Source: Desulfatitalea sp. BRH_c12 (GTDB taxonomy: Bacteria > Desulfobacterota > Desulfobacteria > Desulfobacterales > Desulfosarcinaceae). From it: a stretch of DNA of 36,630 nucleotides. Of this stretch, positions 1-36,630 are shown piece by piece. How positions within the stretch are numbered: the stretch's first letter is position 1; every line of letters begins with the position of its first letter. The stretch is taken from assembly GCA_000961655.1 (NCBI GenBank), contig LADR01000088.1:1-36630 (forward strand), given 5' to 3'. The notes below the pieces were generated by a model. The model did not search any database. It worked only from the letters and a program-made list of their open reading frames with translations, and was not told where the DNA came from. The position numbers and the translations under genes are program-made.

Positions 1-193
1 GTCGCCCACGCGACCCACTGAGTTTGGGGTCATCGCCCAAACTGGCGCGGCCTTGATCTGTTTGTCTGGGGAGGTGGCTTTGCACCCGCCGGGCGACCGC
101 CGGTCGCCCCTACAGGTGGCACCCCCTGCGATAGGACGGCAACGGGGGTTTGCGTAACAGCCGCAGAAAGGCCATAGGACGGCAACAGGGGTC
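1..193 (-). repeat. Family A hairpin repeat unit, minus orientation, cut by window edge
   Basis: Reverse-complemented, this stretch matches the units at 36000-36630 and inside the element at 20786-21112. A 19-bp near-perfect palindrome (GGGCGACCG-C-CGGTCGCCC, 91-109) sits next to the conserved CCACCTGTAGG edge, and the first bases of the window (gtcgccc) look like the rest of the second, inverted palindrome of the unit. A motif of about 19 bases, ataggacggcaac followed by ggggt or aggggt, occurs twice (131-149 and 174-192), so the unit edge is itself duplicated. The short reading frames across it are by-products of the palindrome. Confidence 0.8.
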
Positions 194-334
194 TCGTATG
201 GCTTCTCGGTCCCATCAAAAAAAAGATGCTGTCCTTGGGTTGCCCGCAAAACTACCGAGACGAGGCGCGACGCGTGGCGCGCGCTTCTTGATATCGCAAG
301 TCGTCACATCGCAGCGGGAGGATACCTGCTTTGG

Positions 335-841
335 TTACTCTTGAGCCGTGGCAATGGTAAACAACGCCGTAATGGGGTCCAGCTTTACGCACTCATTGTT
401 GATATTGCACATACTGCCGTCCCAGTCTTGCGGGGATTTGGATGCGGGACGGAACCCCGATTGGATAAAACCACGGGACATCTCCAGCGCTTGTACATAT
501 CGCAGGGCCTGAATCTGTAAGGCCGCATTCTTGCGCAAAAGATCATCGACCGCTTGCTTGTCCGCCTCGTAGGAGTCAGTGTTCGACAACTGTTCTTTGA
601 TGGCCTGCGCCAAACCCAGCAGTTCCGCAAATTCCAGCTGGTGTTTTTTAGCGGCAGCCAGAAACACGTTTTGAGAGCCGTTGCTCTTTTTGATTTCATC
701 CGTTTCTTTCAGATCGCGTTTTTCGGCCAGAGTCACGCCTGTGACCTGCTCAGCCACATCCAGCTCGTTTTCGGCGGCTACAACCTGCGAAGCAAACCCG
801 ACGATCAACAAACACAAACATATTAGGCGCAGGACTTTCAT
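335..841 (-). CDS. Exported protein of unknown function
   Basis: 168 aa. The first ~22 residues form a typical Sec signal peptide (basic MK, a hydrophobic LICLCLLIVGFASQ core, then VVAA before ENELD), so the mature protein is probably periplasmic or lipid-facing. The remainder is polar and mostly helical by eye, with a Lys/Glu/Ala-rich middle. The C-terminal ~35 residues carry two cysteines in SMCNINNEC that could form a disulphide. A GAGAGGAT ribosome-binding site lies just upstream of the ATG on the minus strand. The gene stands alone, divergent from opgG. I do not recognise the family. Confidence 0.7.
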   Translation of the reverse strand: MKVLRLICLCLLIVGFASQVVAAENELDVAEQVTGVTLAEKRDLKETDEIKKSNGSQNVFLAAAKKHQLEFAELLGLAQAIKEQLSNTDSYEADKQAVDDLLRKNAALQIQALRYVQALEMSRGFIQSGFRPASKSPQDWDGSMCNINNECVKLDPITALFTIATAQE

Positions 842-1192
842 GGATGGATCCTCTCTATAGTAGTATTATGAATTACTATAAACACTTGCATGCGCCTCCA
901 AAATGCGGTCCACACCGCATTCCGCCACCGGCAGGACCCTACGGCCGGTGGGTGCGTACGGACCTGGCCGCATGATTGACGAACTGCCCGCGGACGAATC
1001 GGATACGGTCCAATCATTTCAGGAATCAGGTACAAACCGTATAGCGCAAAGGAGCGCTGTCGCCCATATTCAGGATCTGGTGTGAAAGCACGCATGGCGG
1101 CGTAGCGATCAAACCCCCATGCGGCGTCATGTGCCGGCACTGCGCTCCCGCTATGGGCAATTCTCGAAAAACATCTTCAAAGGAGAGTTGAT
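842..1192. other. Divergent intergenic region between exported protein and opgG
   Basis: About 350 bp with no convincing gene. It must hold the promoters for both flanking genes. A 7-bp inverted repeat, TATAGTA (856-862) and TACTATA (874-880), lies 15-40 bp upstream of the leftward gene and overlaps a CATAAT-like -10 on the minus strand, so it could be an operator. An AGGAGAG ribosome-binding site for opgG is at 1181-1187. I see nothing else of note. Confidence 0.5.
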
Positions 1193-2761
1193 TTGACGCG
1201 ATCGGTGTTTTCCAGCAAAACGGCCGCAGGCGGTTATTTGCTATGGGCTGTCTTATGCTTGGCAGTCGGTTCGGCAAACGCGGCCAATGATCAGAAAAAC
1301 AACGCTTTCGGTTTTGAACAGGTAGAGCAAATGGCGGCGCGCCTGGCTGAACAAGCCTATGCCGAACCGCCCAAGATACCTGAATTCATGCGCCACATGA
1401 ACTATGACAAATGGCGTGACATACGGTTCAAGACCGAAAGATCCCTGTGGCGGGGTGAAAATGTGTTTTTTGAGGTTCAGTTTTTCCATCCCGGGTTCTT
1501 GTATCTATCGCCCGTAAAAATCAATGTGGTGGACCAGCATGGGGCCCGCCCGCTGGCCTACTCGCCGGGCCTGTTCAATTTCGGGATGAACACCTTTCCG
1601 GAAAAAGTGCCCGACGACTTGGGTTTTGCCGGATTTCGCGTCCATCATCCAATCAATACGGACGACTATTATGATGAGGTGATCGCCTTTATGGGGGCCA
1701 GTTATTTCCGGGCGGTGGCCAAAGATCAGCGCTACGGTCTATCCGCGCGGGGACTGGCGTTGGATGTGGCCGAACAGAAGGGTGAGGAGTTTCCGGTGTT
1801 CAAAGAATTCTGGATCGTCAAACCCGGACCGGATGACCGTAAAATCAACATTTACGCCATGCTGGACAGTCCCAGTCTCTGTGGCGCTTATGCTTTTGTC
1901 ATCGAGCCGGGCGTCCAGACCCTGGTTCACGTCAAAAGTACGCTGTACCGCCGCAAAGGCGTGCAGAAGTTGGGGATGGCCCCTTTGACCAGCATGTTTT
2001 TGCACGGTGAAAACAACAATGTCCGGCATGACGATTTTCGTCCCGAAGTTCATGATTCCGATGGTCTGCTGATCGGCTCGGACGCCGGAGAGTGGATGTG
2101 GCGTCCGCTGCGAAACCCAAAAATTCTGAGCGTCAGCGATTTTCCTGTTGATCGTCTGAACGGGTTCGGATTGTTGCAAAGGGATTCGGCTTTTGAAAGC
2201 TATCAGGATCTGGAGGCCTTTTATCAGTTGCGGCCGAGCGTCTGGATCAGTCCGGTGGGCAACTGGGGACCCGGGAAAGTACAATTGATCGAACTGCCCA
2301 CCGATACCGAAATCAACGACAACATTATCGCTTTCTGGGTACCCCGTGAGGTGTCCGAGCCGAGTCTTCCTATGTCGTTTGCCTATCGCATGAACTGGTA
2401 TTTTCCGGACAAGGACCGCCATGAAAAAGGATGGGTGATGGCCACGCGTTCGACAGCCACCAAAGATGAGAACCGGCGGCGATTCTTAATTGATTTCAAA
2501 GGCGGACAATTGGCGCGGCTTGATGACCCCATGGTTCTCGAACCGGTGGTGAGCGCTTCCAAGGGCGCACAGATCGTCGATCAGCAGCTGATGAAAAATA
2601 AGTACACCGATAGCTGGCGTTTGGTTTTTTCGGTTGTGCCGGGCCAGAAAGAACTCCTCGGCGCTGTGATGAATGACGGTAAAACAATTAATCTAAAAGC
2701 GTTTTTGAGGCAAGAAGGCAATGCCGTTACCGAAACATGGAGCTACCATTTTGAACCTTAA
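1193..2761 (+). CDS. opgG: Periplasmic glucan biosynthesis protein OpgG/MdoG
   Basis: 522 aa, close to the ~510 aa usual for OpgG. It has an N-terminal signal peptide (hydrophobic LLWAVLCLAVGSANA, cleavage near residue 31). The mature start has the typical FGFEQVEQMAARLA...Y segment followed by 'NYDKWRDIRFK', a hallmark of the MdoG family. OpgG acts in the periplasm on nascent beta-glucan made by OpgH to build osmoregulated periplasmic glucans. The start is TTG, chosen because AGGAGAG (1181-1187) sits five bases upstream and the signal peptide starts here. The 3' end overlaps the next gene by 41 bp, indicating an operon with the OpgH parts. Confidence 0.93.
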   Translation: MTRSVFSSKTAAGGYLLWAVLCLAVGSANAANDQKNNAFGFEQVEQMAARLAEQAYAEPPKIPEFMRHMNYDKWRDIRFKTERSLWRGENVFFEVQFFHPGFLYLSPVKINVVDQHGARPLAYSPGLFNFGMNTFPEKVPDDLGFAGFRVHHPINTDDYYDEVIAFMGASYFRAVAKDQRYGLSARGLALDVAEQKGEEFPVFKEFWIVKPGPDDRKINIYAMLDSPSLCGAYAFVIEPGVQTLVHVKSTLYRRKGVQKLGMAPLTSMFLHGENNNVRHDDFRPEVHDSDGLLIGSDAGEWMWRPLRNPKILSVSDFPVDRLNGFGLLQRDSAFESYQDLEAFYQLRPSVWISPVGNWGPGKVQLIELPTDTEINDNIIAFWVPREVSEPSLPMSFAYRMNWYFPDKDRHEKGWVMATRSTATKDENRRRFLIDFKGGQLARLDDPMVLEPVVSASKGAQIVDQQLMKNKYTDSWRLVFSVVPGQKELLGAVMNDGKTINLKAFLRQEGNAVTETWSYHFEP

Positions 2762-3311
2762 TGCCAATGCATCGCGTTCCGTCGCCCTGGCGAAACCGGA
2801 ACCGTTCACATCTGTTCGGGCCCCCGGCTTGCCAGACGTGACGCAGGAGTGGCAGCTGGCGGCCGAACGCATGCAGCTATATTTAAAAAGCATGCAGGTG
2901 CCCCCCGAAGATCAATTGGGGTTGGCTTTGGAGGCGATGCGGCGCGTGAAAGCCAACGGACAGGTGCATAAGGATCCCCTGCCGTTTTCGCTGGAGGTGT
3001 TGTGGCAAATCCTGCAGGAGCGCTCCGCCGCCGATAGTGCGTGCAATGCGCCGCAGGGGATTTCGCATCTGCGGTTGCCGGCATCGCGCTTCAGCGATGT
3101 CGCCAGCGTTGCCGCGCTGGCGCGGCCTGCGATTCGCCGGCAGTGCATGCTCTCGGCGCCGATGGAATTGAGCCCCTGGCGTAAAGCGCTCCTGGACACA
3201 TTAGAGGTCATCCGCCGGCCCACGGAACATTTGCTTTACCGCCGGGGCATACTTTTAGGGGCTCTGGCGGCCCTCATCTTATTTCTCTGGCTGAAAGTTT
3301 TCTCTGGCTGA
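2721..3311 (+). CDS. Separately encoded probable N-terminal domain of OpgH
   Basis: 196 aa, starting inside the end of opgG and ending 11 bp before opgH. Residues 1-170 look cytoplasmic, with 'RRQCMLSAPMELSPWRK' around 140-157, loosely like the RR..M..P.PWR segment of the cytoplasmic N-terminus of E. coli OpgH. A single transmembrane helix (GILLGALAALILFLWLKV) closes the chain. E. coli OpgH is one ~850-aa chain; here 196 + 695 aa cover the same length in two frames. I infer that this protein works together with the glucosyltransferase. The last codons lie in a 17-bp tandem duplication. The alternative is an unrelated membrane-anchored accessory protein. Confidence 0.7.
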   Translation: MPLPKHGATILNLNANASRSVALAKPEPFTSVRAPGLPDVTQEWQLAAERMQLYLKSMQVPPEDQLGLALEAMRRVKANGQVHKDPLPFSLEVLWQILQERSAADSACNAPQGISHLRLPASRFSDVASVAALARPAIRRQCMLSAPMELSPWRKALLDTLEVIRRPTEHLLYRRGILLGALAALILFLWLKVFSG

Positions 3312-3317
3312 AAGTTT
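3284..3317. repeat. Perfect 17-bp tandem duplication at the opgH N-domain stop
   Basis: The 17-mer tctctggctgaaagttt occurs twice without a gap (3284-3300 and 3301-3317). It lies over the stop of the upstream ORF. With the duplication the ORF ends FSG-TGA; with one copy it would end three residues earlier at TAA. In neither case would it read into opgH, so the duplication did not split the gene. Confidence 0.95.
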
Positions 3318-3322
3318 AAACT

Positions 3323-5410
3323 ATGCCCACCTCTACGCCAAAATCATGGGAAAAGGTCGCCAAGCGGCGCCGACTGGTGTTCCTGGCTCTGGTGCTGGTC
3401 CCAACCCTATTCGCCAGCGCCCAGATGGCGGCTGTGTTCCCTGAGCACGAAAACCTGTGGTTGAAAACGCTTCTGGCCACATTCTATGGCTTGCTGTTCC
3501 TCTGGATATCCTTCGGGTTCTGGACCACGGTTGCAGGGTTGTGGGTCATGTGGCGCGGCTACGACCGGTTCAATATACGGCTGCCCTCGGTTAAAAAGTT
3601 TCCATCCGGGGTGCGAACCGCCATTTTGATGCCGATCTACAATGAAGATATTCGGCGCGTGTCTGCAGGCCTCGAAACGATCTACCGTTCGGTGGAGAAG
3701 GTCGGCCTGCGCGATGCCTTTGATTTTTTCATTCTCAGCGACACCAACGATCCGGACAAATGGGTTCTGGAGGAAAATGCATGGGCCGACTTGTGCACGC
3801 GTGTCGGCGGGTTTCGGCGCATTTTCTACCGCAACCGCAGGCCTAACCTGAAGCGCAAGAGCGGCAACATCGCCGATTTTTGCCGGCGGTGGGGCTCGCA
3901 GTACCGCTACATGATCGTGCTGGACGCGGACAGCATCATGACCGGCGAAAGCTTCGCCCGCATGGTGGCCACCATGGAACAGCACCCGGATATCGGCATC
4001 TTGCAAAGCGTGCCATTGTCCGTCAACCGTGAAACCCTGCTGGGCCGTACCCAGCAGTTCGCCAACCATGTCTACGGCCCCCTGCTGTCTGCCGGGATCT
4101 CTTTCTGGCAGCTTGGTGACGCCCAATATTGGGGGCATAACGCCATCATCCGGATCGCGCCCTTCCGCGAGCATTGCGGTCTGCCCAGGCTTTCCGGTTC
4201 ACCGCCTTTCGGCGGAGATATCCTGAGCCATGATTTCGTGGAGGCGGCCCTAATGCGGCGCGCCGGCTGGAGCGTGTGGCTGGCCCACGATCTGACGGGT
4301 AGCTATGAAGAAACCCCGCCGACGCTGATCGACGAACTGGAAAGAGACCGCCGCTGGTGTCAAGGCAACTTTCAGCACCTGCGTCTGCTGTTCACAAAGG
4401 GCCTCTTCTCAGCCCACCGTGCCGTATTTCTGCGTGGCGCGCTCAACTACGGGTCGGCCCTGCTCTGGTTCTGCTTCATGAGCTTGAGCACCCTCATCGC
4501 CGTGTGGGACAGTATCGGCGTGCCCAATTATTTCCCCAAGCAGCACGCGCTTTTCCCGTCCTGGCCGGTGTGGCACTGGGGCTGGGGTGTCACCTTGCTG
4601 GTTTCGACAGCGGTTGTGCTGTTCTTGCCTAAAATTCTGTGCTTTTTCTGGGTGTGGGCCAAGCAGCGCAATGCGGACCAATACGGTGGCGGTTTCCGGC
4701 TGTTTGTCAGTGTTCTTCTCGAAACAATCCTGTCGACTCTGCTGGCACCCGTGCGCATGCTTTTTCACAGCAAATTCGTCCTGCTGACGCTTTTGGGTCA
4801 GAAAATCAGCTGGGAAGCCCAGTCCCGCGAAGATCGCGGCATATCCTGGCGCGTCGCTTTCAAAATGCACGGCACGGGCATGATTGCGGCATTGGCCATC
4901 GGGATTGGATTTTCATTGATCAGCCGCTCTTTCTTATGGTGGCTGTTGCCGGTGCTGACCTCCCTCATCCTGGCGCCGGCGACTGTGGTCTGGACCAGTC
5001 GGGTGGGCGTCGGGCGTAGATTCCGCCAGGCAGGGCTGTTGTTGATCCCCGAGGAGGTTGCGCCCCCGGCCGAACTGATCGGTTTGAACGCCATCCTGTC
5101 CCGGCCGCCCCCTCCCAATCCGCCCACTTTCGATCGTTTGCAGGGGTTTGTGCGCGCCGTGGTCGACCCTCCCGTGCATGCGCTGCACATCGCAATGCTC
5201 GGGGAGGACAAAAAACTGAACGCGCGTATAACGGCGCGGCGCAAGGCTCTGGCAAACAAGGCATTCGACGTCGGACCACAGGCATTGAACATTGCGGAGA
5301 AAAAGGCACTGCTCAGCGATCCCGTGCGATTGGCGGATCTGCATCGCAGGGTCTGGGCCCTGTCCGATCCTGAAAAGGCCCGCGAATGGGGCTTGACGGC
5401 TGAAACATGA
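3323..5410 (+). CDS. opgH: Glucan beta-glucosyltransferase OpgH/MdoH
   Basis: 695 aa inner-membrane GT2-type glucosyltransferase that polymerises UDP-glucose into the periplasmic glucan backbone. It matches E. coli MdoH closely from the first transmembrane segment onward: TAILMPIYNED (~95-105), KSGNIADFCRRWGSQY, the metal/UDP-binding DAD in VLDADSIMTGE, YWGHNAIIR, the catalytic-loop SHDFVEAALMRRAGW and the acceptor/processivity motif RDRRWCQGN. Several further transmembrane helices follow, and the C-terminus holds LLSDPVRLADLHRRVW as in the family. It lacks only the ~140-residue cytoplasmic N-terminal domain, probably supplied by the ORF just upstream. Third gene of the opg operon. Confidence 0.93.
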   Translation: MPTSTPKSWEKVAKRRRLVFLALVLVPTLFASAQMAAVFPEHENLWLKTLLATFYGLLFLWISFGFWTTVAGLWVMWRGYDRFNIRLPSVKKFPSGVRTAILMPIYNEDIRRVSAGLETIYRSVEKVGLRDAFDFFILSDTNDPDKWVLEENAWADLCTRVGGFRRIFYRNRRPNLKRKSGNIADFCRRWGSQYRYMIVLDADSIMTGESFARMVATMEQHPDIGILQSVPLSVNRETLLGRTQQFANHVYGPLLSAGISFWQLGDAQYWGHNAIIRIAPFREHCGLPRLSGSPPFGGDILSHDFVEAALMRRAGWSVWLAHDLTGSYEETPPTLIDELERDRRWCQGNFQHLRLLFTKGLFSAHRAVFLRGALNYGSALLWFCFMSLSTLIAVWDSIGVPNYFPKQHALFPSWPVWHWGWGVTLLVSTAVVLFLPKILCFFWVWAKQRNADQYGGGFRLFVSVLLETILSTLLAPVRMLFHSKFVLLTLLGQKISWEAQSREDRGISWRVAFKMHGTGMIAALAIGIGFSLISRSFLWWLLPVLTSLILAPATVVWTSRVGVGRRFRQAGLLLIPEEVAPPAELIGLNAILSRPPPPNPPTFDRLQGFVRAVVDPPVHALHIAMLGEDKKLNARITARRKALANKAFDVGPQALNIAEKKALLSDPVRLADLHRRVWALSDPEKAREWGLTAET

Positions 5411-5562
5411 GGGCGGTAAAACGCACCTCGCTGGTCCCCTTGGATGACGATTTTTTCAGTGTGATCAAAGCAGGGCAAGCGCCGTCCACAGACAACATTG
5501 GCCAAGACCACGAAAATCAAACCCCAGTGCAGAGAGATTTTCAGCGCCGGGGGTTTCGGTGA
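5407..5562 (+). CDS. Possible 51-aa small protein coupled to opgH
   Basis: The ATG at 5407 overlaps the opgH stop (ATGA), a standard translational-coupling arrangement, and the frame stays open for 51 codons to TGA at 5560-5562. The peptide begins MRAVKRTSLVPLDDDFFSVI and has no transmembrane segment. It is acidic in its first third and basic at the end. No homologue is recognised. It may be a real last gene of the glucan operon or chance read-through of the tail, since no separate ribosome-binding site is evident. Confidence 0.35.
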   Translation: MRAVKRTSLVPLDDDFFSVIKAGQAPSTDNIGQDHENQTPVQRDFQRRGFR

Positions 5563-5577
5563 TTCTGTGACGGTGGG

Positions 5578-7017
5578 TTATCGCTCTGAAAGGATGCTCA
5601 CCGATCCACGGCGACCGGCGTCGATCCGTTCAACCAGAGCCCGGCAGTTCTGCAGAAATGCATCGAAGGTGCGCATGCGCATTTCCGCACTGGGGTTTCG
5701 GGTACCGCCCGTTTCGACCGCCTGCATGATCAACTGAATGCTTTCCTTATACCAATCCAACAATCGCCTGCGGTCGTCATCGTTCAACGTTTGAGCGGGG
5801 TGCGCACTGGACAGGTTGACCGGCAACTGCAAATTGGGCACAAGCTTTTCAAGATACAAAAGGGTATGAATAAAAGAGGTCAGAAACTCATCTAAATTAT
5901 CATGGCTATGGCCGCCGTGCATGCCATGCATAAAATTTTTCTCATTGATGAAGGCAAAAAACAGACCGCTCTTCGGTGAGAGTGACGCATTCGACGAATC
6001 GAACCAGCCCGTGGTCACCATCTGGAAACGGGCCACCGAAAGAGCGTCCAATCCCCAAAGATCGGCGAAAAATTGCCGGGCACGTGAACTGTGCGTCAGA
6101 CGCAGCCGGTACACAAGCTGGTGCAGCGTCTCATGCGCGGCCATGCGGCGCAGCTCTTCAATAGAAGGATTCAGCACGGTTTCGATATAGAACCAGATGC
6201 TGCTGCTGCCTTCGGATGTCAGGGCGTTGTTCTTCTCGTTCATATCGATCAAATGCACTTGGTTAACCAGGTCGATCTGGAAAGCGGTTTCCACCATTCG
6301 AATTCCGTCGGTGATCGCCGCCAGCCGTGCGTCAAATTCGGTGCCCGGGGCGCGCAGCTGATCCAGGCGCTGGCCGATATATTTGAAAAGTGGCGGCGTG
6401 TCCGGCAGGGTATTGTTTTGCGCGACCGCCACTGTTTGAACCGGCTGTTGACGAACGGCAATCACCTGTGGGTTGGCTTCATCGCCGAGTTGCAGTTCAA
6501 AACGTTGGCCAGGCGCCACGGCGTCTCCGAACACCTTGGGAAAGTAGGAAAAGGCGCTGGCCTTGGACTTAAAGCCCGTTGCGGAAGCGGACGTCACATC
6601 GGGTGGGTGACCGGCCAGATAAGCCGGATCGATGCGCCCGACATTTTTTACCATGAAAGAACCGTCTTTATTGGATTCCAGCGGACGGAACGCCTGGTCG
6701 TCCAATGTCACTTTCAAATCGGCCGGGCCAAAAACCACGACGCCGACCACATGCCCTTGGCTTTCCAGGGGTTGGCCCTGGAGCAGCTCCTTGCGGTTGA
6801 AAAACCGGGGTTCGGCAATACCGTTTTGCAGGGTAAACAAGCACACGGCATCCAGTTCGGGGCATTGCGGCGGTGCGGCCGCCCTTGAAGGAACGGTTTT
6901 CCATACCGGTGTCGGGGAAGCAGCGGCACCGGGGCCGTCCGCGAAAGACGGCAAGGGGCTAAATACGAGCATGCCTAAAAAGAGAGATAATACGCGGATC
7001 TGGAACATCATATGCAA
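5578..7017 (-). CDS. Predicted secreted HExxH zinc metalloprotease
   Basis: 479 aa with a signal peptide (RVLSLFLGMLVFSPLPSFADG, cleavage near 27). The N-terminal ~200 residues look like a beta-rich substrate or surface domain. The C-terminal half has 'RRMAAHETLHQLVYRL' with H295-E296-x-x-H299, the zincin signature. About 80 residues later comes a His-rich NFMHGMHGGHSHDN segment followed by DEFLTSFIHTLLY, where Glu377 could be the third zinc ligand as in gluzincins. I infer an extracytoplasmic peptidase; family and substrate are unknown. The start used is TTG at 7017 with AAGG six bases upstream; two ATGs follow within nine bases. It is convergent with the opg operon. Confidence 0.7.
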   Translation of the reverse strand: MHMMFQIRVLSLFLGMLVFSPLPSFADGPGAAASPTPVWKTVPSRAAAPPQCPELDAVCLFTLQNGIAEPRFFNRKELLQGQPLESQGHVVGVVVFGPADLKVTLDDQAFRPLESNKDGSFMVKNVGRIDPAYLAGHPPDVTSASATGFKSKASAFSYFPKVFGDAVAPGQRFELQLGDEANPQVIAVRQQPVQTVAVAQNNTLPDTPPLFKYIGQRLDQLRAPGTEFDARLAAITDGIRMVETAFQIDLVNQVHLIDMNEKNNALTSEGSSSIWFYIETVLNPSIEELRRMAAHETLHQLVYRLRLTHSSRARQFFADLWGLDALSVARFQMVTTGWFDSSNASLSPKSGLFFAFINEKNFMHGMHGGHSHDNLDEFLTSFIHTLLYLEKLVPNLQLPVNLSSAHPAQTLNDDDRRRLLDWYKESIQLIMQAVETGGTRNPSAEMRMRTFDAFLQNCRALVERIDAGRRGSVSILSER

Positions 7018-7295
7018 GATTACCTTACGTACTGCTGTAGTTCGTCCGTAATGGGGTGAAGACCCTATAAGGCACTATCAAAAGCAGGGGCCTATGTCCA
7101 CCCACAATTTTCATGGCCCGATTGATCTTGGCATATACCCCCGCTGCGGACCCGCGGAGAGGCCCATGCTGTGCGGTGCCTGTTTACACTGGGGGTAAAA
7201 CCTCTCGACACCCGGTTTACCGCCCTCAACAGGTCGACAACCCCGGAATGGGTCTAATGGGGTACTGGTCATTTAGGTTGCGGCTGAACGACTGT
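7018..7295. other. Intergenic region with degraded repeat fragments
   Basis: No gene is supported here. The segment 'ggggtgaaga...aaggcactat' (7053-7076) resembles sequence at 23864-23920, where the same two motifs occur downstream of the second repeat element. The rest shows nothing I recognise. The region must also contain the promoter of the leftward protease gene. Confidence 0.4.
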
Positions 7296-7346
7296 GGCGC
7301 GGACACCCGCCCGGATCGCCTCACTTGCCAATCCGAAAGTTGAGTT
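7296..7346 (+). repeat. Dispersed repeat module B, diverged copy
   Basis: The run tggcgcggacacccgcccgg followed about 10 bases later by ttgccaatccgaaagttg matches the module at 23785-23838 (tggcgcagaccacccacccg ... gtgccaatcccgaaagttgg), and its first part matches 21150-21178. It ends ~45 bp upstream of the PRC-barrel gene, so it lies in that gene's promoter region. Confidence 0.6.
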
Positions 7347-7390
7347 ATTAAGACAACGTTGATAAAATGATCAAAACTGAAGGGGGTCTT

Positions 7391-7894
7391 ATGAAAAAAC
7401 CCGCATGCATGCTTTGCTTGATAATGGTCCTTTCAACTGCCGCGCCCGCCATTTCAGACCAAGGGGAAAATACCGGTGCGGGTGTGCGCATCAGAGAGAC
7501 CCGCGAAGGGTTTCAGCGCGCCAGTGTCATTCTTGGAATGGAAGTTAAAAGTGCGCGCGGTGAAATTCTGGGTGTGGTCAAAGAATTGATATTCTCCAAT
7601 AACGGCGACTTGGAGTACATCGTTGTGGACAAAGGTGCCTTGGGCAAGGGGGGCAAATTGACGCCGATTCCGTTCAGCGTCATTCAGCCTACCTTTACCG
7701 TTCAGCAAAACGTCCTGGTCGTGGGTTTGACCGCGGCGCGTTTCGACAACGCACCGGCCATCAACGAAAAAGATTTGGCCAACATCCAGAATCCGCATTG
7801 GAGCGACAGGGTCCATGGCTTTTTCGGCAGCCCCGGTCCGACCGTGCCCAAAGCCACGCCATTTGTTCCTCCCAACGGCAATCCCCCGCAATAG
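7391..7894 (+). CDS. Exported PRC-barrel domain protein
   Basis: 167 aa from the ATG at 7391, preferred over the upstream in-frame ATG at 7367 because AGGGGG (7381-7386) precedes it and it opens directly into a signal peptide (MKKPACMLCLIMVLSTAAPAIS). Residues ~45-110 form a PRC-barrel: 'RASVILGMEVKSARGEILGVVKELIFSNNGDLEYIVVDKG...PIPFSVI'. Such domains are small beta-barrels found in photosynthetic reaction centres, RimM and many envelope proteins, and often bind other proteins. The C-terminal ~30 residues are Pro/Gly-rich and probably disordered. The role is unknown; a periplasmic sensor or adaptor role is an inference. Confidence 0.8.
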   Translation: MKKPACMLCLIMVLSTAAPAISDQGENTGAGVRIRETREGFQRASVILGMEVKSARGEILGVVKELIFSNNGDLEYIVVDKGALGKGGKLTPIPFSVIQPTFTVQQNVLVVGLTAARFDNAPAINEKDLANIQNPHWSDRVHGFFGSPGPTVPKATPFVPPNGNPPQ

Positions 7895-7982
7895 GGTCGG
7901 GTTGGTGGGGCAAGATCACACATTCTTGCCATGGCAACAGTCATGAGGTAAAAGGAGGGTTTTATCACCAAAGGATTGTATC

Positions 7983-8816
7983 ATGCCGATGTACTACGTT
8001 GACGGACGCTTTGTCCCCGCTGAACAGGCCGTGATTCCAGTCGATGACCTGGCCATCCTGCGCGGTATCGGGGTATTTGATTTGCTGAGGACCTATGCGG
8101 GCAAGCCGTTGTTTCTGAAAGAGCACGTTCAGAGGCTCATCGATTCGGCGCGTCAGACCGGTCTCGACCTGCCCTGGTCGCACGCCGAGATTTGCCGGAT
8201 CGCCTTGGAGACCCTGGGACGCAATGATCTGGAAGAGGCCAATATCCGCATCATTGTCACTGGCGGATCCAGCCCTGACTTCATCACGCCACAGGGCAAG
8301 CCGCGCTTGCTGGTGCTGGTGACGCCCCTGCCCAAATTGCCGGCCGAATGGTATGCAGACGGCGCAAAGGTCGTTACCCTGCGCGCCGAACGGCGCATCC
8401 CGGGCGCCAAGAGCATCGATTATCTCCCGGCGGCCATGGCCTTGCGCCAGGGAAAGGACCGGGGGGCCGTGGAGGCCATTTACATCGACCGCAACGATCA
8501 TGCCCTGGAAGGCACCACGAGCAACCTGTTCGCCGTTATCGACGGGCGGTTGGTCACGCCGGGCAGCGGTATCCTGTCGGGCATCACGCGCAAAGTGGTT
8601 CTGGATCTGGCCACGGCATTTGTGCCCATCGATATCCGCGACCTGGCCCGCAGCGAACTGCTTCGCGCTCAGGAGGTGTTCATTACCGGCACCAACAAGG
8701 GGCTGGTTCCGGTGGTCCAGATCGACGAAACGATCATTGGCGACGGACGGCCTGGCAGGGTTACGCGCAGCATCATGGCCGCGTTGCGCGATTCGTTGAC
8801 GCACCTGACGGCGTGA
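7983..8816 (+). CDS. Class IV PLP aminotransferase (IlvE / D-amino acid aminotransferase type)
   Basis: 277 aa, the normal size for fold-type IV aminotransferases. Typical features are seen in order: the N-terminal YYVDGRFVPAEQAVIPVDDLAILRGIGVFDLLRTY, the PLP lysine in GAKSIDYL (Lys143), the conserved glutamate in ALEGTTSN (Glu176) with TTSNLF around the phosphate, and the late 'SGITRKVVLDLA' and 'EVFITGTNKGLVPV' strands. The enzyme transfers an amino group between branched-chain or D-amino acids and a 2-oxo acid; sequence alone does not decide between branched-chain aminotransferase, D-amino acid aminotransferase and aminodeoxychorismate lyase. AGGAGGG lies ~25 bases upstream and AAAGGA ~8 bases upstream of the ATG. 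Confidence 0.88.
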   Translation: MPMYYVDGRFVPAEQAVIPVDDLAILRGIGVFDLLRTYAGKPLFLKEHVQRLIDSARQTGLDLPWSHAEICRIALETLGRNDLEEANIRIIVTGGSSPDFITPQGKPRLLVLVTPLPKLPAEWYADGAKVVTLRAERRIPGAKSIDYLPAAMALRQGKDRGAVEAIYIDRNDHALEGTTSNLFAVIDGRLVTPGSGILSGITRKVVLDLATAFVPIDIRDLARSELLRAQEVFITGTNKGLVPVVQIDETIIGDGRPGRVTRSIMAALRDSLTHLTA

Positions 8817-8845
8817 TGGGGATATTCGGCGCGACCCGCTCTTGA

Positions 8846-9361
8846 TTAATGCTCAATGCCTTCGCGCGCGGGCACGCCACTTTCGAAATAGTGTTTGATC
8901 GCCCGCATTTCGGTGACCAGATCGGCCGCCGCGAGGACGGCGGGCAGGGCGCCGCGGCCGGTTAAGACCAATTCCACGTGCTCCGGACGCTGGGCGATCA
9001 GGTCGAGCAGGTTTTGCGCATCAAGCAATCCGCAGGCGGCGGCCACATTGGCTTCGTCGCCTATGACCACATCGAAATCACCACTGGTCAGGGCGCTACG
9101 CAGTGCATCCAGTCCTGCCCGCGCGGCGGCGCGGTCCGCGTCATCCGGACATCCGCGCACAAAGCGTCCGGTACCGAATTGCTCGGCGGTTACCGTACCG
9201 GCCAGGCTTGCGATCGCTTTGATTTCACTATAATCGCCCTGTTTCATGAACTGGCCGATATATACCTTCAATCCTGCACCCACCGCCCGCAAGGCCAACC
9301 CCAGCGCTGCCGTGGTCTTACCCTTGCCGTCTCCCGTGTAAACCTGCACACGCCCCTGCAT
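8846..9361 (-). CDS. cobO: Corrinoid adenosyltransferase CobO/BtuR
   Basis: 171 aa. The Walker A loop lies at the very N-terminus (YTGDGKGKTTAALGLALRA, residues 8-26), as in the CobA/CobO/BtuR family, followed by KVYIGQFMKQGDYSEI, then 'DVVIGDEANVAAACGLLD' and 'ELVLTGRGALPAVLAAADLVTEM'. It transfers the adenosyl group of ATP to cob(I)alamin or cob(I)yrinic acid diamide in the cytosol, giving the coenzyme form. It is the last gene of a minus-strand run after two GTPase genes (55-bp gap), although no functional link to them is evident. It fits the B12 import locus at 25483-32626. No cobalamin riboswitch is seen upstream of this gene. Confidence 0.92.
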   Translation of the reverse strand: MQGRVQVYTGDGKGKTTAALGLALRAVGAGLKVYIGQFMKQGDYSEIKAIASLAGTVTAEQFGTGRFVRGCPDDADRAAARAGLDALRSALTSGDFDVVIGDEANVAAACGLLDAQNLLDLIAQRPEHVELVLTGRGALPAVLAAADLVTEMRAIKHYFESGVPAREGIEH

Positions 9362-9416
9362 GAAGCCTCCCTATTTTTGGCCCGAAAACATCGCAGGCAG
9401 AAACCATAGCTTCTTT

Positions 9417-11174
9417 TTATCTCTCCAACCCCAAAACCCCTTCCACCTGCTCAGCCACCTCGCGGCCGGCCAGCAGGGTGTGTTGTCCGATGGCCCCTTC
9501 TACGGCCTGGAAGGCGCGCCGCTGGATGCGGTCGCGGCTCACCGCCAGGCGGGCGCATACCTGTAATGCGAAAAAGCTGAGCAGCAGGACAATCACGATG
9601 GTCAACACCGCATGCAGGAAAAAATCACCACTCAAGTAGGCGCCGCCCACGAAACTGGATGCGGTCAGCCAGGCCACATAGGTCATTAGGACTAAGCTCG
9701 GCAGGTTGAAAATGGTCTGCAGCAGCGCATGGCTCAGCGTGCGGGCGCTGCGTTCGATCTCCATATCCAGGGCATCGGTCCACATGCTGCGCGCCAGCTG
9801 TCCAACCGCCGCGCCGTCGGCGGCCTCCATGCGGCGCACGGAGGGATCGAAACGGCCCTGGATCAACTGTTCACCGATCTCCGGCCAGAGAGTCCACCAG
9901 GCCTGCTGAAAAGCCTGCAAGGCGGTATCCACGCGGTTGCGATCACCGAGGGTTTCTAAAGCAGCGCTGCTCTCCTTGTAGCGCCGCCACGACGAAATCA
10001 ACCCCCAGATCTGGTGCAGGGGATTGCCGAAGCGCACGAGGGCGGCCACCCCGCTGCCGAACAGGATCAGGCGCGACCAGATGGCCACGATCCAACCGAC
10101 CGGACCGACCCAGCGTTGGGCCAGGGATTGGTAGAGGCGCACATTGACCCCCAGAATCATACGGCGGTCATCGGCGCGCAGACTCTCCACGGCCCGGCGC
10201 AGGGCTTGCTGCTCGGCGACGGCGATGCGCTGGGCAGCCTGCGCGAGTACCGCGCGATCTTGTTCGGCGGCCCGGCGCACTTGGGTTTGCATAAAATCGC
10301 TGATCTGGCGCGCATTGGCCAGGCGCCGGTCCGGACCGAAACCGGGGCGGCTGAAAGTGCCGAAAATCAAATCGCGCAGCTGATCGAACTGGTCCAAGTC
10401 GTGGCGCGGTCCGGCCTGGGGGTCCCACTGCGGCCGCTGCAGATGACGCCGGGCCGATACCATCAGCACGGCTTGCGGCGCGATCTCCCAGGCCTGTGCC
10501 AGATAGGTTTTGAACTCCGGCACGATCACGTCGGTCAGTTCCTGCCGGTCCAGACGGTCGCACTGATTGACCACGGCCACCAGCGAGGCGCCGTGAAAGC
10601 GCTGTACCAGAGGTGCCATGAAATCGGCATGGTCGCGACGCTTGGGATTCTGGGCATCGAAAACGCACAGCAGTACGTCCGAGTGGGCGACGGCATGGTG
10701 AATCAGCGGCACGTGCGACGCATTCTGCGTGCTGTCCGTATCGGGCGTATCGATCAGGATCATGTGGGTCAGCATGTCGGCGGCCCGGCTGGCGCGGATC
10801 TGCACGTCGCCCTCGTCGAGGGGTCCGAGAAGCTGATGCACCGCGTCGGCGTCATTGGACAACGCCACCAGCGCGCGTGTGGTCGGCCGGCGGCTGCCCG
10901 TGGGCGACAGATCGTCGATGCCGGCCAGCGCATTGAGCAGGGTGGATTTGCCCGCGCCCGATGGCCCGATCAAAGTGACCACCAGGCGGCGGTCCAACCG
11001 TGACCGCAGGCGTTCCATCATGCGTCCGGCTTCGGCGGCCTGCTTGGCCAGCGCATGCGACGGTTGCCATAGCGGCACTTTGCCCAGCCGTCCGGCCAGA
11101 TCGTCCATGGCGTGCATCTGATTTTCGAGCTGCCCCAGGGCATCCAGGGCCGCCAGTTCCCGATCGACGATCAT
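9417..11174 (-). CDS. Dynamin-like membrane GTPase, second of a pair
   Basis: 585 aa. The G domain starts at ~65 with P-loop GPSGAGKST (G1), then PTTRALVAL (switch I threonines), 'MILIDTPDTDST' (G3, DTPD instead of DxxG) and 'VAVVNQCDRLD' (G4, NQCD). A helical middle region with amphipathic coiled-coil character follows (AEQDRAVLAQAAQRIAVAEQ). Near the end are two transmembrane helices close together (LPSLVLMTYVAWLTASSF and HAVLTIVIVLLLSFFALQV), a hairpin as in bacterial dynamin-like proteins. The ATG overlaps the stop of the upstream GTPase gene (ATGA), so both are translated together. Inferred role: GTP-driven membrane remodelling at the inner membrane. Confidence 0.75.
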   Translation of the reverse strand: MIVDRELAALDALGQLENQMHAMDDLAGRLGKVPLWQPSHALAKQAAEAGRMMERLRSRLDRRLVVTLIGPSGAGKSTLLNALAGIDDLSPTGSRRPTTRALVALSNDADAVHQLLGPLDEGDVQIRASRAADMLTHMILIDTPDTDSTQNASHVPLIHHAVAHSDVLLCVFDAQNPKRRDHADFMAPLVQRFHGASLVAVVNQCDRLDRQELTDVIVPEFKTYLAQAWEIAPQAVLMVSARRHLQRPQWDPQAGPRHDLDQFDQLRDLIFGTFSRPGFGPDRRLANARQISDFMQTQVRRAAEQDRAVLAQAAQRIAVAEQQALRRAVESLRADDRRMILGVNVRLYQSLAQRWVGPVGWIVAIWSRLILFGSGVAALVRFGNPLHQIWGLISSWRRYKESSAALETLGDRNRVDTALQAFQQAWWTLWPEIGEQLIQGRFDPSVRRMEAADGAAVGQLARSMWTDALDMEIERSARTLSHALLQTIFNLPSLVLMTYVAWLTASSFVGGAYLSGDFFLHAVLTIVIVLLLSFFALQVCARLAVSRDRIQRRAFQAVEGAIGQHTLLAGREVAEQVEGVLGLER

Positions 11175-13003
11175 ACGGACTCCTCCAATACAGCCAGCGC
11201 CCGCGCGATGCGTTCGAGCAGTTCGGCGGCGCGTGTGTGGGCCGTGCGGGCGGGGCCGAGCACTTCGCCGGTGATCTGCTGCTCGAACAGGGCCTCCACC
11301 GCCGTGAGTTTATGCGCGAGCCAGGTGCGGGCCACGGGGGCCAGCAACTGCTCCAGCTGACGCTGGTCGGCTTTTTTGAGCCCGGCCGTGGCCGGAATGG
11401 CGATCAGGGCATACAGATCGTGCAGCCCCAGCAAACCGGTCAGCTTGACCTTGATGCCCACGGCACCGGCTGGATCGCCGGTGTGCAGGATGTAGGTGAT
11501 GGCGGCCGTGGCCGGAATCACGTTGAGCAGGGCGGCGAAGGTCTGACGGATCTGGTCGAACACCCCCATGCGCTGCCGCAAGGTGCCGGCCAGTTCGGTG
11601 AGATCTTGCTCCAGAACGCCGGACCAGCTTAAGAGCGACGCTTTTTGATTTTCGATGTGGGTCAGGGCGGCATTCCAGTTCTTTGAGAGCAGTCGCTGCT
11701 GAATGGCGCGAACCACAGGATGCGCGTCAAGAGAGCCATGGCCGGCCTGAATACGCGTGTCCATGGTGGTCTGGTAGAGTGTATTGGCCGCGTGCAGCAG
11801 GTCAAACCCCATCAAACCGGCCGGGTCGTCCACTTCGGTCGGCTTCGGCGGCGGCTCACCGGTCCGGCGCGCCAGCCGCACGGCGGACAGCACCATTTTG
11901 AGCGGCCACTCCACCACCTGGCCGGTCCGGCGCATCAGCTTGATGTGGGTCGGGTCGGTGGCCACCCATATTTGAGCAAATCGGCGCAGCACCTGGTCGG
12001 TGGGAAAATGAGAGAGCGCTTGCTGTACACTCAGTCGTTGGGCCGTTTCGAGGGCCTCGATGTAGTCTGCGAGCCATTTTTGAGCATTGCGGAGTGTGCC
12101 GTTCATCTGGCGCGCATGCGCCAGCGCGTCCGCCATCATCGATTGCATCAACTGCCGTCTCAACGGCATGGGATCGAGCCCGGCCAGAGCGCTTCGCAGG
12201 TCGCGGCCGTCATCGACGGCACGCACCGCCATCGGTCGATCGCCCGCGGCAACGCGGTTGTCGTCGTCAGCGCGGAAAATACCGAGTACGTATCGCTCGT
12301 GATCCGCGCCATAGAGATTGGCGGCTGCGGTCAGGGCATGCTCGCGCACCTCAGCGTCGCTGAAACTGGGGTAGACCCGGTACACCAGGTAGCAGGGCCG
12401 GGTGCCCATTCCGGTGAGCAGCTGGGCGATGAAGTCGGAGTTGTCGCGGTTATTGTAAGTAGCATTGGTGAAAATATAGATGAAGGCATCGGCGCTTTCC
12501 AGGCTTTGGCGCGCCAACTCGCGGTTGGCGTATGCGCCGCGGGCGCCGGTGTCGATGTCGGGTGTGTCCAGCAGGACCATCTGCGGCAAACCGTCGTCGC
12601 TCAGGCAGTACACCGGGTCGCCGGGGGTGGTGAGCTGTTCGGCATCGCGCATCGGCTGCAGGCTGGCGCCGAACACATGCGCCAGGGCGTCGAACAACGC
12701 TTTCTGGCGCAAATGCGTCGCTTGCAAGGCGGCCAATACGCGGCGGTTTAACCCGGCGCGACCGCCGGTGGGTGAGACCGTGCGACCGATCAGGCTGTTA
12801 AACAAGGTCGATTTGCCGGCCGATCCGCCGCCGCAGATCGCCACCACGAGCGGGAAATCGGGTTGCAGCTTGGGCAGCAGTTTCACATCCAGCGCATGGG
12901 TCCAAGGCTGCAGCGCGCCGGCCATGTCCAGATGCAGAACATCCGCAGCGGCGGGAAGATCCTGCCGAAGCAATTCGAAAGCTTTTGTCGTTTTTGTTTT
13001 CAA
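11171..13003 (-). CDS. Dynamin-like membrane GTPase, first of a pair
   Basis: 610 aa. P-loop GGGSAGKST lies at ~57-65, then 'SPTGGRAGLNRRVLAAL' in the switch I position, 'MVLLDTPDIDTGARG' (G3, again DTPD) and 'PCYLVYRVYPSFSD' where a G4 N/TKxD motif would be expected; no canonical G4 is visible, so nucleotide specificity may be altered. A long helical region follows, then a hydrophobic hairpin (FAALLNVIPATAAITYIL and LYALIAIPATAG) at ~510-565. Paired dynamin-like proteins in one operon are known in other bacteria, where the two partners assemble together. The start is TTG at 13003 because an in-frame stop lies seven codons upstream; its GAAGGA is unusually close, so the true start is uncertain. 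Confidence 0.72.
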   Translation of the reverse strand: MKTKTTKAFELLRQDLPAAADVLHLDMAGALQPWTHALDVKLLPKLQPDFPLVVAICGGGSAGKSTLFNSLIGRTVSPTGGRAGLNRRVLAALQATHLRQKALFDALAHVFGASLQPMRDAEQLTTPGDPVYCLSDDGLPQMVLLDTPDIDTGARGAYANRELARQSLESADAFIYIFTNATYNNRDNSDFIAQLLTGMGTRPCYLVYRVYPSFSDAEVREHALTAAANLYGADHERYVLGIFRADDDNRVAAGDRPMAVRAVDDGRDLRSALAGLDPMPLRRQLMQSMMADALAHARQMNGTLRNAQKWLADYIEALETAQRLSVQQALSHFPTDQVLRRFAQIWVATDPTHIKLMRRTGQVVEWPLKMVLSAVRLARRTGEPPPKPTEVDDPAGLMGFDLLHAANTLYQTTMDTRIQAGHGSLDAHPVVRAIQQRLLSKNWNAALTHIENQKASLLSWSGVLEQDLTELAGTLRQRMGVFDQIRQTFAALLNVIPATAAITYILHTGDPAGAVGIKVKLTGLLGLHDLYALIAIPATAGLKKADQRQLEQLLAPVARTWLAHKLTAVEALFEQQITGEVLGPARTAHTRAAELLERIARALAVLEESV

Positions 13004-13111
13004 TCCTTCAACTTTCTTCTTTCACTTTCATCTTTCCACCGTCTCCCCTTGTTTGACAACCCCAAAAACAATCATAGGGTATTATCATACGTTTAAGATG
13101 GGCGGTGATAC

Positions 13112-13303
13112 ATGGCATGGCGAACGATCCCCGGATTGCAAGGTAAAGTGTACGTTCCTGAGCATTTCGCGACGGAGAAGAAAAATCCTTGCCCGGACTG
13201 CTTTGCCTGCCAGAAGTGCAGCGACGACCGATGCATGGTATGTTGCAGGGATCGCTTGGATCACCGGAAAATAGAAACATACTCCTCTTTAAAGGAGGCC
13301 TGA
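13112..13303 (+). CDS. Small cysteine-rich protein
   Basis: 63 aa with seven cysteines packed into 'CPDCFACQKCSDDRCMVCC' (CxxCxxCxxCx4CxxCC), a spacing suited to binding zinc or an iron-sulfur cluster. The rest is polar and has no membrane segment. The stop is one base before the ATG of the next tiny gene, whose AAAGGAGG ribosome-binding site is inside this ORF's last codons, so the two are co-translated. Similar short Cys-rich ORFs occur in sulfate reducers as far as I recall, but I cannot name the family. The start could also be the ATG at 13117 in another frame; 13112 keeps the Cys block in frame. Confidence 0.6.
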   Translation: MAWRTIPGLQGKVYVPEHFATEKKNPCPDCFACQKCSDDRCMVCCRDRLDHRKIETYSSLKEA

Positions 13304-13304
13304 T

Positions 13305-13502
13305 ATGAACCGAATCGATTGTCTGTTTGAACGCGCGTCCAGCATTGGTGTCGCGATTGCCCTGATGTTTATGGCTATGGGTCTGGTCGTGATTGGGGTG
13401 ACCGTTCTGCCCGTTCTGGGGCTTTTTCTCGCTATTCCCCTTTTTATGGCGGCCAGCGCCTTTTTCTTCGCTCCTCGCAGCAAGGAGTGTACCATCTACT
13501 GA
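13305..13502 (+). CDS. Small inner-membrane protein
   Basis: 65 aa. A strong ribosome-binding site (AAAGGAGG, 13291-13298) precedes the ATG. Residues ~13-54 are almost entirely hydrophobic and can form two transmembrane helices (VAIALMFMAMGLVVIGVTVLPV and LGLFLAIPLFMAASAFFF) with a short Pro-containing turn. The C-terminal tail FAPRSKECTIY is basic and carries one cysteine. It is paired with the Cys-rich ORF upstream and followed immediately by an intrinsic terminator, so the two form a compact transcription unit. Function unknown. Confidence 0.65.
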   Translation: MNRIDCLFERASSIGVAIALMFMAMGLVVIGVTVLPVLGLFLAIPLFMAASAFFFAPRSKECTIY

Positions 13503-13532
13503 TGTGCGGCGGTTGTACGCGCCGCGCACGCA

Positions 13533-13560
13533 AAAACCCGGTCCTGGCAGACCGGGTTTT
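13533..13560. terminator. Bidirectional intrinsic terminator
   Basis: A perfect 11-bp stem, AAAACCCGGTC (13533-13543) and GACCGGGTTTT (13550-13560), with a 6-base loop. The T-run follows the stem on both strands, so it can end both the small-protein pair (plus) and htpX (minus), which converge here. Confidence 0.9.
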
Positions 13561-13593
13561 CTTTGCCCTTCCGGGGCATAATGCGCATCCCCA

Positions 13594-14517
13594 TTATTTC
13601 AAACTGTCCCAGAAAGTGCGGCCCCGATCCATGGGGGTCTGCGTTTCGGATACCGTTGGTTCGGCTTGTGCCGGACGCGTCCGTGTGCCGCGCAGTCGGG
13701 CCACACGCTCCTCGATGGGCGGGTGGGTGGAAAACAGGCTCATCATGGAACGACCCGACAAGGGGTTGACAATAAACATGTGCGCCGTGGAAGGATTGGC
13801 ATTCATCGGAATCTGCTTGCTGTAGGCCCCCAATTTCTCGAGGGCACTTGCCAGGCCCTCGCTGTTGCCGGCCAGTTGGGCACCGGTGTCGTCGGCGATG
13901 TACTCCCGTGAGCGCGATATGGCCATCTGCACGACCATGGCCGCAAGAGGCGCCACAATGGCCATGACGATCAATCCTAATCCGCCGCCGCGCTCGCCGT
14001 CCCGGCTGCCGCCTCCGAAAATGGCCGACCAGCGGGCCATGTTGGCCAGCAGCATAATGGCGCCCGCCATGGTCGCGGCGATGGAGCCGATCAGAATATC
14101 GCGGTTTTTGACATGGCCCATTTCGTGGGCCAGCACACCCATCACCTGCTCGCGGTTCATCAGTTTCAGAAGCCCCTGGGTCACAGCCACCACCGCATGT
14201 TCGGGGTTTCGGCCGGTGGCGAAGGCATTGGGCGTATCCTGGGGGATAATGTACACCCGCGGCATCGGCAGGTTGCCTTTGCGGGCCAGGGTAGCCACCA
14301 TTTGATAGAGATCGGGAGCCTGCTGGGGTGTTGCTTCCTGGGCGCGATACATACGCAACACGATCTTATCCGAATACCAGTAACTGAAGAAGTTCATCGC
14401 GCCGGCAAAGAGCAGCGCCAGGATCATACCCTGTTGCCCCCCAAGAAACTGGCCGATCAACACGATCAACACCGTCATAAGGGCTAACAGAAAAGTGGTC
14501 CGTAGTTGATTGCTCAT
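13594..14517 (-). CDS. htpX: Membrane zinc protease HtpX (M48B)
   Basis: 307 aa. Two N-terminal transmembrane helices are followed by VLAHEMGHVKNRD with the zinc-binding HEMGH at ~131-135 and the third ligand glutamate in SRSREYIADD (~205). Two further hydrophobic segments (~146-160 and ~180-200) lie between them, the usual HtpX layout. HtpX cleaves damaged or misassembled inner-membrane proteins, acting alongside FtsH, and is normally heat or envelope-stress inducible. The C-terminal 'STHPPIEERVARLRGT' is also diagnostic. It is a single gene, convergent with the two small genes and divergent from the S1 gene. Confidence 0.95.
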   Translation of the reverse strand: MSNQLRTTFLLALMTVLIVLIGQFLGGQQGMILALLFAGAMNFFSYWYSDKIVLRMYRAQEATPQQAPDLYQMVATLARKGNLPMPRVYIIPQDTPNAFATGRNPEHAVVAVTQGLLKLMNREQVMGVLAHEMGHVKNRDILIGSIAATMAGAIMLLANMARWSAIFGGGSRDGERGGGLGLIVMAIVAPLAAMVVQMAISRSREYIADDTGAQLAGNSEGLASALEKLGAYSKQIPMNANPSTAHMFIVNPLSGRSMMSLFSTHPPIEERVARLRGTRTRPAQAEPTVSETQTPMDRGRTFWDSLK

Positions 14518-14771
14518 TTATAACTCCTTGAATCTTTCGAGTGTCGTCTATCAATTCATTGAATGCTGGATCAAATCGAATGCCAAATATAGGTATTTTG
14601 CCAATAGTTGCAAGAACGGAAGGGTAGCGGTCTTTATCTCTTGCAAATCGCCTCGATTTTTGGTGAATATGCGCTATTTTTAGCAATGCGGTGTAAAAAA
14701 CGAAAATATCCGCTTGGGTTTTATGAAAGAGAACCCCATTATATTGCAATTTACATCTTAGAGGTATGAGC

Positions 14772-16235
14772 ATGGCCGACGACGAGAACACCAACGACTT
14801 TCCAGAGTCGGAAAATGAAAACGAAGAGAGCTTCGCGGAAATGTTCGAAGCTTACAGCGCCGGGATGAAAGAGGATCTTCGCATCGGCGACAAGGTTCAC
14901 GGCAAAATCATCGCCATCAGCGACAGTTCCGTATTCGTGGACACCGGCACAAAGACCGATGGTGTGGCGGAGATCGAAGAGCTGAAGGACGAGCAGGGAC
15001 AACTGCATTTTGCTGTGGGCGATATGGTGGATCTTTATGTCGTCTCCTCCGATGAAAGCGAAATTAGACTGTCGCGCGCCATCGCCGGCGTGGGTGGCCT
15101 GGGCATGCTCAAGGATGCTTTCTCCGGCAATATCCCGGTGGAAGGCCGCGTGCAGCAAGTCATCAAAGGGGGGTTTCAGGTCGAAGTCCTCAAGCGAAGG
15201 GCTTTTTGCCCGATCAGCCTGATAGACACGCGCTACGTGGATACGCCCGAAAATTACGTGGGGCAGACCTTTCAGTTCATCATCAAAAAATTGACCGAAA
15301 ACGGGCGCAATATCGTTCTTTCCCGCCGCGATCTGCTGGAAGCGGAGCAGAAGAAGGAGCGGGACGTTTTCCTGGAGCAATTGGACGCCGGCCAGACGTA
15401 TACCGGCCGAATCACGCGCCTGATGCCTTATGGCGCCTTCGTCGAACTGGTACCTGGCCTGGAAGGCATGGTCCACATTTCGGAACTGAGTTGGTCGCGA
15501 CTTGAAAAACCCGACGATGCCGTGCAACCCAATCAGATGCTGCAAGTGAAAGTGCTGCGCATCGAACCCGGTAAAAGAGGGCCGAAAATCGCCTTGTCGG
15601 CCAAACAGGTCGAGAGCGACCCATGGGACAGTCTGACGGACAAGATCCAAACCGGCCAGAAGATAGAGGGCAAAGTGACCCGTTGCACTGATTTCGGCGC
15701 TTTCGTTGAAATACAGCCGGGAATCGAGGGGCTGGTACATATCAGTGAAATGAGCTACAGCCAGCGTGTGCACAAGGCCAGCGATATCGTGCAGCCCGGA
15801 CAGACAATTGTGGTGGCTGTCAAGGAAATCGATGTGGCTAAACGTCGCATCGGCTTGAGCCTGCGCGATGCCGAAGGTGATCCCTGGATGGAAGTCGAGC
15901 AAAAGTTCGCCGTGGGGCAGCCTGCTGAAGGCACTGTTGAAAAGCAGGAAAAATTTGGCATTTTCGTTCGTTTGGCCCCGGGCATTGTCGGACTGCTTCC
16001 CAAATCGGCCATTGGTCGCTCCATGAATGCCGCCCAGATCGACAAGCTCAAAGCTGGAGACCGCATTGCCGTGACCATCGAAAGTATCAGCCTAGCCGAT
16101 CGCAAAATCTCCCTCAAGCCGCAAGACGCGGGCGATGAAGGCCAATGGCATCAGTTCCAGGAAAACGCGGGCAGCGCGGGCAAGGGTGAATTGGCTGAAA
16201 AACTGGCCCGGGCGCTTAGAAAAAAGGACGAATAA
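14772..16235 (+). CDS. S1-repeat RNA-binding protein, ribosomal protein S1 type
   Basis: 487 aa from the second ATG (14772), preferred because AGAGG at 14759-14764 gives normal spacing there but abuts the first ATG at 14766. An acidic N-terminus (ADDENTNDFPESENENEE) precedes five S1 domains at about 36-103, 118-186, 200-275, 290-362 and 375-445. The third and fourth are the most canonical (YGAFVELVPGLEGMVHISELSW, FGAFVEIQPGIEGLVHISEMSY). Full-length S1 has six repeats in ~557 aa, so this is one repeat short. It could be the genome's S1 or a paralogue that helps mRNA binding or translation. It is followed by trxB after seven bases. Confidence 0.82.
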   Translation: MADDENTNDFPESENENEESFAEMFEAYSAGMKEDLRIGDKVHGKIIAISDSSVFVDTGTKTDGVAEIEELKDEQGQLHFAVGDMVDLYVVSSDESEIRLSRAIAGVGGLGMLKDAFSGNIPVEGRVQQVIKGGFQVEVLKRRAFCPISLIDTRYVDTPENYVGQTFQFIIKKLTENGRNIVLSRRDLLEAEQKKERDVFLEQLDAGQTYTGRITRLMPYGAFVELVPGLEGMVHISELSWSRLEKPDDAVQPNQMLQVKVLRIEPGKRGPKIALSAKQVESDPWDSLTDKIQTGQKIEGKVTRCTDFGAFVEIQPGIEGLVHISEMSYSQRVHKASDIVQPGQTIVVAVKEIDVAKRRIGLSLRDAEGDPWMEVEQKFAVGQPAEGTVEKQEKFGIFVRLAPGIVGLLPKSAIGRSMNAAQIDKLKAGDRIAVTIESISLADRKISLKPQDAGDEGQWHQFQENAGSAGKGELAEKLARALRKKDE

Positions 16236-16242
16236 CGGCATC

Positions 16243-17226
16243 ATGGACCCATCCGAAGTGTACGATCTGGTCATCGTCGGTGGTGGGCCGGGTGGTTTGT
16301 CCGCTGCAATTTACGCCATGCGGGCGGCCATGAAAACCGTGCTGATCGAAAAAGCAGCCCCCGGCGGGCAAGTCAACCTATCCGATCAGGTCGAAAACTA
16401 CCCCGGTTTTACGCATGTCGGTGGCGCTGAATTGGCGATGCGGTTCGCCGAACATGCCCGCGCCTACGGACTGGAAGAAATCAACGATGACGTTGTGGCT
16501 CTGGAACCCGGTCTGAACCACCACACCGTCATCCTCGCCAACGGCCAGAGAATCCACAGCCATGCGATCATCCTGGCCACGGGGGGTACACCGCGCACCC
16601 TCAAGGTGCCCGGCGAAGAAGATCTCTACGGCAAAGGGGTTTCTTACTGCGCAGTATGCGATGGGTTTTTCTTTCGTGGCAAAAAAGTCATCGTTGTGGG
16701 GGGCGGAGACAGTGCCTGTGAAGAGGGGTTGTACTTGGCCAAACTTGCCGAGCAGGTGTTTGTGGTCCACCGCCGCGACACCCTGCGGGCCAGCCGGATT
16801 TTACAGCAACGCGTCGAGGCCGACTGCAAAATGGAAGTGGTCTGGAATTCGGTAATCGCCGAAATTCAAGCCGATGCCAGCGGGGTCAACGGCGTTATTT
16901 TGCAAGATACGCAATCCGGCCAACAGCGTCATATGCCTATCGACGGCGTGTTCATTTTTATTGGATTTACACCCAACAACCACCTGGTGCCGGCCGGTAT
17001 TCGCATGAATACCGATGGTTTCGTGATCACCGACGAGCAGTGCGCGACCAGCATTGCGGGGATCTACGCCATTGGCGATCTGCGCGAGAAATATGCCCGC
17101 CAGATCGTACTTTCGGCCGCTGACGGATGCATGGCCGCCCTATCGGCAGCCCACTATGTAGAAACCCGCAAAGCCGCCATAGGGATTGATACCTGCGAAT
17201 TGCCAGCCAATTTAGTTGTCCGTTGA
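16243..17226 (+). CDS. trxB: Thioredoxin reductase TrxB
   Basis: 327 aa. The start at 16243 is chosen because the mature sequence DLVIVGGGPGGLSAAIYA (FAD GxGxxG) begins there; an in-frame ATG at 16135 would add 36 residues lying inside the S1 gene. Redox-active CAVC (Cys136-Cys139) sits in SYCAVCDGFFF, the NADPH motif VVGGGDSACEE at ~151-161, and the second FAD motif GIYAIGDLRE near the end. It reduces thioredoxin with NADPH in the cytosol. A few related enzymes use ferredoxin or other donors, but the GGGDSA and HRRDTLRAS segments favour NADPH. Probably co-transcribed with the S1 gene. Confidence 0.93.
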   Translation: MDPSEVYDLVIVGGGPGGLSAAIYAMRAAMKTVLIEKAAPGGQVNLSDQVENYPGFTHVGGAELAMRFAEHARAYGLEEINDDVVALEPGLNHHTVILANGQRIHSHAIILATGGTPRTLKVPGEEDLYGKGVSYCAVCDGFFFRGKKVIVVGGGDSACEEGLYLAKLAEQVFVVHRRDTLRASRILQQRVEADCKMEVVWNSVIAEIQADASGVNGVILQDTQSGQQRHMPIDGVFIFIGFTPNNHLVPAGIRMNTDGFVITDEQCATSIAGIYAIGDLREKYARQIVLSAADGCMAALSAAHYVETRKAAIGIDTCELPANLVVR

Positions 17227-17302
17227 TTCGCTGATCCGCTAAGGTGATGATTCGGCGATTTTCCAATTTGTTAACGAACCCACAAATTAGCCAATCCAAC
17301 AT

Positions 17303-17358
17303 TTGCATTACTTATCGTTCATGTATATATTGGTAATGTATTTGATTAGTATATGAAC
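17303..17358 (+). promoter_or_regulatory. Promoter with overlapping inverted repeat (candidate autoregulatory operator)
   Basis: TTGCAT (17303-17308) and TATATT (17326-17331) with a 17-bp spacer form a good sigma-70 promoter. GTTCAT (17317-17322) and ATGAAC (17353-17358) are inverted; including flanks, 11-12 of 14 positions agree. The repeat overlaps the -10 and sits just before the ribosome-binding site of a gene with two RHH-like segments, the usual layout for self-repression. Confidence 0.5.
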
Positions 17359-17368
17359 GGAGGTGCTT

Positions 17369-18004
17369 ATGGCGGATATGGATAAATCGGATTTCACGGA
17401 TTCCTATCACTCTGAAACCTTCTCCGATCTGCGCGGACGCCAATCGGTTCGGGCGACGTTCAAGCTCAGCGACCATTGCATCGAAGCCATCAGCATTGTT
17501 GCCGCCCAAATGGGTATCAAGCAAAAGTCGCTCTTCGATCATCTTTTCAGTGACACGCAGGCCCTGAGTCATATTGCCCGCAAAGTGCGCAATGCCCGGC
17601 TGGACATGGGGAATCGGATTCAAAAGACATTCGTGATCAGCCGCGGCGCGCTGGTCAGCCTGGAAGATATTGCCAAAAGCTTCAATGCCCCGCGCGACGC
17701 CCTTATCGAGATGGCGGTCCAACGACTGATGCCGATCATCGAGGACGAGCGCAAACGACATGCGAAACGCAAAATGGTTTTCGCGAAAGTTCAAAAACAT
17801 TTGGCGTCAGGGCGTGAGCTGTTGAAAGAAGCCATGCAGGAACTGGGTGCGGAGGATCCCCTGGCGGACCGTCTGAACACAGCCATGGGCGTGTATGAAA
17901 ATGCTTTCAAACACATGTCCGCATTCATCGAGAAAAGCGAAGGCATCGAAACTTTCGAGCCGGATGCCTTCACCCGAATCGACATTGTTTACGAGGAAGA
18001 TTAA
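17369..18004 (+). CDS. Protein with two ribbon-helix-helix-like segments, unknown function
   Basis: 211 aa from ATG 17369, preceded by ACGGAGGTG. Two similar strand-helix-helix segments are visible: residues ~27-61 (VRATFKLSDHCIEAISIVAA...KQKSLFDHLF) and ~85-121 (QKTFVISRGALVSLEDIAKS...RDALIEMAVQRL). Each has a short beta strand ending in S, a helix starting a few residues on, and a second helix with hydrophobic spacing, which is how RHH DNA-binding folds look. A Lys/Arg-rich linker and a helical C-terminal half follow. If right, one chain carries a whole RHH pair. The reading is by pattern only. The upstream inverted repeat supports DNA binding. Confidence 0.6.
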   Translation: MADMDKSDFTDSYHSETFSDLRGRQSVRATFKLSDHCIEAISIVAAQMGIKQKSLFDHLFSDTQALSHIARKVRNARLDMGNRIQKTFVISRGALVSLEDIAKSFNAPRDALIEMAVQRLMPIIEDERKRHAKRKMVFAKVQKHLASGRELLKEAMQELGAEDPLADRLNTAMGVYENAFKHMSAFIEKSEGIETFEPDAFTRIDIVYEED

Positions 18005-18040
18005 AGCGTCCTCTCACAGTGCCCGACAGCCCAAATCCGC

Positions 18041-18445
18041 TTAAGCTTCCCAATCGATGATCAGGGGCACGATGTGCAGCTTTCGTGAACGTTCCTGCGT
18101 AGCTCCCAGCGTCCATCCCTTGCAATGACCCCGGCCCTCGAGCAAACGGCCAATCTGGTCGACCACTTCCTGGACATTGATAATGGGATGGCGGGCGAAA
18201 ACGGTGGGCAGCCCATAGGTCAAATTGCACGCCAGGCATTTCTTGGGCCTTTGGTGCAGTTCCAGGTCGAACAGCAACTGGCCATTTTGAAAGCTGTTGT
18301 ACCTCAGGCGGATGTCGTAGGCGCCCTCTTCGGGATCGCCCAGGAGGGCTTCGAAAAAACGGTCGGCGCGATCCGCCGGAAAGATCCTGTCTAAGGTTTC
18401 ACGCTCAAAAAGAGCTGCAAAAGTATTCGTATCCGGTGCTTGCAT
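18041..18445 (-). CDS. Conserved CxxC protein of unknown function
   Basis: 134 aa from the methionine of MQAPDTNTF; a longer form starting at 18502 adds 19 polar residues and has no ribosome-binding site, whereas AAAGGA lies ~14 bases upstream of the preferred start. Visible features are an acidic 'GDPEEGAYDIRLRYNSF' segment, an LLFDLELHQRPKKCLACNLTYGLP segment with one CxxC, and IINVQEVVDQIGRLL. It looks like a small soluble alpha/beta protein. I recall homologues in Desulfobacteraceae carrying a misleading homeobox-type name, but cannot confirm this. It precedes rlmI in the same direction by distance only. Confidence 0.65.
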   Translation of the reverse strand: MQAPDTNTFAALFERETLDRIFPADRADRFFEALLGDPEEGAYDIRLRYNSFQNGQLLFDLELHQRPKKCLACNLTYGLPTVFARHPIINVQEVVDQIGRLLEGRGHCKGWTLGATQERSRKLHIVPLIIDWEA

Positions 18446-18553
18446 AATTTGCGAGTGAGTCCTTTCATCTGACGTGGGGCCGATTCGTCGATCGGCTGAC
18501 ATCGATACAATCCACGAGGGTGGCTATTTGCCGAACCGTCGTGGCGATCGCCG

Positions 18554-19762
18554 CTATGCGCTCATGGCGATCACTCCTTTGAGATAATGGCCTTCAGGGA
18601 AACTCAGGCCAACCGGGTGGTCTGCAGCCTGACTGAGGTGCCCGATCAGACGCACGTCGCGCCCGGCATCCACAGCGGCGCCGGCCACGATTTTTTGAAA
18701 CAGCAGGCTGTCGACCCGTCCCGAACAAGAAAAGGTCATCAGCACGCCGCCAGGCCGCAGCAGCTTGAAGGCCAGCAGATTGATGTCCTTGTAGCCCCGG
18801 CAGCCTTTGTTCAACTGACCGGCGGAGGCCACGAACTTGGGCGGATCGAGCACGATCAGATCGAAGGCGCGCCGTTCGTCGCGATACCGGCGCAGGCATT
18901 CGAATACATTGCCGGCGACATAATCGATCGGCGCGTCATCCAATCCATTCAGGCTGGCATTGTCGCGGGCCAGGGCCAGCACATCGGGCGAAGCATCGAT
19001 GTTGGTGACGCGGCGGGCGCCGCCGCGCAGGGCCCACAAGCCGAAACCACCCGTGTAGCAAAAACAGTTAAGCACCTCGCCATCGGCGGCGAAATCGGCG
19101 GCGCGCGCCTGGTTTTCGCGCTGGTCCAGATAAAAACCTGTTTTGTGGCCGTGCCTAAGATCCACCAGAAAGCGGACGGCCCCCGCCTGGACCGCGACCC
19201 GTTCGGGCGGCAGGGCGCCCCACAGCGGTCCGCTTTGCGGCGATAAGCCCTCTTTGGCACGCACCTCTACATCCGAACGCTCGAAGATGCCCTTGACCGG
19301 CAACAACGCACGCAGATGCGTGACAATGGTCGTTTTCCAGAACTCCGCGCCGGCTGTCAGGAATTGGCACACCAGGAAATCATCGTAGCGATCCACGATC
19401 AGGCCGGGTAGTCGGTCGGACTCGGCATTGACCAGACGCACGGCCGTGCATGGGGCGAGCAGGGGCAATTTGCGGCGGGCCTGAATGGCCGCCTCCAGAC
19501 GCCGGTGGAAAAATCCCGCATCGATGGTCGCGGACGCATCAAAGGACCACATGCGGATACGAATTTGCGAATGCGGCGAGTAAGCGCCCCAGCCCAGCCT
19601 GCGGCCGTCCGCCGCATGCACGGCCACCGTGCTACCGCCAGGCAGCGTGCGGTCTTCTTGCCGGACGGCTCCCGAAAAAATCCACGGGTGGCGCCGCTGC
19701 AAGGACTTTTCGGCTTTAGGCAATACGCTGATCGTCTTGATCGGTGAGTGATGTGCGAACAC
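18554..19762 (-). CDS. rlmI: 23S rRNA m5C methyltransferase RlmI family
   Basis: 402 aa (396 in E. coli RlmI). An N-terminal PUA domain (residues ~8-90, LPKAEKSLQRRHPWIFSGAV) is followed by an EEHD-like linker and a Rossmann methyltransferase: HGHKTGFYLDQRENQ, SAM motif LNCFCYTGGFGLWAL (~231-245), acidic NIDASP (~254-259), LIVLDPPKF (~302-310) and the catalytic FSCSG (Cys346). It methylates a cytosine of 23S rRNA (C1962 in E. coli). The start is GTG with AAGGA six bases upstream. It lies 18 bp after the YkgJ-family gene, so they are likely one operon. Confidence 0.9.
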   Translation of the reverse strand: MFAHHSPIKTISVLPKAEKSLQRRHPWIFSGAVRQEDRTLPGGSTVAVHAADGRRLGWGAYSPHSQIRIRMWSFDASATIDAGFFHRRLEAAIQARRKLPLLAPCTAVRLVNAESDRLPGLIVDRYDDFLVCQFLTAGAEFWKTTIVTHLRALLPVKGIFERSDVEVRAKEGLSPQSGPLWGALPPERVAVQAGAVRFLVDLRHGHKTGFYLDQRENQARAADFAADGEVLNCFCYTGGFGLWALRGGARRVTNIDASPDVLALARDNASLNGLDDAPIDYVAGNVFECLRRYRDERRAFDLIVLDPPKFVASAGQLNKGCRGYKDINLLAFKLLRPGGVLMTFSCSGRVDSLLFQKIVAGAAVDAGRDVRLIGHLSQAADHPVGLSFPEGHYLKGVIAMSA

Positions 19763-19780
19763 CGCGTTCCTTCCATACCA

Positions 19781-20524
19781 TCATGTCGTCCACTTCCATA
19801 ACCGGCCCGTGTCAGCCTTGCTTGTATCAAATCCAGGGCATCCCGTCATCAACGCATGTTTGCGACTGACCGGATAGTGTCGGCATATTTTCGGTTTGAC
19901 GTCGTGGATGGCGCAAACCCAGCGGTCGCTGGACGATCCTTGTTTCAGAAAGGGGCAAGGCACCGCAAATTGGGTCGAACCCGGCGTCACCCAAATCCGG
20001 TAAGTGGTTTGGCCGTCGAGGCCTGTGATAGCCCGGACCCATTCCAGAACATCTTCGCGGCCTTTGGACCGCAGCAGCTGCACATCTTCCTCGGTCAGCC
20101 CGTCATGATAGGCGAGCTGGCGGCAGCACTGGCCACACTGGCGGCAGGTGAAAGATTCCATGCCGGTCCAGATACGAATGCCGTTGCAGCCGTTGTTGGG
20201 GCTCTCCTCGGCGCGGCAGGCCGTTTGAAAGACCAATCGGCAAACGGCGGCCAGCTGATCCGTCTCGTCCTTCGGAACCTCGCTGACTGCCTGGCACATA
20301 AAATCGATCAGCTCGGCCCCCTCGAGCCAGCGCATGTTCCGATGATGCTGTTTGGCGACCCACAAGCCCTCTTTGTCGGCGTCGCGCTTGTAAACCACCT
20401 CATCTCCAAAAAGCGTGCGCAATAATTCGCAGAATAGCATGGGCTGGGGACCGTAGCTGTGAAAATCGAGGCAAACGGCTTTCAATGCCTGTTCGCGGGT
20501 CAAAAAAATACTATCTTTTTCCAT
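19781..20524 (-). CDS. YkgJ-family cysteine-cluster protein
   Basis: 247 aa. The first ~115 residues are an unassigned helical domain with scattered cysteines. From ~124 the protein has the YkgJ (UPF0153, zinc or iron-sulfur chelating) pattern: 'FTCRQCGQCCRQLAYHDGLTEEDV' with C127, C130, C133 and C134, then 'CPFLKQGSSSDRWVCAIHDVKPKICRHYPV' and a final cysteine in TGCPGF. The family is widespread and poorly characterised; metal or cluster binding is predicted from the conserved cysteines. The N-terminal extension is longer than in minimal YkgJ proteins (~100-130 aa). First gene of a two-gene operon with rlmI. A repeat-rich gap lies upstream. Confidence 0.85.
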   Translation of the reverse strand: MEKDSIFLTREQALKAVCLDFHSYGPQPMLFCELLRTLFGDEVVYKRDADKEGLWVAKQHHRNMRWLEGAELIDFMCQAVSEVPKDETDQLAAVCRLVFQTACRAEESPNNGCNGIRIWTGMESFTCRQCGQCCRQLAYHDGLTEEDVQLLRSKGREDVLEWVRAITGLDGQTTYRIWVTPGSTQFAVPCPFLKQGSSSDRWVCAIHDVKPKICRHYPVSRKHALMTGCPGFDTSKADTGRLWKWTT

Positions 20525-20775
20525 GACCTCCTCCCAAGCGTATTGGAATGTTTATTATCAGGGTACGGTTTGCTGATCCGCACATCGCCGGGCGAGCCGG
20601 TTACTGCTGCCCCAAAATGGTTTCTTTGAGTGGCTTTGCTGGCGCTACCGTCCCTTCAGATGCAGCGTCCGGGGGCTGCCAGAGAGAGGGCTTTTGAGCA
20701 CGTTCGGGCTGCGATATGAAATGAACCCCCATGGACAACGAAAGCATGAAAGCATATTTGCGTCGATCCGACAAG
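20525..20775. other. Intergenic region upstream of MITE-like element
   Basis: No supported gene. It contains the presumed promoter of the minus-strand YkgJ gene and leads into the target site of the element at 20786. ORFs across it have no ribosome-binding site and run into repeat sequence. Confidence 0.5.
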
Positions 20776-20785
20776 CCCGGCGTCA

Positions 20786-21112
20786 CAGGGTATCCGCATT
20801 TGAAATTGTTCTCGCAGGGGATCCCACCTGTAGGGGCGACCGGCGGTCGCCCGGTGCGGGTGCAAAGCCGGCAGGCCAGGCAATCATGGGTGCGGGAGAA
20901 AAAAGGCCGCGCCAGCCTGTGCGATGACCCGAATTCAGTGGTTCGCGCGGGCGACCGCCGGTCGCCCCTACAACGGGCACCGTGACTATCACGGTGTCCA
21001 TTCGCCCCGGAATTGACCGACATTACGCAACGGGCGAGCACAAGGTTCGCTCTCGAGGAAGAACGATGTTCCATTTCTGAAATGCGGCCCATACGCAAAT
21101 GCGGTTACCCTG
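20786..21112 (+). mobile_element. 327-bp MITE-like non-autonomous element carrying a family A hairpin unit
   Basis: Terminal inverted repeats of 17 bp match at 16 of 17 positions: cagggtatccgcatttg (20786-20802) and caaatgcggttaccctg (21096-21112). Directly outside them the 10-mer CCCGGCGTCA is repeated perfectly on both sides (20776-20785 and 21113-21122), as a target-site duplication. Inside are a 19-bp palindrome (20834-20852), its inverse copy (20949-20967) and a third hairpin CACCGTGA-cta-TCACGGTG (20978-20996). No transposase is encoded, so mobilisation would need an enzyme supplied in trans. Confidence 0.75.
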
Positions 21113-21143
21113 CCCGGCGTCATCGGCCCCCCAAGGCAATCGC

Positions 21144-21210
21144 ATGGCTGACGTGGCGCGGATCACCCACCTGGATCACCGGCGTTTGTAACTAGAAAGT
21201 TTAAGTTTGA
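21144..21210 (+). repeat. Dispersed repeat module B, solo copy
   Basis: ggctgacgtggcgcggatca followed by cccacctgg and atcacc matches the inner edge of the second repeat element (23774-23808) and its inverted arm (23576-23612). It sits ~20 bp right of the target duplication of the MITE-like element and ~100 bp before the CBS gene, so two repeat families are stacked in the promoter region of that gene. Confidence 0.6.
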
Positions 21211-21304
21211 AACGTAAAGGCGGGTATTCTGTGACAACACGCCGAACTCTGATATAGAAGGTTCTTTGAGGTAAACAGGTACACCCATGCAACAGGAGGG
21301 TTCG

Positions 21305-21772
21305 ATGATTACGGCAAAACAGATTATGACCTCGGATGTGATCACCTTGTCGCCGGAAACCGACATTCTTAAAGCCGCCAGGCTGTTGCTGGACAAAAGC
21401 ATCAACGGTGCTCCGGTAGTGGACGACGAGGGCAAAGTGTTGGGCATTCTGTGCCAGAGCGATCTGGTGGCGCAACAAAAGCGGCTACCGATGCCCAGCA
21501 TATTTACCTTGTTGGATGGGTTTATTTCACTGACCTCTTCCAAACAGTTGGATAAGGAGGTCCGCAAAATTGCGGCACTCACCGTGACCGACGCCATGAC
21601 CTCCGATCCGGTGACGGTCGGGCCGGATACCCAACTGGAGACCATTGCAGGCCTCATGGTGGACAGCAATTTCCACACACTGCCGGTCGTCGAGGACGGC
21701 CGCCTGGTAGGCATCATCGGAAAGCAGGATGTTCTCCGGACCTTGTTGCAAGGCGTACCGCAGGGCAAATAG
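21305..21772 (+). CDS. CBS-domain pair protein
   Basis: 155 aa from ATG 21305, chosen over 21287 because AGGAGG (21294-21299) lies five bases upstream. Two CBS domains fill the chain: 'TAKQIMTSDVITLSPETDILKAARLLLDKSINGAPVVDDEGKVLGIL' and 'TVTDAMTSDPVTVGPDTQLETIAGLMVDSNFHTLPVVEDGRLVGII'. Paired CBS domains form a Bateman module that binds adenosyl ligands (AMP, ATP, SAM) and usually regulates a partner; here the module stands alone. The region between the domains (residues ~55-85) is a longer linker with PMPSIFTLLDGFISL. The target protein is unknown. Confidence 0.9.
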   Translation: MITAKQIMTSDVITLSPETDILKAARLLLDKSINGAPVVDDEGKVLGILCQSDLVAQQKRLPMPSIFTLLDGFISLTSSKQLDKEVRKIAALTVTDAMTSDPVTVGPDTQLETIAGLMVDSNFHTLPVVEDGRLVGIIGKQDVLRTLLQGVPQGK

Positions 21773-21959
21773 GGTCGTTGATGCGTCGATTCGTAAAATC
21801 GCGGAAACCATCGCGTTGCACCAGAGGCGCGTTAAAATGCGCCCGACAAGTGACCGTTGATCGCATCAAAGAAAGTGGGCGACGGAGTGCGTGCGGCGCT
21901 GCCGCCCGTCCATCAACAGTCATTTGCGCGACCCGCATACCAGAATTTGGAAAAAGGAC
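21773..21959. other. Short gap between CBS gene and 48-aa gene
   Basis: 187 bp without a supported gene. AAGGA (21954-21958) precedes the next ATG with a very short spacer. No clear promoter or terminator seen. Confidence 0.4.
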
Positions 21960-22106
21960 ATGAAACAGTACACGTGCACAGATTATCGCCAGGAAATGAT
22001 TCTACTGAGCCTGCAGCGGCGGCTGGCCGACCCGACGCTGGATGAGCATGAAAAACAGCATCTTCAGGAGCAGATCCGTAAACTGGAAGCGGACATGGGG
22101 ATGTAG
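21960..22106 (+). CDS. Small helical protein, 48 aa
   Basis: It begins MKQYTCTDYRQEMILLSLQ and ends EQIRKLEADMGM. A YTCTDYR motif at residues 4-10 is followed by an amphipathic helix with LxxLxxRL and ExxxLxxQIxxLE heptad spacing, so a short coiled coil is likely. I recall very similar short proteins with a YTCTDYR start in other Desulfobacterota, which suggests conservation; this is from memory. The ATG at 21960 is preferred over an in-frame upstream ATG (21891) because the extra residues are basic and repeat-like. The weak point is the single-base spacing after AAGGA. Convergent with the selenoprotein OsmC gene. Confidence 0.6.
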   Translation: MKQYTCTDYRQEMILLSLQRRLADPTLDEHEKQHLQEQIRKLEADMGM

Positions 22107-22127
22107 GGCGCTGCCTGCGGGCGCCCT
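22105..22127. terminator. GC-rich hairpin between convergent genes
   Basis: AGGGCGC (22105-22111) and GCGCCCT (22121-22127) form a 7-bp perfect stem overlapping the stop of the 48-aa gene. No T-run follows, so it is at best a weak terminator or mRNA end stabiliser. Confidence 0.35.
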
Positions 22128-22144
22128 GGCCGATCTCCCGATGT

Positions 22145-22609
22145 TTATAGATCCTGCATGTCCAGCTCATGGTCGATCTGGATGGCGGCGATGACACTCT
22201 GTGCGGCCGGGCAGTGGGGTAAATAGACCTCGAATGCAGCCTGGGCCGCGGCGCGTTGTTCCGATTTGAGGGCAAGGGTGTAACGCACGTGGATGCGGGT
22301 AATCTTGAGTACGCCGGCGACATCCTCGATCTCGCCGCTGACATCGGCGCGGTAGCGCTCCTGGGGTGTTGCGATCTTGCTTTTCGCCAGCACGGTGGCG
22401 AAGGTACCCATCATTCAGCCGCCCACGGCGCCGACCACATGATCCAGGGTGGCGGCATGCTCCTCTTCCGGTTCGATACGGTAAAAGCCTTTGATCCCGC
22501 CATGAACCCCGTAGTAAACGGGATCCTTGAATCCCTTGATAAACGCTTTTCGGGTGGGGCCTTTTTCGCGTGTAATGACAATCTCCGACCGGTGCACGAT
22601 GTTGCCCAT
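22145..22609 (-). CDS. Probable selenocysteine-containing OsmC-family protein
   Basis: Two directly adjoining ORFs in one frame (64 and 89 codons) are separated only by TGA (22415-22417). Read through, they give a 154-aa OsmC-family protein: N-terminal 'IVITREKGPTRKAFI', then EEEHAATLDHVVGAVGG-U-MMGTFATVLA and C-terminal LPHCPAAQSVIAAI. In this family the residue after 'GAVGG' is the reactive cysteine, and the second is in the CPxxxSV motif (Cys133 here). The stop is thus exactly at the catalytic position (residue 65), and a SECIS-like hairpin follows. OsmC/Ohr proteins reduce organic hydroperoxides by a Cys pair. Ribosome-binding site AGGAGGG lies five bases before the ATG. The alternative is a pseudogene or sequencing error, which would not explain both the position and the hairpin. 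Confidence 0.82.
22383..22402 (-). promoter_or_regulatory. Candidate bacterial SECIS hairpin
   Basis: On the minus strand UUCGCC and GGCGAA form a perfect 6-bp stem around the loop ACCGUGCU; an extra A-U pair can close it to a CCGUGC loop. The stem starts 13 bases and the loop 19 bases after the UGA codon, in the range known for bacterial SECIS elements, and the loop contains GU. It would recruit SelB with Sec-tRNA. It lies wholly within the coding sequence, as in formate dehydrogenase mRNAs. Confidence 0.65.
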
Positions 22610-22815
22610 GATGCCCTCCTGTTCATTTTGATAGGTAAATGGCTTTTCTGGTTATCCACTTCGCAAGTGAGATACGGGTGTGGGTGACGTAGGAAAACCC
22701 CGGTGCCAATCTCGAAAATCCAATAGTCACTGGAGCGAACTGGATAACCCAAATGGTTTTTTCAAGATAAGTCATTGGGAGCCATGCGCCAGCGCTGAAG
22801 ATGGGTGTTTTCGCA
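22610..22815. other. Gap between OsmC and phosphatase genes
   Basis: About 200 bp. It contains the OsmC ribosome-binding site and, at 22701-22717, gtgccaatctcgaaaatcc, a partial copy of the repeat motif seen at 23819-23838. No gene recognised. Confidence 0.4.
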
Positions 22816-23493
22816 TCAATCGTGCGGATGGCCGACCGGCAACTTCAACAAAGCGAGCAGATCAAGGGGATGATCGATGACATGCACGGCACCTGCATCC
22901 CAGAGTTCCTGGACCGGCCGAAAGCCCCATCCGGCGCCAACGCCGACCATCCCGGCCCGCCGTGCAGTCTGCATATCCACCGCGCTGTCGCCAAGGAAAA
23001 CACACGCATCGGCAGGCACGCCCATAGCGCGTGCGGCACGCAGGGCTTGATCCGGTTCGGGCTTTTTGGGGATGCCGTCCTGTTGTCCAAGCACACTGCG
23101 GAAGCTTGTTTTTCCGAAAAAATGATCGGCCATCAAACACGCGAAAGGGTGTGGTTTGTTGGTGACCACCGACAAGGCCAGTTGGCTGGCCGCCAAGGTT
23201 TGGAGCAATGCCGGAATACCGTCATACGGGTGGGTGGCAATATGCCAGTGGCCGCCGTAATCATCGAGCAGTTCCTGCAGGCAGTCCTGAATCCGTTCCG
23301 GTGAGCGCTGTTCAGGGGGCAGGGCCCGTGTCATCAGCACGGCCGAACCGTCGCCGATGAACCAGCGGTACTGGTCGAGGGTATGGGTGGGGAACCCCCG
23401 CCGGGCCAGCACCCGGTTGACGGAAGCCGCCAAATCGTCCAGCGTATTCAAAAGCGTGCCGTCCATATCGAATAGGACCGCCTGACAATTCAT
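22816..23493 (-). CDS. gph: HAD-family phosphatase, phosphoglycolate phosphatase type
   Basis: 225 aa, the usual Gph length. HAD motif I FDMDGTLLNTLDDL lies at residues 8-21 (nucleophile D9, acid/base D11). A helical cap starts at the DLAASVNRVLARRGFP segment, motif II is in LSVVTNKPH, the motif III lysine in IPKKPEPD and motif IV in FLGDSAVDMQTARRAG. The enzyme hydrolyses a small phosphate ester, classically 2-phosphoglycolate, in the cytosol. Substrate within the Gph/PgmB/YqaB group cannot be settled by eye; the cap and PKKPEPDQALRAA favour Gph. The ribosome-binding site GAGGA is seven bases upstream of the ATG. A repeat element lies upstream. Confidence 0.85.
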   Translation of the reverse strand: MNCQAVLFDMDGTLLNTLDDLAASVNRVLARRGFPTHTLDQYRWFIGDGSAVLMTRALPPEQRSPERIQDCLQELLDDYGGHWHIATHPYDGIPALLQTLAASQLALSVVTNKPHPFACLMADHFFGKTSFRSVLGQQDGIPKKPEPDQALRAARAMGVPADACVFLGDSAVDMQTARRAGMVGVGAGWGFRPVQELWDAGAVHVIDHPLDLLALLKLPVGHPHD

Positions 23494-23575
23494 TCGTATC
23501 CTCGCCTATTTTAAAAGACGTTTACCGTTCTCGCGATCGACTGCAGCCAAGAGCGGCGAACGGTGTATTGGTTCG

Positions 23576-23838
23576 CGGTGATCCGGGTGGGTGGTCCGCG
23601 CCACTCCCGAATGTAGGGTGGGCATTGCCCACCGCTATTGCCTAACAACATCATCGGTTTCTGATACTGATTTGCCCAAGCGATAGACACCGAATCGAAC
23701 ATCGATGAAACGTTGAACACGGCCAATCAGGGGCGATAATTATAAAAGACAATGGTGGGCGATGCCCACCCTGCTTGGCTGACGTGGCGCAGACCACCCA
23801 CCCGGGCCACCTCTTCCGTGCCAATCCCGAAAGTTGGT
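23576..23838. repeat. Repeat element with ~55-bp inverted arms (family B, MITE-like)
   Basis: The left arm (23581-23636) and right arm (23752-23808) are inverted, about 80% alike: tccgggtgggtggtccgcgcc against the reverse-complemented right arm, and each contains its own small palindrome (gggtgggcattgccc at 23615-23629, ggtgggcgatgcccacc at 23755-23771). Similarity continues outward to an attgg/ccaat core, and the right flank ends with gtgccaatcccgaaagttgg, the motif found at several other places in the window. The ~115-bp centre is unique and has no gene. No convincing target duplication was found. Confidence 0.65.
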
Positions 23839-23856
23839 TATACCAATTTGTATAGC

Positions 23857-23883
23857 GCGTCCTGGGGTGAAGAACAAGGACGC
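23857..23883. repeat. Short inverted repeat downstream of family B element
   Basis: GCGTCCT (23857-23863) and AGGACGC (23877-23883) enclose 'ggggtgaagaaca'. The loop motif ggggtgaaga and the later aaggcactat (23911-23920) recur at 7053-7076 in another intergenic region. Role unknown. Confidence 0.4.
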
Positions 23884-23928
23884 TACGCGTGAAGCCAAGG
23901 ATGCCCACACAAGGCACTATTTCGCGTA

Positions 23929-23957
23929 TTGACAAATACGCTCCTATACAGGTTATT
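23929..23957 (+). promoter_or_regulatory. Sigma-70-type promoter for the exported protein gene
   Basis: A perfect TTGACA (23929-23934) with a 17-bp spacer to GTTATT (23952-23957), a modest -10. It lies ~80 bp upstream of the preferred start. The reading frame can be opened from the TTG of this -35 box, which argues that translation really starts later. Confidence 0.5.
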
Positions 23958-24036
23958 ATTTGCAGCGTTAGGCTGGGTCGCAACCGTTCGGTTGTTCGTC
24001 CAGCGCATCGGTCATCCGCTTGAAAGGAACCTTACG

Positions 24037-24726
24037 TTGACGAAACTATCGCTCACCGGATTGGCGGTCTATCGAAGAATTCGGCGAAGAATCTGGTCAA
24101 AAATCTGGCCAGAAATATGGTTTGGGCTGCTGGTCGGTGCGGTCGTCGGAGGAGTGCTGGTGCAGCCCTCGTTCGCCGAACAGTGCCTTGCGCCTTCGCC
24201 GACCTTGCTCAAGGGCGAAGACCCCTATGCCCCTATCAAGGATCGCGACTTGACGCCCGGCGAAAACGACACCCTGAAACGGTTATACCAATCGCTGACC
24301 GGCAACTGGCGTGCAACGGCCGAAACCTTTTTCTGTACGAGCGCGGATGATCCAGACGACGTAGACAGCGATCGCGCGACGGGACAGGCCAAAGTCGTCG
24401 TAGACTATTCCGGCGATCTGACCATGACCGCAGAATTCTACTCGCCGCGTCAAAAAAGCAGTCATCAAGAGATCTTGCACATGTTCCAGAGTAACAACCG
24501 GCTGAGAATCGAACACGATACCGGGGCCGGTGATGTCGAGCTGATCGACATATCCGGGCATACCATCAGCTGTCTTTACCGGCGGATCGTGCCGATGGGC
24601 AAAGGGTCCTCACGGCGCGAATTCTTTTTCACGCTGCATGCCGCAGCCGATGCGTTCACGATCGAACAGCAGCTTTATATTCAAGGCAGATTGAGTTCGG
24701 GGCAGTCCTGGCACTTCAAACGATAA
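24037..24726 (+). CDS. Exported protein of unknown function
   Basis: 229 aa from TTG 24037, preferred because AAAGGA (24024-24029) precedes it and the upstream in-frame TTG is the promoter -35. A basic N-terminus (YRRIRRRIWSKIWPEIW) leads into a hydrophobic segment (FGLLVGAVVGGVLVQPSFAEQ), a signal peptide or membrane anchor. The mature part carries 'LTGNWRATAETFFCTSADDPDDV', then beta-rich segments with repeated aromatic strands to the end (EQQLYIQGRLSSGQSWHF), suggesting a small beta-barrel or lipocalin-like fold. Three cysteines are in the exported part. It is followed by yceH after 12 bp, so probably co-transcribed. No family recognised. Confidence 0.65.
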   Translation: MTKLSLTGLAVYRRIRRRIWSKIWPEIWFGLLVGAVVGGVLVQPSFAEQCLAPSPTLLKGEDPYAPIKDRDLTPGENDTLKRLYQSLTGNWRATAETFFCTSADDPDDVDSDRATGQAKVVVDYSGDLTMTAEFYSPRQKSSHQEILHMFQSNNRLRIEHDTGAGDVELIDISGHTISCLYRRIVPMGKGSSRREFFFTLHAAADAFTIEQQLYIQGRLSSGQSWHFKR

Positions 24727-24738
24727 CGGAGGCGCGTT

Positions 24739-25383
24739 ATGGAAGAAATGATACTGGATGAAAAAGAGGCGCGGGTCATCGGCAGCCTCATTGAAAAGCA
24801 ATTGTCCACGCCCGAATACTACCCGCTTTCTCTGAATGCCCTGACCAACGCCTGTAACCAGAAGAGCAACCGCGAACCGGTGGTGGCGTATGACGAAGCC
24901 ACCGTCGAAACCATTTTGGAAGGACTGATCGCCAAAAAACGAGTCAACAAGAGCATGGTCGGCCGCGTGCCCAAGTTCGAGGAACTGTTTATCCGCGAGC
25001 ATAACCTGGTGCCACGCGAAGCCGCCATTTTATGCGTGCTGCTGCTGCGCGGGCCTCAGACGGTCGGTGAAATTCGCAGCCGCACATTTCGGCTTTTCGA
25101 TTTTGGATCCGCTGAAGCGGTGTTGGAGACTTTGAACAATTTGCAGAATTGGGGCATGGTTATGCGCCTGGCGCGCATGCCGGGCCATAAGGAATCCCGT
25201 TATTGCCATCTTTTTTCTGGACGGCCGGACATCTCTCCGGAAGAGCCTGTGGCCGCTGCGCAGGCCGAGGCGCCCGTCGCGCCGGCGCGTATGGCCGCCG
25301 TCGAACAAGAGATCGCCGCGTTGAAGGAAGAAGTGGCTGCTTTGAAGGCGGTTTTCGATCAATTCAGAAAACAATTCGAATAG
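24739..25383 (+). CDS. yceH: YceH family protein (DUF480)
   Basis: 214 aa, as for E. coli YceH (215 aa). The family start LDEKEARVIGSLIEKQLSTPEYYPLSLNAL is unmistakable, followed by TNACNQKSNREPVV and 'REAAILCVLLLRGPQTVGEIRSR'. The two halves are winged-helix domains; the C-terminal ~45 residues form an Ala/Glu-rich coiled coil (AAVEQEIAALKEEVAALKAVFDQF). The function is not established; DNA binding is likely from the fold. Ribosome-binding site GGAGG lies nine bases before the ATG. Confidence 0.92.
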   Translation: MEEMILDEKEARVIGSLIEKQLSTPEYYPLSLNALTNACNQKSNREPVVAYDEATVETILEGLIAKKRVNKSMVGRVPKFEELFIREHNLVPREAAILCVLLLRGPQTVGEIRSRTFRLFDFGSAEAVLETLNNLQNWGMVMRLARMPGHKESRYCHLFSGRPDISPEEPVAAAQAEAPVAPARMAAVEQEIAALKEEVAALKAVFDQFRKQFE

Positions 25384-25482
25384 TCGTCTTTGCATTGCAT
25401 CCCAATTGCGACAATGGTAACAAGCGAGGCCTTCGATGGTGCGGTGCAATCCGCTGCCAAGCAGATAACCCAAAAACAGTCG

Positions 25483-26421
25483 ATGTCGGGAGATATCCTT
25501 GCTTTGCGTATTCCGGATCGGTTTTACATCCTGCTTTTATCGATCCTGTTTGCGGCCGCGGCCGGAATGCAGGATGCGGGTGCGGCTGCCTTTAATACGG
25601 TGGTCGATCCTACCGGCCGGACTGTGCGGGTGCCGGTCGCGCCGCGCCGCGTCGTTGCCCTGGCGCCGAATGTCACCGAGATCGTTTACAGCCTGAACCA
25701 GGCGCATCGCCTGGTGGGCGTGAGCAGCTTCAGCACCTACCCGCCGGCCGCCCGGCATTTGCCCACCATTGGGTCCTACATCAATCCCGATGTGGAGCGC
25801 ATTGTCGCATTGCAGCCCGACCTGTGCATCGCCATCAAGGACGGCAACCCCATTGCCGTGGTTGAGCAGTTGCAGTCGATCGGGGTGCCGGTGTTCGCCA
25901 TCGATCCGCGCAATCTTGAAACGATTATGCAAAGCGTGCAGGCCATTGGCGACCTGCTCGACGCCGGCCCCCACGCAGATGCGGTGGTCGGCGATATGCG
26001 CCGGCGTATTGCGCGGGTTCAGGCGCGGATTTCCGGCATAACCCACCGTCCCAAAGTGTTTTTTCAGATCGGCATTTCGCCGATCGTTTCCGTGGGCAGC
26101 AAAACCTTCATTCATACCCTGATCGAAATGGCCGGTGGCGTCAATGTCACGGCCGGTCCCACGCCTTACCCGCGCTACTCGCGTGAACAGGTGATCGTCC
26201 TGGCTCCGGAGGTGATCGTGATCTCTTCGATGGAGCGCACAGCCCTTTTCGAGCAGGTTAAAGCCGAATGGATGCAATGGCCGGCCATTGCAGCCGTGAA
26301 AAACGGGGCGATTTTCATTGCGCCGCCTGATTTGTTCGACCGGCCTTCACCCCGACTGGTGGATGCGCTGGAATTGCTGGCGGCCTTTATACATCCCGAA
26401 ACGTCAGCGGAGCGGCCATGA
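25483..26421 (+). CDS. btuF: Cobalamin ABC transporter substrate-binding protein BtuF type
   Basis: 312 aa from ATG 25483. The frame is open further upstream (ATG 25414, TTG 25390), but only this start gives a normal signal peptide (RIPDRFYILLLSILFAAAAGMQDAGAAA); none has a clear ribosome-binding site. Class III binding-protein features follow: 'DPTGRTVRVPVAPRRVVALAPNVTEIVYSLN', PDVERIVALQPDLCIA, 'VFAIDPRNLETIMQSVQAIGDLL' and PRYSREQVIVLAPEVIVISS. It captures cobalamin or another corrinoid in the periplasm for BtuCD. Siderophore-type specificity is possible by sequence alone; the neighbouring cobalamin riboswitch and BtuB argue for B12. Overlaps btuC by four bases. Confidence 0.85.
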   Translation: MSGDILALRIPDRFYILLLSILFAAAAGMQDAGAAAFNTVVDPTGRTVRVPVAPRRVVALAPNVTEIVYSLNQAHRLVGVSSFSTYPPAARHLPTIGSYINPDVERIVALQPDLCIAIKDGNPIAVVEQLQSIGVPVFAIDPRNLETIMQSVQAIGDLLDAGPHADAVVGDMRRRIARVQARISGITHRPKVFFQIGISPIVSVGSKTFIHTLIEMAGGVNVTAGPTPYPRYSREQVIVLAPEVIVISSMERTALFEQVKAEWMQWPAIAAVKNGAIFIAPPDLFDRPSPRLVDALELLAAFIHPETSAERP

Positions 26422-27422
26422 CGCCGGACGCACCCAAGCTGACCCGGCGCATCATGTGGGTCGTGCTGGCATTGTCGGCCGTGCTGCTGGTCGTCGCCTA
26501 CATCGGGTTGACGGCGGGATCGGCCGGCGGCGGGCCCTGGGCGGTGATCAAAAGCCTGCGCAACGATAGCGATGCCCGACTGCTGCACGATATCATCTGG
26601 CGCCTGCGCCTGCCGCGCGTGCTGCTGGCGGCGCTGCTGGGCGCCACGCTAAGTCTGGGCGGCATGGTATTCCAGGGCCTGCTGCGCAATCCCCTGGCCG
26701 AGCCTTACATCCTGGGGGTTTCCGGTGGTGCGGCCATCGGCGCCATCGTCGGCATCTTGCTGGGTCTGGCACGTTTTCCAGGCGTGTGGCTGACCGCTTT
26801 CATCGGCAGCTTGGCGACTCTCGGTGTGCTTTTCCTGATGTCGGCCGGCCGCTCGTTTCTCCGAACCAACACCTTGCTGCTCTCCGGTGTGATGGTCAAT
26901 GCTTTTTGCGCAGCCGTGATCATGTTCCTGATCTCGATGGCCCAGGACAGCCGCCTGCATAATATCATTTTCTGGCTGATGGGGGATCTGGCCGCAGCCA
27001 CCACTGACAAGGTCGGTATACTGGCGGCCACGGTAGTGCCTTGCTATGTTGTTATTTTTTCCCGCTCGCACGCCATGAACCTGATGACCCTGGGCAGTGA
27101 CATGGCCCACAGCATGGGCGTCAATATCAAGTACACCACCGCCTTGCTGCTGGTGGTCACATCGCTGATGGTCAGTGCCACCGTGAGTTACTGCGGCTTG
27201 GTAGGCTTTGTAGGCCTGGTCATCCCCCACATGCTGCGCCTGGGCTTGGGCCCCGACCACCGCGTACTGGCTCCGGCCTGCATCCTGGGCGGCGGTGCAT
27301 TCATGGTGCTATGCGACGTGCTGGCGCGCACGCTGCCGGCACAGGGCGAGATCCCGGTAGGGGTCATTTCGGCGATGATCGGAGCGCCGTTGTTTATTTA
27401 CCTGCTTCGTAAGTCCGGATGA
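26418..27422 (+). CDS. btuC: BtuC/FecCD-family ABC permease
   Basis: 334 aa with about ten transmembrane helices. Family motifs are RLPRVLLAALLGATLSLGGMVFQGLLRNPLAEPYILGVSGGAAIGA, TLLLSGVMVNAFCAAVIMFLISM, and FWLMGDLAAAT near the middle; the coupling-helix region GLVGFVGLVIPHMLRL sits before PASILG-like PACILGGGAFMVLCDVLAR. It forms the inner-membrane channel with BtuD. ATGA overlap with btuF. The gene ends 83 bp before btuD with a repeat motif between them. Confidence 0.9.
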   Translation: MTPDAPKLTRRIMWVVLALSAVLLVVAYIGLTAGSAGGGPWAVIKSLRNDSDARLLHDIIWRLRLPRVLLAALLGATLSLGGMVFQGLLRNPLAEPYILGVSGGAAIGAIVGILLGLARFPGVWLTAFIGSLATLGVLFLMSAGRSFLRTNTLLLSGVMVNAFCAAVIMFLISMAQDSRLHNIIFWLMGDLAAATTDKVGILAATVVPCYVVIFSRSHAMNLMTLGSDMAHSMGVNIKYTTALLLVVTSLMVSATVSYCGLVGFVGLVIPHMLRLGLGPDHRVLAPACILGGGAFMVLCDVLARTLPAQGEIPVGVISAMIGAPLFIYLLRKSG

Positions 27423-27459
27423 TGGAAAAAACGTGTTGCGGCTAAGCGTTACGTTTTGA

Positions 27460-27480
27460 GTCAATTTACGGGATTGGCAC
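27460..27480 (-). repeat. Core motif of family B repeat between btuC and btuD
   Basis: cgggattggcacg, the reverse complement of the cgtgccaatcccg-type core found at 23817-23829, lies in the 83-bp gap that splits an otherwise tight operon. It is not a full element. Confidence 0.45.
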
Positions 27481-27505
27481 GCAAGAAACGAAGACGAAAC
27501 AGACT

Positions 27506-28324
27506 ATGATCTCCACCCATCCCATAGCGATCGATGTCGACGCATTGAGCCATGCTTTTGAGGGGCGTTCGGTATTGAACGACCTGCATTTTCAGGTGCC
27601 GGCCGGCTGTTTTTTCACCGTGATCGGACCCAATGGCTCCGGGAAAACCACGCTGCTCAAATTGATCCTGGGGTTATTGCCCCTGCAGACAGGCCGCGTG
27701 CGTATTTTAGACAAGGCCCCCGGCAGGTACGCGGCACGGGATCTGGCCCGTACCATGGCCTATGTGCCCCAGAGTGTGCCGCTGTCGTTCGCCTTCAGCG
27801 TGCAGCAGGTGGTCATGATGGGCCGTGCGCCGCACCTGGGCTGGCTGGGCATCGAAAGCCCGCATGATCTTGACCTGGCGCGCCAGGCGATGGACCTGTC
27901 CGGCATCGGGCACCTGGCCGGACGGCGTCTCGATCAGTTGAGCGGCGGCGAACAGCAGCGCGTATTCATCGCGCGTGCGATCTGCCAGCAACCGGCCATC
28001 CTGTTGCTCGACGAACCGACCGCCGCCCTGGATCTGGCCCATCAGGTCCGCGTCATGGATTTGATGGAGCGCTTAAAAAACGAACAGGGCATCACCGTGA
28101 TCATGATTTCGCACGACCTGAACCTGGCTGCCATGTATGCCGATCAGGTGCTGCTGCTCGATCAGGGCCATATTGCCGCATTGGGGCCGCCACGCGCCGT
28201 GCTGGATTTCAACGTCCTCGAAAAGGTTTACGGCTGCGCCCTGCTGGTCGACAAAAGCCCCCTGGGCGACTACCCCCGCGTGCATCTGGTCCCCGGCCGG
28301 TATCTGGATCCGAACAGGGATTGA
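27506..28324 (+). CDS. btuD: Cobalamin ABC transporter ATP-binding protein BtuD type
   Basis: 272 aa. Walker A GPNGSGKTT at 41-49, Q-loop Gln in AYVPQSVPLSF (~89), signature LSGGEQQR at 145-152, Walker B ILLLDEPTAALD (~165-176) and the H-loop in MISHDLNLAAMY. It matches FecE/BtuD/HemV-type ATPases of vitamin B12 and siderophore importers, which pair with BtuC. It powers corrinoid import across the inner membrane. The 83-bp gap to btuC is unusually long for this operon and contains a repeat core, but no terminator is seen, so read-through is likely. Confidence 0.92.
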   Translation: MISTHPIAIDVDALSHAFEGRSVLNDLHFQVPAGCFFTVIGPNGSGKTTLLKLILGLLPLQTGRVRILDKAPGRYAARDLARTMAYVPQSVPLSFAFSVQQVVMMGRAPHLGWLGIESPHDLDLARQAMDLSGIGHLAGRRLDQLSGGEQQRVFIARAICQQPAILLLDEPTAALDLAHQVRVMDLMERLKNEQGITVIMISHDLNLAAMYADQVLLLDQGHIAALGPPRAVLDFNVLEKVYGCALLVDKSPLGDYPRVHLVPGRYLDPNRD

Positions 28325-28458
28325 CGGGATGCATTGCAGGGGCGTTCGCCCGTTGCGTGCGATGCCGATGCGTTGTTGACGACCGAGGGGGGTGCGTCGA
28401 ATGAAAACCGACACAAGGTTCGCCCTCACAAAAAGCGCTGCAGTCGCCTTAAAGGTTC
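28325..28458. other. Gap between btuD and riboswitch, with short repeat remnants
   Basis: No gene. aggggcgttcgcccg (28340-28354) resembles the family A hairpin with a shortened stem (GGGCG-tt-CGCCC), and cacaaggttcgccctc (28413-28428) resembles the family A tail (gcacaaggttcgctctc at 21039-21055). This may be a degenerate copy; the match is short. Confidence 0.35.
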
Positions 28459-28487
28459 TTGACATCCTGCTTCCAAATGCGTTAGTG
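28459..28487 (+). promoter_or_regulatory. Probable promoter of the riboswitch-btuB transcript
   Basis: A perfect TTGACA (28459-28464) is followed after 17 bp by TTAGTG (28482-28487), a poor -10. Its distance fits a transcript start just before the riboswitch. Confidence 0.4.
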
Positions 28488-28499
28488 GCCCGAATATAC

Positions 28500-28677
28500 G
28501 GTTCAGGTGCTCTCGAAATGGAGCTGTTCAAGGGAACTCCGTGCGATTCGGAGACGGGCCCGCCGCTGTAACCCCGCCCGACACCACTGTCGGGAACCTC
28601 ATGCGCCCTGTGCGCCACTGTCTGATTCAGGATGGGAAGGCTGCGCGTGAGGCGGGGAAGTCAGAAGACCTGCCTGG
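28500..28677 (+). ncRNA. Cobalamin (AdoCbl-type) riboswitch
   Basis: The conserved core is present in order: aaggGAACtccgtg, gacgggcccgccgctgtaac (28551-28572, the J6/3-like GGGCCCGCCRCUGU region), and the closing B12 box gaagtcagaagacctgcc (28657-28674). It represses downstream genes when cobalamin is plentiful. It sits in front of btuB and is followed by an intrinsic terminator, so transcription attenuation is the likely mode. The ABC importer genes lie upstream and are not under this switch. Confidence 0.93.
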
Positions 28678-28739
28678 ACGATGTTGGCCTTACTGGCGTG
28701 GACGACCGTTGGCCTGTGGATCGGTGGATAAAAAGGGAC

Positions 28740-28776
28740 ATCCCGGATCGAAATTTTCTTCGGTCCGGGATTTTTG
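28740..28776 (+). terminator. Intrinsic terminator downstream of the riboswitch
   Basis: ATCCCGGA (28740-28747) pairs with TCCGGGAT (28764-28771), extended by three inner pairs (one wobble), and is followed by a T-run (28771-28775). It separates the cobalamin riboswitch from btuB and is the expected expression platform. The btuB ribosome-binding site follows ~25 bases later. Confidence 0.85.
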
Positions 28777-28812
28777 TTTCCGGACCACCTGAGCGGAAAG
28801 GGAGTTCAAGAG

Positions 28813-30816
28813 ATGCGTGCTACCGGTATTTTTATTTTGATCAGTGTAATGCTGTTGGTCGGCGGGCTGTTCGATGCAACCCGGGCGCAAGAGCCAGCCG
28901 AAGATCCCGCGAAGACAACTTTGGGCGAGGTGGTGGTGACCGCCAGTCGCGAAAAAGAAGAAGTTACCAAAGTCCCGGCGCATGTGACGGTAATATCGGC
29001 CAAAGATATTGAAAATTCCACAGCACAGAATGTTCCAGAAGTGCTTCGCTCTGCTGGTATTCATGTAATTGATGTAGGTGGCAATCAGCGCAATTATAAT
29101 GTCGATTTGCGTGGATTTGGAGAGAGTTCTCCCCAGAACGCACTGTTGCTCGTGGATGGACGACGAGTCAACCTCCCTGACCTCTCTGGCCCCGATTGGA
29201 ATCTGGTCCCTATAGAACGCATCGAACGAATCGAAGTTGTCCGTGGCGGTCGCGGAAGTGTGCTATATGGCGATAACGCTACCGCGGGTGTTATCAACAT
29301 CATTACAAAAGAAGGGGCGAAGACGGCAGGAAGTGTCACTGCTGCATTTGGCAGTTATGACACTTTCAAAACTGCCGCTTCGCTCAGCGGAGCGCTTGGA
29401 ATCGGCGGGTATGATTTTAGCGCGAGTTATTTTGATACGCATGGCTACCGTGACAACAGTAATAGTGATGTAAAAGATCTGGGAACCAATTTATGGTTGG
29501 ATCCGAGCGATCGTGTCAGGCTGCATTTAAGTGCAGGGCACCACTACGATGATACTCGCAACCCTGGGGCTTTGTTGGATAGTGCATTGAACGCTGGTGT
29601 TTCACGAAAATCCACCACCCACCCTCTCGACTTTGATAAGGTGAAAGATTATTACATCAAAGCTGGCGCTGAAGTAAGCATTCTATCCAATGATCTCTTC
29701 AAACTAGAAGCGTCCTGGCGTGATCGGGACAAAGAAAGCTACGGAACATATTCCGGAGGTCTTTATTGGTTTGATGCGGATACCCAGTCGGATATTCTGA
29801 CCATATCTCCCCAGCTGATCTTTAAGGAGGATTTTGGTGGCATATCAAATACAATCATCTTTGGCGTCGATTATTCACAGGCCGAGCAGGACTATGATAG
29901 CACTGGTACTTCGGGCGACATAAAAGCGAAACTTGAAAAGATAAACAGCGGTTACTTTATTCATGATGATCTTAACCTGGATAATAATATTTCTTTGTCA
30001 GGCGGCTATCGATACGATCGGGCGGAATTCAAATATCGTCCCGCGAATGTAAGAAAAAGAAAATTGGATGAGGAGGCTTTTGATGTCGGTATCAATTATG
30101 CCTTAAACAAGGTCTCTCATATTTATGCGTCTTTTAACCGCGCATTCCGGTACCCCGTATTGGATGAACAATTCAGCTACCTATACAGTTCTGTAAACAC
30201 TTCGGTTGAACCCCAGACATCGGACAACTACGAAGTGGGCGGATCAATCGAAGTCGCCGGTGGGCTAAGAATACTTGCCAATTTTTTTCGAATTGCCACT
30301 GAAGATGAAATCTATTTCAATCCAGTCTCTTATCTTAACGAAAACATGGAGGATGATACCATCCGCCAAGGGGTTGAATTGGGTTTGGATTGGCAGTTAC
30401 ATGCCCTTCGTATGGGCGCTACCTACACCTATACTGAAACCGAATTCGATGACGGTCTCTACGCCGGCAATGAGGTCCCTTATGTTCCGCGCCACCAAGG
30501 GACAGCATACATCAACTATGCTTTCAATTCGGGATTGTTTATAGGATTGGATGCAAACTATATTGGTAGACGTTATTTGATCAGCGATTTTGAAAACCTA
30601 TTTGACAAAGCCGAATCGTATGCTCTGGTCAATGCCAAGATAAAATACGATTGGCGCTGGCTGTCCTTTTTCGCCAACCTAAATAATATATTCGACAAAG
30701 AATATTCGGCCTACAGTGGTCTTTCGTATGAGGCGTTCCCGGCGGAACCTGGTAGTTATCCCTCGCCCGGATTTAACGTCCTGGCCGGGGTCACCGCCCG
30801 GTTCGGCGGTATGTAA
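28813..30816 (+). CDS. btuB: TonB-dependent vitamin B12 receptor BtuB type
   Basis: 667 aa from ATG 28813 (GGGAG eight bases upstream; an earlier in-frame start at 28774 lies in the terminator). A signal peptide ends near RAQ. The TonB box is in TTLGEVVVTASREKEEV, as in E. coli BtuB. The plug domain shows 'RNYNVDLRGFGESSPQNALLLVDGRRVN' and 'IERIEVVRGGRGSVLYGDNATAGVINIITK', followed by a 22-strand-type barrel ending with phenylalanine-rich 'FNVLAGVTARFGGM'. It imports cobalamin or other corrinoids with TonB energy. The gene's base use appears AT-richer (AAT, TAT, TTT codons) than exbB-tonB downstream. Confidence 0.9.
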   Translation: MRATGIFILISVMLLVGGLFDATRAQEPAEDPAKTTLGEVVVTASREKEEVTKVPAHVTVISAKDIENSTAQNVPEVLRSAGIHVIDVGGNQRNYNVDLRGFGESSPQNALLLVDGRRVNLPDLSGPDWNLVPIERIERIEVVRGGRGSVLYGDNATAGVINIITKEGAKTAGSVTAAFGSYDTFKTAASLSGALGIGGYDFSASYFDTHGYRDNSNSDVKDLGTNLWLDPSDRVRLHLSAGHHYDDTRNPGALLDSALNAGVSRKSTTHPLDFDKVKDYYIKAGAEVSILSNDLFKLEASWRDRDKESYGTYSGGLYWFDADTQSDILTISPQLIFKEDFGGISNTIIFGVDYSQAEQDYDSTGTSGDIKAKLEKINSGYFIHDDLNLDNNISLSGGYRYDRAEFKYRPANVRKRKLDEEAFDVGINYALNKVSHIYASFNRAFRYPVLDEQFSYLYSSVNTSVEPQTSDNYEVGGSIEVAGGLRILANFFRIATEDEIYFNPVSYLNENMEDDTIRQGVELGLDWQLHALRMGATYTYTETEFDDGLYAGNEVPYVPRHQGTAYINYAFNSGLFIGLDANYIGRRYLISDFENLFDKAESYALVNAKIKYDWRWLSFFANLNNIFDKEYSAYSGLSYEAFPAEPGSYPSPGFNVLAGVTARFGGM

Positions 30817-30831
30817 GGCATAGGGGCGGTC

Positions 30832-31470
30832 ATGTATCAATTTTTCACAAGCGGCGGGCCGGTGATGTATCCTTTGCTGGCCTGCTCGTTCATCGTTTTG
30901 ACGGTCGTTTGCGAGCGGGCGATCTTCTGGCTGCGGCTGACCGTGCGGCGCAACCGGTCCTTGATCGATGAGGTGCTGGAACTGTGCCGCCGCGGCGACT
31001 GGGAGGCGGTGCGCCGCAAGACCGCCGGCAGCAAGGATTTCGTGGTGCGCATCCTGGTCAGCGGAATTCTGCACCGCGAGTTTTCGATGCTCAAGGCCAT
31101 GGAGGCCGCCGCGGCCGACGAGATTCAGCGCATGCGGCGCTACATGACCGTGCTGGATACGATGATCACGGTTGCGCCCATGCTGGGTATCCTGGGCACC
31201 GTCACAGGCATCATCACCTCTTTCGAGATGCTGGGCACGGCCGGACTCGAACAACCGGCGGCGGTGACCGCCGGGGTGGCCGAAGCCCTGATCAGCACGG
31301 CTACCGGGCTGGCCATCGCGATCTTTTCGGTGTTTCCGTACAACTATTTCAACTCAAAAGTGGCGCGCGCCACCCTGGACATCGAAAAATACGCGACTAG
31401 TTTGGAAATAGTATATGAAAAACTGAGCCACGCGGCTTCGCCTGAGATAAAAGGGCCAAGCGTAAAATAG
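30832..31470 (+). CDS. exbB: ExbB/TolQ-family proton channel protein
   Basis: 212 aa. Transmembrane helices at ~11-30 (GPVMYPLLACSFIVLTVVCERAIFWL), ~115-140 (VLDTMITVAPMLGILGTVTGIITSF) and ~150-175 (EALISTATGLAIAIFSVFPYNYF), the MotA/TolQ/ExbB pattern with the conserved APMLGILGTVTGI and ISTATGLAIAI. Together with ExbD it uses the proton gradient to energise TonB. It is 15 bp after btuB and 23 bp before exbD. By position it serves BtuB rather than Tol/Pal. Confidence 0.9.
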   Translation: MYQFFTSGGPVMYPLLACSFIVLTVVCERAIFWLRLTVRRNRSLIDEVLELCRRGDWEAVRRKTAGSKDFVVRILVSGILHREFSMLKAMEAAAADEIQRMRRYMTVLDTMITVAPMLGILGTVTGIITSFEMLGTAGLEQPAAVTAGVAEALISTATGLAIAIFSVFPYNYFNSKVARATLDIEKYATSLEIVYEKLSHAASPEIKGPSVK

Positions 31471-31493
31471 CCGAATGAAAAGTAAATAGATCG

Positions 31494-31904
31494 ATGAAAA
31501 TTCCCGTCCATACCCGCTCGGCGGCGCGTATCGAGATGTTGCCGCTTATCGATGTGGTTTTCCTGCTGCTGGTGGTCTTCATCTACGCCATGCTGTCCAT
31601 GGCTGTGCACAAAGCGCTGCCGGTGGCCCTGCCTACCTCCGGCACCGCGCAGACGCAACAGCAGACCCTGCTGTCCATTACGGTTACGGCGCAAAACGCC
31701 ATTTTTGTCGATAAAAGGCCGGTGCCGCTGGATGCGTTGGCCGATGTCCTGCGCGAGCGGTCCGCCCAGGACGATGAAACGGGCGTTATGCTTTTCGCGG
31801 ACCATGATCTGTCTTACCAGTCATTATTCAAGGTGCTCGACCAGGTGCGCCGGGCCGGCTTGAGCCGTATCCATTTGCAGGCTGAATCGGAGCCGCGGCC
31901 ATGA
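31494..31904 (+). CDS. exbD: ExbD/TolR-family protein
   Basis: 136 aa. One N-terminal transmembrane helix with the expected aspartate in 'EMLPLIDVVFLLLVVFIYAML' (Asp in LPLIDVVF carries the proton in ExbD), then a periplasmic domain with 'LLSITVTAQNAIFVDKRPVPLDALADVLRER' and 'VMLFADHDLSYQSLFKVLDQVRRAGLSRI'. Partner of ExbB. It overlaps tonB by four bases (ATGA). Confidence 0.9.
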   Translation: MKIPVHTRSAARIEMLPLIDVVFLLLVVFIYAMLSMAVHKALPVALPTSGTAQTQQQTLLSITVTAQNAIFVDKRPVPLDALADVLRERSAQDDETGVMLFADHDLSYQSLFKVLDQVRRAGLSRIHLQAESEPRP

Positions 31905-32626
31905 TGCGCTGGGTCGTGCCTGTGTTATGTTCGCTGGGCATTCATGTGGCCCTGTTCAACGTATCCTGGGAAACAACGCGGCCCGCCTACGCCGTTTCGC
32001 AAAACCGGGCCGTCACTATCTCCCTGGAAGTGCTGGCCGCCCCGGAGCCCGCCGCGCCGGTTGCACCCCTGCCCGTCCCGCGCGTCAAAGCGGTTCAGCC
32101 CTTAAAACCGCTTGCCGTTGTAAAACCGCCTGAAAAAAAGAACAAAATCGCGAGGCCGCCGGCCCCCACGCCTGCTGAAGTGCTGGAAAGTCCTGCGCCG
32201 GCTCCCGAGAAAGATCGGCCAGCAGTGTCGAATGACCCGCCGGCGCAAACGCCTGGTCCCGACCCATTGCCTGATGAACAAGCCATGGCTGTGAACCGCG
32301 CGTCGTCAAATGCGCCTGACGGTTCTGCGGCCACTGCGGGATCGGCGCAGGTCACAGCCTCGGTACCGCTCTACGCCCTCAATCCCGCCCCTGCGTATCC
32401 CACTGTGGCCCGGCGCCGCAATTATCAGGGCACCGTTTATCTGAACGTACGGGTTGATCGCCAGGGCCGGGCCGTCGAAGTCGAGGTTCAGCAAAGCAGC
32501 GGGCATGCCGTTCTGGATCAAAGTGCCGTGAAAAGCGTTCGTCAATGGCGGTTCGAACCGGCTCGGCGTGCTGGCCAGCCGATTGACATGTGGGTGCGGG
32601 TGCCGGTGCGTTTCGCACTGGAATGA
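31901..32626 (+). CDS. tonB: TonB energy transducer
   Basis: 241 aa. An N-terminal helix (VVPVLCSLGIHVALFNVSW) is followed by a long Pro/Ala/Lys-rich spacer (residues ~45-130) that spans the periplasm, and a C-terminal TonB domain: 'PAYPTVARRRNYQGTVYLNVRVDRQGRAVEVEVQQSSGHAVLDQSAVKSVRQWRFEPA', with the conserved YP and final WxF segment. It carries ExbB/ExbD energy to BtuB at the outer membrane. It closes the riboswitch-controlled operon. Confidence 0.92.
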   Translation: MMRWVVPVLCSLGIHVALFNVSWETTRPAYAVSQNRAVTISLEVLAAPEPAAPVAPLPVPRVKAVQPLKPLAVVKPPEKKNKIARPPAPTPAEVLESPAPAPEKDRPAVSNDPPAQTPGPDPLPDEQAMAVNRASSNAPDGSAATAGSAQVTASVPLYALNPAPAYPTVARRRNYQGTVYLNVRVDRQGRAVEVEVQQSSGHAVLDQSAVKSVRQWRFEPARRAGQPIDMWVRVPVRFALE

Positions 32627-32640
32627 CGCCGGGTGAAGCA

Positions 32641-32669
32641 ACGTTCCCACGCAGTGGGCGTGGGAACGT
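32641..32669. terminator. Perfect 12-bp hairpin between convergent tonB and barrel genes
   Basis: ACGTTCCCACGC (32641-32652) and GCGTGGGAACGT (32658-32669) with loop agtgg. No T-run follows on the plus strand, and only TTGCTT on the minus strand. GTTCCCACGC hairpins of this kind recur in many bacterial genomes, so it may be a repeat serving as a bidirectional terminator. Confidence 0.5.
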
Positions 32670-32710
32670 GCGTGCAAGAATCGGCGGGGAACCGGTAAAC
32701 GGCCAACGGA

Positions 32711-33460
32711 TCAAAATACGTATGCGACACTCAGACCGCCATAAAATCCGGTGTCATGCCCATAGATGCCGTTGGCGATGTCGGCATCGGGCAGCACATC
32801 TTCATCCAGGCTGTCGCTGTAGTTGATCTTGGCGCCGACACTCAACGTTTCGCTGACCGCATAGGTCACGCCCAGCGACAGGCCGTAATCATAAAAACCG
32901 CCGTCAGTGGCGGCGTCACTGTAGGCTGTGGCGAAATCTTCGCCGGCAAAACCGATCTTGGCGCCGGCTTCCAGGCTCAGATCGTCTGCCAGATCCATGG
33001 CATAGGTCAGGCTTAGATCGGTGTAAAAGCTTTCGACCTCATCCACATCGTAATAAAAACTGATACCGGCCGACAACCCGCCCACAATGGCCATGCCGAC
33101 ACTGGCATACAACTCCAGCGTACTGTCGCCGCCGCCCGGAAACAAGTAGTTGATGACACCCAGGCTGACATCCAGATTTTCGATGCTGAAGGAATAATAG
33201 GCGGTCAGATCGATTTCCGAAAAGTCATTGTCATTGAGCGTATCGTCGTAATCGTCGAAATCGAAATTGCCCCACACGTTGAGGCCGAACCCGTTTTTAC
33301 TGACGTCCAGGCTCGGCTGGGCCACCAAACCATCGTTGAGGGTGATGCCGCGCCAGACATAGGCCGAGTTGAGATCGAGGGCCGCCGTGGCATCCGCCGC
33401 CCATGCTGAACTGCTTGCCAAAACAATAGCCAATGCGATAACAGGGAAAATGCGTTTCAT
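32711..33460 (-). CDS. Outer-membrane beta-barrel protein, TorF-like
   Basis: 249 aa from ATG 33460, with AAGGAGA seven bases upstream; an in-frame extension to 33673 has no support. A signal peptide (RIFPVIALAIVLASSSAWAAD) precedes strands typical of a barrel: 'DLNSAYVWRGITLNDG', 'FGLNVWGNFDFDDYDD', 'DLSLTYAMDLADDLSLEAGAKIGFAG', and a last strand GFYGGLSVAYVF ending in Phe, the signal for outer-membrane insertion. The 'SAYVWRG' opening fits the TorF family of putative porins. Highly acidic loops (DDYDDTLNDND) suggest cation binding. Substrate unknown. Confidence 0.78.
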   Translation of the reverse strand: MKRIFPVIALAIVLASSSAWAADATAALDLNSAYVWRGITLNDGLVAQPSLDVSKNGFGLNVWGNFDFDDYDDTLNDNDFSEIDLTAYYSFSIENLDVSLGVINYLFPGGGDSTLELYASVGMAIVGGLSAGISFYYDVDEVESFYTDLSLTYAMDLADDLSLEAGAKIGFAGEDFATAYSDAATDGGFYDYGLSLGVTYAVSETLSVGAKINYSDSLDEDVLPDADIANGIYGHDTGFYGGLSVAYVF

Positions 33461-33848
33461 ACCGTTCTTCTCCTTTGAAAACATTATTGAATGAGTCTTT
33501 GTTGCGTAAATCTTTTGAAAGTCATAGGGCGACGCCAGTGTTGCGGCCCGGAACGTGATGATACGCTCGAACTTTGCACCTCCTTTCGATTCCAGCGGAG
33601 CCCAACGCGGCAACAGGTGCATACTGATCTGCAGAAATGCAGATAATATGCCAGGCGCTTTTGGCGGTGGCATGTTTTGTATTTGTAATAAATAAGAATG
33701 CTTGAGGTGTTTTTTAATTCGGACAAATTTTTGTTTGTAAAATTGAATTTACAAATTTGAATTATACTTTGGTATTTTATACACTTTTGTTACAATTGGT
33801 CTCTGCGCTGGCACCATTCCGATTGTCCCTAAATATGAAAGGATCCCC
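33461..33848. other. AT-rich divergent promoter region
   Basis: 388 bp between the barrel gene and the phosphodiesterase gene, both reading outward. The part 33680-33790 is strikingly AT-rich for this window and carries nested inverted repeats: CAAATTT (33724-33730) with AAATTTG (33753-33759), and inside them TTGTAAA (33735-33741) with TTTACAA (33748-33754). This may be an operator or a bent-DNA promoter site. GAAAGGAT precedes the phosphodiesterase ATG. No gene seen. Confidence 0.45.
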
Positions 33849-34613
33849 ATGCTACCATCGCATACCTGGCGGATTGCGCATCGCGGCGCGCGCGATGAAG
33901 CCCCCGAAAATACGCGGACGGCTTTTGAACGCGCCTTGCAGTATCCCATCGATGGCATCGAACTGGATGTGCAGATGAGCGCCGACGGCGTCGCCGTGAT
34001 CTATCACGATGCGACCCTCAAACGGGTTTCGGGCGGACGCCGGCGTGTATCCGAAACGACCTATGCCCAGCTGGCGGTGTTGGACTGGGGCCGCTGGTTC
34101 CATGCCGATTTCAGCCGGGAACCGCTCCTGACGCTGGAGCAGACTTTGGCGCTGTTCGCCCACCGCACGCGGTTGCTGATCGAAATCAAATCCACGCCCA
34201 CTGAAAATCGTTCGGGGCACACCGAACGTCTGACCCGCGAAGTGGTGCGACTGCTGGGGCAGATGCCGCCGACTGTCGACCCGGCACACATTTACGTTCT
34301 TTCCTTTGATCCACAGGCACTTTGGCTGACCCATCAATTGGCCCCTCATTGGCGTTGCGTGCTCAATGTGCCGGAGTATGCCCCGCACCAGGTCATGGGG
34401 CTGACGCAGGCCGAAATCGAATTTTTGTGGGCCATCGATGTTCGGATCGGCCGGTTGTCCGCCGCTTTGACCGGCTGGGCCAAAGACCGGGGATTGCAGC
34501 TTTTCACCTACACTTGCAACGGCACCCGTCAGGTGCAAAAGGCCCTGCATCTTGGGGTGGATGCCATCCTCAGCGATCGGCCGTGCTGGTTGACCGAGTA
34601 TTTGGGGAAATAA
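33849..34613 (+). CDS. Glycerophosphodiester phosphodiesterase
   Basis: 254 aa, cytoplasmic (no signal peptide), like UgpQ. GDPD motifs are present: 'WRIAHRGARDEAPENTRTAFERAL' with the first catalytic histidine and the HRG...ENT pattern, 'IDGIELDVQMSADGVAVIYHDATLKRVSG' with the metal-binding E-x-D and the second catalytic histidine, and LLIEIKSTP, a later metal-ligand region. It hydrolyses glycerophosphodiesters to glycerol 3-phosphate and an alcohol, recycling phospholipid head groups. The C-terminal 'GLQLFTYTCNGTRQVQKALHLGVDAILSDRP' is also typical. It stands alone, convergent with moaB. Confidence 0.9.
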   Translation: MLPSHTWRIAHRGARDEAPENTRTAFERALQYPIDGIELDVQMSADGVAVIYHDATLKRVSGGRRRVSETTYAQLAVLDWGRWFHADFSREPLLTLEQTLALFAHRTRLLIEIKSTPTENRSGHTERLTREVVRLLGQMPPTVDPAHIYVLSFDPQALWLTHQLAPHWRCVLNVPEYAPHQVMGLTQAEIEFLWAIDVRIGRLSAALTGWAKDRGLQLFTYTCNGTRQVQKALHLGVDAILSDRPCWLTEYLGK

Positions 34614-34656
34614 GTTGGCCGGGTAGCCAAAGGCCGGGTGGGTTTATCGGTGGTTA

Positions 34657-35169
34657 TTATTTCAAAGCATCGGCCATATGACCGAACATGTGCCCTATCT
34701 CGGGAAAGATCAGGGCTTTGCAGGCCAGCTCGCAGGCTTTCTGGCTGCCTGGCAGGCAGAAGACCAGGCAGCGGCCGATCACACCCGCGGTTGCCCGGGA
34801 AAGCAGGGCGGCCGTATCGATTTGCTCAAAGCTGAGATGGGCGAAGATCGGTCCGAAGGCAGTGAGTTCCTTGATAAAGAGCGGCTGGACCGCCTCGATG
34901 GTGACATCTTGGGGGGTGATGCCGGTGCCGCCGGTAATAATCATGGCATCAGGCGCGTGATCTGCCACTGTCCGCGTGATGGCTTCGCGGATGGGCGTGA
35001 TGGCATCACTGACCACCTGATGGGCGACCACGCTGTGGCCTTCCCGCACGGCCTGCCCGGCGATCCAGTGGCCGCTTTTGTCCGTGTCCAGCGTGCGCGT
35101 CGTGGAAACGCTCAACACCGCGATTTTGAGAGATTGCGGCGCCCTGCTGCGATGTGAATGGTGTCCCAT
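34657..35169 (-). CDS. moaB: Molybdenum cofactor biosynthesis protein MoaB
   Basis: 170 aa. The MPT-binding loop MIITGGTGITPQDVT lies at ~76-90, preceded by 'KIAVLSVSTTRTLDTDKSGHWIAGQAVREGHSVVAHQVV' and followed by the helical 'LLSRATAGVIGRCLVFCLPGSQKACELA' which closes the cofactor site. The MoaB/MogA/MoeA-like fold adenylylates or binds molybdopterin before metal insertion. The ~165-180 aa length, a single domain and the 'SRATAGV...LPGSQKA' segment favour MoaB over MogA. No clear ribosome-binding site is seen upstream of the ATG. Confidence 0.9.
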   Translation of the reverse strand: MGHHSHRSRAPQSLKIAVLSVSTTRTLDTDKSGHWIAGQAVREGHSVVAHQVVSDAITPIREAITRTVADHAPDAMIITGGTGITPQDVTIEAVQPLFIKELTAFGPIFAHLSFEQIDTAALLSRATAGVIGRCLVFCLPGSQKACELACKALIFPEIGHMFGHMADALK

Positions 35170-35233
35170 AGGTTATCTATGCACTGTTGGTGTCGGGTTT
35201 ATACGAAATTGGGGCGCTGCGGCTGTTTAGCGC

Positions 35234-35258
35234 AAATCGCTCGTATGGTGAGCGATTT
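35234..35258 (-). terminator. Hairpin at the end of pyrR
   Basis: AAATCGCTC (35234-35242) and GAGCGATTT (35250-35258) form a perfect 9-bp stem with a 7-base loop; the stem touches the pyrR stop codon. On the minus strand only TTT follows, so it would be a weak intrinsic terminator. Confidence 0.45.
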
Positions 35259-35791
35259 TACCGGATTTCCAGCACCACGCGATCCTCCTGGTCGCATTCT
35301 TTCAGCAGCACATTAATCATATCCGTCTTGCCGGTGCGAATGCATTGACCCGTATAGTTGCTTTGAATGGGCAACTCGCGATGGCCGCGATCGATCAACA
35401 CCGCCAGTTCGATGCGACCCGGACGGCCGAAATCGACGATGGCGTCCATGGCCGCGCGAATCGTACGGCCGGTATACAGCACATCATCGACCAGCACGAT
35501 CCGTTTCCCATTTACCGAAAAAGGGATCTGGGTGGTTTTGACCACCGGATGGGGCGTCAGCTGGGTCCAGTCGTCCCGGTACAGGGTGATGTCGATTTCG
35601 CCGACGGGAAGCTCGGTGGCTTCAAAGGCTTTGATATTTTGCTGCAGCCGCCGCGCCAAGTACACGCCGCGCGTGTGAATGCCGATCAGGGCGATCGGTG
35701 CGCCCTTGTGCGCCTCCAGAATTTCCTGAGCCATCCGTTTGAGGATGCGATCGATATCCGCAGCATTCAAGATATTTTGGGTTTCGCCCAT
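35258..35791 (-). CDS. pyrR: PyrR bifunctional regulator / uracil phosphoribosyltransferase
   Basis: 177 aa. The PRPP-binding motif IVLVDDVLYTGRTIRAAMDA is at ~98-117. The rest also fits PyrR: 'APIALIGIHTRGVYLARRLQ', 'EIDITLYRDDWTQ' and 'IELAVLIDRGHRELPIQSNYTGQ'. In Gram-positives PyrR binds pyr mRNA to cause attenuation and also makes UMP from uracil and PRPP. Outside that group its regulatory role is unproven, so here the enzyme activity is the safer call. No pyr gene is nearby, and there is no pyr-type leader in this window. Confidence 0.9.
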   Translation of the reverse strand: MGETQNILNAADIDRILKRMAQEILEAHKGAPIALIGIHTRGVYLARRLQQNIKAFEATELPVGEIDITLYRDDWTQLTPHPVVKTTQIPFSVNGKRIVLVDDVLYTGRTIRAAMDAIVDFGRPGRIELAVLIDRGHRELPIQSNYTGQCIRTGKTDMINVLLKECDQEDRVVLEIR

Positions 35792-35989
35792 GGTCTTTTT
35801 CCGCCATTAGAGGTTAGACAATGGTTCTCCGGAACAGCAACATGGTTGAACACGCACGAATGCCTCTCATATATCAGACGGCGCGCAATTGGCAACACAA
35901 TATCCTCCGGATCCCGCGGCATTTTACCCTGTGCGGGCCTGCGGCGGTAACCCCATACCGCTCGGTCCCCCCGTTTCACCTGTACCGGC
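35792..35989. other. Gap between pyrR and the repeat array
   Basis: About 200 bp with no supported gene; should contain the pyrR promoter. GC-rich sequence near 35930-35980 grades into the array. Confidence 0.4.
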
Positions 35990-36630
35990 GAACCTTGTGT
36001 TCCACCTGTAGGGGCGACCGGCGGTCGCCCGGTGCGAGAGCAAAACCACCACCTCCGGCAATCATGGAGAATAAGGCCTCGCCATTTGTGCGATCGTCCA
36101 AATTCAGTGGTTCGCGCGGGCGACCGCCGGTCGCCCCTACAGCGGGCACCGTGACCATCACGGTGTCCATTCGCCCCAGGGATTCAACGACATCTACGCG
36201 CCGGGCAAACCCAAGGTTCGCTAAAACAGACGAGGTCCTGTCCACTTTGCAGCCTTACGCACACCCTCATTGCCCTATCATCGCAAGGGGTTCCACCTGT
36301 AGGGGCGACCGGCGGTCGCCCGGTGCGGGAGCAAAACCACCACCTCCGGCAATCATGAGTTCGGGAGAAAAAGGGCCGGCGCCAGCCTGTGTGATGCCCC
36401 AAATTCATTGGTTCGCGCGGGCGACCGCCGGTCGCCCCTACAGCGGGCACCGTGACCATCAAGGTGCCCATTCACCCCAGGGACCAACGACATCTACGCA
36501 CCGGGCAAACCCAAGGTTCGCTAAAATAGACGCTGCCCTGTCCAATTTTGCAGCCTTACGCAAACCCTCATTGCCCTATCATCGCAAGGTCTTCCACCTG
36601 TAGGGGCGACCGGCGGTCGCCCGGTGCGGG
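35990..36630 (+). repeat. Tandem array of ~300-bp family A hairpin units, running off the window end
   Basis: The palindrome GGGCGACCGGCGGTCGCCC recurs at 36012, 36303 and 36604 (spacings 291 and 301), each unit also holding an inverted partner (36118-36136 and 36419-36437) and a hairpin CACCGTGA-cca-TCACGGTG (36147-36165; one mismatch in the copy at 36448-36466). Units share the edge ttccacctgtagg and the tail with caaggttcgct. At least two full units and the start of a third are present. Confidence 0.85.

Follow-up and report, generated by a model that had tools for sequence, protein, structure and literature searches.

The closest described systems are the cysteine peroxidases of the Ohr/OsmC type (PF02566) and a small set of OsmC-like selenoproteins. 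In Ohr, a peroxidatic Cys becomes oxidized and forms a disulfide with a resolving Cys, which is then reduced by lipoylated proteins; Arg19 and Glu51 assist catalysis (PMC5962072), and in XfOhr the two cysteines are Cys61 and Cys125. OsmC-like proteins carrying selenocysteine (Sec) have been in print since 2005, with three Sargasso Sea sequences assigned to COG1765, and the new families of that study had SECIS-like stem-loops behind the TGA (PMC1088965). The GOS survey reported five OsmC-like selenoproteins with the motif UxxT, its table row giving 5, 3, and 161, the last of which we read as the number of Cys homologues (PMC2398784). Reviews from 2022 and 2026 devote one row each to the OsmC-like selenoprotein. 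For the RNA element, the bSECIS model expects a hairpin loop 16-37 nt behind the UGA, an upper stem of 4-16 bp, and a minimum free energy of at most -7.5 kcal/mol, and it demands a G in the first two apical positions (PMC13188914).

Here, we analyze a gene in a 36,630-nt stretch of DNA (hereafter, the window), for which a first-pass annotation had proposed an OsmC-family selenoprotein. Its statement that Sec-containing OsmC-like proteins had been put forward earlier was right (PMC1088965, PMC2398784). The kind of protein is already known; the group to which this one belongs appears to be uncatalogued in the literature on Sec-containing OsmC/Ohr proteins and in NCBIfam.

Results

The coding sequence occupies positions 22145-22609, the coordinates given by the annotation, and lies on the minus strand, which had been left unstated. 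Read from 22609 to 22145, the frame runs from the ATG at 22609 through 64 codons to a TGA at 22415-22417, continues for 89 codons, and ends with TAA at 22147-22145; the two previously described ORFs thus share one frame with only this TGA between them. A Shine-Dalgarno sequence, AGGAGG (22615-22620, minus strand), read directly from the sequence, precedes the first ATG and is the ribosome-binding site that had been noticed in front of the first half. The joined product comprises 154 aa, with the TGA at residue 65 (...HVVGAVGG-U-MMGTFATVLA...) and the presumed resolving Cys133 within HCPAAQS (codon 22211-22213, minus strand). With C in place of U it scores 42 bits against the Pfam OsmC model (PF02566; gathering cut-off 27.5), in line with the proposed family. 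On the level of the reading frame, it is confirmed that the two ORFs represent one gene with the TGA as its sole interruption.

Relatives were collected from a sample of genomes that is not exhaustive. With the joined protein as query, matches were obtained in 18 of 60 related genomes, own genome counted (E 1e-10), and in 36 of 395 genomes of the phylum (E 1e-15), and a 48-row profile matched 68 of 389 genomes of the class (E 1e-6), 66 of them with a TGA-containing match. Across these searches, 99 distinct genomes of the phylum contain a relative with the TGA, in one case as a broken copy (G709). At the position aligned to residue 65, TGA is the codon in 90 out of 90 readable loci, a set that includes the gene of the window and repeat fetches of some genes and leaves outside three fragments without this column (L113, L114, and L115). 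Rows of the class profile that lack the TGA are short pieces (G544, G531, G557, and a second row of G709) and look decayed. Within the genus, nine of 11 genomes carry the TGA, own genome included, and the gene is absent from the other two, both 99% complete, showing its patchy occurrence. The contig scan had a single relative among the matches listed, a Desulfobacterales locus with 69% identity (L014), and a plasmid collection gave no match to the gene. As the named relative is a Desulfobacterales MAG, one may guess at an anaerobic and sulfur-rich setting.

This conservation bears on the reading of the TGA as the mark of a decayed gene or a base error, which would fit the broken or partial copies found elsewhere (L111, L113, L114, L115, L146, and L147, with an extra TAA or as N- or C-terminal pieces only). 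These copies suggest repeated loss of the gene among the relatives. The invariance of the codon in all 90 readable loci effectively refutes decay or error for the gene of the window itself, and the eight other genomes of the genus with TGA rule out a base error at 22415-22417, the possibility raised in the annotation. Furthermore, among 10 sequences of the family of the window (45 pairs), dN/dS of means amounts to 0.065 upstream and 0.185 downstream of the UGA, well below 1 on both sides, and mean pN/pS to 0.13 and 0.30, respectively. As far as substitution patterns can tell, purifying selection acts on the parts before and after the TGA alike, with a downstream half that is less constrained and clearly protein-coding. 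We regard decay or sequencing error as the least probable of all readings considered, with practically no chance of being right.

Behind the UGA, at about 20 nt, the window holds a candidate bacterial SECIS-type hairpin with a 7-bp stem (22383-22402, minus strand). Its distance of 19-20 nt, its 7 bp, and its energy of -8.9 kcal/mol lie within the ranges of the bSECIS model. If an additional inner C-G pair forms, CGU (22394-22392) is left as the apical triplet; in the minimum-energy fold this pair is open, and the 6-nt loop CCGUGC starts with CC and has no G in its first two positions. The 55 nt of the window fold no better than shuffled versions (z 0.30; 117 of 200 shuffles equalled or exceeded their stability). 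As a consequence, the hairpin of the window proves nothing by itself, and the comparison across relatives has to carry the argument.

For this comparison, the 90 loci were reduced to 72 distinct 45-base stretches counted from the TGA on (identical 45-mers merged; L116, which contains an N, and the broken copy L111 were left out), consisting of group A (56 sequences) and group B (16 sequences). In group A, the eight proposed pairs are standard in 95.3% of cells. Partners slid by one to three positions paired in at most 57.6%, a control that leans toward the proposed stems because their positions were picked after viewing the sequences. Permutation of synonymous codons, which ignores phylogeny, gave a mean of 88.4%, and none of 1,000 permutations reached the observed pairing. 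Exchanges preserve the pairs: one position hosts 43 G-C, eight C-G, and one A-U, another 30 C-G and 19 U-A, and the inner pair 38 C-G, five G-C, and three U-A, being non-standard in six of 56. Judged by these sequence exchanges, the hairpin behind the UGA is maintained by covariation in group A. With the inner pair closed, 37 of the 56 sequences have GGU as their apical triplet, and in 54 a G falls within its first two positions; in group B, 16 of 16 have a G in these positions. Energies of -7.5 kcal/mol or lower were calculated for 54 of 56 and 15 of 16 distinct sequences, respectively. The annotation had described a hairpin of SECIS shape at the right distance, and distance and covariation in group A speak for it, whereas the fold of the window alone, at z 0.30, does not.

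Group B (L043, L098-L110, L112, and L117) has a different hairpin, with a loop UGGNN located 25 nt instead of about 20 nt behind the UGA. Its pairs are standard in 96.9% of cells, with slid versions pairing up to 78%; the permutation test was non-significant (84 of 1,000 reached the observed pairing), and one member, L117, breaks three of six stem pairs.

The same alignment addresses a reading as two small proteins, in which translation stops at the UGA and starts anew at the adjacent downstream ATG (UGAAUGAUG), as in coupled genes. An ATG does follow the TGA directly in the gene of the window and in 55 of the 56 distinct sequences that make up group A. However, all 16 group B sequences and one of group A have CTG at this place and still keep the TGA, which disfavors stop-restart translation; moreover, a split would leave the active-site column without a residue, and the stem behind the UGA covaries. 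This makes two separate products very improbable compared with a single protein read through the UGA.

A Sec reading demands a suitable decoding apparatus. The annotation had named selA, selB, selC, and selD as the genes to look for, and all four were found in the own genome: selA (614 bits), selB (380 bits, model positions 1-580 of 581), tRNA-Sec (72 bits; tRNA-SeC with anticodon tca according to ARAGORN), and selD (373 bits). The selD gene (L024, G000 C66:111700-112626) contains a single in-frame TGA immediately ahead of ASKLAPGD, presumably the usual Sec/Cys site of SelD, and SelD itself is therefore probably a selenoprotein. When 29 Sec rows were aligned with 11 Cys-type OsmC/Ohr proteins (four encoded by the own genome, seven by other genomes of the phylum), the TGA column proved to be Cys in 11 of 11; relatives thus show either Sec (TGA) or Cys at residue 65, as had been anticipated for true homologues. 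A UGA read as Trp or Cys, or by plain read-through, has the open frame alone in its favor and is at odds with the Cys column in all aligned non-TGA relatives, with the full Sec machinery and the second TGA gene, selD, and with the hairpin at the expected distance; we give it hardly any weight. Machinery, Cys column, TGA conservation, and hairpin covariation all favor the annotation's reading, and the UGA is almost certainly decoded as Sec, which would make the product a selenoprotein.

Co-occurrence with selA was considered as further proof of Sec decoding and discarded, as it neither supports nor excludes it. Counted by hand from listings, selA was not found in eight of 68 class genomes with matches vs 22 of 321 without (p 0.21), and in one of 36 phylum genomes with matches vs 39 of 359 without (p 0.15). 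The comparison is uninformative because nearly all sampled genomes have selA (359 of 389 in the class, 355 of 395 in the phylum). The eight class genomes with matches and without selA are drafts of 60-91% completeness, for which missing contigs are a likely, albeit unproven, explanation.

An AlphaFold2 model with Cys for Sec (pLDDT 90.1, pTM 0.82) has residue 65 within an extended helix (55-76) and Cys133 immediately ahead of helix 134-139. Among PDB entries, Foldseek ranks highest the OsmC proteins of Thermoplasma and E. coli and Ohr proteins from various bacteria (best E 3.8e-8), and the 50 listed rows are OsmC/Ohr or putative/hypothetical entries with TM by query of 0.60-0.71 and 9-18% identity. 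A sequence search of the PDB returned one insignificant match. The predicted structure thereby bears out an OsmC fold. The two redox residues, U65 and C133, align to both OsmC/Ohr Cys columns. Cys133 never varies in two sets of Sec rows (48 of 48 and 29 of 29), and 10 of the 11 Cys-type relatives have Cys at this position; Arg20 is likewise unchanged throughout the 29 Sec rows. Fold, both redox columns, and an invariant Arg in the N-terminal part are shared with the Cys peroxidases of the Ohr/OsmC type. In contrast to these, Sec replaces the peroxidatic Cys, identity to the 50 listed structure matches is only 9-18%, and no Glu is conserved through both groups A and B (29 Sec rows), for which reason a canonical Ohr site is putative.

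We then compared the protein with the published OsmC-like selenoproteins. Likeness to the Sargasso Sea/GOS proteins (COG1765/PF02566) lies in the superfamily and in Sec at the reactive-Cys position, and this shared replacement (PMC1088965, PMC2398784, and PMC9312934) is what would speak for our protein simply being the published one, presumably the family captured by NCBIfam NF041052 (OsmC_like_Se). Against that model it scores 18.1 bits at a cut-off of 95 and fails; five of eight further members from both groups score 12.4-23.1, and three are unlisted. A Cys-type OsmC of the own genome (C24:459273) lies nearer to NF041052, with 70 bits. The motif also differs: the published one is UxxT, whereas here it is UxxG followed by T, in the form of UMMG in group A (ULMG in L083) and ULTG in group B. 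In addition, no complete Cys counterpart of this group was seen in the sampled phylum genomes, as opposed to the 161 entries of the GOS row read as Cys homologues. Identity with the published protein is on balance unlikely, and from motif and NF041052 score the proteins look like a separate OsmC Sec group.

The nearest non-Sec proteins in a sample of 355 phylum genomes are Cys-type OsmC proteins (L139-L143; E 9.5e-15 to 1.3e-13 over residues 50-151). They have Cys at both redox positions, corresponding to the U65 and C133 columns; their N-terminal third is unmatched, they show CIVSASV instead of CPxxxS, and they form a separate branch in the tree. This 40-row tree, the root of which is a midpoint only and whose long outgroup branches limit its reading, separates group A from the remaining rows at one branch (100/97), and another, moderately supported branch (89/78) separates all Sec rows from the rest. 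Group B does not form one group, and four of its rows stand beside A (86/49). Based on searches at E 1e-10, 1e-15, 1e-6, and 1e-4 within the sampled genomes of one phylum, the group appears to be Sec-only.

Gene neighborhoods were inspected by clustering the flanks of 82 loci including the window (mostly 1.5 kb) and the immediate neighbors of 20 loci, and no neighbor was common to all relatives. A conserved operon as functional hint was consequently dropped, with synteny being confined to genus or family level. In eight own-genus loci, a HAD-type phosphatase gene lies upstream. In seven loci (L078, L082, L084, L085, L087, L089, and L093), a rubrerythrin-like gene follows in the same direction, succeeded by a flavodoxin-like gene in six of the seven and a ferredoxin-like gene in five; these neighbors, named by eye, fit oxygen or peroxide defense in this one family.

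Elsewhere in the window, a cobalamin riboswitch (90 bits; 28488-28691, plus strand) precedes a TonB-dependent receptor within a locus at 25390-32626, having a periplasmic binding protein, a FecCD permease, and an ABC ATPase before and ExbB, ExbD, and TonB after it; this locus probably serves vitamin B12 uptake. A 610-aa ORF at 11171-13003 (minus strand) contains a dynamin-family GTPase domain.

Discussion

Taken as a whole, the best explanation is one Sec-decoded gene for an OsmC-fold protein with a Sec/Cys redox pair, which we hold with high confidence. The UGA at 22415-22417 would be decoded by SelB and tRNA-Sec, guided by the downstream SECIS hairpin, yielding a 154-aa OsmC-fold protein in which Sec65 replaces the peroxidatic Cys and Cys133 takes the place of the resolving Cys. 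By analogy to Ohr, the selenolate of Sec65 in the central helix would attack an (organic) hydroperoxide or a related oxidant, and the resulting selenenic acid would form an Se-S bond (selenenylsulfide) with Cys133. A dithiol donor would then reduce this bond, the candidates being lipoylated proteins, which serve Ohr, and thioredoxin-like proteins. We consider the chances of this particular sequence of attack, Se-S bond formation, and dithiol reduction to be evenly balanced. Of the Sec/Cys hydroperoxide reductase postulated by the annotation, the two residue columns and the OsmC fold stand; the reductase role is still an inference, and hydroperoxide reduction is a likely but putative job in view of fold and residues.

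A second suggestion is more tentative. Sec may be indispensable, because Sec was found in 99 sampled genomes and no complete Cys version was seen. It is conceivable that the phylum harbors an uncatalogued OsmC group bound to Sec, which would be chemically required, e.g., for a substrate or reductant beyond the reach of Cys; we place the chance of this slightly below even.

For annotation practice, a gene caller taking the TGA as a stop splits this gene. The authors of a recent selenoprotein predictor state that selenoproteins without Cys homologues may escape it (PMC12013277). If the present group is indeed Sec-only, families of this type would tend to evade detection methods built on Cys/Sec pairs. 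The spacing of the SECIS loop varies within the family, being about 20 nt vs 25 nt behind the UGA. The finding adds a second, separate-looking OsmC selenoprotein that is distributed across one bacterial phylum. It also offers a clean test case for the question why some lineages retain Sec, with no reversion to Cys, in a peroxidase fold that otherwise relies on Cys.
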